Below are positions 1-64,000 of a DNA stretch of 64,000 nt, one piece after another. The notes beneath the pieces are model-generated. The model did no database searches. It saw only the letters and a program-made list of their open reading frames with translations, and was not told where the DNA came from. Origin of the DNA: Gluconobacter cadivus. GTDB lineage: Bacteria > Pseudomonadota > Alphaproteobacteria > Acetobacterales > Acetobacteraceae. Each line of letters opens with the position of its first letter. The first letter of the stretch is position 1. The stretch covers positions 434,001-498,000 of the forward strand of contig NZ_JABCQI010000001.1 in assembly GCF_015244745.1 (NCBI RefSeq), written 5' to 3'. The position numbers and the translations under genes are program-made.

Positions 1-1001
1 ATCTGCAGGACAACTGGCAGATCTCAAAGAATTTCTCGCTGATGGCGGGCTTCAAGTCCGAGCTGGTCTATACGAACGGCACGCTCCCCGTGGCCGCGAA
101 GCCGGGTTCGCTTTCCCCGTCCTATGCCGTGACGGCACCGGGTGGCGAAATCGACGCCGCCAAGCCGTTCCTGCCCGCTTTCGGCGCGGTGTGGGACATC
201 ACGAAGCATGAGCAGTGGTTCGCCAACATCCAGGAGAACATGCGCTCCTTCCAGGATGCGGGCTATGGCAATGCCACCCCGTGGGGCGCGACCAGCCAGG
301 CCGCTTTCGAAGAATTCAAGAAGAACGGCAAGCCGGAAACCTCATGGACCTACGAAACCGGTCTGCGTGAGCACCGCCAGATCCACCTTGGTCCGCTGAC
401 AGCGATCGAAGGTCAGGTCGAATACTATCACGTTCACTTCTCGAACCGCCTTCTGGCCGTGGCAACGACGCAGACCCTGTCGTCCATCATCGGTTCGGCA
501 ACCACGCTTGCCAACGTGGGTTCGGTCACAACGGATGGTATGGATTTCTCCTTCACCACCCATTTCGGTCCGCATTTCTCGCTGTACAATGCGCTGTCCT
601 ACAACAAATCCACCTATAACGATAACTACAGCACGGGTTCGAGCATCATCCACACGGCTGGAAAGAACGTTGTGGGCATGCCGGACTGGTCGGAAAAGTT
701 CGTCTTCACAACCAACTGGGGCAATGCCTACGGCCAGTTCACTGGCGACGTGATCGGCAAGCGTTATGCGACCTATACCAACGATATGTGGGCCGCACCC
801 TACGCCCAGTTCAACCTGAATGCGGGTTATACGTTCCACAACATCCCGCATCTGGCATCGCTGAAGGTTCAGGGCAACATTACCAACCTGACAAACACGA
901 AGGGATGGTCCACGATCAACGCGACCCAGACCGCGGGTCAGTTCTCGGCCTATCCCATCGCGCCGCGCATGTTCTTCCTGAGCCTGAGCGCCGCCCTGTA
1001 A
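1..1001 (+). CDS. TonB-dependent receptor, C-terminal part (5' end outside window)
   Basis: The frame is open from base 3 to the stop at 999-1001, giving about 332 residues of a protein that starts upstream of the window. The sequence alternates polar and aromatic or hydrophobic residues as in outer-membrane beta-barrel strands, and it closes with a hydrophobic final strand (PRMFFLSLSAAL), as TonB-dependent receptors do. Such receptors import iron chelates or other scarce ligands using TonB energy. The plug domain is not visible, so the ligand is unknown. A glycerophosphodiesterase gene starts 13 bases downstream, so the two are probably co-transcribed. Confidence 0.85.
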   Translation, partial: LQDNWQISKNFSLMAGFKSELVYTNGTLPVAAKPGSLSPSYAVTAPGGEIDAAKPFLPAFGAVWDITKHEQWFANIQENMRSFQDAGYGNATPWGATSQAAFEEFKKNGKPETSWTYETGLREHRQIHLGPLTAIEGQVEYYHVHFSNRLLAVATTQTLSSIIGSATTLANVGSVTTDGMDFSFTTHFGPHFSLYNALSYNKSTYNDNYSTGSSIIHTAGKNVVGMPDWSEKFVFTTNWGNAYGQFTGDVIGKRYATYTNDMWAAPYAQFNLNAGYTFHNIPHLASLKVQGNITNLTNTKGWSTINATQTAGQFSAYPIAPRMFFLSLSAAL

Positions 1002-1014
1002 GGAACACTGCCTT

Positions 1015-2121
1015 ATGCTGACACGTCGCCAGAGCCTCGGCCTGCTCGCGGCAGGGCTTCCCGCCCTGCACCTGCGGGCGAAAGCCGCGCCCTCACTGGC
1101 GCCGAAGCCGCTCGTGTTCGCCCATCGCGGCGCTTCGGCCCTGCGCCCCGAACACACACTGGCCTCCTATGCCCGCGCCATGATGGATGGCGCGGATTTC
1201 ATCGAGCCGGATCTTGTCATGACGCGCGACGGCCATCTGGTCGTCCGACATGAAAGCAATATTGTCGGGACGACGGATGTTTCGGAACGCCCGGAATTCG
1301 CCTCCCGTCACCGATCCCTCAAGATCGACGGACGGGTCGAGACCGGCTGGTTCACCACGGACTTTACGCTCGCCGAACTCAAAACCCTCCGCGCCCGTGA
1401 ACGCCTCTCCACAATCCGCGTCCACAACACACGCTATGACGACCACTTCGAAATTCCGACCTTCGAAGAAGTCATCGAACAGGTCGCAGCACAATCGGCG
1501 GCAACGGGAAAGGTTTTCGGTCTGGTGCCGGAAATCAAGCATTCCACCTATTTCAACAGCCTCGGGCTCAATCCCGAAGCCGCGTTTCTCCAGACCATCG
1601 CTGCCCACGACTATACCCGGCAGGCCCCGCTGGAACTCCAGTCCTTCGAAACCAGCAACCTCGGGCGCATCCGCGCTGATGTCCTGTCCATCAACCCGCA
1701 GGCGCGCCTGATGCTGCTGATGGGTGAACGCAAAGACGTACCGCCGGATCTGCTGGCAGCAGGCAAGACCACGACTTTCGGCGATCTCATGACGCCTGAG
1801 GGCCTCAAGGAGGTCCGGCGCTATGCCGACGTGATCGGGCCGTCCAACACGGACCTGATCCCGCGTGATAGCAAGGGCGCCTGGATGGAGCCATCCAGCC
1901 TCGTTACGGATGCCCATCAGGCCGGACTTCTGGTCCATTCCTACACGGCACGGCCGGAAAATCATTTCCTCCCCGCGCAGCTTCGCAACACTGCAGGCGA
2001 CGCCGCCCGCAACCCCGAGGGCATGATCGCGGAACTGCGCCGCTATCTGGACATGGGCATCGACGGCTTTTTCACCGACGATCCCGCTTTGGGGCGCAAA
2101 GCCGTCGATGGCACGATCTGA
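1015..2121 (+). CDS. glpQ: Glycerophosphodiester phosphodiesterase, exported
   Basis: A 368-residue protein of the GDPD family, which hydrolyses glycerophosphodiesters to glycerol 3-phosphate and an alcohol. The mature part begins with the family signature (FAHRGASALRPEHT, then FIEPDLVMTRDGHLVVRHE), which carries the catalytic His and metal-binding Glu/Asp residues. The N-terminus has a twin-Arg motif (TRRQSLG), a hydrophobic stretch and an Ala-rich cleavage region, so it is probably a Tat-exported periplasmic enzyme like GlpQ, not the cytoplasmic UgpQ. A Shine-Dalgarno sequence (AAGGA) lies about 9 bases before the ATG. It follows the TonB receptor gene by 13 bases and ends just before a strong terminator. 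Confidence 0.93.
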   Translation: MLTRRQSLGLLAAGLPALHLRAKAAPSLAPKPLVFAHRGASALRPEHTLASYARAMMDGADFIEPDLVMTRDGHLVVRHESNIVGTTDVSERPEFASRHRSLKIDGRVETGWFTTDFTLAELKTLRARERLSTIRVHNTRYDDHFEIPTFEEVIEQVAAQSAATGKVFGLVPEIKHSTYFNSLGLNPEAAFLQTIAAHDYTRQAPLELQSFETSNLGRIRADVLSINPQARLMLLMGERKDVPPDLLAAGKTTTFGDLMTPEGLKEVRRYADVIGPSNTDLIPRDSKGAWMEPSSLVTDAHQAGLLVHSYTARPENHFLPAQLRNTAGDAARNPEGMIAELRRYLDMGIDGFFTDDPALGRKAVDGTI

Positions 2122-2137
2122 CAGCAGTCAGATCACC

Positions 2138-2184
2138 ACCACAAAAAAGGAGGCTCTCTTTCCGGGAGCCTCCTTTTTTGTGGT
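2138..2184. terminator. Bidirectional Rho-independent terminator
   Basis: A perfect 19-bp inverted repeat (2138-2156 with 2166-2184, 9-base loop) has A-runs and T-runs built into the stem, so it reads as a terminator on both strands. It lies between the convergent ends of glpQ (plus) and the DJ-1/PfpI gene (minus). Confidence 0.93.
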
Positions 2185-2196
2185 TTTCAGGCGATG

Positions 2197-2724
2197 TCAG
2201 CTGAGCCTGAAGTGCCGGAGCATGGCCTTATTAAAAGCCGGGATATCGGCGGGACAGCGGGAAAAGACATAAGGCCCGTCAACAACAACCGCATTGTCCA
2301 CCCAGATCGCCCCTGAATTCTCCAGATCGCGGCGAATGGCTGGCCAGGATGTGACGGTTCGTCCTTTAAGCTCATTCACCTCAATCAGCGTCTGCACACC
2401 ATGGCAGATGGCTGCAATCGGCTTGTTCGCTTTTACGAACGCCTTGGCAAACGCCACCACGTCCCTGTTCAGACGCAGCGCATCTGACGAAACCGGACCA
2501 CCCGGAAGAAACAGGGCATCGTAATCTCCTGCCTTGGCATCAGCGATCGCCAGATCGGCCCGGATGCCATGCGAGGGATAAATACCGTTATTAACGGCCT
2601 GAAATTCCCCGCCCTTGAGAGAAATGATCATGACAGTCGCCCCGGCATTTTCCAGAGCGGCCCGGGATGCGGTCAGTTCGATTTCCTCAAGGCCATCCGT
2701 GGCCAGTACAGCGACTTTTACCAT
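2197..2724 (-). CDS. DJ-1/PfpI family protein
   Basis: A 175-residue member of the class I glutamine-amidotransferase-like DJ-1/PfpI superfamily. It has an early acidic residue in DGLEE and the nucleophile elbow AAICHG, placing the reactive Cys near residue 107 next to His. Family members act as deglycases, glyoxalase-like enzymes, chaperones or, historically, proteases, so the exact reaction is not settled. The chosen ATG has AAGGAGGGG about 10 bases upstream; the frame extends 22 codons further but without a better site. It lies 62 bases downstream of the aldehyde dehydrogenase gene on the same strand, so a joint role in aldehyde detoxification is a reasonable inference. Confidence 0.88.
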   Translation of the reverse strand: MVKVAVLATDGLEEIELTASRAALENAGATVMIISLKGGEFQAVNNGIYPSHGIRADLAIADAKAGDYDALFLPGGPVSSDALRLNRDVVAFAKAFVKANKPIAAICHGVQTLIEVNELKGRTVTSWPAIRRDLENSGAIWVDNAVVVDGPYVFSRCPADIPAFNKAMLRHFRLS

Positions 2725-2786
2725 GATGCCGATCCCCTCCTTCAGGAAAAAGCGGGCTACCGTCGTGTGGCACCCCGCCAATGCGT

Positions 2787-4229
2787 TCATGCGTTAAGGT
2801 AAATGGTCTTGGTCTGGACATAGGCTTCCATGCCGTGCTGCCCGTCTTCGCCTCCCAGACCACTCTCCTTGTAGCCATGATGGAAGCCCTGCGGCGCCTC
2901 GCCGCCCGGACGATTCACATAGACCTCGCCAAATTCAAGCTCGCGGGTCATGCGAAGGACCCGGCTCAGATCGTTGGTGAAGAGATAGGCTGACAGGCCA
3001 TAACGGCAGTCATTGGCCCAGGCGATGGCCTGATCGAAGTCCTTAACCCGAATCAGCGACATGACCGGTCCGAACACCTCGTTATGAACGACGTCCATGT
3101 CCTGTGTGACATCGGTCAGCAGCGTCGGGGCATAGAAATATCCCTGATCATAGACGCCCCCTCTCAGGCGTTTGCCGCCCATGGCCAGACGCGCGCCCTG
3201 CCTGATGGCATTTTCGACCATGGCATGGACCTTGTTGAGTTCGTCCTCGCTGACTTTCGGGCCCATATCCGTGTCCGGGTCCGTTGGCAGTCCGACCTTC
3301 AGCGCCTCGATCTTCTCGCGAATTTTCTGAACAAACCGATCGTAGATGGCTTCATGGATATAGGTACGCTCGTTGGACGTGCAGACCTGCCCGCCATTGC
3401 CAAACCGTGCAGCCACCGCAGCATCCGCAGCCTTATCCAGATCGGCGTCTTCCATCACCATAAACGGTGCCTTCCCGCCAAGTTCGAGGCGGACTTCCTT
3501 CAGTGTTTCGGAAGCGGCCGCCATGATCTTCTTGCCTGCGGGGGTTGAACCGGTCATCGTAATGAGCCGGACGTCTTTATGCGCCACCAGCGGCACACCG
3601 ACATCCTTGCCATCTCCCGTCACGATATTGATGACGCCATGAGGAATCTTTGCTTCCCTGACCAGCTTCGCCAGATGCAGGCAGGTCAGCGGGGTCAGTT
3701 CATGCGGTTTAAGAACAATGGTGTTTCCCGCCGCCACAGCGGGGCCGATCTTTCTTGCACAGAGTGCCAGCGGAAAATTCCAGGCCGTAATGGCCCCGAT
3801 AACGCCCAGCGGCACGCGATCGATCAGGATTTTCTCGTTCGGCGAACTTCCCGGAATGATTTCGCCCTGAAGGCGCAGCACATTCTCCGCCGCGAACCGC
3901 AGCAGGCCAATCGCAAAATCGACTTCAATGCGGGCCTCCTTCAACGGTTTGCCCATTTCGGCGGTAATGAGAGCGGCCAGATTTTCGCGGTCCCGCTTTA
4001 CCAGATCCTTCAAGGCATGAATGTAATCAGCCCGTTCGGTCGCCGTACGTTGGCTCCAGCCGACAAACGCCGATTTTGCAGCCGAGACAGCGACATCCAC
4101 ATCCGCTTCTCCGCCTTTGGCGACTTCGCCAATCACTGCTTTCGTGGCCGGATTTTCAACCGTGATCCATTCCCCGCCTTTCGGTGAGACCCAGCTGCCA
4201 TTGATGAAAAGAGTGCTTTTCTCAGTCAT
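2787..4229 (-). CDS. aldA: NAD(P)-dependent aldehyde dehydrogenase, AldA-like
   Basis: A 480-residue aldehyde dehydrogenase. Catalytic residues are all present: Asn151 in AWNFPL, Glu249 in LELGGKAPF and Cys283 in GGQVCTSNE, with the usual ALDH C-terminal signatures. By remembered comparison it resembles E. coli AldA (lactaldehyde/glycolaldehyde dehydrogenase) along its whole length, including the C-terminal region around HGYKESGLGG. The substrate is inferred only from that similarity. No signal peptide or membrane segment is seen, so it is a soluble cytoplasmic enzyme, unlike the membrane-bound quinoprotein dehydrogenases of acetic acid bacteria. The ATG at 4229 has AGGAAA just upstream. A 12-bp palindrome lies about 140 bases upstream. 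Confidence 0.92.
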   Translation of the reverse strand: MTEKSTLFINGSWVSPKGGEWITVENPATKAVIGEVAKGGEADVDVAVSAAKSAFVGWSQRTATERADYIHALKDLVKRDRENLAALITAEMGKPLKEARIEVDFAIGLLRFAAENVLRLQGEIIPGSSPNEKILIDRVPLGVIGAITAWNFPLALCARKIGPAVAAGNTIVLKPHELTPLTCLHLAKLVREAKIPHGVINIVTGDGKDVGVPLVAHKDVRLITMTGSTPAGKKIMAAASETLKEVRLELGGKAPFMVMEDADLDKAADAAVAARFGNGGQVCTSNERTYIHEAIYDRFVQKIREKIEALKVGLPTDPDTDMGPKVSEDELNKVHAMVENAIRQGARLAMGGKRLRGGVYDQGYFYAPTLLTDVTQDMDVVHNEVFGPVMSLIRVKDFDQAIAWANDCRYGLSAYLFTNDLSRVLRMTRELEFGEVYVNRPGGEAPQGFHHGYKESGLGGEDGQHGMEAYVQTKTIYLNA

Positions 4230-4549
4230 GGAGTTTCCTGCATTCCTGTGTGACGACTTGCGCCCTGTCTTCAAACAGACGCATCAGGACGCCTGCAGTT
4301 CACTCAATGAGGGCACGAAAGTGACATTCTTTTGCAATCAAGAGCGATAAAGCGCCAATTTCCGGGAACGATCGTTCAGTCCCGCATCATGCCAGATGAA
4401 GTAGAGGAACGTTTACTCAGAGAACCAAGATGTGAAAATACGCGCCCTTCCTCACGCAGACTGTCCAATGCTGCAGCGATACTGCACCCCATACAGGGCC
4501 AAATCTTTTCAACACGGAGCGTCTGTTGGGGCAAAAGATATCCCCAGAA
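4230..4549. other. Intergenic region upstream of aldA
   Basis: These 320 bases lie between the aldA start and the end of the YaiI/YqxD gene, both on the minus strand. I see no coding frame with a credible ribosome site. The stretch should hold the aldA promoter. It contains the perfect 12-bp palindrome at 4366-4377, listed separately. No clear -35/-10 pair can be called. Confidence 0.5.
4366..4377. promoter_or_regulatory. 12-bp palindrome upstream of aldA, possible operator
   Basis: GAACGATCGTTC is a perfect 12-bp dyad about 140 bases upstream of the aldA start codon. Dyads of this size and composition are typical of operators for TetR-type dimeric regulators. No regulator gene is adjacent, so assignment to a family is inference only. 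Confidence 0.35.
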
Positions 4550-5077
4550 TCAGGGAACATCTCCGGGGAAGGCCCTGTGGATTGTTTCTGAAGAACTGGG
4601 GAGCGATTGCGCCAGAGCAGCTTTTCTGCGGAGTCGCACGATGAGTGTATCGAGCGCGGATAAAAACCGGCTCCGGTCGTTTTTGCCGAAAGACGGATTA
4701 TAGGTCGTCACCGCCCCCGTCTCGCGTAGACCCTGCATCAGATCGCGCATCGCCGAGACCATACCGACAGAGCGTTCGTCGATTTCCTCACCGTTCGGAC
4801 GCAGAACCGAACCTTTCTTGGCAAGACACCGCACGGCCAGCGGAATATCGCTAGTAATGACGATGTCGGACGCCGTCACCTGCTCCGCAATCCAGTCATC
4901 CGCCACGTCCGGCCCTTCAGGAACCACAACGCGTTCGATGAGCGGAGACTGTGGGACATTCATCCAGCTATTAGCGACAATGATCGTTTTCAGGCTATAG
5001 CGCGCCCCAACCCGATAGATCTCGTCCTTCACCGGACAGGCATCGGCATCAACCAGAAGCCGGGTCGTGTTTGCCAC
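4550..5077 (-). CDS. YaiI/YqxD (DUF188) family protein
   Basis: A 175-residue protein of the YaiI/YqxD family, recognised from its N-terminal LLVDADACPVKDEI motif, the central TSDIPLA and the RPNGEEID segment. The conserved acidic residues resemble those of PIN-like nucleases, but the cellular function is not established. Translation begins at a GTG 3 bases after the gntK stop. A strong GGAGGG sits inside the end of gntK about 7 bases upstream, so this is the last gene of the pentose phosphate run and probably translationally coupled. Confidence 0.9.
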   Translation of the reverse strand: MANTTRLLVDADACPVKDEIYRVGARYSLKTIIVANSWMNVPQSPLIERVVVPEGPDVADDWIAEQVTASDIVITSDIPLAVRCLAKKGSVLRPNGEEIDERSVGMVSAMRDLMQGLRETGAVTTYNPSFGKNDRSRFLSALDTLIVRLRRKAALAQSLPSSSETIHRAFPGDVP

Positions 5078-5080
5078 GGA

Positions 5081-5623
5081 TCAGCCCTCCGTCTGGAAAT
5101 GACGGATCAGTTCCTCCAGCACCACGTCCGGGTGCTTCTCGCCGGACACGCGGATTACCGGCTCGTCGTCCCCCGGCACTTCAAGCGTCGCGAGCTGACT
5201 TGGCAGCAGGCTGGCAGGCATGAAATGCCCTTCCCGCCGCTCCAGCCGCGCCGCAAGTTCAGTGGCGGACGTGTCGATATGAACGAACTCGATTGGCAAT
5301 CCGTTGGCACGAAGCTGTTCACGATAGGCACGTTTGAGCGCGGAACATGTCAGCACCGCACCATGGCCAGCTTCGACCTGTGCCCGCAGCCAGTCATGAC
5401 ACAGTGCAAGCCAAGGCGCGCGATCTGCATCGGTCAGCGGCTGGCCGGTGCTCATTTTCTCGACATTCGCAGGCGGATGCAGGGCATCGCCCTCCTGAAA
5501 ATGCCAACCGAGCCGGGTCGCGAGGCCCGTTGCAATGGTTGTCTTGCCCGTCCCAGAGACGCCCATAATCACGAGAAAACGCGGCTCCAGACCCATCTTC
5601 ACCCGTGCTGCCGAAGCCGTCAT
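5081..5623 (-). CDS. gntK: Gluconokinase
   Basis: A 180-residue kinase of the GntK type that phosphorylates gluconate to 6-phosphogluconate. It shows a Walker A loop (MGVSGTGKTT), the family segment FQEGDALHPPANVEKM and the region around CSALKRAYRE. It lets cytoplasmic gluconate enter the pentose phosphate pathway. The chosen ATG overlaps the rpiA stop as ATGA. A second in-frame ATG nine codons later is an alternative. The frame is open further upstream inside rpiA, but that extension is not family-like. It sits between rpiA and the YaiI gene. Confidence 0.93.
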   Translation of the reverse strand: MTASAARVKMGLEPRFLVIMGVSGTGKTTIATGLATRLGWHFQEGDALHPPANVEKMSTGQPLTDADRAPWLALCHDWLRAQVEAGHGAVLTCSALKRAYREQLRANGLPIEFVHIDTSATELAARLERREGHFMPASLLPSQLATLEVPGDDEPVIRVSGEKHPDVVLEELIRHFQTEG

Positions 5624-6315
5624 GGCTCCCACCGCTCCACGCCTTCTGTCGTGGCGACCAGAACATCCGAGGCCATGTTGAGGAACATGCCATGCTCCAC
5701 CACACCGACGATCCGGTCGATTTTCCCTGCCAGATCTTCGGGATTTTCGATTGGTCCGAAATGGCAGTCCAGAATCATGTTGCCGGTATCCGTCACGAAC
5801 AGCGATCCGGCACGATCGGCCCTCGGCTTCACACCACGCGCGCCACAGGCCGCAAGGCGCTCCGCCGTGCATTCCCAGCCGAAGGAAATGACTTCAACAG
5901 GCACAGGTGCGCGTTCGCCCAGCAGATCGACAGGCTTGGTGCCGTCCACGATCACCACGAAACGCTTCGCGGCCTGTGCCACGATTTTCTCGCGAAGGAG
6001 CGCGCCGCCCAGACCTTTGATGAGGTTCAGCGAACCGCGCTGGACCTCGTCCGCACCATCAATCGCAATGTCAATCCGACGATGCGCGCTGAAATCCGTC
6101 AGGGGAATTCCAGCCTTGATCGCCTTGTCCTCACTGTCATCGGAGGTCGGAATGCCGAAAATTTCCAGCCCTTCCGCAACACGCTCGCCCAGACGTTCGA
6201 TCATATAGGCGGCCGTGCTGCCCGTTCCGAGCCCCACGACCATGCCGCTCTTGACCATATCAGCGGCTTCACGCGCAGCGGTGCGCTTGTGAACGCTCAT
6301 ATCCGTGCCGCTCAT
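5620..6315 (-). CDS. rpiA: Ribose-5-phosphate isomerase A
   Basis: A 231-residue RpiA, interconverting ribose 5-phosphate and ribulose 5-phosphate. Diagnostic segments are the phosphate-binding GLGTGSTA near residue 30, the DGADEV motif with its catalytic Asp residues, and KGLGGALLREK. Its length is normal for the family. The start ATG overlaps the pgl stop by 4 bases and its stop overlaps gntK by 4 bases, so pgl-rpiA-gntK are translated from one message. An ATG five codons in is an alternative start. Confidence 0.95.
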   Translation of the reverse strand: MSGTDMSVHKRTAAREAADMVKSGMVVGLGTGSTAAYMIERLGERVAEGLEIFGIPTSDDSEDKAIKAGIPLTDFSAHRRIDIAIDGADEVQRGSLNLIKGLGGALLREKIVAQAAKRFVVIVDGTKPVDLLGERAPVPVEVISFGWECTAERLAACGARGVKPRADRAGSLFVTDTGNMILDCHFGPIENPEDLAGKIDRIVGVVEHGMFLNMASDVLVATTEGVERWEP

Positions 6316-7052
6316 GCGTCTTCTCCGACCGCAGCGCGATCTGCAAGAATGACGATCCGGCCTTCGCTCGTCACGCGGGCGGACGGGATGGAACTGTCGC
6401 CTTCGACCAGACGCTCCAGCATTTCGACCTTGGACGCCCCCGTCACGAGGAACACGACCAGCGCGCTGGACTGAATGGCGGGGTAGGTCAACGTGATGCG
6501 TTCATAAGGCGCGGTGGACGGTGCGGCCGTTCCGACCCAAGCCTTGCGCTCCTTCAGGACAGGCTGTCCCGGAAACAGCGATGCCGTATGACCATCCGTG
6601 CCGAGGCCCAGCATGACCAGGTCGAACAGCGGACGCTTCGGATCAAGTTCCGTGGCGCCATAAGAGGTCCGGAGGGTTTTTTCGTAAGCCTGTGCGTCTG
6701 CCTCGACCGTGTCACCGGTCGGAATGGCATGGACGTTCTGCGCGGGCACCGGGACATGCGACAATAGGACGGACTGCCCGACCGTATGGTTGCTGTCCGC
6801 ATGGCCTTCGGGCACGTGGCGCTCGTCGCCATAGAAAATCTCGACCCGCTCCCACGGAACCAGCTTTGCCCGTGATGGCGTTGCGAGGATCTCGAACAGG
6901 CGCTTGGGCGTGGAGCCTCCGGAAAGTGCCACCCGGAACAGGCCGTCCGTCTTGGCGAGAACACCTTCGATGAAGAGATCAGCCATCCGCAGGGCAACGG
7001 CTTCCGAATCAGGGAGGGTTTCCAGAGTGGCGGTGCGAATATCGGTCGTCAT
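6312..7052 (-). CDS. pgl: 6-phosphogluconolactonase
   Basis: A 246-residue member of the DevB/Pgl family, hydrolysing 6-phosphogluconolactone in the oxidative pentose phosphate branch. The segments VALSGGSTPKRLFE, IFYGDERHVP with the SNHTVG loop, and LGLGTDGHTASLFPG are all characteristic. It overlaps the upstream HAD gene and the downstream rpiA gene by 4 bases each, which supports tight co-expression. Confidence 0.95.
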   Translation of the reverse strand: MTTDIRTATLETLPDSEAVALRMADLFIEGVLAKTDGLFRVALSGGSTPKRLFEILATPSRAKLVPWERVEIFYGDERHVPEGHADSNHTVGQSVLLSHVPVPAQNVHAIPTGDTVEADAQAYEKTLRTSYGATELDPKRPLFDLVMLGLGTDGHTASLFPGQPVLKERKAWVGTAAPSTAPYERITLTYPAIQSSALVVFLVTGASKVEMLERLVEGDSSIPSARVTSEGRIVILADRAAVGEDA

Positions 7053-7909
7053 GAATGAGGAACCCTCGGCAGAATGTAGCGCTCAACAGCCTTGGCCCAG
7101 CCATCGCGCTCGTTGGTGTCCGTGCAAACCTGTGCGGCGGCTTTCACGTCCTCTTCGGCCTGTCCCATGGCAATCCCCAGTCCTGCGACCGAAAACATCG
7201 GCAGGTCGTTATGGGCATCGCCAAGGCAGGCCACCTCATGCGGCGCAATGCCGTGGGCAAGCGCCAGTTCGCGGATCGCCTCGCCCTTGTTGGCAAGGGC
7301 CGGCGTCACGTCGAGAAGAATATCGGAAGAGCGGCGCACGCTCGCTTCTCCCTGAAGCATCGCGCCGAGTTCGGTCTCGACGTCCTGAAGCAGGCTGGTG
7401 TTGCTGCTCACGCCCATCACCTTGCCAATGCCCTCGAATTCCTTGCGCAGATCGGGAACCTGATGCGGCGTCAGTCCGGTGATGCCGTGCTCATGCTGGA
7501 CGAACGGCGTATGAGCGTCCTGAACCATCCAGTAGGACTGCCGCAGGAACCATGTTTCGATCCCATGCAGATGCAGCATGTCATACACGATCGACAGCAC
7601 ATTCGGGGTGAGAACGCGGCTGACACTCGTAGTCCCGTCGGGCTTGAAAATGATACCGCCATTGAAACCGGCATTCTGCCCGGTCAGACCAAGCTGCTCG
7701 ATATAGGGCACCATGGCGGCGGGTGGCCGCGCACTGGCGAGGCACAGCGGAATCCCCCGCTCCTGAAGTATTTTCGCCATCGTCAGCGTGGACGGCGCAA
7801 TGGTCTTGTCTGGCGTCAGGAGCGTGCCATCCATGTCGGATACAACCATCCGGATGGTTTTTGGCAACGGTGGCAGATCCGCATGGATGGCGTCGAGGTC
7901 AACGGACAT
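7049..7909 (-). CDS. Cof-type HAD-IIB family phosphatase
   Basis: A 286-residue haloacid-dehalogenase-type hydrolase. Motif I is DMDGTLL with Asp25 and Asp27, and the C-terminal motif is GDAHNDLPMF, as in Cof/YbiV-type sugar-phosphate phosphatases. The substrate cannot be read from sequence. Its stop overlaps the pgl start by 4 bases, so it belongs to the pentose phosphate cluster, and removal of an unwanted sugar phosphate is a plausible but unproven role. The ATG at 7909 has an AGGGG site 6 bases upstream. The frame extends 31 codons upstream through a terminator-like hairpin, which argues against the longer form. Confidence 0.9.
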   Translation of the reverse strand: MSVDLDAIHADLPPLPKTIRMVVSDMDGTLLTPDKTIAPSTLTMAKILQERGIPLCLASARPPAAMVPYIEQLGLTGQNAGFNGGIIFKPDGTTSVSRVLTPNVLSIVYDMLHLHGIETWFLRQSYWMVQDAHTPFVQHEHGITGLTPHQVPDLRKEFEGIGKVMGVSSNTSLLQDVETELGAMLQGEASVRRSSDILLDVTPALANKGEAIRELALAHGIAPHEVACLGDAHNDLPMFSVAGLGIAMGQAEEDVKAAAQVCTDTNERDGWAKAVERYILPRVPHS

Positions 7910-7921
7910 AAAAGCCCCTGT

Positions 7922-7950
7922 AAAAACCCCCGTCAGAGTCTTTGCGGGGG
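7922..7950 (-). terminator. Terminator-like hairpin between gnd and the HAD gene
   Basis: On the minus strand a 6-bp GC-rich stem (7945-7950 with 7927-7932) is followed directly by five Ts. It lies 67 bases beyond the gnd stop and just before the HAD ribosome site, so it could attenuate transcription from the tkt-tal-gnd part into the HAD-pgl-rpiA-gntK part. Confidence 0.6.
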
Positions 7951-7991
7951 CTGGCTGGTCAGCAATGGTAAAACCATACCCTGCCAGCCAG
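7951..7991. repeat. Nested inverted repeat next to the gnd terminator
   Basis: CTGGCTGG (7951-7958) is complementary to CCAGCCAG (7984-7991). Inside it a second 5-bp stem (7965-7969 with 7973-7977) has a 3-base loop. On the minus-strand transcript this folds just before the terminator hairpin at 7922-7950. Confidence 0.6.
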
Positions 7992-8016
7992 TCATTGCCC
8001 ATGAGGGGCGGTAGTC

Positions 8017-9015
8017 TTATTTCTTCTCGACGTGTCCGCCGAAACCGAAACGCTGTGCCGAGAGCACTTTCTCGGCAAAGTTGTTGCCGGACCGCGAACG
8101 GAAGCGCGTGAACAGCGCGGCCGTCATGACCGGAGCCGGGACGTCTTCCTCAATAGCGGCCTCAATCGTCCAGCGACCTTCACCAGAGTCCGCGACTTCG
8201 CCGGAGAACTCGTTGAGAGTTTCCGAACGGGTCAGGGCCTCGGCCGTCAGATCGAGCAGCCAGGACGACACGACACTGCCGCGACGCCATACTTCGGCAA
8301 TATCGCCCATATTGAGTTCGAACCGGTCTTTTTCCGCAAGAACGGGGGAGTTCTTGCTTTTCATGATATCGAAGCCCTCTGCGAAGGCCTGCATCATGCC
8401 GTATTCGATGCCGTTATGGACCATCTTCACAAAGTGCCCCGAACCGGCAGGCCCACAGTGCAGATAGCCCTGCTCGGCCCGCGGATCATGGCCCTTTTCG
8501 CCACGGCCCGGCGTGCGCGGCACGTCCCCGATGCCCGGCGCCAGCGCGCTGAGGATCGGATCAATATATTCGGCGGTTTCTTTCGTGCCGCCGAACATCA
8601 TGCAGTAGCCGCGTTCCAGACCCCAGACACCGCCTGAGGTGCCGACATCCACATAGGAGATGCCCTTTTCGGCCAGTTCGGCCGAACGACGGACGTCGTC
8701 CTTATAGTAAGTGTTGCCACCGTCGATGATGACATCCCCACGCCCCAGAAGGCCGCCGAGTTCCTGAACACAGGCCTCGGTGATGGCACCTGCCGGAAGC
8801 ATGACCCACACCACGCGGTGTTCGTCACCTTCGAGCAGCTTCGCCATCTCGGCGACAGAACCGGCGGGGGTCGCACGCCCCGCTTCGCAGCGTCCGGCGA
8901 CCGAAGCCGTCACTTCCGGCGTGCGGTCGTGCACGACGACATCATGTCCGTGGCGTGTCAGACGGACGGCAATATTGCCGCCCATCCGTCCCAGTCCGAT
9001 GATTCCGATCCGCAT
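8017..9015 (-). CDS. gnd: 6-phosphogluconate dehydrogenase (decarboxylating), short form
   Basis: A 332-residue enzyme that converts 6-phosphogluconate to ribulose 5-phosphate and CO2. It opens with a Rossmann loop ([11 protein letters not shown]) and carries the [26 protein letters not shown] and [16 protein letters not shown] signatures. It is much shorter than the 470-residue E. coli enzyme and belongs to the short type, which often prefers NAD; cofactor use is inferred from type only. The ATG has CAGGAG 8 bases upstream inside the end of tal-pgi, whose stop is 3 bases away. Confidence 0.95.
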
Positions 9016-9018
9016 GAC

Positions 9019-11892
9019 TTATGCTCCTGCCAGTGCTTCGTGGATTGCCGTTTCCAGAGCTTTCAGCCCGTCTTCCAGCGGTCCATCGATATGAACGCGA
9101 AGGGCGCGACGGCCACGGGCCGCGAGCACTTCGAAATCGCCTCGTGCCTGCGCCGCCTTGACAACGCTGAAGCTGAAACCATGACCCGGAACCGGCACAT
9201 CCGCCGCATCCGTCGCCGTGACCTGAAGGAACACGCCGCTGTCGGGTCCGCCTTTGTAGGCCTGGCCCGTCGAATGCAGGAACCGGGGGCCGAATTCGGC
9301 GGCTGTCGCCACTTTCAGCGTATCCCGCAGTTCCATACGAACGGACTGTGCCCAGTCGCGCGTCTGCTGATCGCGACGGATATAGGCGAGCAGACCGACA
9401 TAGTCGCCCGGCTTCACACGATCAAAAAGGGTCTTGAGAATGGAGACCGCATCGCTTTTGCTGCCAGCAGCTTCCGTGTTCTTCGCATCCGCGTAGAAGG
9501 ACAGCGGACCATCCTTCGCGAACGGCGTTTCCGGCGGCAGCGAGCCCGTTTCGGCATAGGCCGAGGTCAGCTTGCGGGTTTCGAGCTTGCTGAACTCAAC
9601 GTCAGGCTGATCGAACGGATCAATCCCAAGAACCGCACCAGCCACAGCCGTCGCGAATTCGAACAGGAAGAATGCCTGTCCGATCTGGGACGCATCGGCC
9701 AGACGGATGGTGACGACCGGCGCACCAGCGGCCCGCAGAGCGCCGAGACGGCTGTCGGGAACGTCGTCGCCCAGCAGAAGGTCCACAAAAATGCGGTCCG
9801 TTCCATAGACATCCGGCACGCCGAGTTCTTCCTCGTCGATGGGGATCAGGCCGAGGCCCTTCTTGCCGGTGCTTTCGGCGATGAGCTGTTCCAGCCATGC
9901 GCCCAGCGACGCAATGCCGTCAGAGGCAAGGATCGTCACCTTGTCGCGACCGAAGCAGTGCGCGGCATGACCGAGGATCAAGCCCAGAACCGCACCCGGA
10001 TTGGCAGCCGGAGGCGCGCTTCCGTCACAGGATTCCACCATCAGGCGCGTGACCGTCAGCAGCTTGCGAACGTCAATGCCGCTTGCCGCCGCCGGAACGA
10101 GGCCGAAATTGGACAGGACGGAGTACCGACCGCCGATTTTCGGATCGCCGTAGAACACGCGCCAGAAGCCGTTTTCCTCGGCCACTTTCTGCATGTGCGA
10201 ACCCGGATCGGTGATGGCGATGAAGCTGTCACCCGGCTTCTTGCCCAGAGCCTGACCGGCCACCTGCCAGAAATGCGCGAACAGGATGTTCGGCTCCAGC
10301 GTACCGCCAGACTTGCTGGCCACGATGAAGAGTGTGTTCTTCGGGTCGATGGCTTTCTCGAACGCCGTGACCTGCTGCGGGTCCGTACTGTCGAGAACAT
10401 GCAGCTTCGGCCAGCCTTCGCGCTGTCCGAACGTCTCGGCCAGAACCTCGGGACCAAGGCTCGAACCACCCATGCCCAGGAGCAGGATATCCTTGAAGCC
10501 GCGACTGCGGACATCGCGGGCCAGAACCTCCAGTTCTTCGACGTTCCACAGACGGTCCTGTACGATTGTCAGCCAGTTCAGCCAGTCGGCTTCCGGGCCA
10601 TTCGTCCAGACCGACGGATCTTTCTGCCAGATCCGGCGCAGACCGCCGCTCTGGCTCCAGTCCTTTTCCGCACCGGCGACATCGTCGCGCAGTTCCGGCG
10701 GCAGGTCGGCGCTGACACGCAGCAGACGCTTGCCGATGACGGCCTCGCGCTTGGTTGCCACAGCCGTCAGCAGAGTGTCGAACGACACGCTGAATGCTGC
10801 ACAGCCTTCCTTGACGAGCTTCGTGGTCACGCCATTCAGATCCAACCCAAGACGCTCGGCCTCAGACAGAACATGCCGCGCCTGTTCGACATTCTCGGTC
10901 AGGCTGGCGCGCGCCTTGCCGTGATCGCGGAACGCATCGAACGTTGCGGGCGGAATGGTGTTGACCGTCTCGGGACCGATCAGCTCTTCGACATACAGGA
11001 CGTCGGAATAGGCCTTGTCCTTGGTGCCAGTGCTGGCCCAGAGCAGACGCTGCGGGTTGGCGCCCTTTTCGGCCAGCGCCTTCCAGCGCGAGCTGTTACG
11101 GACTTCAAGATAATACTGATAGGCCAGCTTGGCATTAGCGATTGCGACCTTCCCGCGAATGGCCTTCAGAGCCTCGGCCTCCGCATCGCCAGCCGCGATG
11201 CGACGGTCGATTTCCCCGTCGATCTTGGCATCGATACGACTGACGAAGAACGACGCCACACTGGCAAGACGCGAGATGTCTTCACCACGGGCCGCGCGAT
11301 CTTCAAGACCGGCAATATAGGCTTCCAGCACCGCCTTGTAAGCATCAAGCGAGAACAGCAGCGTCACATTGACATTGATGCCGTCCGCAATGGCGTCACG
11401 AATGGCGCCCGTGCCTTCAGACGTACCGGGGATCTTGATCATCAGGTTTTCACGCCCGACAGCCTTCCACAGACGCCGCGCTTCCGTGATCGTCCCGTGC
11501 GTGTCGAACGCCAGATAGGGCGAGACTTCGAGGCTGACATAGCCGTCCAGCCCTTTGGTCTTTTCGAACACCGGATACAGAACCGCGCAGGCGGACCGGA
11601 TGTCGTCGATAGCCAGATGTTCGTACAGATCGCCGGGGGGCAGGCCTTCGCCTTCCAGCAGCTTGCGGATCTGCGGATCGTATTCGGTGCCGTGTCCGAT
11701 GGCCTTCTCAAAGATGGCCGGGTTGGACGTGACGCCCCGCAGGCCGTCTTCATCCACCAGCTTGCGGAGGCTTCCATCCTCCGTGAAGCTGCGCTGGATG
11801 AAATCCAGCCAGGGGGACTGGCCGTATTTCTCAAGCTCGCGCAGCACGCTGCCGACTTCGTTCAGACCGGTATTGGAGATTGTGTCTGCCAC
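9019..11892 (-). CDS. tal-pgi: Bifunctional transaldolase / glucose-6-phosphate isomerase
   Basis: A 957-residue fusion. Residues 1 to about 375 are transaldolase, with the TSNPAIFEKAI motif and the Schiff-base Lys153 in NLMIKIPGT. From about residue 390 to the end is glucose-6-phosphate isomerase, with the sugar-phosphate-binding LLLGMGGSSLGPEV and SKSGGTLEPN segments. Joining a non-oxidative pentose phosphate enzyme to the isomerase that returns fructose 6-phosphate to glucose 6-phosphate fits a cycling pathway. The start is GTG with AGGGAGA 7 bases upstream, 12 bases after the tkt stop. No internal stop or frameshift is seen. Confidence 0.95.
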   Translation of the reverse strand: MADTISNTGLNEVGSVLRELEKYGQSPWLDFIQRSFTEDGSLRKLVDEDGLRGVTSNPAIFEKAIGHGTEYDPQIRKLLEGEGLPPGDLYEHLAIDDIRSACAVLYPVFEKTKGLDGYVSLEVSPYLAFDTHGTITEARRLWKAVGRENLMIKIPGTSEGTGAIRDAIADGINVNVTLLFSLDAYKAVLEAYIAGLEDRAARGEDISRLASVASFFVSRIDAKIDGEIDRRIAAGDAEAEALKAIRGKVAIANAKLAYQYYLEVRNSSRWKALAEKGANPQRLLWASTGTKDKAYSDVLYVEELIGPETVNTIPPATFDAFRDHGKARASLTENVEQARHVLSEAERLGLDLNGVTTKLVKEGCAAFSVSFDTLLTAVATKREAVIGKRLLRVSADLPPELRDDVAGAEKDWSQSGGLRRIWQKDPSVWTNGPEADWLNWLTIVQDRLWNVEELEVLARDVRSRGFKDILLLGMGGSSLGPEVLAETFGQREGWPKLHVLDSTDPQQVTAFEKAIDPKNTLFIVASKSGGTLEPNILFAHFWQVAGQALGKKPGDSFIAITDPGSHMQKVAEENGFWRVFYGDPKIGGRYSVLSNFGLVPAAASGIDVRKLLTVTRLMVESCDGSAPPAANPGAVLGLILGHAAHCFGRDKVTILASDGIASLGAWLEQLIAESTGKKGLGLIPIDEEELGVPDVYGTDRIFVDLLLGDDVPDSRLGALRAAGAPVVTIRLADASQIGQAFFLFEFATAVAGAVLGIDPFDQPDVEFSKLETRKLTSAYAETGSLPPETPFAKDGPLSFYADAKNTEAAGSKSDAVSILKTLFDRVKPGDYVGLLAYIRRDQQTRDWAQSVRMELRDTLKVATAAEFGPRFLHSTGQAYKGGPDSGVFLQVTATDAADVPVPGHGFSFSVVKAAQARGDFEVLAARGRRALRVHIDGPLEDGLKALETAIHEALAGA

Positions 11893-11904
11893 AGGATCTC
11901 TCCC

Positions 11905-13962
11905 TTACTTGCCGCGCAGGGCCTGACGCTTTGCTGCGTCAAGAACCGCTTCAGGCGTGAAACCGAATTTCGTGAGAAGTGCGGAGGCCGGAGCCGACGC
12001 ACCGAACGTGTTCATCGCGATGATCGCACCGCCGATGCCGACATACCGATCCCAGCCGAACGCCGCGGCCTGTTCGACCGCAACGCGGCCGATGACATCC
12101 GGCGGCAGGACGGAATCGCGGTATTCCTGGCTCTGCTCTTCGAAGAGATCGAAGCTCGGCATCGAGACGACGCGGGCCTTGATGCCCTCTTCCGTCAGTT
12201 TCTCGTAAGCCGTCACCACGAGGCTGACTTCCGAACCCGAAGCGATCAGGATCACGTCGGGCTTGCCGTCACAGCTCGCCAGAACATAGGCACCCTTCGC
12301 CAGACCGGCGGCGGACGCATATTTCGTACGGTCGATCGTCGGCAGGTTCTGACGGCTCAGAGCGAGCACGGCAGGCTTGTGCGTCATCGGGATCAGCGTC
12401 CGCCACGCTTCGGACACTTCGTTCGCGTCGGACGGGCGGATCGTCATGATGCCCGGCGTTGCGCGAAGCTGTGCGAGCTGCTCGATCGGCTGATGCGTCG
12501 GTCCGTCTTCACCCACGCCAATGGAGTCATGCGTGAAGATATACAGAACCGGCAGTTCCATGATGGCCGACAGACGGATCGGCGCCTTCATGTAATCGGA
12601 GAAGATCAGGAAGCCCGAACCGTAGGAGCGGATGCCCGACAGCGCGATACCGTTACAGATGGAACCCATCGCATGTTCGCGCACACCGAAATGCAGGTTC
12701 CGGCCACCATAGGTGCCGTTCCATTTTTCCGGCTGGAAAGAGCCGCCGCCCTTGATGTCCGTCTTGGTGGACGGTGTGAGGTCAGCAGAGCCGCCGATCA
12801 TCCAGGGAAGGTTCTTCGCAACCGCATTCAGAACCTGACCCGAGCTTGCACGCGAGGCAACGCCCTTCGCATCGGCTTCGAAAGTCGGGATGTCCTTGTC
12901 CCAGCCTTCCGGCAGACGGTGCTCGATGATGCAGTCGATTTCAGCCGCGAGTTCCGGATGGGCTTCACGATAGGCCGAGAACAGCTCGCGCCATTCTGCA
13001 TTGGCTTCCGCGCCGCGCTTGCCGAGACCTTCGGCGAAATGCTCCTTTACACCGTCCGGGACATAGAAGTCCGGAGCGTCTTCCGGCCAGCCATAAGCAG
13101 CCTTCGCACCCTTGATTTCTTCCGCACCCAGCGGCTCGCCATGTGCCGAAGCCGTACCGGCCTTCTTGGGCGCGCCGTAGCCGATGACCGTCTTGAGCAC
13201 GATCATGCTCGGACGATCCGTCACTGCACGCGCAGCTTTGAGGGCTGCGAGAATGGCCTCGACATCGTTGCCGTCCGGCAGCGTCTGGACATGCCAGCCA
13301 TAAGCTTCAAAACGCTTGCCCACATTTTCCGTGAAGGCCAGATCCGTCGACCCTTCGATGGAAATCTGATTGGAATCATAGATCCAGGTCAGGTTCCCAA
13401 GTGCGAGATGGCCAGCGGTGGACGCGGCTTCCGAAGCCACACCTTCCATCATGTCGCCATCGCCACAGAACACCGTGACGTGATAGTCGAACAGTTTGAA
13501 GCCCGGGCGATCATAGCGCGCGGACATCCATTTCTGCGCGATCGCCATACCGACGGAATTGCCGCAACCCTGTCCGAGCGGGCCGGTCGTGGTTTCTACA
13601 CCAGCGGTAAAGCGGTATTCCGGATGACCCGGCGTCTTGGAGTTCAGCTGACGGAACTGCGAGAGATCCTCGACAGTGAGGGACGGCGCGTCAACGACCT
13701 TGCCATCCTGAATATCCTTCACGCCTGTGAGGAACAGGGTGGAGTACAGCAGCATCGACGCGTGACCGACCGAAAGCACGAAACGGTCACGGGCAGGCCA
13801 GCACGGATCGGCCGGATCGTATTTCAGATCGTGCTGCCAGACCGCATACATCGCGGGGGCGAGGGCCATAGCCGTGCCGGGATGGCCGGAATTGGCGCGC
13901 TCGACACCTTCCATCGAAAGAGTGCGGATCGTATTGATGGTGAGCTGAGGAAGCGTACTCAT
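11905..13962 (-). CDS. tkt: Transketolase
   Basis: A 685-residue thiamine-diphosphate enzyme exchanging two-carbon units in the non-oxidative pentose phosphate pathway. It has the N-terminal ERANSGHPG, the cofactor-binding GDGDMMEGVASEA segment, and the central FTHDSIGVGEDGPTHQP transketolase signature. Length is normal. The ATG at 13962 matches the usual N-terminus (STLPQLTINTIRTLSMEGV), with a GGAG about 11 bases upstream. The frame is open 71 codons further but that extension is not family-like. It is the first gene of the minus-strand cluster, divergent from the metallo-hydrolase gene, so the cluster promoter should lie in 13963-14084. Confidence 0.95.
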   Translation of the reverse strand: MSTLPQLTINTIRTLSMEGVERANSGHPGTAMALAPAMYAVWQHDLKYDPADPCWPARDRFVLSVGHASMLLYSTLFLTGVKDIQDGKVVDAPSLTVEDLSQFRQLNSKTPGHPEYRFTAGVETTTGPLGQGCGNSVGMAIAQKWMSARYDRPGFKLFDYHVTVFCGDGDMMEGVASEAASTAGHLALGNLTWIYDSNQISIEGSTDLAFTENVGKRFEAYGWHVQTLPDGNDVEAILAALKAARAVTDRPSMIVLKTVIGYGAPKKAGTASAHGEPLGAEEIKGAKAAYGWPEDAPDFYVPDGVKEHFAEGLGKRGAEANAEWRELFSAYREAHPELAAEIDCIIEHRLPEGWDKDIPTFEADAKGVASRASSGQVLNAVAKNLPWMIGGSADLTPSTKTDIKGGGSFQPEKWNGTYGGRNLHFGVREHAMGSICNGIALSGIRSYGSGFLIFSDYMKAPIRLSAIMELPVLYIFTHDSIGVGEDGPTHQPIEQLAQLRATPGIMTIRPSDANEVSEAWRTLIPMTHKPAVLALSRQNLPTIDRTKYASAAGLAKGAYVLASCDGKPDVILIASGSEVSLVVTAYEKLTEEGIKARVVSMPSFDLFEEQSQEYRDSVLPPDVIGRVAVEQAAAFGWDRYVGIGGAIIAMNTFGASAPASALLTKFGFTPEAVLDAAKRQALRGK

Positions 13963-14084
13963 CGGAATGGGATCTCCGGCTTGTGACTGACAGGAAGAAA
14001 CGCAACGATATCTTCCATACCTTCTGCTGCCACGGCATGACGCGAAGTCGCGACAGACGCAATGGCTGATCGGTAAACCATATT

Positions 14085-15104
14085 GTGAAACACGCTCTTG
14101 TGCTTGAAGACAACCTGCCACACTTCGACGGTCGTCATTACCGAAACCCCGAAGAATGGCGCCCGGACGAGGCACGAACGGCCCGCAGTCCCTCGCAGCG
14201 GATCGGGAACATCTTCCGCTGGCAGATGGGCCTCAGGCCACGCTGGCCGGATGCCCTTCCCCCGCAGAAAACCTACGATCAGGTCACGCCTGCGCCGGGG
14301 GAATGCTGTGTCACGTTTGTCGGTCATGCGACCGTTCTGCTCCAGTTTGGCCGTGCAGGACGCGCGCCTCTGCGGATCATCACAGATCCGGTCTTTTCCG
14401 AACGCTGCTCCCCCTTCCGCAGTTTCGGTCCCCGCCGCGTCTGCCCGCCCGGCATCGCGCTGGATGCCCTTCCCCGCATCGACATCATCCTCGTCTCGCA
14501 CTGTCATTACGACCACATGGACCTGCCGAGCCTGCGGGCACTGGCCGAACGTGACGATCCGCTCTGCATTTCCCTCCCGGGCAACCGTCGCCATCTGAAA
14601 AAGGCCGCTCTTCCGCGCATCGTCGAACTGGACTGGTGGGACGGCACGACTGATGACGGTGCCCACATCACAGCCACACCGGCGCTGCATGGAAGCGCAC
14701 GCACGCCGTTCGATTCCAACCGCGCGCTCTGGGGTGGCTTCACGATCGAAGCGGATGGCCACACCGTGTTTTTCGCGGGCGACACGGCCTGGGGCAAACA
14801 TTTCGACGCGATCCACCGTCGCTGGCCGGATATCGACCTCGCCATCCTGCCCATCGGGGCCTACGAGCCGCGCAACCTGATGCGCCGCGTTCACATGTCC
14901 CCCGAAGAGGCGCTCATGGCTTTCGATACGCTCAAGGCACAACAGGGCCTGCCGATCCATTTCGGCACGTTCCAGCTCACCGACGAGGCCATTCTGGAGC
15001 CGCCCACCCGTCTGGAGTTCGCCTGCCGACCCGCTGGCCGTCCTTTCAGGGCGCTGGAAAACGGTGACAGCCTCACTCTTCCGTCAGTTGACACAAAAAG
15101 CTAA
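14085..15104 (+). CDS. MBL-fold metallo-hydrolase, NAPE-PLD/RomA-like
   Basis: A 339-residue metallo-beta-lactamase-fold protein. The metal site is seen as SHCHYDHMD, with later His and Asp ligands in FFAGDTAWG and the C-terminal PIHFGTFQLTDE segment typical of the NAPE-PLD-like, UlaG-related branch. That branch includes phosphodiesterases and lactonases; the substrate here is unknown. No signal peptide is obvious. The listed start is a GTG without a good ribosome site, so the N-terminus is uncertain, but the conserved domain begins near residue 73 and is unaffected. Confidence 0.85.
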   Translation: MKHALVLEDNLPHFDGRHYRNPEEWRPDEARTARSPSQRIGNIFRWQMGLRPRWPDALPPQKTYDQVTPAPGECCVTFVGHATVLLQFGRAGRAPLRIITDPVFSERCSPFRSFGPRRVCPPGIALDALPRIDIILVSHCHYDHMDLPSLRALAERDDPLCISLPGNRRHLKKAALPRIVELDWWDGTTDDGAHITATPALHGSARTPFDSNRALWGGFTIEADGHTVFFAGDTAWGKHFDAIHRRWPDIDLAILPIGAYEPRNLMRRVHMSPEEALMAFDTLKAQQGLPIHFGTFQLTDEAILEPPTRLEFACRPAGRPFRALENGDSLTLPSVDTKS

Positions 15105-15169
15105 ACTGCCCTCCGACATCCTTTCCCCGGATTTTCTGTCATCGGGGACACCGCCATGTGGAAACCGTC

Positions 15170-15670
15170 ATGAACGCCCAGAACGTCACTTTCACGTCAG
15201 ACCAGATCACCGCCCTGTTCATCGACGCGGCCCGTGAAGGCGATACCGACCTCCTGACCCAGTTTCTGGATGCCGGCATGGCCATCGATACGCCGGACAG
15301 CCGTGGCTATACCGCCCTGATCGTCGCCACCTACAACGGCCATACGGACGCCACGCGCCTGCTGCTGGACCGCGGAGCCGACACGGAAGCCACCGATCTC
15401 AAGGGGGCCACCGCACTTTCGGGCGTCGCGTTCAAGGGCCTGACCGAGATTGCAACACTTCTGCTCGATCATGGCGCCGAGGTGGATCACGCCAATCATG
15501 CCGGTCGCACACCGCTGATGTTTTCCATCATGTTCAACCGCGAAGACATGGCGAAAAAGCTTCTTGCCGCCGGAGCAAACCCGGACCTGAAGGATGCGGA
15601 CGGCGTTTCGGCCCGTGATCTGGCCGAACGCCAGCTCATGACCGGCCTGTTCGCCGGAGCGTCCGCATGA
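15170..15670 (+). CDS. Ankyrin-repeat protein
   Basis: A 166-residue protein made mostly of about four ankyrin repeats: the G-TAL--A---GH-----LL--GAD pattern recurs near residues 40, 73, 106 and 139. Ankyrin repeats mediate protein binding, so partners rather than a reaction are expected. The ATG at 15170 has GGAAA about 5 bases upstream; a GTG four codons earlier is possible. Its stop overlaps the hisC start as ATGA, so it is translationally coupled to hisC, although no link to histidine synthesis is known. Confidence 0.88.
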   Translation: MNAQNVTFTSDQITALFIDAAREGDTDLLTQFLDAGMAIDTPDSRGYTALIVATYNGHTDATRLLLDRGADTEATDLKGATALSGVAFKGLTEIATLLLDHGAEVDHANHAGRTPLMFSIMFNREDMAKKLLAAGANPDLKDADGVSARDLAERQLMTGLFAGASA

Positions 15671-16734
15671 GTCGTTTCTGGAACCGCCGCGTTCAGGATC
15701 TGCACCCCTATGTACCGGGCGAACAGCCCAGACTCGCGGACCTGCTGAAGCTCAATACGAACGAGTCTCCCTACGGTCCGAGCCCGAAAGTGCTTCAAGC
15801 CATCCGGGACGTGGCGTCCGACGACCTGCGCCTCTATCCCGACCCGACAGCAGCAGACCTGCGGGAGACGATTGCGACCCGGTTCGGCACCACCGCCGAT
15901 CGCGTTTTCGTCGGCAATGGCTCCGACGAAGTTCTGGCCCATGCCTTCCGCGCGCTGTTTCACGACGATGCGCCGGTCCTGTTCTCGGATGTGACCTACG
16001 GTTTTTATCCGGTCTATTGCGGCCTGTTCGACCAGCCGTTCCGCCACATTCCGCTCAATGACGATTTCACGATCGACATCGACTCCTATACTGGCGACTG
16101 CGGCGGAATCGCCGTCGCCAACCCGAATGCCAATACGGGAATCGCCCTGTCGCTCGAGCAGATCGAAACGCTCCTCAAGCGCCATCCTGACCGGACCGTC
16201 ATCATCGACGAAGCCTATGTCGATTTCGGTGCCCAATCCGCCATTGAACTGACACATCGTCATGACAATCTTCTGGTCGTCCAGACGCTCTCAAAGTCCT
16301 ACGCTCTGGCAGGACTGCGTGTGGGCTTTGCGATCGGTTCTCCGGAACTGATCGAGGGTCTCATCCGCGTCAAGGACAGTTTCAATTCCTATCCCCTCTC
16401 CCGCCCGGCACAGGCCGGGGCCATCGCCGCGATTCAGGATATCGAGTGGCTCGCAGACATCACGGCCCGCCTCGTTGCAAGCCGTGACCGGCTGGTTCCG
16501 CAACTGCAAAATCTTGGCTTCCAAGTCCTGCCATCCTGTGCCAATTTCATTCTTGTGCACCACCCGGAGCACAAGGCCGGAGCCATCGCCGCAGCCCTGC
16601 GCGAGCGTGCGATCCTTGTCCGGCACCTCTCCACCCCGCGCATCCAGGACTGGCTGCGTATCTCGATCGGAACGGACGAATCCTGCACCCGCCTGACTGA
16701 CGTTTTGCGGGACATCCTCTCCTCCCGATCCTGA
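15667..16734 (+). CDS. hisC: Histidinol-phosphate aminotransferase
   Basis: A 355-residue class I/II PLP-dependent aminotransferase that makes histidinol phosphate from imidazole-acetol phosphate. It has the LNTNESPYGPSP N-terminal motif, the IIDEAYVDF segment and the PLP lysine Lys210 in TLSKSYALAGLR, which together are typical of HisC. Length is standard. It overlaps the ankyrin gene by 4 bases. Other his genes are not in this window, so HisC-like broad-specificity aminotransferase activity cannot be excluded. Confidence 0.92.
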   Translation: MSRFWNRRVQDLHPYVPGEQPRLADLLKLNTNESPYGPSPKVLQAIRDVASDDLRLYPDPTAADLRETIATRFGTTADRVFVGNGSDEVLAHAFRALFHDDAPVLFSDVTYGFYPVYCGLFDQPFRHIPLNDDFTIDIDSYTGDCGGIAVANPNANTGIALSLEQIETLLKRHPDRTVIIDEAYVDFGAQSAIELTHRHDNLLVVQTLSKSYALAGLRVGFAIGSPELIEGLIRVKDSFNSYPLSRPAQAGAIAAIQDIEWLADITARLVASRDRLVPQLQNLGFQVLPSCANFILVHHPEHKAGAIAAALRERAILVRHLSTPRIQDWLRISIGTDESCTRLTDVLRDILSSRS

Positions 16735-16898
16735 ATTAACCGGACGGTAATGTTCCGTCCCCCATAATCATGAGCCAGACAGGGCCAGACGGGCGCGTTT
16801 ATGCGCGCTCCATCCCGCCACCCTCCGGGTGGGTGAACGGGAGGCCCATGAATGTTTCATGCGGAAAGACCGAATACATGCGTGCATTTCAAGGACAG

Positions 16899-17153
16899 AT
16901 GTCCGACAACCAGCCTATTCGCCGCAATCAGGCCGAAAAGGAAAAGCAGCTTCGGGACCTCAAGGAAACGATCGCTTCCATGAAGTCCCACACGTCTCCG
17001 ACGCTGAAGGAAAGCATTCAGCGCCGCATTCGTGAGCTGGAAATCGAACTGCGCACCATTGCGCGCGAAAAAGCCGCGAAGGCCGCAAACCCGGACGCCC
17101 AGTCCGACCGCCAGCGCCGTCCGCCGCGCCGTAATACGATCCGTTCCATGTAA
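16899..17153 (+). CDS. Small charged helical protein, unknown function
   Basis: An 84-residue protein rich in Lys, Glu and Arg. Residues 9 to 60 follow a heptad-like pattern (EKEKQLRDLKE, then RIRELEIELRTI) and are probably coiled coil; the C-terminus is basic and Pro/Arg-rich. I do not recognise the family. The start is uncertain: the ATG at 16899 has AAGGA only 3 bases away, and an in-frame ATG at 16848 has GGGAGG at the same close spacing. It is followed directly by a 17-bp inverted repeat. Confidence 0.7.
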   Translation: MSDNQPIRRNQAEKEKQLRDLKETIASMKSHTSPTLKESIQRRIRELEIELRTIAREKAAKAANPDAQSDRQRRPPRRNTIRSM

Positions 17154-17162
17154 AGGATGGTC

Positions 17163-17206
17163 GCAGAGAGGCTGGTACGACAATTCCTCCGTACCAGCCT
17201 CTCTGC
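17163..17206. terminator. 17-bp inverted repeat between convergent genes
   Basis: A perfect 17-bp stem (17163-17179 with 17190-17206, 10-base loop) fills the gap between the small helical gene (plus) and the glycosyltransferase stop at 17208 (minus). It lacks a T-run on either strand, so it may stall or stabilise transcripts rather than act as a classic intrinsic terminator. Confidence 0.55.
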
Positions 17207-17207
17207 A

Positions 17208-18035
17208 TCAAGACACCTGAACAGCGTCCCCGTGTGTCTCTGACGCCCGGTCCCATGCCGGCCCCATCAAACGTAGCCTCGTAGAGTGCAGGCCGTCCGT
17301 CTCGGTCAGAACGTAATAGGCAGTATATTCCCCGGTCGGTTTTCCCGGACGATCCATCAATGCTTTGAAAACATTGCGGTCCGCCGTCATCTGCGTTCTA
17401 TCCCCGACCAAGGGCTGATTCCACATTTCCAGCGCTTCAGGCGCCCGTGCCCGGTCAATCATCAGGCAGTTCGGATCCACGAACCCGCCGTAGCTTTCGC
17501 GGAAAATCCCCCCTCCGATCCCGACCGACTCCCACTGATCCTCACAGACTGGTTTCAGTGTCCGCGGATGCACGAACCAGCGCCCTGCCCACGCCCAGTC
17601 CTGTCCTTCAATCGCCGCCAACAGAGAGGACAGATGGTCTGGCGCCCACCAGTTATCATCGTCGAGATAAGCAATGCGCGGAGCATTCGAAAGCTGGCTG
17701 AGTACGCTGCGCAATACGCCGCCGTCTCTCGCCCGCCCGAACCCTCCATGACGCTGCGACGTGGAATAGCCGGGCCAGAGCACTTCCACAGCCCAGCCCG
17801 GTGGCCGTCCTTCAATCGCGCTCTGAATCAGATCGTCAGCACCGTCTCCCGGAGGACAATCCAGACCGACAAGGATCTGAACCCGCAGATCTCCCACTTG
17901 CCGGAAAACAGACTGGATCGCTCGGACAATGGTAGGCCTCAGAAGGCTTGGCATGACAACCGCCACATCGAAAGGGCGCTGGTCGGGCGTGCCTGGATCA
18001 GCGAAAATATGAAGTCCGGGTTTCATGTCCGGCAC
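17208..18035 (-). CDS. Glycosyltransferase-like protein (GT-A fold)
   Basis: A 275-residue protein resembling family 2 glycosyltransferases. It has an N-terminal VAVVMPSLLR strand followed by the RAIQSVFRQ helix, and an acidic AYLDDDNWWAPDHL motif near residue 125 that would bind a nucleotide-sugar and metal. There is no membrane anchor, and donor and acceptor are unknown. The first codon is GTG, with an ATG three codons later as an alternative. It stands alone, convergent with the small helical gene and divergent from the aminopeptidase gene. Confidence 0.78.
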   Translation of the reverse strand: MPDMKPGLHIFADPGTPDQRPFDVAVVMPSLLRPTIVRAIQSVFRQVGDLRVQILVGLDCPPGDGADDLIQSAIEGRPPGWAVEVLWPGYSTSQRHGGFGRARDGGVLRSVLSQLSNAPRIAYLDDDNWWAPDHLSSLLAAIEGQDWAWAGRWFVHPRTLKPVCEDQWESVGIGGGIFRESYGGFVDPNCLMIDRARAPEALEMWNQPLVGDRTQMTADRNVFKALMDRPGKPTGEYTAYYVLTETDGLHSTRLRLMGPAWDRASETHGDAVQVS

Positions 18036-18117
18036 GATACTGCGCCCTCAAAGCCCTGTCACCTCACGCGCTGCTCTCTTGCACTTCAACGCTACAGGGC
18101 ACACCATGAGGGTCAGA

Positions 18118-19389
18118 ATGATCACTGCGAAAGAGTCCAACGTGTCCGCTCCCTCTACCTTTTCGCACGAACAGCTGCTCGACCGTCTGGGCGAGGTCGC
18201 CGTCCGCGTTGGCCTGAACATCTCGCCGGGCCAGCAGCTCCTCATTACCGCACCACTCACGGCCGTCGCACTGGTCCGACGCGTCACGGAACACGCATAC
18301 AAAGCCGGAGCTTCACTGGTCACGACCTTGTATGCGGATGATGAAACCACGCTCGCACGTTTCATCCACGCCCCGGACGACGCCTTCGACGTCGCTCCGA
18401 CATGGCTGGCCGAGGGCATGGCGCGTGCGTTCCGTGAAGGCGCAGCCCGCATGGCCATCACCGGCGCCAACCCGACGCTGCTCAAAGGACAGGACCCCGA
18501 ACGCATCGCACGCGCCAACCGCGCCAGTTCCAAGGCAAACCGTCCGGCGATGGAAATCATCACCCAGTTTGCCGTGAACTGGAACATCATCGCCTGCGCC
18601 ACACCGGCCTGGGCCGAACAGGTCTTTCCGAACCTTCCCCCTGAAGAGGCGCTCGCTGCCCTGTGGGACGGTATCTTCAAAGCATCTCGCGTGGACGTGG
18701 CCGATCCTGTCGCCGAGTGGAAAGCCCATAACGCCGCCCTGCATGCCCGGGCGAAATTCATGAACGACAGCCGCTTCGATGCCCTGCATTTCAGTGGCCC
18801 GGGCACGGATCTGACAGTCGGTCTTGCGGACGGACATCTCTGGGCAGGCGGCTCGGAAAAATCCGGAAATGGCATCGTCTGCAACCCGAATATCCCGACC
18901 GAGGAAATCTTCACGACCCCGCATCGCAGCAAGGTCAACGGACGCGTCAGCAGCACCAAGCCGCTGTTCCATCAGGGAACTCTGATCGACGAAATCTCGG
19001 TGCGCTTTGAAAACGGCCGTATTGTCGAAGCAACCGCCAGTCAGGGCGAGGACGTGCTCAAGCGGATTCTCGATACCGATGAAGGCGCGGCACGGATTGG
19101 CGAAGTCGCCCTTGTACCGCATTCCTCGCCCATCTCGGCCAGCAAGATCCTGTATCGGAACACGCTGTTCGATGAGAATGCGTCCAGCCATATCGCACTC
19201 GGCCAGGCCTACACAAAATGCATGGTCGATATCGAAGGTCTGACGCCGGAAGAACTTCTGGAACGGGGCGTCAACGACTCCCTTATTCATATCGACTGGA
19301 TGATCGGTTCGGACAAAATCGATCTTGATGGCCTCAAGAACGGCAACCGCGTGCCGCTGATGCGCGCTGGAGAATGGGTGCAGGTATGA
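18118..19389 (+). CDS. M29-type (AmpS/PepS) aminopeptidase
   Basis: A protein of about 423 residues in the thermophilic-aminopeptidase family (peptidase M29), which removes N-terminal residues using two metal ions. Recognisable features are the N-terminal ERLG-like helix with AVRVGLNISPGQQLLI, the EEIFTTPHRSKVNGRV segment and the C-terminal HIDWMIGSDKIDLDG motif with metal ligands. The chosen ATG has GAGGG 5 bases upstream; an ATG at 18106 is also possible, and the frame is open to 18025. Its stop overlaps the next gene by 4 bases. Confidence 0.9.
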   Translation: MITAKESNVSAPSTFSHEQLLDRLGEVAVRVGLNISPGQQLLITAPLTAVALVRRVTEHAYKAGASLVTTLYADDETTLARFIHAPDDAFDVAPTWLAEGMARAFREGAARMAITGANPTLLKGQDPERIARANRASSKANRPAMEIITQFAVNWNIIACATPAWAEQVFPNLPPEEALAALWDGIFKASRVDVADPVAEWKAHNAALHARAKFMNDSRFDALHFSGPGTDLTVGLADGHLWAGGSEKSGNGIVCNPNIPTEEIFTTPHRSKVNGRVSSTKPLFHQGTLIDEISVRFENGRIVEATASQGEDVLKRILDTDEGAARIGEVALVPHSSPISASKILYRNTLFDENASSHIALGQAYTKCMVDIEGLTPEELLERGVNDSLIHIDWMIGSDKIDLDGLKNGNRVPLMRAGEWVQV

Positions 19390-19946
19390 CGCTTTTCCGC
19401 ATGACAGGCCTTACCGGCCTTTTCGTCTCTGTAGCGATGCTGCCTCTGGCCGCACAGGCACAGTCTTATCCGCAAGCCGGCTACCCTGCTCAGGGGGGCA
19501 CCACAAGCCAGACCCAAATCGACGGAAGTGTGCCGCTTCAGGGAACTCCGCAGCAGACTCCTCAGATTCCGCCGCAGGTCCGTGCCGATATGGAGCGCGC
19601 CATGCAATACCCCCTGCCGCCAGACTTCATGACCCGTGCGGCAGCAACGATCGCCGAGCTTCAGGCCCGCAACATCCAGCCCCCCAACTCACATGGCGCA
19701 GGACTGGCCGAGACAATCAGCCGCATCAGCCAGATTCCCGGACTTGCGCCTGTCCTGCAAAGCCACGGCTTCACGCCCGAAAGCTTCGTGATGGGTATGA
19801 CGACCTTCGGCATGACCCTTGCCGCCAGCAACGGCCAGCTTCCAGCCGGAATGCCAAGCCCCAATCCCGCCAATGTCGCGCTTTTCAAAGCCCAACCCCA
19901 ACAGGTTACGGCCCTGATGCAGGCCATGGGCAATCCACCCCACTGA
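19386..19946 (+). CDS. Secreted protein of unknown function
   Basis: A 186-residue protein with a clear Sec signal peptide (hydrophobic core followed by AAQAQS, cleavage near residue 25). The next 40 residues are Gln/Pro-rich and low in complexity; the rest is mostly helical with no motif I recognise. The ATG overlaps the aminopeptidase stop as ATGA, so it is co-translated with it. A periplasmic location is inferred from the signal peptide. Confidence 0.8.
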   Translation: MTLFRMTGLTGLFVSVAMLPLAAQAQSYPQAGYPAQGGTTSQTQIDGSVPLQGTPQQTPQIPPQVRADMERAMQYPLPPDFMTRAAATIAELQARNIQPPNSHGAGLAETISRISQIPGLAPVLQSHGFTPESFVMGMTTFGMTLAASNGQLPAGMPSPNPANVALFKAQPQQVTALMQAMGNPPH

Positions 19947-20012
19947 ATACAAAACCGCGGCCGTGTTTCCAGCAGGATGACATGGCCGCTTCAGTCTCCG
20001 AAAAAGATCCGA

Positions 20013-20435
20013 ATGCCCATCAAACTCGACCCCGCACTCCTCCCTGCTCTGGATATCCTTGGCATGGCCCAGTCCGGCGCCCTTCTTCGTGCCGAGCGGG
20101 AGACGCCATCAGATGGTATTCCCGCCTTCGTCACCCGAGCAGGCTGGGATGAACTCACAGCGACACATGCTGCAAACCACAATGCTCCCCACAGTGTGCT
20201 TCTTCCGGCGCTCGAAAAAGCCGTCGCCCGTATTCTAGCTCACGCAGCCCAAAACGCGTCGCAGACGGGCGAAATGACGCCTGTCACCACGCTGCAAAGC
20301 GATCTTTTTCCCAGCGATCCTGATCTGGTTCTGGCCTTCGTCCGTGACAGCACCCATCCCGTAGCCTGCGCCCTGATTGGCACAGCCACGCAGATCGAGG
20401 CAGCACTCCGTGGTCGGGACGCTGCTCAGGACTGA
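20013..20435 (+). CDS. Hypothetical protein
   Basis: A protein of about 140 residues with no signal peptide, membrane segment or recognised motif; it is mainly Ala/Leu-rich and probably helical. The start is not decided: the ATG at 20013 begins a normal-looking N-terminus, while one at 19977 would add 12 residues, and neither has a strong ribosome site. Its 3' end overlaps the convergent fliJ gene by 10 bases. Confidence 0.6.
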   Translation: MPIKLDPALLPALDILGMAQSGALLRAERETPSDGIPAFVTRAGWDELTATHAANHNAPHSVLLPALEKAVARILAHAAQNASQTGEMTPVTTLQSDLFPSDPDLVLAFVRDSTHPVACALIGTATQIEAALRGRDAAQD

Positions 20436-20851
20436 CTGAACTGGCGAATGGCCAGTTCATCCAGCGCATTCTGTTCTTTTTTGAGCTCCGCCTGCCGCTC
20501 TTCTTCCTGCCGCTCCTCCTTCAGAGTTTTGACGGCTTCCATGGCAGCTCTCGCAATAATCAGTGCCGACCGCACAGTTTCACGATCCAGCGCGGCTTCG
20601 CGGCAGCGTGCCTGCGCTTCGGCAACAGCCTGCCGCCCGGCAGGAAGCCAGCGGCTGAAGGCTTCCACAGCACCATCCCCCGCTGTCGGACTGGAGGCGA
20701 TCCGCTGCTCGCTCAGTATTTCTTCCTGAGCCGCCGACAGCTTTTCTTCCGCAGCCGTCTCACGCGCAACGGCCTCCGCAAAGCTTCTTTCAACCAGATC
20801 AAGCTCCTGCTCACGCAGGGTGATGAGAGTGTCGAGAGGTGAGTGTTCCAT
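20426..20851 (-). CDS. fliJ: FliJ-like flagellar export protein
   Basis: A 141-residue protein that is almost entirely charged alpha-helix and coiled coil, with Glu/Gln/Arg-rich heptads throughout. This pattern, together with its position directly after fliI, identifies it as FliJ, the coiled-coil stalk of the flagellar type III export ATPase; sequence conservation alone would not be enough. The ATG at 20851 lies 13 bases after the fliI stop, with AAAGG about 10 bases upstream. An earlier ATG at 20875 would overlap fliI by 11 bases. Confidence 0.75.
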   Translation of the reverse strand: MEHSPLDTLITLREQELDLVERSFAEAVARETAAEEKLSAAQEEILSEQRIASSPTAGDGAVEAFSRWLPAGRQAVAEAQARCREAALDRETVRSALIIARAAMEAVKTLKEERQEEERQAELKKEQNALDELAIRQFSQS

Positions 20852-20864
20852 CCTGAAGGATCCT

Positions 20865-22223
20865 TTACGCCGCATTTAAAGGAGTGGTTTGCGGAATCGT
20901 CTGCATAATCTGGGCCAGTTGTTCAAAAGCCTCCGCACGCGTCGACCGCTCGTTCCGCCCCTGAGACAGGAACTGGTTCAGCTTGGGCACCAACGTGATG
21001 GCCTCGTCAACCTCACGATCAGTGCCTGACTTGTAAGCACCAAGACGGATCATATCCGCCATACGCTGATAGGTCGCCATCGCTGCGCGCGCACGTTGAG
21101 TAAGGGCGTTTTCCTCAAGAGAATTGCACCCCGGAACCGCACGGGACAGGGAGCGCAGGACATCAATGGCGGGATAGCGTCCCTGTTCACCAATCTTGCG
21201 ATCCAGAATGATATGACCATCCAGAATACCGCGCACCGCGTCCGCAACCGGCTCGTTCTGGTCATCTCCCTCCACCAGCACAGTAAAGAGAGCCGTAATC
21301 ATCCCCTGATCGGGATATCCCGGACCTGCGCGTTCCAGAAGGCGGGGCAGTTCGGCAAACACGGAAGGCGGGTAACCACGCGTCGCAGGGGGCTCCCCTG
21401 CAGAAAGACCAATTTCACGCAGCGCCATGCAAAACCGCGTCACGCTATCCATCAAAAGCAGAACCGACTTACCCTGATCCCGGAAATATTCCGCAATCGC
21501 CATGGCAGACAGCGCTGCTTCACGACGCATCAGTGGGGGTGAATCCGATGTTGCAATCACCAGAACGCTCCGGGCCAACCCTTCGGGCCCAAGATCATCC
21601 TCAATAAATTCTCGAACTTCTCGCCCGCGCTCACCCACAAGCGAAATCACGGCGACATCACATTCCGCCCCCCGCGCCAGCATTGAGAGCAGGGTCGATT
21701 TCCCAACACCCGACCCGGCGAAAAGCCCAAGCCTCTGACCGCGACGACAGGTCGTGAACGCATCAAGAGCGCGCACTCCGAGATCAATCCGTTCTCCCAG
21801 GCGTGCCCGACTGGCCGCGTTAGGGGGTGGACACTGGATCGCCTGACTCTTGATCGCAGGGAACAAAGGTCCTTTTCCATCAATCGGCTGCCCCAGCGGA
21901 TCCACCACCCGCCCCAGCCAGCTTGAATTAACTCTCAGGCCACCGTCACGACGGCTGAGGGGAATTCTGGCCTCACAACCTGGGCCAATCCCATCCAGCG
22001 TACCAAACGACATTAGGCGCGCAACATCTCCCTGAAATCCCACAACCTCAGATTGTATAATCCGCCCGTCACGCGCCTTAACCGCGACTCGATCCCCAAT
22101 CGTGATGAATCCATCGAGTCCGATCACGGTCATGCAAAGACCCACAACGTCTTTCACGCTTCCTTCAACCCAGTCGCAGGTGAAGTTCGTGAGCATTTCA
22201 AGCAGCTTGGCGTAATCGCTCAT
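20865..22223 (-). CDS. fliI: Flagellum-specific ATPase FliI
   Basis: A 452-residue F1-beta-like ATPase that energises flagellar type III export. It has Walker A in LGLFAGSGVGKSTLLSML, a Walker B region ending in LLLMDSVTRFCMALREIGL, and the PPSVFAELPRLLERAG segment typical of FliI/YscN ATPases. It is oriented away from the CtrA-type gene, with a 189-base shared upstream region carrying a CtrA box 63-77 bases before the fliI start. Control by CtrA is therefore likely, as for flagellar genes in Caulobacter. Confidence 0.95.
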   Translation of the reverse strand: MSDYAKLLEMLTNFTCDWVEGSVKDVVGLCMTVIGLDGFITIGDRVAVKARDGRIIQSEVVGFQGDVARLMSFGTLDGIGPGCEARIPLSRRDGGLRVNSSWLGRVVDPLGQPIDGKGPLFPAIKSQAIQCPPPNAASRARLGERIDLGVRALDAFTTCRRGQRLGLFAGSGVGKSTLLSMLARGAECDVAVISLVGERGREVREFIEDDLGPEGLARSVLVIATSDSPPLMRREAALSAMAIAEYFRDQGKSVLLLMDSVTRFCMALREIGLSAGEPPATRGYPPSVFAELPRLLERAGPGYPDQGMITALFTVLVEGDDQNEPVADAVRGILDGHIILDRKIGEQGRYPAIDVLRSLSRAVPGCNSLEENALTQRARAAMATYQRMADMIRLGAYKSGTDREVDEAITLVPKLNQFLSQGRNERSTRAEAFEQLAQIMQTIPQTTPLNAA

Positions 22224-22412
22224 AAAGGCAGTTTTCGACCGTTTCCTGCGGATTATTCCGACTTCCCGACCCTACAACCCTATCGTTAAGAGGAGCTTAA
22301 TGTTCCCCTTTAACGAGAATAATAATGACAATTTTACGATTTTTGATCCATGTCTATCGACAGACACAACCTTGGGTAGTAACCATTGATTCACCAAGCC
22401 GGGAGTTGAAAC
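22224..22412. promoter_or_regulatory. Divergent fliI / ctrA promoter region
   Basis: These 189 bases separate the divergent fliI and ctrA start codons. The middle, roughly 22281-22345, is unusually AT-rich for this genome and contains three TTAA tetramers. It must serve both genes. Exact -10 and -35 hexamers cannot be called with confidence. Confidence 0.7.
22286..22300. promoter_or_regulatory. CtrA box, TTAA-N7-TTAA
   Basis: TTAA at 22286-22289 and TTAA at 22297-22300 are separated by exactly 7 bases, the consensus CtrA binding geometry. A further TTAAC occurs at 22310-22314. The site lies about 113 bases upstream of ctrA and 63 upstream of fliI, so autoregulation and control of fliI-fliJ are both plausible. 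Confidence 0.75.
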
Positions 22413-23156
22413 ATGCGTATCCTTCTTGTCGATAGCGATCAGTCCGCCGCCGCCACATTGTCCCAGACACTGCGTAACGCGACCTTTACCGTCGATCATA
22501 CGCCCTCTGGCGAAGAGGCCATCGAGATGCTGCGCCACTACGATTATGACGTGGTCGTGCTCGAACTGATGCTGAACGATCTGGAAGGATACGAAGTCAT
22601 CCGGCGCGTCCGGGCAGCACGGATCACGACGCCGATCCTCGTCCTTTCGGCGCTGCTTCGCTCCCAGGCCAAGATCCGGGCTTTTTCCATGGGTGCTGAC
22701 GATTACATGACGAAGCCTTATGACGCAGGCGAACTGGTCGCACGTCTTCAGGCCGTCATGCGACGTTCCCGGGGCTTTGCCGAGCCGAAACTGCGCGTCG
22801 GCAATCTGGAGCTGGATCTGAACGGCAAGAATGTTACCGTCGATGGCGCAGCCTTGCATCTGACAGGCAAGGAATACGCCATTCTGGAGCTTCTGGTGAT
22901 CCGCAAAGGGTCCGTCCTGACCAAGGACGCGTTCCTCAATCACCTTTATGGCGGCATTGATGAACCGGAAATGAAGATCATTGACGTCTTCATCTGCAAG
23001 CTACGCCGGAAACTACAGAATGTCGGTGCAGGCAACCTGATCGCCACCGTCTGGGGACGTGGCTACATCCTGCGGGAAGACGATGTCTCAGAGACGGCTG
23101 CGCTCGCCAGCCTGCCTCCAGCAGTCACCGCACCCATCGTCGAAGCAGTCGTCTGA
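22413..23156 (+). CDS. ctrA: CtrA-type response regulator with Glu at the phosphoacceptor site
   Basis: A 247-residue OmpR-family response regulator that, by remembered comparison, matches alphaproteobacterial CtrA along its length. The winged-helix half is nearly identical to Caulobacter CtrA in HLTGKEY, FLNHLYGG, DEPEMKIIDVFICKLRRKL and VWGRGYILR. The receiver differs at key places: the phosphoacceptor Asp51 is Glu (codon GAA at 22563-22565, in VVVLELMLND), and residue 8 of the acidic pair is Ser (DSD instead of EDD). The conserved Ser in VLS and the Lys in MTKPY remain. The Asp51-to-Glu change equals the classic phosphomimetic allele, so constitutive activity is likely but inferred. GGGAG lies 8 bases before the ATG. 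Confidence 0.93.
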   Translation: MRILLVDSDQSAAATLSQTLRNATFTVDHTPSGEEAIEMLRHYDYDVVVLELMLNDLEGYEVIRRVRAARITTPILVLSALLRSQAKIRAFSMGADDYMTKPYDAGELVARLQAVMRRSRGFAEPKLRVGNLELDLNGKNVTVDGAALHLTGKEYAILELLVIRKGSVLTKDAFLNHLYGGIDEPEMKIIDVFICKLRRKLQNVGAGNLIATVWGRGYILREDDVSETAALASLPPAVTAPIVEAVV

Positions 23157-23176
23157 TCTTTTGAGATCAGACGACT
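23147..23176. terminator. 13-bp hairpin at the 3' end of ctrA
   Basis: A perfect 13-bp inverted repeat (23147-23159 with 23164-23176, 4-base loop) overlaps the ctrA stop codon and sits before the convergent glmM end. There is no long T-run after it, so it is a weak intrinsic terminator or a stabilising 3' structure. Confidence 0.6.
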
Positions 23177-23211
23177 AGCCTGACACGCATAACGGGTGAT
23201 GTCAGGCGCTT

Positions 23212-24570
23212 TCAGACATGAGCAATGGCGCGAATGATATCGCAGACATGATCAACCACTTCATGCACGAGCGCCTCGTCTTCTGCTTCTACCATAACGC
23301 GAATCAGCGGTTCCGTTCCGCTGGCGCGCAGAACAAGACGGCCACTCCCGGCCAGGCGTTCATCCGCCCAGGCCTTTGCAGCAGCAAGGTCTGGACTGCC
23401 CATCGGGCTGGCTCCTGAATAACGGACGTTTTTCAGGAGTTGCGGATACGGCGTGAAGAAACGGCAGATTTCACTGGCCGATCGCTTGGTTTCCACAGAC
23501 ACGGCCAGAACCTGCAAGGCGGCGATCAGACCGTCTCCTGTCGTGGCATAATCCGACAAAACCATATGTCCGGACTGCTCACCTCCGAGATTGGCCCCAA
23601 TCTCGCGCATCCGCTCCACGACATACCGATCACCAACCGATGTCCGCTGAAGCTCAAGCCCTTTTTCCGCCAGAGCTTTTTCCAGCCCCATATTGGACAT
23701 CACGGTCGTAACCACAGTGTTGCCGCGCAACCGTTCATGTTGCTTCCAGAAGGAAGCGATCAAACCGATGATCTGGTCTCCATCAACGAGATCGCCATTT
23801 TCATCCGCAATCAGAACCCGGTCCGCATCGCCATCCAGGGCAATGCCGAAATCCGCACCATGTTCCCGCACCGCCGCACACAAAGTTTCCGGATGGGTCG
23901 ATCCCACACCGTCATTGATGTTCAGCCCATCCGGCTCACAGCCGATCTTGATGACCTCCGCCCCCAGTTCCCACAATGCTTTGGGTGCCACGCGGTAAGC
24001 AGAGCCATTGGCACAATCAATGACGATCTTCAGGCCATCCAGACGCAACCCTCGTGGGAACGACGCCTTTGCGTTCTCGATGTAACGACCAGCCGCATCC
24101 GTCAGGCGGGAAGCCCGTCCAATCCGTTCCGGAGAGGCCAGTCGGGCAGAAAGATCCTGAGCCATCAGGTCTTCGATTTCGCCTTCAACTTCGTCCGAAA
24201 GTTTGAAACCATCCGGCCCGAACAGCTTGATCCCATTATCTGTAAAAGGATTGTGGGACGCTGAGACCATGACCCCAAGATCAGCCCGGAGAGAACGGGT
24301 CAGCATAGCGATCGCAGGCGTGGGCAGCGGACCAACCAGAATCACGTCCATCCCTGCCGACAGGAAACCCGCAACCAGAGCACATTCCAGCATATAACCG
24401 GAAAGGCGCGTATCCTTGCCCAGAACGACGCTGTGTCGGCGGTTCTGGCTCCGCATGAAATACAGACCCGCCGCCTGCCCCAGTCTCTGCGCGATTTCCA
24501 CCGTCATGGGCGCGGTATTGGCCGTCCCCCGGATGCCGTCAGTACCGAACAGAGACCTCTTGGTGGCCAT
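23212..24570 (-). CDS. glmM: Phosphoglucosamine mutase
   Basis: A 452-residue phosphohexomutase making glucosamine 1-phosphate for UDP-GlcNAc, peptidoglycan and LPS. It begins with FGTDGIRG and has the phosphoserine loop [14 protein letters not shown] (Ser105), the metal-binding DGDADR loop and the C-terminal [12 protein letters not shown] phosphate site. Length is standard for GlmM. It lies downstream of ftsH on the same strand, after a terminator, in a tilS-ftsH-glmM order familiar in alphaproteobacteria. Confidence 0.96.
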
Positions 24571-24600
24571 AATGAAAAATCCTGCCTGTCTGCCAGAAAT

Positions 24601-24643
24601 AAAAAAGGCGCGGCACCGAGGATAATTTCCTCAATGACGCGCC
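24601..24643 (-). terminator. Rho-independent terminator after ftsH
   Basis: On the minus strand, GGCGCG pairs with CGCGCC (24638-24643 with 24607-24612), with an inner 5-bp GAGGA/TCCTC stem, followed by six Ts (24601-24606). It lies 24 bases after the ftsH stop and separates ftsH from glmM. Confidence 0.85.
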
Positions 24644-24666
24644 CGTTGGTGCGATTGGTTGCCTGA

Positions 24667-26571
24667 TTAACCCGCCTGAGGCGCCGGATCAAACGCGCCG
24701 GGACGTGTGGTCGGAACGGACGCACGACGGTTGTCAGGCACCTGCTCGTCATCTGCAGTCCGCTCGATAGCCTCGCCGCGCATGATACGACCGACATCGT
24801 CACCCGTCAGCGTTTCATATTCCAGCAACGCTGCGGTCAGACGATGCAGATCATCAAGGCGCGTCGTCAGCAGATCATGGGCCTGCTTATAGGCCGTATC
24901 GATCAGAGCTTTGACTTCCTTGTCGATCTCTCGCGCGGTTTCTTCGGAAATATTCTTGTTCTGCGTCACGGAATGACCAAGGAACACTTCCTGCCCGTTA
25001 TCGCCATAAGCGATCATGCCCAGCGTGTCGCTCATGCCCCATTCGGTCACCATCCGCCGTGCGAGATCTGTCGCACTTTTGATGTCGCCCGATGCCCCGG
25101 CGCTGACTTCCTCACGTCCGAAGATGATTTCTTCGGCAACGCGGCCACCCATGGCGATAACCAGTCGGGCCAGGCACCATTTACGGCTGTAGGAAATGTT
25201 ATCCTTCTCCGGCAGTGTCATGACCAGACCCAGCGCACGACCACGCGGCACGATCGTCGCCTTGTGGATCGGATCACTGCCCGGGGTGAAGATCGCGCAG
25301 ATGGCGTGGCCAGCTTCGTGATATGCCGTCGAGCGCTTTTCGTCTTCGGTCATGACCATGGAACGGCGCTCCGCCCCCATCATGACCTTGTCTTTGGCTT
25401 CTTCGAACTGTGCCATACCCACGGTCCGGCGTCCCTGACGGGCAGCCATAAGGGCCCCTTCGTTCACGAGATTGGACAGATCCGCACCCGAAAAACCCGG
25501 CGTTCCACGCGCAATCACCTTCGGGTCCACATCCGAAGACAGGGGCACTTTCTTCATGTGAACGCGCAGGATCTTTTCACGACCGGCCACATCGGGGTTC
25601 GGCACCACGACCTGACGGTCGAAACGACCCGGACGCAGCAAAGCCGGGTCCAGAACATCCGGACGGTTCGTCGCGGCAATCAGGATAACACCTTCATTGC
25701 TTTCGAAACCGTCCATCTCAACCAGCATCTGGTTCAGAGTCTGCTCGCGTTCGTCGTTACCGCCGCCAAGTCCCGCACCACGATGGCGGCCTACGGCGTC
25801 GATTTCGTCAATAAAGATGATGCAGGGCGCGGATTTCTTGCCCTGTTCGAACATGTCGCGCACACGCGACGCGCCGACGCCGACGAACATTTCCACAAAG
25901 TCCGAGCCGGAAATTGTGAAAAACGGAACATTGGCCTCGCCCGCAATAGCGCGCGCCAGCAGCGTCTTACCCGTGCCCGGAGGTCCGACCAGCAGCGCAC
26001 CCTTGGGGATCTTGCCGCCCAGACGGGTGAATTTCTGCGGGTCGCGCAGGAACTCGACGATTTCCTGAAGCTCGGATTTCGCTTCGTCAATGCCCGCAAC
26101 GTCTTCAAACGTCACACGACCGGTCTTTTCCGTCAGCAGCTTGGCGCGGGACTTGCCAAAGCCCATGGCCCGGCCACCACCGCCCTGCATCTGGCGGAAA
26201 ACCATGAAGCACAGGCCCACCAGCAGCAGAACCGGCAAATAAGCGCTGGCATAACGCAGAATCGGGCTTTCTCCGCTGTCCATCGGCTTGGCGGTCACTT
26301 CGACGCCAGCAGAAGTCAGACGGCCCGGAAGGCTCGGATCAAGTGGGGCATAGGTCTCGAAAGACGTGCCGTTCGTCAGGGTTCCGGAGACATTCTGCTC
26401 CTGAATCACAACCGAACGCACCTGATGCTGGTCCACATCATGAATGAAATCGGAATAGGCGATCTGCTGGGCTGCATGCTGTCCGCCACCGGGCTGGAAG
26501 GCTGTCAGCACTGCCATTCCGACCACGATGATGACCGCCCAGATCGCGACGTTACGGCCTAAATTGTTCAT
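24667..26571 (-). CDS. ftsH: ATP-dependent zinc metalloprotease FtsH
   Basis: A 634-residue membrane AAA+ protease that degrades membrane and regulatory proteins. In order it has an N-terminal membrane segment (residues 8-25), a periplasmic loop, a second membrane segment near residues 105-122, the AAA module with Walker A ([18 protein letters not shown]) and Walker B ([14 protein letters not shown]), and the zinc site HEAGH around residue 415. The disordered C-terminus is normal. The upstream 170 bases contain no recognisable heat-shock promoter that I can call. Confidence 0.97.
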
Positions 26572-26742
26572 CTCGCTCTCTGTCGTCCTTCAGACTGTTC
26601 CGTCAGATGCAGTACGGGATCACCCCTCACAACTGGCCGACCGGTCACATTCTGCGTTGACTCCATAACATAAGCCTCCGCGTCCACGATCCTACCCCAT
26701 CAAGGGCAGGAAAACGCATTTCTTGCGATTTTGAGGATCTTT

Positions 26743-27924
26743 TTATGCTGTGAGATGATTTTCTCCCGTTACGGGAACCGCGACAGCCCAGACAAAATCG
26801 GTCTCACCGGGCATTTGCCCTATCCGTGGCCACAGGATCAGTCGACCCTGATGCCACACACCCGGAAGACAACGGGCAGCGGCATAGGGAATACCCAGCC
26901 TGCGCAGATCCAGTCCGTGCACGGCGTCACCCAAAGGTCCGATCACACTGTCTGCCGGAATATCATGCATCAGCAGACGCCAGCGTCCGTCCCAGACACA
27001 CCCTTCCTTTGCCGCAAGCGGGGCAGCAAGAGCGCGTTCCTCTCGAACGAGGATCACGCCGCTGCCAAAACGCCCGGCCGGTTGAATCTGAACGCCAGAC
27101 AGCGTGCCGCATCCTTTTTCCAGCAACAGCCGTACGGCCTCTCTCGCGGGGCGGTACGCATGCCCTGAAACAAGCCGGATCAGAGCGGACAGAGTCTCTT
27201 CGTTCATCCCGGCCTGTTCCAGAAAAACCCATCCCTCGGGATGCCAGACGGCATGGGATGCAAGATTTTTGGCCAGTACCACCTCACGACTCCGGTTTTC
27301 CTGGCGTGCCGTCAGATGAAGGGTCTGGATATTGCGCCTTTGCTCAGGTGTCAGATCCTGCCGCCACCGCACCCGCTCGAACCGTCGGTTGGCATTCGAC
27401 GGGTCCTCGATCCATGGCAGACCCGCGGCTTTCAAAGTCAGTCTCAGGCGCGATGGGTCGAGCGTTAAAAGCGGACGCAACACCCAGATACGCCCTCGCA
27501 CAGCGCTCATCTGAATGCCACCCAGCCCCAGAGGTCCGCTCGCGCGCAGACTCCGCATCCACACGGTTTCATCCTGATCGCCCGCATGATGTGCCACAAG
27601 AAGATCCAGACATCCTGCTGCAACGCAGGCCGCCTCCAGCGCCTCGAACCGTGCCTCGCGCGCCCGTTCCTGCAATCGCCCTTTCGGAAACGGCGCGAGC
27701 GTCAGGAGGCGGGCGGGTACATCCATGGCGGCAAGCCGTTCAACCGTCAGCCGTGCTTCGGCAGCCGATTCAGGCCGCAGGGCATGATCAACCACGAAAG
27801 CCACGACATTGCGTCGCCAGCGCCGAGCCAGAAACGCGAGCGCCATGGAGTCGGCGCCCCCCGAAACAGCAAGGGCAATCGGAGCGTCCGGGATATCAGG
27901 TGGCCAAGGGCCGAGACCTGACAT
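26743..27924 (-). CDS. tilS: tRNA(Ile)-lysidine synthase
   Basis: A 393-residue enzyme that converts the wobble cytidine of the AUA-reading tRNA-Ile to lysidine. The N-terminal PP-loop ([15 protein letters not shown]) and the [17 protein letters not shown] segment are diagnostic. The ATG at 27924 has AGGG 5 bases upstream and gives the usual N-terminal length; a TTG at 27978 would add 18 residues without a ribosome site. It lies between cpoB and ftsH, as in other alphaproteobacteria. Confidence 0.93.
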
Positions 27925-27986
27925 CAGGCCCTGAAATTCGCATTCCCCGACCGGATGATCGGGTCCTGCTTCCAACAACGCGGGTT

Positions 27987-28862
27987 TCAGTGACAGGCAG
28001 CACGGCTCCGGAATGTCGTCTCGGCGCTCTTCACCCGCGGCGCAGGGGTTGGAAATTCCGATTTCAGCTTATCAAGAGCCTGACACGCCGAGTTCTTGTC
28101 CCCCAACGCCAGCATCGAAGCGGCCACACCCAACAGGGAATCCTGCGCCTTCTGGGACTTCGGAGCCTTCGTATAGGCGTCATAATAAGCAACCGCAGAC
28201 TGGCGATACTGCTTCTGTCCTGCCAGAGACTGGGCCAGAAGGAACTGTGCATCCACTTTACCAGACAGACTATGGGCTGTTTTCACGGCAAAACGCGCAT
28301 TGCTCTCCGCATCCGTATAGTTCCCGGATCTAAGAGACGCATTTCCAACCTTCAACGCATCCAGAGCGGTTTTCGGCTGCTCGGCGGCGTCCGGAGTAGC
28401 AGCGGAGGCTTTGTCCTCGGCTGCTGCCGGAGTTTTAGCTGGAGCAGGTGTCGAAGCCCCGCCTCCGCCATTTTGGGAAGCAAACTGCATGTCCGAAATC
28501 TGCTTGGACACATTGGCCTGATTGTCGCGGACGGAGTTGCTGAGCTGATCCAGTTCGCCACGCATCTGGCGGTTCTGTTCTTCCAGAGCCGAAACGCGCT
28601 CCAGAAGCTGGGCCGTCAGGTTGCCATCGCCCGCCGAAACCGGAGCCGCTGCCGTCGCACTGGGGGCACTCAGGCCGCCGCCATTCTGAACCTGTGAGAG
28701 CTGCTGACGCAGGGAGGCAATTTGATCCTGCAAAGCAATCGCCTCGCGTGAGGAAATTTCCCCGCTATCCGGCGCATCCTGTGCCACGGCCGGGAGGACA
28801 GGCGAAAGGACGGAAAAAGCCGTGCCCAGAAAGACGGCACGCAGGGAACGGGACAGCACCAT
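27987..28862 (-). CDS. cpoB: Tol-Pal accessory protein CpoB (YbgF)
   Basis: A 291-residue periplasmic protein. It has a Sec signal peptide ending in AVAQ, a coiled-coil region ([16 protein letters not shown] and [17 protein letters not shown]), a low-complexity Ala/Pro linker, and a C-terminal TPR domain (repeats starting near [15 protein letters not shown]). CpoB coordinates outer-membrane constriction with peptidoglycan synthesis in the Tol-Pal system. The ATG at 28862 has CAGGAG 7 bases upstream. It follows pal on the same strand across a terminator. Confidence 0.92.
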
Positions 28863-28932
28863 AACGGATCTCCTGAGACAAACTCGCACTCACGGGCACG
28901 CAGGCAGGTCATACGTGCAACATGCGCCCAGT

Positions 28933-28970
28933 CATAAAACAGAAACGGCCGGGGGATAATCCCCCGGCCG
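28933..28970 (-). terminator. Rho-independent terminator between pal and cpoB
   Basis: A perfect 10-bp GC-rich stem (28961-28970 with 28946-28955, 5-base loop) is followed on the minus strand by the T-rich tail TTTCTGTTTT. It lies just past the pal stop, so cpoB is probably expressed by readthrough or from its own promoter. Confidence 0.85.
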
Positions 28971-29006
28971 CTCATCATCCCAGTCCGTCAGGCCTGAAAC
29001 GTCTGT

Positions 29007-29486
29007 TCAGCGAACAGACGTGATGGCGTTACGGTTCTGTGCCCAGGCCTGCTCGTCGTCGCCATCAGCGGTCGGACGATCCTTGCCGTAGGAGATCGTG
29101 GTGATGCGCGAAGCGCTCACGCCCTTGGCGACCAGATAGTCGCGGGCTGCGTTTGCACGACGCTGGCCGAGAGCAATATTGTACTCTTCCGTGCCACGGT
29201 CATCGCAGTTACCAGCGACCTGGATGCTGACCTGCGGGTACTTTGCGAGCCATGCAGCCTGCTTGTCCAGCGTAGCGCGGGCTTCTTCAGAGAGCTGGGA
29301 CTGGTTCAGCTCGTAGAAGACGCGGTCGCCGACATTGGCAACCAGATCGGCTTCGCTGCCGGGCGTCGGGCCAGCTTCCTGAGCGACGGCGCCTGCGCCA
29401 TTGCTGTCACCCTTGTTGGTGTTGCCGTTGGAACAGGCTGCGAGAACAAGCGCCAGACCAAGCGCGCCAAATACCTTGAACTTCAT
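29007..29486 (-). CDS. pal: Peptidoglycan-associated lipoprotein Pal
   Basis: A 159-residue outer-membrane lipoprotein. The signal peptide ends in the lipobox LVLAAC with the lipidated Cys18, followed by a short Gly/Asn linker and a C-terminal OmpA-like peptidoglycan-binding domain (VAGNCDDRGTEEYNIALGQRRANAA, with the conserved Asp and Arg). Pal links the outer membrane to peptidoglycan and binds TolB. The ATG at 29486 is fixed by the lipoprotein signal. It is separated from tolB by a GH32 gene, which is unusual. Confidence 0.96.
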   Translation of the reverse strand: MKFKVFGALGLALVLAACSNGNTNKGDSNGAGAVAQEAGPTPGSEADLVANVGDRVFYELNQSQLSEEARATLDKQAAWLAKYPQVSIQVAGNCDDRGTEEYNIALGQRRANAARDYLVAKGVSASRITTISYGKDRPTADGDDEQAWAQNRNAITSVR

Positions 29487-29751
29487 GTGTCTCAATCCTG
29501 AGAACGGCCCCACAGCGGGAACCGAATGCGGAAAATGCCGCGTTATTCCGGACCACCTCTTTCCTGTTCGGAACAGACAGGAATCGGTTCCGATCCCTGC
29601 ATGCCAACCTTGAAAATCAGTGGCCATAAGCGCCCATACTCATGACTCGAATCACCGGTCAAGTGCCGTGTTAACGCCGGTTAAATGTGAAAAGTTCGAT
29701 TCATAATCGGAACCAGAAATTTCGGCATAAATGTCACAGCTATTCTGAAGA

Positions 29752-29773
29752 ATGTGGCAGAATTCTGCCACAT
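29752..29773. repeat. 22-bp perfect palindrome upstream of pal
   Basis: An 11-bp arm (29752-29762) is followed at once by its exact reverse complement (29763-29773), centred on GAATTC. It begins at the last base of the GH32 stop codon and lies about 270 bases upstream of pal. Without a loop or T-run it looks more like a dimeric-protein binding site than a terminator, though it could also fold as a hairpin at the GH32 3' end. Confidence 0.55.
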
Positions 29774-31284
29774 CATCGAAACCAGCGTGCTTTCACGCTC
29801 CTGAAACATGCGCTGCCTGCGTAGCTGCCCAGCGTTACAGTCGTAGCATGAGGAGAGGGAAAGACCACCTCCGTCATCCTGACGAGTCCGTCAGCCGCGA
29901 AAATCTCGACCGAACTCCGGTCCACAATAACTCTCAGACGAACACCCCCATCCTGTGGAGGAAGGGGTGCCACATGCCGCGTCGTAAAGGTCGTGTCCGG
30001 TACCAAAACCCCTGACCGACTGCGGTCTACAACCAGTTCCCGACGTGTGGGGTCGTAGAGGATCTCGGTGCCAAACATGCCATCCTCCGTCGCCGCCACA
30101 GTCAGCACCGCCACGTCTCCGTCAGGCTCAATAACCAGTTGGAGTTCAAGCACCGCATCCGCGAAATCCGTACAGTCCGCAACGCTATCGGGAAGCTTCC
30201 AGACCACTTCTGCTTCCGGGCGGATGTCGCTGGCCACAAAGACCTCGACCGGAGCGCCAAGACTGACTGGGTTTTGCTTCATCAAAAGCGTACCGTCCTC
30301 CTGCCGCACAAGGGACAGATGCGTCGGAAGCGTCATCTGGCCGCGCCATGGAACGGTCGGCGTCTGGTTGGCGTAGTTCCAGTTGCCCATCCAGCCGATA
30401 CTGACGGGTGTGGGCGTTCCGGCGAAGCAGACAATCGCATAATTGTCCGGTCCATAATCCATCCAACGATACTGCCAGGGATCATCTGTGGCCGTTGGCT
30501 GCTCTGCGGGCGTGAAGATCGTGCCGTCGAACTCTCCGACGTAATAGAACGTCCCAGATCCACCTGTCAGACCACCGGGATTGACGCTGACGATCATCAC
30601 CCAGCCGGAAGCCCCAGCCTCCCCCTCAATCGGGAGCCGCGTCAGAACCGGTACTTCCCACAGCATGTCCGGCGTATGATAGCCGGGCGGCCGAAAGTCG
30701 CTGAGGAACTCCCAGTGCAGAAAATCGGTGGAGCGGAAGAGCTTGACCACCTGCTGTTCGGCCTCGACCGCCGTCAGCACCCAGTATCCGCCCTCTTCAT
30801 ACCAGCACAGTGCCGGGTCCCGGAAATTCCGGGACACCGGATCGAGCGTCAGAACCGGATTGTGAGCGTAGCGGGTCCAGTTCGCTCCACGATCCAGACT
30901 GACCGCAACCGAAACCGCCTGGGTGCCGTCTTCCTGCTCGCCCGGCATGTCGCGGAATACGCTGGTGTAGAGCGCTAGAAGCGGAGGATTTTCGTCTGTT
31001 CCCAGACTGCTGCGATTGTCTCGGTCATAAATCACCGTGCCGGAATAGATCTGCTCCTGCGGTGTGGACGGCAGCGCAATCGGTTGCTCTTCCCAATGCA
31101 GCAGATCACGGCTGGTGGCATGACCCCAGGAAATATAGCCCATGACGGGCTCGACCGGATTGTGTTGGTAAAAGAGGTGATACACACCATCAATCAGGAT
31201 CGGCCCGTTCGGATCATTCATCCAGTTCCGGGCCGGGGCATAATGCAGCAGCGGACGCCACTGCCGTGTCTCCTGAAGGGACAT
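29773..31284 (-). CDS. GH32 beta-fructosidase (sucrase / levanase type)
   Basis: A 503-residue glycoside hydrolase family 32 enzyme that releases fructose from sucrose or fructans. The nucleophile motif WMNDPNGP is near the N-terminus, the transition-state motif FRDPAL near residue 150, and the acid/base Glu in MLWEVPVL near residue 205 (the usual WECP Cys is Val). A C-terminal beta-sandwich follows. There is no signal peptide, so it acts in the cytoplasm, as sucrose- or sucrose-phosphate hydrolases do. The ATG has CAGGAG 7-8 bases upstream. It sits between tolB and pal with no sugar transporter or regulator nearby. Confidence 0.92.
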   Translation of the reverse strand: MSLQETRQWRPLLHYAPARNWMNDPNGPILIDGVYHLFYQHNPVEPVMGYISWGHATSRDLLHWEEQPIALPSTPQEQIYSGTVIYDRDNRSSLGTDENPPLLALYTSVFRDMPGEQEDGTQAVSVAVSLDRGANWTRYAHNPVLTLDPVSRNFRDPALCWYEEGGYWVLTAVEAEQQVVKLFRSTDFLHWEFLSDFRPPGYHTPDMLWEVPVLTRLPIEGEAGASGWVMIVSVNPGGLTGGSGTFYYVGEFDGTIFTPAEQPTATDDPWQYRWMDYGPDNYAIVCFAGTPTPVSIGWMGNWNYANQTPTVPWRGQMTLPTHLSLVRQEDGTLLMKQNPVSLGAPVEVFVASDIRPEAEVVWKLPDSVADCTDFADAVLELQLVIEPDGDVAVLTVAATEDGMFGTEILYDPTRRELVVDRSRSGVLVPDTTFTTRHVAPLPPQDGGVRLRVIVDRSSVEIFAADGLVRMTEVVFPSPHATTVTLGSYAGSACFRSVKARWFR

Positions 31285-31326
31285 GGGAATTCTCCTGTTC
31301 AAGCAGTCTTTGCGACGCCCTACAGG

Positions 31327-31348
31327 AAAAAGGGTTCCCCACCCTTTT
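31327..31348 (-). terminator. Weak terminator between tolB and the GH32 gene
   Basis: On the minus strand AAAAGGGT (31341-31348) pairs with ACCCTTTT (31328-31335) across a 5-base loop, and the second arm runs into Ts. It lies about 40 bases after the tolB stop and suggests that tolQRAB ends here and the GH32 gene is a separate unit. Confidence 0.55.
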
Positions 31349-31388
31349 GCAAATCCGCGCCCCCGAACCGGAAGCGCGGAACACAGCC

Positions 31389-32750
31389 TCAGCCGTTGCG
31401 CGGTGACCAGGCCGGATCGGACGCACCCGTCGAGGTCCGGATCGGACGCTCGTTAAAGCCCGTAATATCGATCGTCCCGATCCCCGATGCAAAGCCCGCA
31501 CCGCCCGCACCGGCTGCGCTCTGGCGGCAGAACGCCAGCACACGGCCATTGGGGCAGAAGGTCGCGCTATCAACGGTAAAGCCCTGCGTCAGAATACGCT
31601 CACCGCTGCCATCCGGGTTCATCACCCCGAGCGAGAATCCGCCGCCGCCGATGCGCGTAAAGGCGATCAGGTCTCCACGCGGGGACCAGACCGGCGAACC
31701 ATACTGGCCGGTACCATAGGAAATCCGCTTCGCCGGACCACCCGACGCACTCATGATATAGAGCTGCGGGCTGCCACCGCGATCCGAGTTGAACACGATC
31801 TGGCTGCCATCCGGGCTGAAGCACGGGCTGGTGTCGATTGCGCCATTGGAATTGGTAATCTGACGCTTTGCACGCGAGGCCAGATCGACAATGAAAATAT
31901 CCGACCCGCTGCCACGCGTAGCGGACAGCACGACGGAACCGCCGGTCGGCGAGAAACGCGGGGCAAAGGAAATGCCCGCGAACTCACCCAGAATCTGCTG
32001 ACGACCGGATGCCAGATCGAACAGGTACACGCGCGGACGATTGTTGGCGTAGGACATGAACGCAATCTGGTCGCGCACCGGGTTGAAGCGCGGCGTCAGC
32101 GTCAGCCATTCGCCGTTCGTCAGCATCCGTTCGTTGGCACCATCCTGATCCATCAGGGCCAGACGTGTGATCTGATGATGACGCGGGCCGGTGCGGGCGA
32201 TATAGGCGATGCGGGTGTCGAAATAGCCCTTCTCGCCCAGCATCCGCTCATAAATCACATCCGCGATAATATGCGCGATGCGACGCCAGTTGGACGTCGA
32301 GGCCGTGTAAGCCGTGCCCTGAAGCTGCTGGCCGGACAGCACGTTCCACAGACGCATCTCAACACGCACACTGCCCGAACCGATCGCCTGTCCGGAAACG
32401 GCCGCACGAGCCCCCTGCGCCTTGAGTGCACTGAAATCGGGCGTGGAGCCGGGCGGCACGTCGCCGCTCATGACCTTGAACAGGCCGGTGCCGTTCAGGT
32501 CGGACGTGATGACACCGGAAATCTGTTCACCCAAGCCTGCCCCGAAATTCGGGATGACAATGGGGATCGGCTCCTGACGGGCCTGATCGACGGTAATTTC
32601 AGCCTCACCGGGGCCAGAGGCAGCTGCGGACTGGGCAAAAGCGGCCAGAGGCGTTGCCAGAAGGCCACCAGCAGCGGTGGCTCCCAGAACGGAGCGGCGC
32701 GAAAACAGCGCGCTCAGGGCCTCGGCGTCGGTATCGGGAATGAAGGACAT
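31389..32750 (-). CDS. tolB: Tol-Pal translocation protein TolB
   Basis: A 453-residue periplasmic protein with an N-terminal TolB domain (PIPIVIPNF near residue 65) and a C-terminal beta-propeller of WD40-like repeats (FSPDGSQIVFNSDRGG, WSPRGDLIAFTR and similar). It binds Pal and relays the Tol-Pal cycle. The leader has a twin-Arg motif (FSRRSVLG) before its hydrophobic stretch and AFAQS cleavage region, so Tat export is likely, where many TolB proteins use Sec. The ATG at 32750 has GAGGA 6 bases upstream; the tolA stop is 16 bases away. Confidence 0.95.
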   Translation of the reverse strand: MSFIPDTDAEALSALFSRRSVLGATAAGGLLATPLAAFAQSAAASGPGEAEITVDQARQEPIPIVIPNFGAGLGEQISGVITSDLNGTGLFKVMSGDVPPGSTPDFSALKAQGARAAVSGQAIGSGSVRVEMRLWNVLSGQQLQGTAYTASTSNWRRIAHIIADVIYERMLGEKGYFDTRIAYIARTGPRHHQITRLALMDQDGANERMLTNGEWLTLTPRFNPVRDQIAFMSYANNRPRVYLFDLASGRQQILGEFAGISFAPRFSPTGGSVVLSATRGSGSDIFIVDLASRAKRQITNSNGAIDTSPCFSPDGSQIVFNSDRGGSPQLYIMSASGGPAKRISYGTGQYGSPVWSPRGDLIAFTRIGGGGFSLGVMNPDGSGERILTQGFTVDSATFCPNGRVLAFCRQSAAGAGGAGFASGIGTIDITGFNERPIRTSTGASDPAWSPRNG

Positions 32751-32766
32751 GAGACTTCCTCGTGGA

Positions 32767-33762
32767 TTACGGCCTGAAGACAAAACGCAGCTCATGCGTC
32801 TGACCAAGCATCTTGGAGGGAATGGGCAGATGGGCACAGGTGGGGCTCAGCACCGCATCCCGCGCCCGCTCCGCCAGAACGCGGTAAGACGGGTCGGATG
32901 CCATTTTCGCAGCCGTATCAGGCGCAAATTTGACAATCCGCGCCTCACCGGTCGCGTCGACGGTCACGACCATATGCGCGACAAAACTCGCATAGTTCCG
33001 TGCTTCGGTATCTTCAGTGTAGCAACGGCGCACGGAGCCGCCGATGGCTTTCTGATCCGCCATGGACAGCGACTTCGTAATGTCGCCGTTCGGCACACCG
33101 CCTCCGTTCGGCGCACCACCCTGTGGAGGATTGGCCTTTGCGGTCGGCGCATGGGTCTGCTTCTGATCGGCGCGGAAATTATCCAGCGTTGCCAGCAGCG
33201 AATGACTGTCCGCTTCCGTTTTCTTGGCCGCGTTCGGCTGCGTCATATGCGAAAATTTCGGCATATCCGGCAGCTTGTCGGCTTTCTGTGTCTGCGGGCT
33301 CGGCGGCGCAACCATCGTCGATTTCGACGGTGGTGACGGCGTGGGCGGCGACGCTGGCACAGGCTGCGGGGACTCATCCGTCATTTTCGGCGGAAGCTTG
33401 ATATCCGGCAGCTTCTGCGGCGGCGTCTCCGGCGGAGGCGGCACAGGCTGGGGCGGCGGAGGTGGCGGAGGCGGCTCTTCCGTCGGCGCTTTCAGAGGAG
33501 GCGTCGGAGACGGAGGGGCCTCGTTCTTCACAGGCGCGGGAGCCGGAGCGGGCGCAGGAGCCGGATGATCGGCCTTGACCGGATGGGTCGGCGGGCCAGC
33601 CTGCTCGAACTCCATCTGCACCGTGGGTGGTTCAGGCGGTTCGGGTGGTTTTTCCGGCGGGATTTGAACAATCAGATACGCGATCAGCCCCAGATGAATG
33701 GCGACTGATCCGTAAAGCGCATGACGAAAGCGCCTGTTGTCAGAGCGGCGTGGACGGACCAC
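32767..33762 (-). CDS. tolA: TolA / TonB-like envelope protein
   Basis: A 331-residue inner-membrane protein. A basic N-terminus is followed by one membrane segment (residues 17-33), then a long Pro-rich periplasmic linker with PAPAPAPAPAPV and PPPPPPPQPVPPPPE runs, and a C-terminal domain (SVRRCYTEDTEARNYASFVAH) with the TolA/TonB-like fold. It transmits proton-motive energy from TolQR to TolB-Pal. Classical TolA linkers are Ala/Lys helices; this Pro-rich one is more like TonB, but the position between tolR and tolB decides the name. The start is GTG, 12 bases after tolR. Confidence 0.9.
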   Translation of the reverse strand: MVRPRRSDNRRFRHALYGSVAIHLGLIAYLIVQIPPEKPPEPPEPPTVQMEFEQAGPPTHPVKADHPAPAPAPAPAPVKNEAPPSPTPPLKAPTEEPPPPPPPPQPVPPPPETPPQKLPDIKLPPKMTDESPQPVPASPPTPSPPSKSTMVAPPSPQTQKADKLPDMPKFSHMTQPNAAKKTEADSHSLLATLDNFRADQKQTHAPTAKANPPQGGAPNGGGVPNGDITKSLSMADQKAIGGSVRRCYTEDTEARNYASFVAHMVVTVDATGEARIVKFAPDTAAKMASDPSYRVLAERARDAVLSPTCAHLPIPSKMLGQTHELRFVFRP

Positions 33763-33774
33763 GGCAGGCGCCTC

Positions 33775-34215
33775 TTACTGGCCGCTCTGGGGCTGCTGCG
33801 CGAGAAGCGCAACATGCGTGAAACCGCCCGACGTGATCTGGCCCATGACCTGCATCACCTGTCCGTAGTCGATATGGGCATCAGCACGAACAAAGATGCG
33901 ATGGGTCGGATCGTTCTGCGACTGCGCCTTGAGCTGCTCGATCAACTGGTCGGACGTCACCGGTTGGTCTCCCAGATACAGCGAACCATCCGTTTTCAGA
34001 GAGACCGTGATCGGCTTGGAATCCGAATTGACCGGGCTGGCATCCGTCTTCGGCAGATCCACATTGACACCACTGGTCAGCATCGGCGCCGTCACCATGA
34101 AAATGATGAGCAGCACCAGCATGACGTCCACCAGTGGCGTGACGTTGATTTCCGAGGCGGGCCGACGCTTGCGGCGTCCGCCTCCTCCAGCCCGTCCTCC
34201 CGCAGACATCCCCAT
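33775..34215 (-). CDS. tolR: Tol-Pal inner-membrane protein TolR
   Basis: A 146-residue ExbD/TolR protein. It has a basic Gly-rich N-terminus, the [20 protein letters not shown] membrane segment near residues 22-42 containing the proton-conducting Asp, and a periplasmic domain with [15 protein letters not shown]-type ending. It forms the stator with TolQ. It begins 3 bases after the tolQ stop. Confidence 0.95.
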
Positions 34216-34218
34216 GGT

Positions 34219-34962
34219 TCAGGCCTTCCCGCCGGTCGTATCGTCCGCACGTTCCTCGGACTGACGCGACAGAATAGCCGCGAACTCGGTGCCGAAGGCT
34301 TCCATACGATCCGTGAACTTCTCGAATGAGTTGCTCAGACCGTTATAGGCAATATAGGCCGGAATAGCCGTCACGAGACCAATGGCCGTTGCGAACAGGG
34401 CTTCGGAAATACCCGGCGCCACAACGGAAAGATTCGTGTTGTGCATCTGCGCGATGGACGCGAACGAATGCATGATGCCCCAGACCGTTCCGAAAAGACC
34501 GACAAACGGCGCCACCGGGCCGATCGTCGCGAGGAAAATCAGGCGGCGCGTCAGACGATCGTTCTCACGCATGATGGTGATGTCGATGGCGCGGTCTACG
34601 CGCTCGCGCACGCCACCCCGCGACAGGTCGATGCCGCCAATTCGGGCGGAACGGCGCCACTCGCCCATGGCCGCGCCGAAGACGGCCGCCATCGGATGCG
34701 TCGGGCGCGCACCGTCGGATTCGTAGAGATCGTCGAGCGATCCCCCTGACCAGAAACGGTCCTCGAATTCCGTCGCCTCGCGATTGACGCGACGGATTAG
34801 AATGATTTTTTCCGCAATGATCGCCCATACGCCAGCGCTGCACAGCAGCAGACCCAGCATCACCAGCTTTACAACGATGGAGGCGTGCAGGAACAGGTCC
34901 AGAGGCGAAAGACCGGTCGCACCGACCGCCCCAAGCGCACTCGAACTTACCTCATGATCCAC
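34219..34962 (-). CDS. tolQ: Tol-Pal inner-membrane protein TolQ
   Basis: A protein of about 247 residues of the ExbB/TolQ/MotA proton-channel family with three membrane segments, near residues 27-48, 140-160 and 170-195, and the conserved [15 protein letters not shown] region. The GTG at 34962 is preferred because GGAGA lies 6 bases upstream. An ATG at 35010 would add 16 residues but has no good ribosome site. It follows ybgC and starts the tolQRAB run. Confidence 0.93.
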
Positions 34963-35039
34963 TGTTCTCTCCTGTACAGATCCTGTCCCTTGCGGGTCAG
35001 GACTCTCCATTGCACTTCACGCGGAAACAGGAAAGTGGG

Positions 35040-35465
35040 TCAGACCTCTCCTGCCTCCAGTTTTCTTACTGCATCACGCCAGCGAGGCGGAATTTTGGCA
35101 GGTTTCATGTCAACGGCACTCAGACAGGCCAGTTCCACGTCGATAACCGTAGCGGTTTCGCCACCCCCGGAATAATTCCGGACGGTCTGACAAAGTTTGA
35201 GCCGCGTCGGGGTCATGGCGTCCAGCGCCGTCTCGATTTCCATTTCATCATCGAGTCGGAGTGGCGAGCGATACCGGATCGCCGCCTGACGCACGACGAA
35301 GACCAGTCCAAAATCGTTCAGAAGTTCTGTCACGGATGCATCCGCATCGCGCATCGCCTCGCTCCGCGCCCGCTCGGCAAAACCCAGATAGCGCGCGTGA
35401 TAGACAATGCCGCCTGCGTCGGTGTCTTCGTAATAAACCCGGAACCTGATCTTGTGCGTGGCCAT
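35040..35465 (-). CDS. ybgC: Acyl-CoA thioesterase YbgC
   Basis: A 141-residue hotdog-fold thioesterase. The N-terminal YYEDTDAGGIVYHARYLGF motif contains the catalytic Asp and is typical of the 4-hydroxybenzoyl-CoA thioesterase/YbgC group. It is the customary first gene of the tol-pal cluster and is thought to act in envelope lipid metabolism. GGAGAG lies 6 bases upstream of the ATG. Confidence 0.94.
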   Translation of the reverse strand: MATHKIRFRVYYEDTDAGGIVYHARYLGFAERARSEAMRDADASVTELLNDFGLVFVVRQAAIRYRSPLRLDDEMEIETALDAMTPTRLKLCQTVRNYSGGGETATVIDVELACLSAVDMKPAKIPPRWRDAVRKLEAGEV

Positions 35466-35517
35466 ACTGTCTCTCCAGTCATGGTGCGCCCATCTCCCGA
35501 ACCGCGTTCAGGATCAT

Positions 35518-36567
35518 TCAGGGCGCGGAATCGTCCTGCTCCAGCGTGGAAAGCAGGTCCACCTGGCTCGCTGGCGGCGTAAGACCGAGATGACGCCATC
35601 CTGCCTCACCCAGCATCCGCCCTCGCGCCGTTCTCAGAACGAGCCCTTCCTGAATGAGATAAGGCTCGATCACGTCTTCCAGCGTATCGCGTGCTTCGGC
35701 AAGCCCTGCCGCCAGTGTTTCCACACCGACCGGGCCACCATGATGATGCTCGGCAATTCGCTTCAGATAGCGCCGATCCATCGCATCCAGCCCGCGCCCG
35801 TCAACCTCAAGCCGCCCCAACGCCGCATCGGCCAACGCCCGGTCCACAACGGCCTGTTTCGAGACGAGTGCGAAGTCACGCACCCGGCGCAACAGACGCC
35901 CGGCAATCCGGGGCGTACCGCGCGAACGGCGGGCAATTTCTTCGGCTCCATCGTCCGTCAGGCGCATCCCGAGCTTTACGGCACCGCGCGAGACGATCGC
36001 CCGCAGTTCTTCCGGCGTATAAAACACCAGCCGTAGCGGAATCCCAAACCGGTCCCGCAAAGGCGTCGCCAGCAGACCAGCCCGCGTGGTCGCGGCCACA
36101 AGCGTGAACGGCGCCAGATCAATCCGCACGGAGCGCGCGGCAGGCCCCTCGCCGATAATCAGATCGAGCTGAAAATCTTCCATCGCCGGATAGAGGACTT
36201 CCTCGATCGCAGGCTGAAGACGGTGGATTTCATCAATGAACAGCACATCGCGCGGCTGGAGATTCGTCAGGATCGCCGCCAGATCGCCCGCCCGCTGGAT
36301 GACCGGCCCGGAGGTCGCCCGGAAACCCACACCCAGTTCCCGCGCGACGATCTGCGCCAGCGTCGTCTTGCCCAGACCCGGTGGTCCGTGCAGCAGAACA
36401 TGATCCAGCGCCTCACCCCGCGCCCTAGCAGCCTCAATGAAGATGGCAAGATTTTCGCGGCTGGCTTTCTGGCCCGTAAAGTCCGCAAGCGTCTCAGGAC
36501 GCAAACCGCCCTCGCCCGTATCCTCGGGCTGACGGGCCGGATCAGTTTCGCGATAGATGTCACTCAT
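35518..36567 (-). CDS. ruvB: Holliday junction branch-migration helicase RuvB
   Basis: A 349-residue AAA+ motor with [11 protein letters not shown] at the N-terminus, Walker [16 protein letters not shown], Walker [10 protein letters not shown] and the C-terminal winged helix ([14 protein letters not shown]). With RuvA it moves Holliday junctions in recombination repair. Its start overlaps the ruvA stop by 4 bases. Confidence 0.97.
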
Positions 36568-37166
36568 CGCGCAAGATCCTTCAGGCTCAGACGGATCGCC
36601 AGATCAAGCGTCGCATTCTCGTTCTCGGCCAGAACTTTGCTCAGAACCGGCCACGCTTCGGCCCGTCGGAAGCCAAGCCCCGCAAGCGCCAGCAGTGCAT
36701 CATTCTCGACACTCGGCCCGGAGACGATTCCCGGCGCAGACACAGTCCCGCCGCCACCCGGCATTTTCGCGACCTTGTTGCGAAGCTCGCTCAAAATCCG
36801 ATCCGCCAGACGCGGCCCCACACCCGCAGCCCGCGTCAGCGAGCCTTTGTCCCCGGCATTGATCGCCAGAAGAAGCTCGCCCGGACTGTTGGCCGACAGG
36901 ATCGCCAGCGCCACTTTCGCGCCCACGCCCTGAACGGTCGTCAGCAGGCGGAACCAGTCCCGCTCATCCGTCGTCGCAAAACCGAACAACTGGATCGCAT
37001 CCTCGCGCACGATCGTTTCGATCAGCACGCGCGCCACGGATGGCGGCTGGGGCAGTGCCGCCAGCGTGCGGGTCGAGGCCGACACCACATAGCCCACGCC
37101 ATTGACATCCACGATGCAACGCTCGCCTTCGATCTGCCCGACAAGTCCAGTCAGTTGCCCGATCAT
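36564..37166 (-). CDS. ruvA: Holliday junction DNA-binding protein RuvA
   Basis: A 200-residue RuvA: an N-terminal OB-fold ([12 protein letters not shown]), helix-hairpin-helix DNA-binding motifs ([15 protein letters not shown] and [16 protein letters not shown]) and a C-terminal RuvB-contacting three-helix domain after a flexible Gly/Pro linker. It targets RuvB to junctions. It overlaps ruvC and ruvB by 4 bases on either side. Confidence 0.96.
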
Positions 37167-37669
37167 GCCATCCGCTTTCCGGCCACGACATGTGCCGCAC
37201 TGGCCCGGTGATGGGCATGACAGATCGCAACGGCCAGCGCATCGGACGCATCGGCCTTGCGAATTTCCGCGCCCGGCAGCAGCCGCTTCACCATCATCGT
37301 CACCTGCTCCTTGGTTGCAGACCCGGTCCCGACCACGGATTTCTTCACCGTCATCGCACCATATTCCGCAACCGGCAGACCTTCATAAGCAGGCGTCAGC
37401 AGAGCAACACCACGTGCATAACCGAGCTTGAGCGTCGAAGAGCCATTGCGGTTGACGTAGGTTTCTTCAACGGCGGCTTCCGCTGGCGCATATTCGCGGA
37501 TCAGCTTCTTCAGCGCCCCGTGCAGCTCGCACAGGCGCAGCGGCACGGATTCGGACCCATCGGTCCCGATGACACCCGACGCCACATGCTTCAGGTGATT
37601 GCCGTCCACGTCGATGATGCCCCAGCCCATGAACCGCAGGCCGGGGTCAATGCCCATCAGACGGATCAA
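37163..37669 (-). CDS. ruvC: Crossover junction endonuclease RuvC
   Basis: A 168-residue RNase-H-fold nuclease resolving Holliday junctions. The four acidic catalytic residues are visible: Asp in GIDPGLR, Glu in AVEETYV, and the two Asp in [16 protein letters not shown]. The first codon is TTG, overlapping the yebC stop as TTGA; an ATG four codons later is an alternative that would shorten the first strand. Confidence 0.95.
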
Positions 37670-38415
37670 GCAGCCAGCGCCTCGGCAACGTCGTCAGGAA
37701 TATCGAAGTTCGCGTAGACGGCCTGAACGTCGTCATTATCTTCCAGAACGTCGATCAGCTTCATGACCGAACGTGCCTTGTCCTCGTCCAGCGTCACGCT
37801 GTTTTCCGGACGCCAGTCGAGCTTGGACGACTGCGGCTCGCCAAAACGGCTTTCAAGCGCATCGCGGACAGCAAAGAAATTTTCCATCTCGCAGGTGACT
37901 TCATGGCCGTCTTCGGTGGTGACGGCATTATCCGCACCGGCTTCGATCGCAGCTTCCAGCATGTCGTCTTCGGACGCCACATCGAGCGGATAGCTGATGA
38001 CGCCCAGACGCTGGAACATGAACGAGACGGAGTTCGTCTCACCCATCGAACCACCATGCTTGGAGAAGGCTGCGCGCACTTCGCCCGCCGTCCGGTTGCG
38101 GTTATCCGTCAGCCCTTCGACAATGATCGCAACGCCAGCCGGACCATAGCCCTCGTAACGGACTTCGACATAATCGTCGCCACCCGCCGTGCCGGACGCC
38201 TTCTTGATAGCGCGCTCGACATTGTCCTTGGGCATGTTGACTTCGCGCGCCATGGACAGCGCCGCACGCAGCCGCGGGTTGGACGCAGCTTCGGGCAGAC
38301 CCGAGCGCACGGCAACCGTGATTTCACGCAGAACCTTGGCGAACTGCTTGGCCCGCTTGGCATCCTGCGCACCCTTGCGGTGCATGATGTTCTTGAACTG
38401 TGAATGACCGGCCAT
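37666..38415 (-). CDS. yebC: YebC/PmpR family protein
   Basis: A 249-residue YebC-family protein, recognised by [23 protein letters not shown], the [16 protein letters not shown] segment and the MFQRLGVI region. Family members have been described as DNA-binding transcription regulators and more recently as translation factors that relieve ribosome stalling. It heads the yebC-ruvCAB run, the common arrangement. GGAAGGAG precedes the ATG. Confidence 0.95.
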
Positions 38416-38449
38416 CGGTCGCTCCTTCCTCTATCGTCGTGTCAGAGGC

Positions 38450-41215
<2,766 letters not shown>

Positions 41216-41527
41216 GCTGAACCTTGAGATGCCGAAGACCCGGAACGCCAGATCTTTCCAGAACCGGAAAGACCCGCACACCGTGCCGTCAGGATTTTCA
41301 CGTCTGCTGGAAATAGGACCGGGGCCGCGTAGGGTCAATGGAGAGGCCGCAGAGAACCTTGAGGAAATGTCCGCATTGTCATCGCAGTGTCACATCAAAC
41401 CCGTAGACCGCACCCATCCGACACCCTCGTGAAGGAATGGTAACGGACCGCACCCTTGCAGGGCGGACCAGCCTTTGTCATGGTGCAGACCATCCTTATT
41501 CTCAGGTTACATCCGAGGTAGTCCCAC
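41216..41527. promoter_or_regulatory. Divergent secA / prolyl isomerase upstream region
   Basis: These 312 bases separate the divergent start codons of secA and the peptidyl-prolyl isomerase gene. No gene is seen. A possible sigma70 promoter for the isomerase is TTGTCA at 41475-41480 with TATTCT at 41497-41502 (16-base spacing), and GAGG precedes its ATG. No clear secA promoter can be called. Confidence 0.4.
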
Positions 41528-42460
41528 ATGCGGCTTTCCCGCTCCACTTTCGCTCTCGCAGTCCTCATGGCCGGCACATCGGTTACGGCATCGACGGCTT
41601 TCGCCGCTCCTGCTGCCGCTCCCGCAGCGGCCCCGGCCGCAACGGCTCCTGCAGCAGCCCCCGCCGCCAACCCGGACATGCTGATCGCCACCGTCAACGG
41701 TTCAAAGATCACGCTCGGTGACGTGCAGCGCGCTGCTGGCAACCTCCCGCCGCAGGCCCGCCAGATCCAGCCGTCCGTTCTGATCCCGCTGATCGTCAAC
41801 CAGCTCGTTGACCAGAAGGCCGTTCAGATTGCCGCCGACAAGGAAGGCCTGAGCCGCAAGCCGGACGTGAAGGCCGCCATGGACGCTGCCTCTGCGAACG
41901 CCCTGCAGAACGCCTATCTGGAAGAAAAGGTCGGCCCGCTGGTCACCGATTCCACGCTGCACGACTTCTATCAGACGCATTATGCGAACAAGAAGCCGGA
42001 AGAAGAGATCCACGCCCGCCACATCCTCGTGGACAGCGAAGCGCAGGCCAAGGACATCATTGCCCAGCTCAACAAGGGTGCTGATTTCGGCAAGCTCGCC
42101 GCACAGCTTTCCAAAGACAAGGGCTCAGCTGGCGCAAATGGCGGCGATCTCGGCTGGTTCAAGAAGGCTGACATGCTGCCGGCCTTCTCTGCTGCCGCCT
42201 TCGCCATGAAGCCGAACACGATCTCCCAGACGCCGGTCCACACCCAGTACGGCTGGCATGTGATTCAGGTTCTCGCGACCCGCACGGCCCCGATTCCGAC
42301 CTTCGATCAGGTCCACGACCAGGTCCGTCAGGAACTGATCCGCGACAAGGTCCGTGACATCGTACAGAACGCCGAATCCCAGGTGAAGGTCGTTCACTAC
42401 GACTCACAGGGCAAGGTTATCCCGGACGCAGCTCCGGCTGCCGCACCTGCAAAGAAGTAA
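41528..42460 (+). CDS. Periplasmic peptidyl-prolyl cis-trans isomerase (parvulin type)
   Basis: A 310-residue exported foldase. A Sec signal peptide (cleavage near AFAAP, residue 24) is followed by an Ala/Pro-rich stretch, a SurA/PrsA-like helical domain, and a parvulin domain (IHARHILVDSEAQAKDI through GGDLGWFKKADMLPAFS to YGWHVIQVL), roughly residues 155-255. It probably helps fold outer-membrane or periplasmic proteins; whether it plays the SurA role is not shown. It lies 7 bases before argJ. Confidence 0.92.
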   Translation: MRLSRSTFALAVLMAGTSVTASTAFAAPAAAPAAAPAATAPAAAPAANPDMLIATVNGSKITLGDVQRAAGNLPPQARQIQPSVLIPLIVNQLVDQKAVQIAADKEGLSRKPDVKAAMDAASANALQNAYLEEKVGPLVTDSTLHDFYQTHYANKKPEEEIHARHILVDSEAQAKDIIAQLNKGADFGKLAAQLSKDKGSAGANGGDLGWFKKADMLPAFSAAAFAMKPNTISQTPVHTQYGWHVIQVLATRTAPIPTFDQVHDQVRQELIRDKVRDIVQNAESQVKVVHYDSQGKVIPDAAPAAAPAKK

Positions 42461-42467
42461 GACTACC

Positions 42468-43703
42468 ATGGCAAAGCCGCTCCCCGTCTCTCCGCTCGCT
42501 CGTCCGCTGCCGGACCTTGCAACGATTGCGGGCGTGCGGCTTTCCGCCGTCGCCGCGGGCATCCGCTATCAGGGCCGTACGGACCTGATGCTGGCGGAAT
42601 TCGTCCCCGGTACGGTCGCGGCAGGCGTCTACACCAAAAACGCCTGTCCCGGCGCTCCGGTCCTCTGGTGCCGGACCGCGCTGACAACCCCCTATGCCCG
42701 CGCCCTGCTCGTCAATGCAGGCAACGCGAACGTCTTTACCGGTCGCGCCGGAATACAGGCCTGCTCCGACTGCGCTGACGCCACCGCACAGCTTCTGGAC
42801 TGCCCCCCGCAGGACGTCTTTCTCGCCTCCACAGGCGTCATCGGCGAAAAACTGCCTCAGGATCGCATTATCGGCGCCCTCCCCGCTGCCAAGGCTGGTC
42901 TGGACGAAAACGGCTGGGCCGATGCCGCCCGCGCCATCATGACGACGGACACCTTCCCCAAGGCCGCACGTCGGGACGTCAAGATTGCCGGAACGCCCGT
43001 CCGCATTCAGGGCATCGCGAAGGGATCGGGCATGGTCGCCCCTGACATGGCCACGATGCTGGCCTATGTCGCAACCGACGCGAAACTGCCGCAGAACATT
43101 CTTCAGTCTCTGCTGTCCTCGGGCTGTTCCCAGAGTTTCAACGCCATCACCGTCGATTCGGACACCTCCACGTCGGACATGCTGATGCTGTTCGCCACCG
43201 GACTGGCTGACAATCCCGAGATCGACGACATCAACGACCCCGCTCTCGCCGAGTTTACCCTTGCACTGAACGACCTCCTGCTGGAGCTCGCGCTCATGGT
43301 GGTTCGCGACGGTGAAGGCGCGACGAAGCTCGTCCGCATCGGCGTTACGGGCGCTGAAAGCAATCTCTCCGCCCATCGCATTGCGCTCTGCATCGCCAAT
43401 TCCCCCCTCGTAAAAACCGCCATCGCGGGCGAGGACGCCAACTGGGGCCGCGTGGTCATGGCCGTTGGAAAAAGCGGCGAACCTGCGGACCGCGACCGGC
43501 TTTCCGTCGCCATTGGCGGAACATGGATCGCCAAAGAGGGTGGCGTTGTCGAAAATTACGACGAAGCCCCGGTTGTGGCCCATATGAAGGGTCAGGAAAT
43601 CGAAATCGTCGTCGATCTCGGCCTCGGTGACGGCGAGGCCCGCGTCTGGACCTGCGATCTGACGCATGGCTACATCGACATCAACGGCTCCTACCGCAGC
43701 TAG
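42468..43703 (+). CDS. argJ: Bifunctional glutamate N-acetyltransferase / amino-acid acetyltransferase
   Basis: A 411-residue ArgJ that recycles the acetyl group between ornithine and glutamate in arginine synthesis. The self-cleavage motif is seen in KGSGMVAPDMATML with the nucleophilic Thr196, giving alpha and beta chains. The segments ALLVNAGNANVFTGR and VVRDGEGATKL are also typical. The start lies 7 bases after the isomerase stop, so the genes may be co-transcribed. Confidence 0.96.
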   Translation: MAKPLPVSPLARPLPDLATIAGVRLSAVAAGIRYQGRTDLMLAEFVPGTVAAGVYTKNACPGAPVLWCRTALTTPYARALLVNAGNANVFTGRAGIQACSDCADATAQLLDCPPQDVFLASTGVIGEKLPQDRIIGALPAAKAGLDENGWADAARAIMTTDTFPKAARRDVKIAGTPVRIQGIAKGSGMVAPDMATMLAYVATDAKLPQNILQSLLSSGCSQSFNAITVDSDTSTSDMLMLFATGLADNPEIDDINDPALAEFTLALNDLLLELALMVVRDGEGATKLVRIGVTGAESNLSAHRIALCIANSPLVKTAIAGEDANWGRVVMAVGKSGEPADRDRLSVAIGGTWIAKEGGVVENYDEAPVVAHMKGQEIEIVVDLGLGDGEARVWTCDLTHGYIDINGSYRS

Positions 43704-43829
43704 ACGCTCCCAACACGTCAGCGAGAGCGGGGCTTGTGCGACCCCGCCTCTGTCGATAGCAAAATCTGTCGTTGATCTCCTTCAGGCGCTCGCAAAACCG
43801 GGTGCCGTTTCGCACCTGATATAAGGAAA

Positions 43830-45065
43830 ATGTCCATGTCTGCTGCAGCTCGCGTGCTTGTTCTTGGCGGTGGCGTCGGTGGGCTTGAAGCCGCTGCGGC
43901 TCTGGGCCGTCACCAGAATATTTCCCTGACACTCGTTGATCGCAGCCCCGTCCATTACTGGAAGCCGGCCCTTCACGAATTCGCTGCGGGCACCATGCAG
44001 CATCAAGGCAACTGCATCCCTTTCACCGAGACAGCAGCCAAATTCGGCTTCACCTTCGTTCAGGGCAGCCCCACGACGGTCAACCGCGACAACAAGACGG
44101 TCTCGCTCGATACGGGCGCCACACTGCCCTACGACTATCTGGTGGTGGCCCTTGGTTCGCGCGCGAATGATTTCGGCATTCCCGGAATCGTCGATCACTG
44201 CATGTTCATCGACAATCTGAACGACGCAGACACCCTGTTCGCGACCTTCCGCGAGGCCGTTCAGAAAGCTCGGACGGCAGGCGAAAAGCTCTCCATCGGC
44301 ATCGTTGGCGGCGGCGCAACCGGCGTGCAGCTCATTGCCGAACTGTGCAAGTCTATTGACGACGCCCGCGGTCTCGGCCCCTCCGTTCGCAAATCCCTGC
44401 TGAACGCTGTGCTGATCGAAACCGGCCCGCGTATCCTTCCGGCCTTCCCGGAAGCCGTCTCCTCGGCCGCCGCACGCCAGCTCGAAAATCTCGGTATTGC
44501 CGTCCGAACTGAAGCCATGGTGGTTGGTGCGGACGAAACAGGTTTCAGCCTCAAATCCGGCGAACATATCCCTGCCAGCCTCCGCGTCTGGGCTGCGGGC
44601 GTTCGTGCTTCGGATGCCACGAGCCTTCTGGAAGGCCTCGAACGCGGCCGCTCGGGCCAGCTTGGTGTCACCACGACGCTTCAGACCACGCAGGACCCGA
44701 CCGTCTTCGCGATCGGTGACTGCTCCCGCATCGACGCCGCACCGATTGCCCCAACGGCCCAGGCCGCACGGCAGCAGGGCCAGTATATCGGTCGTGCCCT
44801 GTCGGAGATTATCGCAGGTAAGACCCCTGCCCCGTTCGCTTATAACGATCGCGGCGCCGTCGTGGCCCTTGGGGATTATAACGGCTGGGGCATGCTGGAC
44901 GCCAAGCGCAGCTTTGGCGGCGGTCTGCTCTCGGGTCTGGCCGCACGCCTGATCCATGAAGGGCTGTACCGCCAGCATCTTGCAGGCATTCTGGGCATCA
45001 CGCCGACAGCCTGCAGCACGCTCCGCGAGCATCTTTCTCCCGTCAAACCTGATCTGGGGGGCTGA
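43830..45065 (+). CDS. ndh: Type II NADH:quinone dehydrogenase
   Basis: A 411-residue FAD-containing NADH dehydrogenase that passes electrons to ubiquinone without pumping protons. It has the FAD-binding loop VLGGGVGGLEAAAAL, the NADH-binding loop IVGGGATGVQLIAEL, the second FAD motif FAIGDCS and a C-terminal amphipathic region (ARLIHEGLYRQHLAGIL) for membrane attachment. It fits the simple, weakly coupled respiratory chain of acetic acid bacteria. AAGGA precedes two close ATGs (43830 and 43836). Confidence 0.93.
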   Translation: MSMSAAARVLVLGGGVGGLEAAAALGRHQNISLTLVDRSPVHYWKPALHEFAAGTMQHQGNCIPFTETAAKFGFTFVQGSPTTVNRDNKTVSLDTGATLPYDYLVVALGSRANDFGIPGIVDHCMFIDNLNDADTLFATFREAVQKARTAGEKLSIGIVGGGATGVQLIAELCKSIDDARGLGPSVRKSLLNAVLIETGPRILPAFPEAVSSAAARQLENLGIAVRTEAMVVGADETGFSLKSGEHIPASLRVWAAGVRASDATSLLEGLERGRSGQLGVTTTLQTTQDPTVFAIGDCSRIDAAPIAPTAQAARQQGQYIGRALSEIIAGKTPAPFAYNDRGAVVALGDYNGWGMLDAKRSFGGGLLSGLAARLIHEGLYRQHLAGILGITPTACSTLREHLSPVKPDLGG

Positions 45066-45145
45066 AAACCCTTTTCAGAATTCCGTCAAAGGGGGAATGT
45101 GGCACGTAGTGTCCCCAGACCCTGCGTCCCCTGTTCCGAGGATTC

Positions 45146-45895
45146 ATGAGCCCTACCGATCTCTCCCCACCCTTTGACAGGGTTCTGACCGACATCGAAG
45201 ACACCCTGCTGGAAAAAGGGTTCGCCTTCCTTCAGGCCCAGACCACACGCCCACTGCTCGACCATGAGGGCCTGACTGACTGGCAGGGCTTCGCGGAAAG
45301 CTGGAATCATCTGGGTCTTGATCGCTACATGGCGGATGGTGGCCGCTACCGCCGCCGCCGTTATGCGACTTTCGCGGTCTCGGGCGAGACCATCACACGC
45401 AAAAAACATCAGCCCCATTACCAGAGCCGGGACTACAACCTCCTCAATGGCGGGGTTGAGCGATGGTTTCCGGCCGTCGCAGATTCGATCGCATCCCACC
45501 CGGCCATGACCGCCGCCATCCGCACCATCAGCACAATCGCGGATGCCCTGACGCCGCCCACGGAAAAGCCGCCGTCATGGCATGTGGAAGTGCATCAGTT
45601 CCGCATCGAGGCGCGTCCCGGCAATGAAGGACGCCCCACGCCCGAAGGCCTGCACCGCGACGGTGTGGACTGGGTTCTGGTCCTCATGGTCGCCCGTCAC
45701 AACGTGGAACAGGGCGTCACTACGATCCACGATATGCGGAAGGAACCGCTGGGGTCCTTCACCCTCATCAACCCGCTCGATGCCGCCATTGTGGACGACC
45801 ATCGCGTCTATCACGGCGTTACGGCGGTGCAGCCTGTCGATCCAGCCCAGCCGGCCTATCGGGACGTGCTCGTGGTCACGCTGCGCCATGAATGA
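45146..45895 (+). CDS. 2-oxoglutarate/Fe(II)-dependent dioxygenase family protein
   Basis: A 249-residue protein resembling the 2OG-Fe dioxygenase family that includes bacterial L-isoleucine hydroxylase (PF10014 type). The likely iron ligands are in PEGLHRDGVDWV (His and Asp) and DDHRVYHGVTAV (second His), followed by a C-terminal Arg for 2-oxoglutarate. The HVEVHQFRIEA segment is also family-like. The substrate, possibly a free amino acid, is inferred. GAGGATTC precedes the ATG. It follows ndh by about 80 bases. Confidence 0.82.
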   Translation: MSPTDLSPPFDRVLTDIEDTLLEKGFAFLQAQTTRPLLDHEGLTDWQGFAESWNHLGLDRYMADGGRYRRRRYATFAVSGETITRKKHQPHYQSRDYNLLNGGVERWFPAVADSIASHPAMTAAIRTISTIADALTPPTEKPPSWHVEVHQFRIEARPGNEGRPTPEGLHRDGVDWVLVLMVARHNVEQGVTTIHDMRKEPLGSFTLINPLDAAIVDDHRVYHGVTAVQPVDPAQPAYRDVLVVTLRHE

Positions 45896-45947
45896 CATCA
45901 AAACCTTCACAGATGCCCGTCTTCAATTTCGTGTTATGATTGGTGCC

Positions 45948-46487
45948 ATGTCGATCCAGCAGATTCTTTCCCGCCGCGCGGCAGTTCTGGCCCTGTCCTT
46001 CATGCTCCCCGCAGCACTGTCCTGTGCGGATGCTGCGACAGGCAAAAGCCATCACCATACGCGCCACGCCGCGCAGCCCGCCAATGCGGGTGCAGCGCCC
46101 GTCATTCTGACAGCGCATCCGGGCACGAAGCTGGATGAAGACGCCCGCAAACTGAACGAGGATGATCTTCAGGACGCGGCGAAACATCACGATCAGCCTG
46201 TCGTCCTCGTTGGTTCCGCATCGCTCTCGTCCGGCAAGAATGACGAAGCCCTGTTCGTCCAGCTTCAGTCCGCCCGCCTCTGCGGCTCCGCAGGCTGCAC
46301 CACCTCGGTCTATCTGAAGCACAACGATACCTGGAACACGGTTCTGGACTCGGTGAACGGCGATATTTCCGTCCTCCCCACGCGCCATAAAGGCATGCAC
46401 GACCTTCTGGTCAGCCCGAACGACCGCTGGATCTGGAACGGCAAGGAATATCAGGACACGCTCAGCGCACCGCCGATGCCAAAATAA
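45948..46487 (+). CDS. Secreted protein of unknown function
   Basis: A 179-residue protein with a Sec signal peptide (SRRAAVLALSFMLPAALSCADA) and a His-rich patch directly after it. The rest is a soluble domain with no motif I know, containing a probable Cys pair in RLCGSAGCTT. The ATG at 45948 is chosen because it begins the signal peptide; an earlier ATG at 45936 is possible. A periplasmic location is inferred. Confidence 0.75.
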   Translation: MSIQQILSRRAAVLALSFMLPAALSCADAATGKSHHHTRHAAQPANAGAAPVILTAHPGTKLDEDARKLNEDDLQDAAKHHDQPVVLVGSASLSSGKNDEALFVQLQSARLCGSAGCTTSVYLKHNDTWNTVLDSVNGDISVLPTRHKGMHDLLVSPNDRWIWNGKEYQDTLSAPPMPK

Positions 46488-46509
46488 TCACTGATTTTTC
46501 TGGAAGGTC

Positions 46510-46583
46510 TGGAGCGGGCGAGGGGAATCGAACCCCCGTATGCAGCTTGGGAAGCTGCCGTTCTACCATTGAACTACGCCCGC
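46510..46583 (-). tRNA. tRNA-Gly (anticodon CCC)
   Basis: On the minus strand the acceptor arm GCGGGCG (from 46583) pairs with CGCCCGC, the anticodon stem GCAGC/GCTGC encloses the loop TTCCCAA with anticodon CCC, and the T-arm reads GGGGGTTCGATTCCCC. The 3' CCA is encoded (46512-46510). All arms fold, so this is a normal 74-base tRNA decoding GGG. Confidence 0.97.
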
Positions 46584-46710
46584 ACTCCGCACGGACCATA
46601 ACCGCTACACCCGTCTTTCGCAATCCACCCCATCCGGACTTCAGGGTGTTGACGCAAAACCGAAATACAGCCCATAGTCCGGGTGTCACAAACGCTCCGG
46701 CGTGACTGAC

Positions 46711-46765
46711 CCTCGTGATTTGAGCGGCCGGCTTGCGGCGAGGTTAAAGAATTGCGCTAAAGAGG
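46711..46765 (+). ncRNA. SAM-II riboswitch upstream of metZ
   Basis: The segment matches the SAM-II consensus as I know it: P1 stem CCTCG (46711-46715) with CGAGG (46739-46743), the conserved GTGATTTGAGC and CGGCTTGC loop, GTTAAAGAA, and GCTAAAG (46756-46762) that closes the pseudoknot. It ends 90 bases before the metZ start. SAM binding should repress metZ expression. Confidence 0.93.
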
Positions 46766-46854
46766 CCCTGCGTCGTTATCGAACGATTCCCAGGACTTCC
46801 ACGGCCCGCCACATGCGCCCTTTCTCTACAGGGCGTCTTATGGAGGGACACATC

Positions 46855-48048
46855 ATGTCTTCAGAAAACTGGCGCACAGCCACCCGCCTCCTGCACGAAG
46901 CTCCGAACCGTACGGAATTCGGCGAGACGTCGGAAGCCCTCTTCCTGACCTCCGGCTTCGTTTATGACAGCGCCGAACAGGCCGCTGCGACCTTTACAGG
47001 CGACGTCCAGCACTTCCAGTATTCCCGCTTCGGCAACCCGACCGTCGATACGCTTCAGGAGCGCCTCGCACTCCTCGAGGGCGCCGAAGCCTGCGTTGCC
47101 ACCGCAACCGGCATGGGCGCGGTCTCCTCGGCCATCCTGTCGCATGTAAAAGCCGGTGATCGTGTTGTGGCTTCCCGCGCCATTTTCGGCTCCTGCTACT
47201 GGATCGTGACCAACCTCCTGCCCCGCTACGGTATCGAGACCGAACTGGTGGACGGTACGGATTACGACGCCTGGGAGCGCGCCCTGTCCAAGCCAACAGC
47301 AGCCGTGCTGATCGAAAGCCCGTCCAACCCGATGCTCGACGTCCTCGACATCGCGCGTGTGGCCGAACTGACGCATAAGGCTGGCGGCCTGCTGATCGTG
47401 GACAACGTGTTCGCCACACCGCTCGGTCAGTCCCCGCTCAAGCTGGGCGCGGATGTGATCGTCTATTCCTGTACGAAACATATCGACGGTCAGGGCCGCG
47501 TTCTTGGAGGCGCGGTGCTCGGTTCCAGTGCATGGATCAACGAGACACTTCAGCCCTACACCCGCAATACCGGCAATGCTCTGTCGCCGTTCAACGCCTG
47601 GGTTCTGCTCAAGGGTCTGGAAACGCTCCAGCTCCGTACGGATGCCATGGCCCGCAATGCCGCTGCCGTCGCCGATGCGCTGGCCGAACTTCCGGGTGTC
47701 GTTCAGGTCCGCTATCCGGGGCGCGCCGACCATCCGCAGCATGAACTTGCCAAAACCCAGATGAGCAATGGCGGCTCCATGGTCGCGTTCGTGGTGGACA
47801 AGGGCCGTGAGGGCGCATTCGCCTTCATGAATGCCTTCAAAATCATCGCGATTTCCAACAATCTCGGTGACGCTCGCAGCCTTGCGACCCACCCGGCCAC
47901 GACGACCCATATGCGCGTCAGCGAAGACGAACGTGCGCGTCTGGGCATCACGGAAGGCGCCATCCGTCTTTCCGTCGGTCTGGAAGATCCGGCAGACCTG
48001 ATCGACGATCTGAAGCGCGGCGCCGCAGCAGTTGCGGCCCTTGCATAA
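46855..48048 (+). CDS. metZ: O-succinylhomoserine sulfhydrylase
   Basis: A 397-residue Cys/Met-metabolism PLP enzyme that makes homocysteine directly from O-succinylhomoserine and sulfide. The PLP lysine is Lys208 in VYSCTKHIDGQG, and the SRFGNPT and ESPSNPMLDV motifs are typical; the N-terminal RTATRLLHEAP supports the MetZ type rather than MetB or MetC. The ATG at 46855 has GGAGGG 7 bases upstream. A SAM-II riboswitch in the leader indicates repression when S-adenosylmethionine is plentiful. Confidence 0.95.
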   Translation: MSSENWRTATRLLHEAPNRTEFGETSEALFLTSGFVYDSAEQAAATFTGDVQHFQYSRFGNPTVDTLQERLALLEGAEACVATATGMGAVSSAILSHVKAGDRVVASRAIFGSCYWIVTNLLPRYGIETELVDGTDYDAWERALSKPTAAVLIESPSNPMLDVLDIARVAELTHKAGGLLIVDNVFATPLGQSPLKLGADVIVYSCTKHIDGQGRVLGGAVLGSSAWINETLQPYTRNTGNALSPFNAWVLLKGLETLQLRTDAMARNAAAVADALAELPGVVQVRYPGRADHPQHELAKTQMSNGGSMVAFVVDKGREGAFAFMNAFKIIAISNNLGDARSLATHPATTTHMRVSEDERARLGITEGAIRLSVGLEDPADLIDDLKRGAAAVAALA

Positions 48049-48089
48049 GTTTTTCTGACAAAAGACCGGGATGGCTTTACAATGGCATT

Positions 48090-48563
48090 ATGCCTGACAA
48101 GTCATCCCACCCCCTTCTCCATGCCGATCCCGAGACAGCCCTCGCCGAAGCCATGGAAACTGCGCCCTGCTTCAGCAAAACCACCGACGACGTGACAGTC
48201 ACGGTCCGGACCTTCTGGCTGGACGACCAGTCCCATCCTGAAGATCACCAATATGCATGGGCCTATCACATCAGCATCGAGAACGAGCGGAAGGACACCT
48301 TCCAGCTCCTGTCCCGGAGTTGGGAAATCGTGGATGGGCTTGGCCGCAAGGAGCATGTCCATGGCGATGGCGTTGTTGGCGAACAGCCCGTAATCGCTCC
48401 GCAGGAACAGTTCGACTATACGTCTGGCGCCATGCTGACCACGCCCTCGGGCTTTATGCACGGCACCTACCACATGCTGGAGCCACGTTCGGGCCATCGC
48501 TTTGACGTCAGCATCCCCGTATTCAGTCTCGACAGCCCCCATGACAGCACGCTGATCCACTGA
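48090..48563 (+). CDS. apaG: ApaG-family protein
   Basis: A protein of up to 157 residues with the ApaG (FN3-like beta-sandwich) domain: VTVRTFWLDDQSHP, YHISIENE, QLLSRSWEIVDGLGR, VVGEQPVIAPQEQFDYTSG and the GTYHML ending. ApaG is linked to Co2+ resistance and Mg2+ efflux in enterobacteria, but its biochemical role is uncertain. The domain starts near residue 30; an ATG at 48153 would give the more usual length. Confidence 0.93.
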   Translation: MPDKSSHPLLHADPETALAEAMETAPCFSKTTDDVTVTVRTFWLDDQSHPEDHQYAWAYHISIENERKDTFQLLSRSWEIVDGLGRKEHVHGDGVVGEQPVIAPQEQFDYTSGAMLTTPSGFMHGTYHMLEPRSGHRFDVSIPVFSLDSPHDSTLIH

Positions 48564-48647
48564 CAGGCCGTATCGGGCGTCTGTGAAGAACGGCGCGGGC
48601 AGCATCGCGACCTTGACGTCCCTGCCGTCCCGGCCCATTCCTCCCCC

Positions 48648-49814
48648 ATGCGTATCGCTGCCCTTCTTCTCGCTGCCGGTCGTGGCCGGCGCTTCGATGC
48701 GTCCTCACAAAACGGGGACACTTCTTCCAAGCAATTCCGGATGCTGCGGGGCAAACCCGTCATCCGTAGAGCCGCCGAAGCCCTTTTGCCGCATGTGGAC
48801 GCGCTCCTGCCGGTCGGGGACGATCCTCTGCTGGCCGACAGCCTGAAAGGGCTGGACGTTCTACCGCCCGTCAGCGGCGGCGCGGAACGCCATGACAGCG
48901 TGCGCAACGGCCTTGAAGCTCTCGCGGCCCTGCCCGAGCCGCCCGATCTGGTGCTGGTCCATGACGGCGCCCGCCCCTGCGTCCCCGAAGAGGTGGTACA
49001 GAACGTCATCAACGCGCTGAAAACCCATGAAGGCGTGATTCCGGCCGTCGCCGTCATCGACACGATCAAGAAAGCCGCCGACGGCATCATTATCGATACC
49101 GTCCCGCGTGACGGGCTGTGGCGTGCCCAGACCCCGCAGGGCTTCCGCTTCGGCACCCTGCTCGAACTTCACCGCACCCTGCGCGATGCCCGCACCGACG
49201 ATGCCGCCCTGCTCGAACAGGCTGGCCATCCGGTGGCGATCGTTCAAGGGTCGGAAGACAATATCAAACTGACTGTTGCGGAGGACCTGATGCGTCTTGA
49301 AGGTGTGATTGACCGGAACCTGCTGCCCCGCGTCGGACTGGGCTATGACGTCCATGCTTTCGAGGAAGGCCGCAAGCTGATCCTGTGCGGCATTGAGGTG
49401 CCCCATACGAAGGGCCTCGCCGGACATTCCGACGCCGATGTGGGCATCCACACGCTGTGTGACGCCATTTACGGCGCTCTGGCCGAAGGCGATATCGGCC
49501 GCCATTTCCCGCCTTCCGACAATGAGTGGAAGGACATGGATTCGGCCCGCTTCCTGATCCACGCCGGCGAACGCATCCGCGAGCGCGGCGGCTTTCTCGT
49601 GAACGCAGACATCACGCTGATCTGCGAACGCCCCAAGATTGGCCCACATGCCGAAACCATGCGCCAGCGCCTCGCCGATCTGCTGAAGGTTAGCGTCAGC
49701 CGCATCTCGGTCAAGGCCACGACCTCGGAGCGTCTGGGCTTTACGGGACGTGAAGAAGGCATTGCCGCCACCGCAACCGTCAGCATCATGGTCCCGGATA
49801 ACGGGGAAGCCTGA
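48648..49814 (+). CDS. ispDF: Bifunctional IspD/IspF isoprenoid enzyme
   Basis: A 388-residue fusion. Residues 1-225 are IspD, the MEP cytidylyltransferase ([29 protein letters not shown]); residues 229-388 are IspF, the MEcPP synthase ([12 protein letters not shown] with metal ligands, [26 protein letters not shown]). Both act in the non-mevalonate isoprenoid pathway, and the fusion is common in alphaproteobacteria. It ends before a strong bidirectional terminator. Confidence 0.96.
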
Positions 49815-49831
49815 TCCGCAGTTCCGATACG

Positions 49832-49868
49832 AAAAAGCCCGGTTCCTCTAAGGGGACCGGGCTTTTTT
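49832..49868. terminator. Bidirectional Rho-independent terminator after ispDF
   Basis: A 12-bp perfect stem (49832-49843 with 49856-49867), extended by further pairs, carries A-runs and T-runs at its ends. It terminates ispDF on the plus strand and the small membrane-protein gene on the minus strand. Confidence 0.93.
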
Positions 49869-49891
49869 TATTGCCTGAATTGCAGGAAAAA

Positions 49892-50023
49892 TCAGCCGTG
49901 AATGGCACAGACCACCACGATCAGCGGGGTCGCAGCCAGAAAAAGCCATGCTCCAATGGAGCAGGTCTTCACGACACGGGTACCCATGTGACGCAGCAGG
50001 GGCCTACGAACGGATACGGACAT
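49892..50023 (-). CDS. 43-residue single-pass membrane protein
   Basis: A short frame of 43 residues with a basic N-terminus (several Arg and Lys in the first 20) and one hydrophobic segment near residues 25-41 (AWLFLAATPLIVVVCAI), ending just after. GAGGA lies 4-5 bases upstream of the ATG and the stop is followed by the bidirectional terminator, so it has all the marks of a real gene despite its size. By the positive-inside rule the N-terminus should face the cytoplasm. I do not recognise it. Confidence 0.65.
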   Translation of the reverse strand: MSVSVRRPLLRHMGTRVVKTCSIGAWLFLAATPLIVVVCAIHG

Positions 50024-50177
50024 AACTTCCTCGACTCTGACAGTGTTCGACAGAACCGGAAATAGCGCCCGCTCCCCGGTCGGGGCGAGTCACCAATCAT
50101 CTCGTTCTGTCACATGGCAGGGCCTTCAATGATCCTCGAATATGGCAAGATCATGCCCCATTCAGGGCATTTTCCTC

Positions 50178-50873
50178 TCAGATCGAAACCTTACGTCCCA
50201 ATGTCAGAAACAGTCCCGCATCGAGAATATCCTTCTCGCGATTTTCCATCGTGCGGACGAGTTCATCATCCTGCCCCCATGTCGCAAGCTGGGATTTTTC
50301 GTCGTTATTGGCCCACAACACAGCATCCACGAGGCTGACAGCGCCTCCCACGACAGCAAGCGCCAGAAGCAGACTCCCCGTCGCCTGTGCCAACACACCC
50401 AGAACCGCAAGCTCCAGAGCATCCCGCGCGGCCAGTAGCTGCGCCAGAGCGTCCAGATATCCGTCCGGCTGCGCCACTGGCATGAGACCATCTGTTACAC
50501 TCGGGTGGATCCCGTAACCCGAAAGCCAGGCGAAAACCTGCGCCGCAACAGGCCCGATCCCGTCTTCACAATAACAGAGCCCGTCATCTACCCCGAGTCC
50601 GAGCAGCATATCCCGTGCTGCCTGCGGATCAGGCGCGGTCCGCTCGATCATCGTCCCGGCAATCCGGGTCAGGGGCAGCGCGTCCGGCGTGAAGGACGCA
50701 TTTTCCGCAATCCCTCCCCACTCCCCCGCAATGGCGTCGGCCAGAGCGGACGAACGGACGGCCAGAACCCGTCCCTGCGGCAGACGGATCGGTCGTCCAT
50801 CCAGACGCGGCTCGAACAGGCCGCCCTCGGATACGACCGAAACGGCTTTCCAGAAACGCTTGTGCCCGCTCAA
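50178..50873 (-). CDS. ATP12-family F1-ATPase assembly chaperone
   Basis: A 231-residue protein of the ATP12 family (KRFWKAVSVV, LDGRPIRLPQGRVLAV, AIAGEWGGI, LPLTRIAGTMIE), which in mitochondria and alphaproteobacteria binds F1 alpha subunits before ATP synthase assembly. It starts at a TTG that overlaps the stop of the AsmA-family gene as TTGA, with GGGAG 7 bases upstream, so translation is coupled. No ATP synthase genes are in the window. Confidence 0.9.
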   Translation of the reverse strand: MSGHKRFWKAVSVVSEGGLFEPRLDGRPIRLPQGRVLAVRSSALADAIAGEWGGIAENASFTPDALPLTRIAGTMIERTAPDPQAARDMLLGLGVDDGLCYCEDGIGPVAAQVFAWLSGYGIHPSVTDGLMPVAQPDGYLDALAQLLAARDALELAVLGVLAQATGSLLLALAVVGGAVSLVDAVLWANNDEKSQLATWGQDDELVRTMENREKDILDAGLFLTLGRKVSI

Positions 50874-53365
50874 TGCAGAACTCCCAGAGTCCGAAGGATA
50901 TCCCCGGCCTTTGAATGATGAGGCTTGACTGCCTCAGGCGTTGGACCGGGCTGTCCTTCACGTGCAGCAGCCAGAGGGGCCGTGCATGGATCGGCAGCAT
51001 TGCCGTCCCCGCCGATCGTGACGTGAAAATTGCCGCCCGCATCCCGGTCCTGCGCGACATGCGGGGCCGCGAGCGTTCCCGTCAGCACAACCGGTGTGGA
51101 GGCCCCTGCCCCTTCAAAATCCACCACAGGCAGAAGGCGCAGATCCAGAACCTGCGTCCCAAGACCGACCGTACCATTGCCCGAAACGGAGAAGCGCCCG
51201 GACTGGAGCCCCAGCGTGTCGATATGCGCCATATCGTTTGCAATGGTCATATGCAGCCCCAGACACCGCAGCGAGCGGTCGCCTTTCCCGAGGACCACAC
51301 TGGCCGCAGATCCCGCCATCTGCCCAAGCAGCGTACTCTGCACCTGACCGTCCACCATCGACAGGCCCAGATGCCCGTCCAGCGACTGCCTCAGTTCGTC
51401 AGCGTTGTTGCCCTTGGCTGAGAGATACCCCACGACCTGCACAGGCCCCTGAAGGAGCAGCGGCATCCCAAGACGCGTCTCCAGCAGACCGGCTGGCAGA
51501 ATAAGCGGCTGGAAGGTCACGTTCCCCGAGACAGGCAGCGTGCTGGCATCCAGTTCCACCATCCCCGAAAGCGCCAGCCCCTGCGCCTGTCCGGAAATCG
51601 GGTCCAGACGCAGATGACCGCCTGACAGCGTCAGTCGCGTCGCCAGATCGGTATAGTCCCGTCCCGCAAACACGACGTGATCGGCTGTCAGATGCAGGTT
51701 CACATCCTGCGCCCGCAGCCGTTTGACCCAAGAGGGCGTCAGGTCCGGCGCACTCGGAATTGCGACAGGATGCTCGTCTTGCGCCGAAACAGTCTTGTTA
51801 CCCTGCGACGTCGCTGGCGTTACGGTTGGAACAGCCACTGCCGGAAGCGCTGGCTCAAGCCAAATCCCCTTGAGCACGTCCAGATCCATTTTTGCGGCAT
51901 GAATATTTCCGCTCACAACGGGCGGCACATCCTGCCCCAGAACCACCTTGAGCGCCCCATCCAGAGCCAGTTCCTGACTGCCGAATGTCAGGCCTTCAAG
52001 TGAAAGGCTCTCGCGGTCATGCGTCTCCAGCGTGCCATGCAGGCTCACATCATGCAGGAGCGCGCCGGGCAGATGGAGTGTCTTGCCACTCCCTTCCGCC
52101 ACCAGATGCCCGTTTTCCGCACCAACCGTTCCCGAAACGGCGACACGGGCCTTGTCCTGTGCATTGAGAGATGGCCCACCGGAGAGGAGCGTGGTCTGGC
52201 TACGCAGTTCCGCCGTTAGCGGCACTGCGGTCTGCAGGCCGTTCCGCCATGCAGCAACCGCCTGCTGCATCGTCCCGGCCCCGGCTTCCACATGCCACGC
52301 CGTATCGCGCCACTGCGTATCCGCCGTAACCGTCAGCGCTGCATCCGGACCCGCAGAATCAAGATGAAGATTCTGTACCGCGCCCTGTTTCAGCACAACA
52401 GAGCCGACATGCAGATGAACGCGCGTGGGCGTCATCGTCTCCGCAAGACGGTGCAGCAGCGCATTTCCGTCCAGACCAGTCAGCGGACCCGGACTGCCCT
52501 GAAGCGCAACATCGCCGCCCAGTGCCGGAACATCCGGCAGATTGGCGTGAGGGAACAGACGATGCGCGTCCTGAAGGTTGGGCCACTCGCCCTGAACCGT
52601 CAGCAGCACGTTTTCCATCTTAGACGGATTGCCGATCCGCCCGTCCAGATTCAACCAGTCGCGCCTGTCGCCCTCACCCAGCGTTGTGCCGATGCTGAAC
52701 GCCCAGGGTTGAGTGCCCTGACGTTGCGACAGAGTGCCGACATGCCCCTTGAGCGTGAAGGGCGTCCCGGCATGGTGTCCCTGAAGGCTGATCCACGGGC
52801 TGGGACTGCGCAGCCCCGCCAGATCCAGCGAATCCAGCCCGAACGCTCCACTCGTATGGCTTAGGTGATCGTTCCAGAGCACGGCCGTCTGCGCGACATG
52901 CAGCCCATCAAGCGACAGGTCCCAATGCGCATGGATCCGCTGACCGCTCCGTGTCTTCACCGGCAGAGAGGCATTCTCGTCCTCACGATCCGGCGTCAGA
53001 GACCAGTTGGCCTGTCCATCCGAACCGCGCACGAGATTGACGGTCGCTTTTTCGATGACGACATCCTGAAACCGGACCTCGCGATGCAGCAGGGCAAAGA
53101 CGGCAATTCCGGCATGGATCGTATGAGCCTTGAGAACCGGCGTCTGCCCATCGCGCTTCAGCACGACGTCGGACGCCTCGAAGGCCGGCCAGGGCAGAAG
53201 CTGCACCGACGAATGACGGACCTGCATCGAAAGCCCTGTCTGGTGCCGAAGCGCCACGGCCACACGCTCGCGGAGCGCGTCCTGATCGATCAGGACATGC
53301 GTGGCCACGCTCACACCAACAAAAGCAACGATGACGGCAATCAAACCGCCGGTAAGCTTCTTCAT
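50870..53365 (-). CDS. AsmA-family inner-membrane protein
   Basis: An 831-residue protein with an N-terminal membrane anchor (residues 5-25) and the AsmA N-terminal signature (LRERVAVALRHQTGLSMQVRHSSVQLLPWPAFEASDV), then a long repetitive beta-rich region and an AsmA C-terminal part near residues 640-760. AsmA-like proteins span the periplasm and are implicated in phospholipid transport to the outer membrane. It overlaps rluA-type and ATP12 genes by 4 bases each. Confidence 0.88.
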   Translation of the reverse strand: MKKLTGGLIAVIVAFVGVSVATHVLIDQDALRERVAVALRHQTGLSMQVRHSSVQLLPWPAFEASDVVLKRDGQTPVLKAHTIHAGIAVFALLHREVRFQDVVIEKATVNLVRGSDGQANWSLTPDREDENASLPVKTRSGQRIHAHWDLSLDGLHVAQTAVLWNDHLSHTSGAFGLDSLDLAGLRSPSPWISLQGHHAGTPFTLKGHVGTLSQRQGTQPWAFSIGTTLGEGDRRDWLNLDGRIGNPSKMENVLLTVQGEWPNLQDAHRLFPHANLPDVPALGGDVALQGSPGPLTGLDGNALLHRLAETMTPTRVHLHVGSVVLKQGAVQNLHLDSAGPDAALTVTADTQWRDTAWHVEAGAGTMQQAVAAWRNGLQTAVPLTAELRSQTTLLSGGPSLNAQDKARVAVSGTVGAENGHLVAEGSGKTLHLPGALLHDVSLHGTLETHDRESLSLEGLTFGSQELALDGALKVVLGQDVPPVVSGNIHAAKMDLDVLKGIWLEPALPAVAVPTVTPATSQGNKTVSAQDEHPVAIPSAPDLTPSWVKRLRAQDVNLHLTADHVVFAGRDYTDLATRLTLSGGHLRLDPISGQAQGLALSGMVELDASTLPVSGNVTFQPLILPAGLLETRLGMPLLLQGPVQVVGYLSAKGNNADELRQSLDGHLGLSMVDGQVQSTLLGQMAGSAASVVLGKGDRSLRCLGLHMTIANDMAHIDTLGLQSGRFSVSGNGTVGLGTQVLDLRLLPVVDFEGAGASTPVVLTGTLAAPHVAQDRDAGGNFHVTIGGDGNAADPCTAPLAAAREGQPGPTPEAVKPHHSKAGDILRTLGVLH

Positions 53366-54366
53366 TTCGCAGGCCCCCTGCCCTTGCTGATGCCTCCACG
53401 AACGCGTTTGGGCGCGGGCGTTTCACCCGGCACAAAGCCCAACGTCCGGAATGTCTCGCGCATATGCGGCGGCAGAGGGGCCGTCACGATCAAACGCCCA
53501 CCGGCGGGGTGAGGAATATCAAGCTGACGCGCATGCAGGTGCAACCGGTCGATAAAGCCTTCCGGATGTGCGGCCTTTCCGCCATAGCGCGGATCACCAA
53601 GGATCGGCGTGCCAATGGATTCGGTATGCACGCGAAGCTGATGCGTTCGCCCCGTCAGCGGAGACAGCTTCAGCCAGCTCAGCTTCTTTCCGGCGGCATC
53701 GAGCGTCGCATAATCCGTCTTGGCCGAAGCCGCGTCTTCCTCATCGCGTGACGCCGCGATCACCAGCGCCGCGCCACCTGCACCGATCTTGGCCAGAGGC
53801 TGGTCGATGATGCCGGATTCCGGCGATGGCCGTCCGACAACCACAGCCCAGTACGTCTTCTCCACATCGCGCCCACGGAACGCAGCCGCAAGCTTCGCCG
53901 CCACACCCGGCGTCCGCGCAATCAGAAGGATGCCGGACGTGTCACGGTCGATACGATGCACCAGACGCGGCCGATCGCCGCCCTCAGGCCGCAGGCCGTC
54001 AAGCATCATGTCCACATGTTTGGTAATCCCCGGACCGCCCTGCGTCGCAAGGCCCGATGGTTTGTCGAGAACAAGCAGGTGCTCGTCCTCGTAAATCACC
54101 ATCTTGCGGATCTCGCGCTCCAGCATCGGATCCGGCGGCGGCAGGGGCGCGGGCTTGTCCACGTCCGGCAGCGGCGGGATGCGGACGGTCTGTCCGGGGA
54201 TCAGGCGCGTATTGGTCTGAACACGCCCTCCCTCCACGCGGATCTGTCCCTTGCGGCACAGTTTCTGAAGCGCGCCCTGCGTCAGATTGGGGTAGTGACG
54301 TCTGAACCAGCGGTCGAGGCGAATATCGGCCTCATCCTCGGTCACGATGCGGTTGGTAACTGTCAT
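53362..54366 (-). CDS. RluA-family pseudouridine synthase
   Basis: A 334-residue RNA-modifying enzyme with an N-terminal S4 domain (IRLDRWFRRHYPNLTQGALQKLCRKG) and the catalytic HRIDRDTSGILLIA motif with the nucleophilic Asp, plus GRTHQLRVH. The layout matches RluC/RluD-type 23S rRNA pseudouridine synthases; the target position is not determinable. Its start overlaps the rarA stop and its stop overlaps the AsmA start. Confidence 0.93.
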   Translation of the reverse strand: MTVTNRIVTEDEADIRLDRWFRRHYPNLTQGALQKLCRKGQIRVEGGRVQTNTRLIPGQTVRIPPLPDVDKPAPLPPPDPMLEREIRKMVIYEDEHLLVLDKPSGLATQGGPGITKHVDMMLDGLRPEGGDRPRLVHRIDRDTSGILLIARTPGVAAKLAAAFRGRDVEKTYWAVVVGRPSPESGIIDQPLAKIGAGGAALVIAASRDEEDAASAKTDYATLDAAGKKLSWLKLSPLTGRTHQLRVHTESIGTPILGDPRYGGKAAHPEGFIDRLHLHARQLDIPHPAGGRLIVTAPLPPHMRETFRTLGFVPGETPAPKRVRGGISKGRGPAK

Positions 54367-55757
54367 GGTTCGCGGGATGCCCTCTTGGCGGCCCGCATGT
54401 CCAGAAGTTTTCTGATCCGCCCCTCATGTCCGCGGTCGGTGGGATGATAAAGAGACGCTCTGGGCATCCCATCCGGGAAGTAGTTCTGGCCCGAAAATCC
54501 ACCCTCGCTGTCGTGGTCGTATTCGTAGCCCTTGCCGTATCCGATATCCTTCATCAGGGATGTCGGTGCATTCAGGATATGCGACGGCGGCATCAGACTG
54601 CCGGTATCGCGCGCCAGAGCACGGGCTGCCTTATAGGCCGTGTAAACCGCATTGGATTTCGGCGCGGTCGCCAGATGCACCACGACCTGCGCCAGCGCCA
54701 GTTCCCCTTCCGGCGAGCCCAGCCGTTCATAGGTCTGCCACCCTGCCACAGCCATCGGCAGCGCGGACGGATCGGCCTGTCCCACATCCTCGGCCGCAAA
54801 GCGCGTCAGGCGACGGGCGATGTAGCGCGGATCTTCCCCGCCCTCCAGCATCCGCGCGAACCAATATAAAGCCGCATCCGGATCGCTGCCGCGCAGTGAT
54901 TTGTGCAGCGCGGAAATGAGATTGTAGTGCTCTTCCCGATCCCGGTCATACAGGATAGCCCGGCGGGACAGGATCGCCGCCAGATCGCGCGGTGTCAGCA
55001 GCTGCGACGGATCAAGCGCCACAAGCTGCTCGACCATATTCAACAGATACCGCCCGTCCCCGTCCGCCATGGCGCGCAAACTGGCCCGCGCTTCCGGGTC
55101 GAGCGGCAGTGGACGACCGACTTCCTCCTCCGCATGTTCCAACAGGCTCTCAAGGCTTGCATCATCCAGCCGGTTCAGCACCAGAACCTGACACCGCGAG
55201 AGCAGTGCCGCATTCAGCGCAAAGGACGGATTTTCGGTGGTCGCTCCCACCAGAACCACCGTTCCGCGCTCCACATAAGGCAGAAACCCGTCCTGCTGCG
55301 CGCGGTTGAAGCGATGGATTTCGTCCACGAACAGAAGCGTGCCCTTGCCCGTCGCCGCTTGTTTCTGGTCCGCCTCTTCAAACGCCCGGCGCAGATCCGC
55401 CACGCCAGAAAAGACGGCAGAAATCTGGGAATAAAACAGCCCGGCCCGTCCTGCGAGCAGACGTGCAATCGTCGTCTTGCCACATCCCGGACCGCCCCAC
55501 AGGATCAGGCTGGACAGCGTCCCGCGCGCCAACATCCGTGTCAGTGTGCCTTCAGGCCCGAGCAGATGATCCTGTCCCCGCACGTCTTCCAGCCGCTTCG
55601 GGCGCAGACGGTCCGCCAGAGGCTGCGTCCGCGAGGGCGGCCGACGCTGCACCTGCGGCGCTTCAACCGAATGCCCCTGCCGTACAGAGTGCGGCGCGTG
55701 CCCGGACGGACGCTTCGCCCCGGGGGCGCCGCCGAAAAGATCTGTCATGTCCGTCAC
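54363..55757 (-). CDS. rarA: Replication-associated recombination protein RarA
   Basis: A 464-residue AAA+ ATPase of the RarA/MgsA/WRNIP1 family, acting at stalled replication forks. It has LRPKRLEDVRGQDHLLG, Walker A LWGGPGCGKTTIARLLAG, the FVDEIHRFNRAQQDGFLP Walker B region, and the C-terminal tetramerisation domain with NAPTSLMKDIGYGKGYEYDHD. The listed start is GTG; an ATG three codons later is an alternative. Confidence 0.95.
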   Translation of the reverse strand: MTDMTDLFGGAPGAKRPSGHAPHSVRQGHSVEAPQVQRRPPSRTQPLADRLRPKRLEDVRGQDHLLGPEGTLTRMLARGTLSSLILWGGPGCGKTTIARLLAGRAGLFYSQISAVFSGVADLRRAFEEADQKQAATGKGTLLFVDEIHRFNRAQQDGFLPYVERGTVVLVGATTENPSFALNAALLSRCQVLVLNRLDDASLESLLEHAEEEVGRPLPLDPEARASLRAMADGDGRYLLNMVEQLVALDPSQLLTPRDLAAILSRRAILYDRDREEHYNLISALHKSLRGSDPDAALYWFARMLEGGEDPRYIARRLTRFAAEDVGQADPSALPMAVAGWQTYERLGSPEGELALAQVVVHLATAPKSNAVYTAYKAARALARDTGSLMPPSHILNAPTSLMKDIGYGKGYEYDHDSEGGFSGQNYFPDGMPRASLYHPTDRGHEGRIRKLLDMRAAKRASREP

Positions 55758-55844
55758 TGGCTTCCCGCGCTCCCCGAAATGTTCTTCGACTTCCCGATCA
55801 GAGATGGGACTTCCGACCTGTCAGGATAATCCCCAAACCCAACC

Positions 55845-58800
55845 TTAATGCAGAATACGCCGAAGAACGCCCGGCAACAGCATCGACAGCGGATTGACTG
55901 ACAGATCGGGTTTTTCAACCGTTCCATGGAGCTCAAACGTCGCCGCCAACAGTCCGCCACCCTTCTCGGGAGACATCAGATACCCCAGAACCGGCAGCTT
56001 CCCCGGAAGCGCATTCAGCCCGAAAACCGGCACGATCGTCCCGTTGAGGTTCAGCTCGGACGTTTTCAGATCAATCGGCCCTTCCATCGTGGCCCCAAGC
56101 GCCTGATTGCCGATCACCCCGTCACGCAGCACCAGCATGTTCCCCGCCAGACTGAGCCGCGTGGACAGATGGGTGATTTCAAACCGGTCCAGATGATTGG
56201 TCAGCCAATGCAGCGGCGAGAGGTCGGACACCGCCGTTAACGTCAACGGCGGCCGCAGGAACTCGGACGGTCCCATGTCCACATGCCCCCGGAATGGTGG
56301 CAAACCGCCCCACAGCCCTGCCGATTTCGCGCTCCGTCCTTCCGGAACCTTCCGCACACTGGTTTCATCCGGCGTGAACACCCCGTCCAGATGCGTCTTT
56401 CCACCCCGGATGCGATCATACAGCCCCAGATTTTCCAGAAGCAGACCCAGATTGTCGACATCCAGAACGAACGGATGCTCCCGCCCCGTATCGCCCAGAA
56501 CCGCCCGCACCCGGGTCGGCGCGTCCAGCGCAAAGCGCCCTGATGTCAGATGTCCGTTGCGCAGCTCGATCTGCGAGACGACACCGCCCACCTGCGCTTT
56601 AGGGCCGTAATAGACATGCGGCGCGTTCAGGGAGATGGACCAGCTATCTCCCATCGACGCGCTTTTCCCGCCTGATCCACTCTGCGTTCCCGTATCCGCC
56701 ACCGGGGGATGCGGCGCGAACATCGGCGCCAGATCCAGCGGGTCCGCATCGACCGTCACACCCACAGGCTGTTCCGCACTCTGCGGCAGGGCAATGCGCG
56801 CATCCCCCTGCGTCCGCCCGATGCGGAAACCTTCCAGAACGATCCCGGTCAGCTTGCCTGCCCGCGTGACGCCCCTGCCCGCCACGGAAAGATCGGTCCC
56901 GTGTGCCTGCAAGCCGTCCAGAACAGACATTTTCCCGTCCTGAAACCCGATATGCACCATAGCCGTCGCAGGCTCACCCAGTGGCTTGGCCCAGATCGGC
57001 ACACTCAGAGCAGCCTGGGCCATGTCCAGCGACAGTTTCAGATCGGACGTTTCGTTCGCCTGCTGCACAAAATGCGCATTCAGAACCGCATGGCCATCAA
57101 ACAGACCAACTGGCGCGATCCGGGCCTTTGCCGCAGACTGCGGGTCCAGAACCGAGCGCGCATCAATCGTCTGCAATACGTGCGACGGCGCACCACCCCG
57201 GAAATTCTCATGCAGGACAACATGCGTGGGAATACCCGCAAGCTGGCCATCTCCCGTCAGGTCGAGCGCATCCTCGGTGGCGGACATCTTGCCCGAAGCC
57301 CCGTCCACCGCATGTCCCATCAGGATATTTCCCAGATGCACTCCCGAAAACGCCGCCTGCGTCCAGACATGCAACGCCCCGTCCGGGATACGCGCCACCA
57401 GCGGCAGCGTCATGCGGACATGCGCGTCCACAGTGCCTGCTGGCTGCGTGAACGGCAGCGGATGACGTGACAGCAGATGCAGCCGCGGATGCGCCAGAGC
57501 GGACATGAACCCCGCCAGAGGCCCCGTCAGATGCGCGGAAATATCGCCCGTCTGGTCTTTGTCATAGAGCTTCCCGATCCGGATTTCCCCATCCGGCAGC
57601 AGCACGTTCTGCTTTACATCCGTCGGCTGAACGCCGCGGCTCAGATCAATAACAAGCGTTTCAGGGCCGTCGAAACGCAGGGACGCATCAAGCCCCGTCG
57701 CCGGAGGAACAGGGCGCAGCCAGTGGACCGTCAGACCATGTCCGCTCAGTTGTCCCTCAACCGAGGTCGGCAGGATTTGATCCGGCCCATGATCGCTGTG
57801 CAGATGGGCTTTGACGTGTAGATCCCGCCCGGTCCCGTCCGTGATGTTCTTCGAAACCCAGCGTCGCCCGCCTTTGACGATCGTTGCAGGCCAGATGGAC
57901 CCCACCGTTGCAAAGCGGATCGCATCCAGCCCGGCCTCCGCGTCTGCGTCCAGCACTGTCGGCTTGAGCAGATTGTCCAAGCTGGCACTGGCCGAAGCCT
58001 TCAGATGGGTTAGCGTACCGTCGGTATCCGCCACATCCAGCGCTGCTGAATGAACGTCGAGCCGCGCACCACCCCTCAGGCCCGGACGGTCCATCCGCAG
58101 ATGCACGCTCGCCTGCCCTGCATGAAGATGGATCGGGTCGGCGGTTTTCTGAAAAACCTGCCCATCACCGACAGACACGTTCAGCGTCAGTTCCGATGGA
58201 AGTGCATCCATCCCCTGCGGCACAAAAACCGCATCTGCCCCGATGGACACGGGGACATGCCAGTTCGCAGCTTGTGGATTGAAAACCCCAAGCTGAGCCG
58301 GCTCAAATGGCGTCGCCTCCAGATGCAACAGTCCATTATGCCCGACCTGACGGGCCTGTGCCGTCAGGCTGGTATGGAATCCATCGAGCGCAACCGCGGC
58401 CCGACCGGACCCGATCCACACAAAATCCCGTGAATGTGGCGCCACCCGGATCCGGCGCGCCTTCATATCTACGCCGCCGATGACGGCGGTCCGGTCCTGT
58501 GGAAGCCCGGCGAATGTGATGGAGACATTATGGACATCCACGGCCCGCAGACGGTCGAGCCGCGTCGGCACACCCCGGCCACCCCGTTTCTGCTCTGGCA
58601 GATCCATGTCCACATCGCCGTCCGGCAAACGGCGCAGGGCCAGCGTGGCTCCTTCGAGACGCAGGGTCCGAGGCGCAATCACGCCTTCAAACAGAGCGCT
58701 CAGCGAAAGAACGGCATCGGCCTCAGTCGCACGTTCCGCCACCAGATTGTCAAACCGGGTGACTTTCAGCCCGCGCGCCATCAGCACCAGCCCAGCCGGA

Positions 58801-59108
58801 ACGCCGCCCGCGCTCGGCTGCCACTGGATCCAGAGCCTGTCCCAGCTCAGCCGACCAGCCGGATGTCCGGGGCGTTTGCCCGCCGCAATCGAGACCGGCT
58901 CCACAACATGGGAGACGCGCGTGATCTCCACGGGGCCGTGGGCCAGTTTCCACAGGAACACACTGCCCGCAGCCGCCACGAGCGCAACCGGCGCAACACA
59001 GATCAGGGCAACCCAGCGCGCCACATGCCAGTGTCGCGGCATGTGTGGGCCCGGGCAAAAAGGATGCAAACGCCTGCGGGGAGGACGCGGGAAGTCGTGG
59101 ACGGCCAT
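55845..59108 (-). CDS. YhdP/AsmA-like large envelope protein
   Basis: A 1087-residue protein with an N-terminal membrane segment (residues 32-52) and a long beta-rich periplasmic body ending in the AsmA-like C-terminal region (near DLSPLHWLTNHLDRFEITHLSTRLSLAGN to PLSMLLPGVLRRILH). This plan matches the YhdP/DUF3971 type of AsmA-like proteins that bridge inner and outer membranes for phospholipid transport. The start is not certain: an ATG 22 codons later is possible. It is the second AsmA-family gene within 9 kb on the same strand. Confidence 0.85.
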   Translation of the reverse strand: MAVHDFPRPPRRRLHPFCPGPHMPRHWHVARWVALICVAPVALVAAAGSVFLWKLAHGPVEITRVSHVVEPVSIAAGKRPGHPAGRLSWDRLWIQWQPSAGGVPAGLVLMARGLKVTRFDNLVAERATEADAVLSLSALFEGVIAPRTLRLEGATLALRRLPDGDVDMDLPEQKRGGRGVPTRLDRLRAVDVHNVSITFAGLPQDRTAVIGGVDMKARRIRVAPHSRDFVWIGSGRAAVALDGFHTSLTAQARQVGHNGLLHLEATPFEPAQLGVFNPQAANWHVPVSIGADAVFVPQGMDALPSELTLNVSVGDGQVFQKTADPIHLHAGQASVHLRMDRPGLRGGARLDVHSAALDVADTDGTLTHLKASASASLDNLLKPTVLDADAEAGLDAIRFATVGSIWPATIVKGGRRWVSKNITDGTGRDLHVKAHLHSDHGPDQILPTSVEGQLSGHGLTVHWLRPVPPATGLDASLRFDGPETLVIDLSRGVQPTDVKQNVLLPDGEIRIGKLYDKDQTGDISAHLTGPLAGFMSALAHPRLHLLSRHPLPFTQPAGTVDAHVRMTLPLVARIPDGALHVWTQAAFSGVHLGNILMGHAVDGASGKMSATEDALDLTGDGQLAGIPTHVVLHENFRGGAPSHVLQTIDARSVLDPQSAAKARIAPVGLFDGHAVLNAHFVQQANETSDLKLSLDMAQAALSVPIWAKPLGEPATAMVHIGFQDGKMSVLDGLQAHGTDLSVAGRGVTRAGKLTGIVLEGFRIGRTQGDARIALPQSAEQPVGVTVDADPLDLAPMFAPHPPVADTGTQSGSGGKSASMGDSWSISLNAPHVYYGPKAQVGGVVSQIELRNGHLTSGRFALDAPTRVRAVLGDTGREHPFVLDVDNLGLLLENLGLYDRIRGGKTHLDGVFTPDETSVRKVPEGRSAKSAGLWGGLPPFRGHVDMGPSEFLRPPLTLTAVSDLSPLHWLTNHLDRFEITHLSTRLSLAGNMLVLRDGVIGNQALGATMEGPIDLKTSELNLNGTIVPVFGLNALPGKLPVLGYLMSPEKGGGLLAATFELHGTVEKPDLSVNPLSMLLPGVLRRILH

Positions 59109-59167
59109 AGACGGTCATCGGCGCGTTTCCGGCCTGTCTCCCTCGTGAGAGTTGGAGGTGTAAGCCC

Positions 59168-59671
59168 TCAGGCTTTCGGAAGGTTCCGGAAAGCCTCCGC
59201 CACCAGAGCGGCATGTACGGCAGGTTTCACCTTGCGCCACACATTCCGGATGACGCCCTGTCCATCCACCAGAAAGGAACTGCGCTCCATCCCCATATAG
59301 GTCCGGCCATACATGGATTTCTCAACCCATGTTCCGTAAGCCTCGGCAACGGCATGGTCTTCATCCGAGGCCAGCGGGAACTTCAGACCATATTTCGTAG
59401 CGAATTTCTCAATTTTCGCCACAGGGTCCGGGCTCACACCGATGATCGTCAGATCCTCGGCATCAAATTCGGGCAGAACGTCCTGAAGGCCACAGGCCTG
59501 CGTCGTACAGCCGGGGGTGTCGGCTTTCGGATAGAAATACAGCAGATAAGGCTTCCCGCTCAGTGCGGCACTGCTGACAGTCCGCCCGGCGGAAGCGGGA
59601 AGCGTAAAATCTGGCGCCCGGTCGCCCGGTTGTAGGTCTGTATTCTGTGAAGAAACGGTCATAAGCGGCAT
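59168..59671 (-). CDS. bcp: Thioredoxin-dependent peroxiredoxin (Bcp/PrxQ type)
   Basis: A 167-residue peroxiredoxin that reduces hydrogen peroxide and alkyl hydroperoxides. The DTPGCTTQACGLQD motif shows the peroxidatic Cys55 and, five residues later, the resolving Cys60, as in atypical 2-Cys PrxQ enzymes. No signal peptide is present. The gene precedes the YhdP-like gene by about 60 bases. An ATG three codons in is an alternative start. Confidence 0.94.
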   Translation of the reverse strand: MPLMTVSSQNTDLQPGDRAPDFTLPASAGRTVSSAALSGKPYLLYFYPKADTPGCTTQACGLQDVLPEFDAEDLTIIGVSPDPVAKIEKFATKYGLKFPLASDEDHAVAEAYGTWVEKSMYGRTYMGMERSSFLVDGQGVIRNVWRKVKPAVHAALVAEAFRNLPKA

Positions 59672-59734
59672 GATTGCCCGACCCGTCCGATCCGATCAAG
59701 GCAAACCGGACGAAAACCGTTCAGTATTCCGGGA

Positions 59735-60124
59735 TCAGTATCCCGGATACATCACAACGGGGGGCGGTCCGTAAACAACCCGTGGCGGCGCCGCATAGAC
59801 GACCGGCGGTGGAGCATACACGACCTGCGGCGGCGGAGGGGGCGGCGGACCGTAGGGCTGGGCCAGTAGCGCACCGCCTACGGCACCGAGAGCCAGACCA
59901 CCCAGAATGCCCCCGACAATCGCGCCGGAATGGTCATGATGCCAGCCACCGCGCCCACCGCCCGGAGGTCCGCCATATCCATAGCCGCGGCCATAACCCG
60001 GACCATATCCCGGCCCACCGCCATGCCAGTGAGCCTGCGCCTGAGGCACGATGGCATTCGGGACGATTGCGGAACCGATCAGCAGCGGAGCGGCCATAAG
60101 AACTGCACGTGTGATGCGACGCAT
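59735..60124 (-). CDS. Secreted glycine-zipper protein
   Basis: A 129-residue protein with a Sec signal peptide (cleavage after AQA near residue 30), a Gly/Tyr/His-rich stretch, a glycine-zipper hydrophobic segment (GAIVGGILGGLALGAVGGALL) and a Pro/Tyr/Val-repeat tail. This layout resembles small envelope proteins with a 2TM glycine-zipper fold. The ATG at 60124 has GAGGAG about 10 bases upstream; the frame upstream is open but not signal-like. Confidence 0.8.
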   Translation of the reverse strand: MRRITRAVLMAAPLLIGSAIVPNAIVPQAQAHWHGGGPGYGPGYGRGYGYGGPPGGGRGGWHHDHSGAIVGGILGGLALGAVGGALLAQPYGPPPPPPPQVVYAPPPVVYAAPPRVVYGPPPVVMYPGY

Positions 60125-60288
60125 GGCATCTTTCTCCTCGAAACACGTGGAGCAGAAAAGCCGGTTAAAACAGGCTCTTCCGTCCATGAGAAAGATCATG
60201 CCCGCTGAAAATGGCAGCAAGAGGCGCCAATCATGGCAGGAGCCGGACAAATTGTAACAGACACCCGTGCAGCCTCAGAAAGCACCCC

Positions 60289-60897
60289 TCAGTGCGGCGA
60301 CTCGACCCGGTGATAACCCGGCGGCGGGTCAAAAACGTCGAGCGGCTGCGGAGAACGACTGACCGAGACCGCTTCCACGACCGGCTTTCCGTCATGCACC
60401 GCCCCCAGCATCAACCCGTCTTCCGTGTAACAGAACGTGGTCGGATGACGGTCGGTGTCGGCACTTTCCCAGATCGTGCAGGCTTCCCCAGCGATCCGGC
60501 CCTGCCCCATTCTGCGCCATGATCCGGCTGCGGGGGTTCCGGGCGCCGCGAAATTACCGCCCGGCGCAGGCATGACCGTCGCCGTGCGCTTGGTCCCATC
60601 CAGCACCATCAGGATATGGGTGCGGTAATCCGTCAGCATGACCGTTGCTGACCCTTCGGGCTCGATCCGCTGCCGCCACGACGTGGACGTCCAGCGCATC
60701 CGCTGATGCAGATGCTGTCCGGCCGGGCCCGTCAGAACATAATCGATATCGGCATCATGCAGCGGCGTCACGAGCGGAGCCTGTGCCTGAAGCGGCGCGG
60801 GAGTTGCAGGAACATCCGCCTTCGCGGAAAATCCGACCACAGCCCCCATCAACAGACAGACCGTCATTCCAGCTGTGCGCAGTCCCGTCAGGCTCAT
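60289..60897 (-). CDS. Secreted protein, paralogue of its upstream neighbour
   Basis: A 202-residue protein with a signal peptide (cleavage near FSAKA). It shares a plan with the next gene: a region ending in an acidic 'RIEPEG' turn, an 'IAGEACTIWES-TFCYTEDGLMLGA' segment and a 'DVFDPPPGYHRVE' ending, matching 'VAGVACDRWTI-SACVTPDGVILAEN' and 'STFEPPAGFHMLE' there. The conserved Cys pair could form a disulfide. This resembles secreted DUF4412-like proteins; function unknown. Its start overlaps the neighbour's stop by 4 bases. Confidence 0.78.
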   Translation of the reverse strand: MSLTGLRTAGMTVCLLMGAVVGFSAKADVPATPAPLQAQAPLVTPLHDADIDYVLTGPAGQHLHQRMRWTSTSWRQRIEPEGSATVMLTDYRTHILMVLDGTKRTATVMPAPGGNFAAPGTPAAGSWRRMGQGRIAGEACTIWESADTDRHPTTFCYTEDGLMLGAVHDGKPVVEAVSVSRSPQPLDVFDPPPGYHRVESPH

Positions 60898-61814
60898 TTG
60901 TGATTTCCATCGGCCGGACCACTCGGCGGCTGATCCGGCGCGGATACGGAACCATCTCCTGAAGAATCATTCGAAACGGAGGGCTGTGTCGTATCAGGCT
61001 GAGCGCTCTGGCCCGGCAGCAGTGCCGTATGCCCACCCGGCGTTGTGGTGGCTGGTGCAGGTGCATCCCTGTCCCCGATCACGGGCGTGTCGGAATCCGA
61101 CACGTCAGGCGTCGCGGCCTCATGCGTCGTCGTCTTCATCTCTGTGCCCGAGGCTTCCGGCACCGGCGATGGCGTCGCACTGCCTGCCTGGCTTTGATGC
61201 GCGGGACGCATTTTCGGCTCCAGCATATGAAATCCTGCCGGTGGCTCGAACGTGGAGGACGGGATGTCCTGATAGGATACCGAAAGCGCCTTGATGGAGC
61301 CTTCCACACCGTCCGCATCCACGCCGTTTTCCGCCAGAATGACGCCATCCGGCGTCACACAGGCGCTGGCCGTGCCGTGACTGCTCTGAATGGTCCAGCG
61401 GTCGCACGCCACTCCCGCCACGGTGTCATGACCAGCGGCCTTATACTGCATGTCCAGATCAAGCATGAACGGATTGTGCAGACCGTGGCTTGGATGAAAG
61501 CGCGTATAAAGCTGCTGCTTCATCATCACGAGCGTGACCTGCTGCGCCGGACGATCAAGAATCGTCACCCCGTTGCCATCCTGCGAATCGATCCGCAGCA
61601 GATCGCCCGCGCCCGAGAACGCGACTTTGACACTCTCGGGATGACCTTTCGTCGCACTCGACAGCGTGGAAAGCTCATACACAACCGTCACATCCCGCGT
61701 CGGCGTCAGGCGGGGATGATCGTCCGCATGAGCCGGTGTCATCACAGACAAACCGGCCACCAGCAGCCCGATCGGCGCGGCGCTCAGAAAAACAGGGCGC
61801 GTAAAAACAGTCAT
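60894..61814 (-). CDS. Secreted protein, paralogue of its downstream neighbour
   Basis: A 306-residue protein with a Sec signal peptide (cleavage near AHADD), a soluble domain of about 170 residues homologous to the protein at 60289-60897, and a low-complexity C-terminal tail rich in Thr, Ser, Pro and Asp from about residue 210. The tail may be a flexible surface or periplasmic linker. It overlaps aat upstream and the paralogue downstream, so all three are co-translated. Confidence 0.78.
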   Translation of the reverse strand: MTVFTRPVFLSAAPIGLLVAGLSVMTPAHADDHPRLTPTRDVTVVYELSTLSSATKGHPESVKVAFSGAGDLLRIDSQDGNGVTILDRPAQQVTLVMMKQQLYTRFHPSHGLHNPFMLDLDMQYKAAGHDTVAGVACDRWTIQSSHGTASACVTPDGVILAENGVDADGVEGSIKALSVSYQDIPSSTFEPPAGFHMLEPKMRPAHQSQAGSATPSPVPEASGTEMKTTTHEAATPDVSDSDTPVIGDRDAPAPATTTPGGHTALLPGQSAQPDTTQPSVSNDSSGDGSVSAPDQPPSGPADGNHK

Positions 61815-62488
61815 GGCGGATCTCCGACAGGCACGCGCCCGGGAAGCGCGCGCAGGGACGCAATGGATTCACGCAGGGCCTGAAGGCTGAAATCGTCAGG
61901 CCAGACCGCACGCACGGTCAGCGCCTGATGAAGCAGGGACTGATAATCCTCCGCCGGAATCCCGATCCCACCCAGCCCCGTCAGATGCGGCGTGGTGTAT
62001 TGCGTATCCAGCAGCGTGTATCGCCCCTGTCGCAGCCCTGCGACAAGATGGACCAGCGCCACCTTAGAAGCATCACGTTCCCGCGAAAACATGCTCTCAC
62101 CGAAAAAAGCCCCCCGAAGCGACACGCCATACAGCCCCCCCACCAGAGCCCCGCCGTCCCAGACTTCAATGGAATGGGCGTTTCCCTGACGGTGCAGCTC
62201 ACCATAAAGACTGCGGATGCGCCCGCTGATCCATGTCGTCTCCCGCCCGGGAACCGCTTCAGCACAGGCCAGCATGACATCATCGAACGCCCGATCCGCC
62301 GTCACCGTCATCCTGCCCGACATCACGAGGCGCATGAGCTTTTTGGGAACATGCATCCCGTCCAGCGGCATGATCCCGCGCTCTTCCGGCAGATACCATG
62401 TCAGTTTCGCGCTTTCCGCATCCGGAGCCATGGGAAAAATCCCCGAGGCATAAGCCTGAAGCAGAAGATCCGGCGTTATCTCATCCAT
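61811..62488 (-). CDS. aat: Leucyl/phenylalanyl-tRNA-protein transferase
   Basis: A 225-residue enzyme adding Leu or Phe to N-terminal Arg or Lys of proteins, marking them for ClpS/ClpAP degradation (N-end rule). It has LLLQAYASGIFPM, WYLPEERGIMPLD, GNAHSIEVWDGGALVGGLYGVSLRGAFFGESMFS and LLDTQYTTPHLTGLGG, all diagnostic. The ATG at 62488 starts the family domain; its ribosome site is weak. It overlaps the secreted-protein gene by 4 bases. Confidence 0.94.
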   Translation of the reverse strand: MDEITPDLLLQAYASGIFPMAPDAESAKLTWYLPEERGIMPLDGMHVPKKLMRLVMSGRMTVTADRAFDDVMLACAEAVPGRETTWISGRIRSLYGELHRQGNAHSIEVWDGGALVGGLYGVSLRGAFFGESMFSRERDASKVALVHLVAGLRQGRYTLLDTQYTTPHLTGLGGIGIPAEDYQSLLHQALTVRAVWPDDFSLQALRESIASLRALPGRVPVGDPP

Positions 62489-62618
62489 GACGACACAGTT
62501 TCTACCCGTTTCCTGAACTGAGGCGCCGCAGAGCACATGGATGGATCCTGTCGTGCGAAATCATGGCCGTGAAGACAACGACCATGGTAAAGGTGGCCTG
62601 CCATCAGGGAGACCGCCA

Positions 62619-62837
62619 GTGCCGCTTGCTTTCATTTACGCCATCATCCTCGTCATACTTGGCGCCCTGCGCCTGCTGATGCCCGAAATACACGGCCTGT
62701 TGATGGTTCTGGCCAAAATCAGCGCGGCCTGTCTGGTTATCTCCGCGCTCGTGGATCTGTGGACGATGCGCAAAAACGTCGAACCTGCGACGATGACCGA
62801 AGCATCTTTGACCACAGAAGGAGCAACGGAAGCCTGA
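62619..62837 (+). CDS. Small two-helix membrane protein
   Basis: A 72-residue protein with two hydrophobic segments (residues 3-18 and 25-45) joined by a short loop, and a polar Thr/Glu-rich C-terminus. The GTG at 62619 is preferred because AGGGAGA lies 7 bases upstream; the frame is open to an ATG at 62541, which would add 26 polar residues. No family is recognised. Confidence 0.6.
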   Translation: MPLAFIYAIILVILGALRLLMPEIHGLLMVLAKISAACLVISALVDLWTMRKNVEPATMTEASLTTEGATEA

Positions 62838-62848
62838 GACTCCTGAGC

Positions 62849-63688
62849 TCAGGAAAATGTCTCAGACGTGCCCATCCCACCCGCCCGCAGGTCAGCAGCA
62901 GCCTCCTTAACGGCCAACCCATGCGTGCGTTCCAGACGACGGATCGTGAAATGGGCCCGTGCCAGCGCGCGGTAATGCGCCAGAAACGCCGTGTTGAGAG
63001 ACGCCCCACACAGCGCGCCCGCAACCGGCACCATCTGCAACGCGAACTTGCGCGACAGACCTATTCCGTAATGCGACGCTACTTCCGCCATCAGCATCAC
63101 GATAGGCCGTCCGCGCAGCAGCGCACGCGCCGAGAAGAAACCCAGTTCGCCTTCCTCGTCGCTCTGACGCGCCGGAAAACTGCGGAGCGCAAAAACTTCC
63201 AGACAGGCCCGGCGCGTGTCTTCGTTACGCAGATCCTCGCCTTCCTCGCGGGCGATGCGGGCGATTTCGCGCATGATGGTCAACGTCGTGAAACCAACAT
63301 CCGGCGCAAGACCGAAAATTCCCCCGAAACCGCCCAGCGCACCAGAGACGGCCACCGCGGCCTGCCCCAGATTCTCACGCATGGGATCGCGCGGGGCCGG
63401 TGCATCGTTGTCGATACCCAGAACAGCCACACGAAACGCCCGTTCGATGGCAACTTCCGCCGTCTTGTGGAATTTTTCCTGCACCGCCGGGGCCAGTCCG
63501 AGTCCCTGCATGCCGAGTCGCGTCGCCTGTCCGACCGCGCCGCCCATCAGGTCGGCCAGACGCACGAGAACCCCACGGCCCTGCTCCACCTTTTCAAGAA
63601 CGGACTGAAGCTGTGCAAGGGAATCCCCGTCCAGCGCCGTCGAGGCGAAATTGCTGGTCGGAAGCTGCGTGTCATTCACTGAGGTCAT
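62849..63688 (-). CDS. EcsC-family protein
   Basis: A 279-residue protein of the EcsC family, recognised from the central Gly-rich region (AVSGALGGFGGIFGLAPDVGFTTLTIMREIARIA) and the C-terminal VPVAGALCGASLNTAFL. It is named after Bacillus EcsC, encoded with an ABC exporter, but its function is not known. Hydrophobic Gly-rich helices suggest membrane association. The ATG at 63688 has CAGGAG about 11 bases upstream. Confidence 0.85.
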   Translation of the reverse strand: MTSVNDTQLPTSNFASTALDGDSLAQLQSVLEKVEQGRGVLVRLADLMGGAVGQATRLGMQGLGLAPAVQEKFHKTAEVAIERAFRVAVLGIDNDAPAPRDPMRENLGQAAVAVSGALGGFGGIFGLAPDVGFTTLTIMREIARIAREEGEDLRNEDTRRACLEVFALRSFPARQSDEEGELGFFSARALLRGRPIVMLMAEVASHYGIGLSRKFALQMVPVAGALCGASLNTAFLAHYRALARAHFTIRRLERTHGLAVKEAAADLRAGGMGTSETFS

Positions 63689-63842
63689 GACGATCAAAAC
63701 TCCTGTTCGTAAGACCCGAAACCGTTTACCGGATAGCAGGTTTCATATCCTAACATGGCACCATCATGGGGATATCGGCGCCAGAAGACTACCCGGGCCA
63801 ACTATCCGGACGAGCACCGTCGGGGTGAGGAGAATTACACCA

Positions 63843-64000
63843 ATGACCGCATTATCGCGCTTGATCCTGTCGGCCCCGCTGACAGCCACCCTCCTCGTTC
63901 CGGCGGTTTCTCCAGCTTTTGCCGCCCCGAGTCACAGCCACCACCATGCCGCTCACGGCACGGCCAATCTGCCGCAGATGGGCCCAACCTCCGGTCAGAT
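63843..64000 (+). CDS. Secreted protein, N-terminal fragment (3' end outside window)
   Basis: The frame starts at ATG 63843, with GAGGAG about 10 bases upstream, and runs off the window end after about 52 residues. These form a Sec signal peptide (hydrophobic core, cleavage at AFAAP) followed by a His-rich patch (SHSHHHAAH). Nothing more can be said of its function. Confidence 0.75.
   Translation, partial: MTALSRLILSAPLTATLLVPAVSPAFAAPSHSHHHAAHGTANLPQMGPTSGQ

Follow-up and report, generated by a model that had tools for sequence, protein, structure and literature searches.

A natural CtrA orthologue with glutamate at the phosphorylation site in Gluconobacter cadivus and many other acetic acid bacteria

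CtrA and related regulators that may act without phosphate

Among alphaproteobacterial regulators, CtrA is the textbook example of gating by phosphorylation. The Caulobacter D51E allele is named phosphomimetic and was substituted for ctrA (PMC12186491), and D51E combined with a blocked tail is described as stable and active, with G1 arrest under stress (PMC5189948), which agrees with its description as an active laboratory allele in an earlier, sequence-only reading of the present locus. The CtrA of Gluconobacter cadivus belongs to the same protein family and carries the identical substitution, but the Caulobacter allele is laboratory-made, whereas the Gluconobacter Glu51 is natural, common to several genera and accompanied by Ser8; unlike in Caulobacter, ChpT was undetected and no CckA-like kinase of the relatives' kind was found. 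Rhodobacter capsulatus CtrA is likewise said to act without phosphate, the unphosphorylated protein being reported to activate gafA, although it retains Asp51 (the D51A and D51E forms were constructed) and the paper discusses CckA as regulating it (PMC6363796). The atypical OmpR-type regulators HP1043 (2hqr), CosR and RitR share the OmpR fold and were all three among the structure matches of the protein studied here, but they are no CtrA, which is a known relay target that here seems to have lost its input. Structure entry 2hqr is titled a phosphorylation-independent regulator and is presumably HP1043, and we likewise assume that CosR and RitR function as atypical regulators.

Brilli et al. 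2010 found relay members missing to varying degrees in a Rhodospirillales cluster including Granulibacter, for which they report no ctrA, and considered that another phosphotransferase might replace ChpT, such enzymes being hard to annotate; the terms D51, aspartate and phosphorylation site are absent from its main text (PMC2877005). It has also been reported that chpT, cckA and divL are present in only 27-36% of Rhodospirillales genomes (PMC8116508). Judged by title and abstract opening, none of the papers listed in searches of the open literature treats Asp51 loss in the CtrA of acetic acid bacteria, subscription papers being mostly outside this scope; aspartate-less regulators are already known, and the CtrA case is seemingly unreported, which is no proof of novelty. 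If true, an old, natural and group-wide Asp51Glu would constitute a ready-made evolutionary experiment on CtrA's need for phosphate, show what replaces the phosphate and whether a laboratory mimic allele can fix in nature, and bear on the puzzle of the missing relay members and the ChpT stand-in (PMC2877005).

The ctrA locus and its receiver domain

The window, that is, the whole stretch of 64,000 nucleotides analyzed, contains the following features.

20426..20875, minus strand: fliJ-like gene downstream of fliI (open reading frame, named from position and length)
20865..22223, minus strand: fliI, flagellar ATPase, divergent from ctrA (open reading frame, named by eye)
22286..22300, no strand: a perfect CtrA box (TTAA-N7-TTAA) in the fliI-ctrA gap, starting 127 bp upstream of the ctrA start
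22413..23156, plus strand: ctrA coding sequence, 247 aa (translation, family and domain matches)
22413..22772, plus strand: receiver domain, residues 1-120, with degenerate phosphorylation site but kept fold and dimer face (PF00072, dN/dS, AlphaFold, structure match)
22434..22436, plus strand: codon 8, AGC, Ser replacing a metal-binding Asp (translation, alignment)
22563..22565, plus strand: codon 51, GAA, Glu replacing the phosphoacceptor Asp (translation, alignment)
22647..22649, plus strand: codon 79, TCG, Ser, switch residue, kept (alignment with RstA Thr79, PMC4117788)
22713..22715, plus strand: codon 101, AAG, Lys, active-site lysine, mostly kept (clade alignment)
22785..23078, plus strand: DNA-binding winged helix, about residues 125-222 (PF00486, identity to two family CtrAs)
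23079..23153, plus strand: C-terminal tail, variable and of low confidence, with Val-Val and not Ala-Ala at its end (alignment, AlphaFold)

The best of 92 NCBIfam families for the window protein was the CtrA model NF045991, whose name ends in Rhodob, at 324.8 bits, below the cut-off of 350, and the equivalog threshold was thus missed; Pfam PF00072 (receiver) and PF00486 (winged helix) both scored above cut-off. The DNA-binding domain is 73-76% identical to those of the Asp51 family CtrAs L215 and L180, compared with 34-38% for three paralogues in the same genome. The nearest named locus, that of Gluconobacter kondonii, is 94% identical, and fliI adjoins ctrA here as well as in five Asp51 relatives (L028, L029, L030, L032, L034). 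Judged by orthology (tree, identity and synteny), the window protein is a CtrA despite the missed cut-off, and the orthology proposed by the sequence-only reading is borne out, as best family, DNA-binding domain identity and fliI synteny agree. CtrA is single-copy in the G. cadivus genome (G000): no second, canonical Asp51 copy was present among 18 matches, the next three of which are 36-37% identical.

Both substitutions singled out by the sequence-only reading, Glu51 and Ser8, were confirmed from their codons, residues 7-9 reading Asp-Ser-Asp, and the protein is therefore an orthologue but no phosphorylatable CtrA. In RstA, the counterparts are Thr79 and Tyr98, which act as switch residues, Lys101, and Asp97 and Arg111, which form the dimer salt bridge (PMC4117788). 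Across the clade of acetic acid bacteria and near relatives described below (56 rows), residue 79 is Ser in 52 and Thr in 3 of the 55 rows read, and residue 101 is Lys in 38, Arg in 13 and another residue in 5 of 56. Asp96, Asp97 and Pro102 are invariant in this clade, Ser79 changes once, and Tyr98, Lys87, Glu107 and Arg111 change at most twice each. The receiver dN/dS was 0.01-0.08 against nine relatives (eight Gluconobacter, one Neokomagataea), four of the dS values exceeding 1, and the receiver is therefore not mere dead weight; with Glu51, this gives the combination expected of an atypical regulator, an absent acceptor Asp in a protein under selection. The AlphaFold model built from a 46-row alignment placed the receiver block at pLDDT 87-98, and that from the single sequence gave pLDDT 39. 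When the receiver alone was compared with known structures, the top-ranked match was 4qpj_C (1.0 A over 118 columns, 44% identity), from an entry holding a phosphotransferase with a receiver domain, which we take to be ChpT with CtrA, but ChpT is undetected in the G. cadivus genome. The acceptor Asp is kept in 25 of the 27 receiver domains of this genome (one of the 27 scoring below cut-off), the two without it being CtrA (Glu) and a receiver within a kinase, L132 (G000:C5:202445-202774), which has Cys at that position.

The Ala-Ala ending is the degradation signal of Caulobacter CtrA. It was observed in 15 of 28 ChpT-bearing Asp51 rows with a readable end, in 3 of 26 acidic-51 rows and none of three other rows of the 56-row clade, in none of seven Arg/Ser51 rows, in 4 of 11 other family rows and in 7 of 30 CtrAs from other families. 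Gluconobacter tails also differ among themselves, with Val-Val here and Ala-Val in 5 of 10 others. As to CpdR, the six single-receiver proteins scanned reached at most 61 bits among the scores shown, against a cut-off of 180. The suggestion that CtrA is regulated by proteolysis instead of phosphorylation was not sustained by the rarity of Ala-Ala in the clade and these CpdR scores: the tail data do not favour regulated proteolysis of the Caulobacter type, yet many normal CtrAs lack Ala-Ala.

Distribution and history of residues 51 and 8, and the relay partners

In a survey of 80 named-relative loci, three of which (L046, L047, L048) had matches too short for reading, Glu51 was present in all 10 other Gluconobacter loci, encoded by GAA in nine and GAG in one. 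Close relatives thus share Glu51, not the Asp that would have pointed to a sequencing error, and such an error is ruled out because these 10 loci concur. Glu51 was also found in Neokomagataea, Tanticharoenia, Brytella, Acetobacter musti, Acidomonas, three Asaia, strains ESL0709 and B3987, Bombella mellum and B. favorum, so that the finding is wider than first claimed: many acetic acid bacteria share Glu51, and it occurs in genomes in which the relay is undetected. Ala51 occurs in Bombella sp. ESL0385, B. saccharophila and Parasaccharibacter apium, and Asp51 together with Asp8 in seven loci that branch deeply (L027-L032, L034; among them a record titled Acidobacteria). A CtrA-like gene on a more distant alphaproteobacterial MAG contig (L045, 6001-6675) encodes Ser51 and Ser8 and is 47% identical to the window protein.

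A class-wide sample of 240 genomes gave a CtrA match in 164, and 90 CtrA genes were read from 89 of these, all from other families and comprising the 30 best-scoring plus 60 down the list, with the weakest matches outside this set. Asp51 and Asp8 occurred together in 89 of the 90; the single exception, L442 (G294:C49:16419-17093), has Glu51, Gln8 and Arg101 and comes from a 1.2 Mb genome of another alphaproteobacterial family. Asn51 was found in none of the CtrAs read, one (the best) copy being read from genomes with several CtrA-like matches, except in G059 and G340.

A quick tree of 197 CtrAs, calculated with the active-site columns removed, gave a clade of 56 rows (SH-aLRT 96) that unites the acetic acid bacteria with near relatives and comprises 44 sampled genomes and 12 named loci, at least two of the loci being identical to sampled rows. 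Residue 51 in this clade is Glu in 40 rows (GAA 27, GAG 13), Asp in 10, Ala in 4, His in 1 and unread in 1; among its sampled genomes the counts are Glu 31, Asp 10 and one each of Ala, His and unread. Residue 8 is Ser in 24, Asn in 9, Gly in 6, Pro in 6, Asp in 4, Glu in 3, Thr in 2, Tyr in 1 and unread in 1. An acidic residue hence occupies position 51 in 50 of the 55 rows that were read (41 of 43 among sampled genomes) while residue 8 varies; the metal site is therefore free to vary, which holds far less for residue 51. Site 51 underwent 9 substitutions within the clade, equal to the receiver median of 9, and site 8 underwent 13; those at site 51 are mostly Glu-Asp exchanges, only three leaving or regaining acidity, and the excess of such exchanges over mutation is weak (P of about 0.07 on the careful tree and 0.02 on the quick tree).

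The careful tree, which left out seven long or partial rows (L296, L301, L304, L312, L320, L322 and L323, with residue 51 being Ala, His, Asp, unread, Glu, Glu and Glu, respectively), showed five changes at site 51, their direction being read from the Asp51 outgroup since the tree method itself is directionless. On the simplest course from that outgroup, Glu replaced Asp where a 45-row clade begins (support 95/80), then reverted to Asp three times (G060 with G184; G046 with G126; G030) and changed once to Ala (Bombella/Parasaccharibacter). The question of where D51E arose among Acetobacteraceae is thus answered most simply by a single change, probably at the base of the acetic acid bacteria. 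Residue 8 is non-Asp in the G060/G184 and G046/G126 reversions, and G030 keeps Glu7-Asp8 with Lys9. Acetobacter musti and G009 retain the metal pair alongside Glu51, whereas G056, G071, G132 and G181 still have Asp51 but no longer the Asp at residue 8, and the two losses therefore occurred in either order. Inside the clade, on a long branch, lies G013 (L304), whose site is intact (Glu-Asp-Asp, Asp51) and whose genome gave no ChpT match. Glu51 with altered residue 8 was also seen in G081/G146 and G148, outside the clade on the quick tree with poorly supported placement. The same tree put an Arg/Ser51 group outside the clade on a very long branch. These CtrA-like proteins (L313-L319) have Arg or Ser at 51 and lost lysine 101, and in the four examined identity is 29-33% in the receiver and 51-56% in the DNA-binding domain, making theirs the most decayed receivers.

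Relay partners were searched in 200 family genomes, 179 of which have CtrA. The ChpT model PF10090 matched 126 of the 200 and detected the Caulobacter control, and it gave no match in the G. cadivus genome nor in three others labelled Gluconobacter. Dividing the matches by hand at E 1e-5, residue 51 is Asp in 101 genomes with a clear match (Glu 1, unread 1), Asp in 9 with a weaker one (Glu 2, Ala 1) and Asp in 20 without a match (Glu 32, Arg 6, Ala, His, Gly and Ser 1 each, unread 2). The 35 Glu51 genomes thus include one clear match (G133) and two weak ones (G009, G192), the latter being the only matches among the 44 sampled genomes of the 56-row clade. Asp8 and Asp51 occur together in 98 of 102 with ChpT and in 9 of 63 rows without; the nine include the second CtrA copy of the ChpT-bearing G059 and hence represent eight genomes. 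Outside the clade, eight genomes without a clear or weak ChpT match have both residues and four with ChpT miss one, and in an independent-pairs test the ChpT-Asp51 link was not significant with four well-supported pairs, reflecting few independent losses. Asp51 in genomes without a match amounts to 20 of 62 once the second G059 copy is set aside, and Fisher statistics on such counts take no account of relatedness. L191 (G133:C107:817-1512) has Glu51, an intact metal pair and a clear ChpT match, in a genome with two CtrA-like matches. In some ChpT-bearing relatives (L181, L215), about 6 kb separate ctrA from chpT, and the genes in between, named by eye, are chemotaxis-like.

For the kinase we used L333, which scored highest in the family against the Caulobacter CckA model, taken from a ChpT-bearing genome and orthologous by inference. 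At E 1e-90, kinases of this type were found in 85 of 200 family genomes, in 75 of 130 with Asp51 and in none of 35 with Glu51, and the G. cadivus genome had none at this threshold; they are also missing from 33 ChpT-bearing Asp51 genomes, and absence is therefore no proof. The best CckA core matches in the G. cadivus genome, L325 and L326, reached 296 and 288 bits against a cut-off of 1000, which none of the 200 family genomes passes; this NCBIfam scan covered nine proteins of a genome with 22 HATPase and 27 receiver places. CckA-type cores thus exist in this genome, but with ChpT and the relatives' CckA-like kinase both undetected the CckA-ChpT relay looks lost. SciP, considered as a local regulator, was rejected, as PF06627 had no match in the G. 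cadivus genome; this family is nearly absent from the sample, with matches in four of 200 genomes, one of them over the cut-off.

Flagellar context and competing explanations

The box between fliI and ctrA would be met by chance with a probability of about 0.001 given 17 perfect boxes genome-wide. In G. kondonii this position also carries a box, with a different spacer, and fliI lies in the same place (91% identical); all 11 aligned Gluconobacter share the first half-site, and in nine the second is one base off. Genome-wide, the 17 perfect boxes compare with 29 for the reversed control pattern, and since there is no enrichment the regulon is unreadable from boxes. Two of the 15 box loci inspected (of 17) precede flagellar genes, as named by eye; a second perfect box lies before flgB (L341, also named by eye). 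A GANTC methylation site (22388) was discarded as a conserved promoter control, as it is not conserved across the Gluconobacter alignment. Among 64 genomes searched, FliI was present at 63-100% identity in 32 (24 Glu51, 5 Asp51 and 3 Ala51, the last being the Bombella and Parasaccharibacter genomes). It was absent from nine Arg, Ser, His or remaining Ala51 genomes (three show only a 42-48% match), from 15 acidic-51 genomes, from one with residue 51 unread and from seven without a CtrA match. The Arg/Ser51 group combines the most decayed receivers with absence of flagellar FliI, and complete decay therefore accompanies FliI loss there. On the best reading, the Glu51 CtrA would still be linked to flagellar genes through the box between fliI and ctrA.

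Overall, we consider it probable that the window protein is a true acetic-acid-bacterial CtrA turned into a phosphorylation-independent, active-like regulator through Glu51 at the phosphorylation site and relay loss. Asp51 would have changed to Glu near the root of this bacterial group, in a lineage where ChpT and the relatives' CckA-like kinase are undetected, and the metal-binding pair would have decayed too; with Lys101, Ser79 and Tyr98 retained, Glu51 most likely keeps the receiver in a form that is active-like and competent to dimerize, and CtrA may then bind its boxes without phosphate, its output following its amount. This reading starts from the sequence state and its distribution, the undetected ChpT and CckA-like kinase, purifying selection, the kept dimer and switch residues and the box beside fliI, from which we infer the active-like state, dimer formation and control by amount. 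The CtrA switch seems evolutionarily hard-wired because Glu replaces the acceptor Asp and the phosphate-passing protein was not found; against a hard-wired mimic stand Ala51 alongside FliI, the three reversions to Asp, G133 with both ChpT and Glu51, and the intact site of G013. The suggestion that this CtrA is always active-like keeps its footing in orthology, Glu51, Ser8 and the undetected relay, and is weakened by Ala51 with FliI and by Glu having turned to Asp three times; the constitutively active reading would be the likeliest, not the sole one. Its group-wide extension, in which Glu51 was selected as a built-in phosphate mimic, the relay discarded and output set by amount, with convergent cases elsewhere, is a serious but tentative proposal. 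Glu51 is also found outside the 56-row clade, and this speaks against simple decay, in which the relay is gone and with it selection on the phosphorylation site, Glu is a conservative, near-neutral substitute at 51, and CtrA functions unphosphorylated with no mimicry. Such decay is rather unlikely: it would account for Ala51 beside flagellar FliI in Bombella and Parasaccharibacter, which warns that acidity at 51 is not strictly needed, for His, Gly, Arg and Ser at 51 elsewhere (including Ser51 in L045), for the back-changes to Asp51 and the free loss of residue 8, and the report on unphosphorylated R. capsulatus CtrA and gafA offers a precedent (PMC6363796), but it fits poorly with an acidic residue 51 where residue 8 is not kept, with GAA and GAG both in use, with the lack of Asn51 in any CtrA read though Asp to Asn is one transition, and with the low receiver dN/dS.

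It is very improbable that CtrA is still phosphorylated, by another kinase, by small phosphodonors or on another residue, or that a diverged ChpT was missed by the model. The difficulty of annotating phosphotransferases (PMC2877005), the weak PF10090 matches in the Glu51 genomes G009 and G192 and the CckA-type cores L325 and L326 would allow for it, but acceptor and metal site are both altered, PF10090 detects ChpT widely in the family and nowhere in this genome, and where residue 51 is Glu there is no Asp51 acceptor for any phosphotransferase, a hidden ChpT included. The probability of an assembly or sequencing error, or of a paralogue taken for CtrA, is negligible, as no support for either was found, and Glu51 in every other Gluconobacter locus and in seven further named genera, the fliI synteny and a genome without a better CtrA all contradict them.

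Outside the window, the G. cadivus genome encodes a second FliI-like ATPase (G000:C7:228754-229944, 47% identical to FliI), which we assume may belong to a type III secretion system. Of the 64 genomes searched, eight others have similar FliI-like matches, at 42-50% identity.
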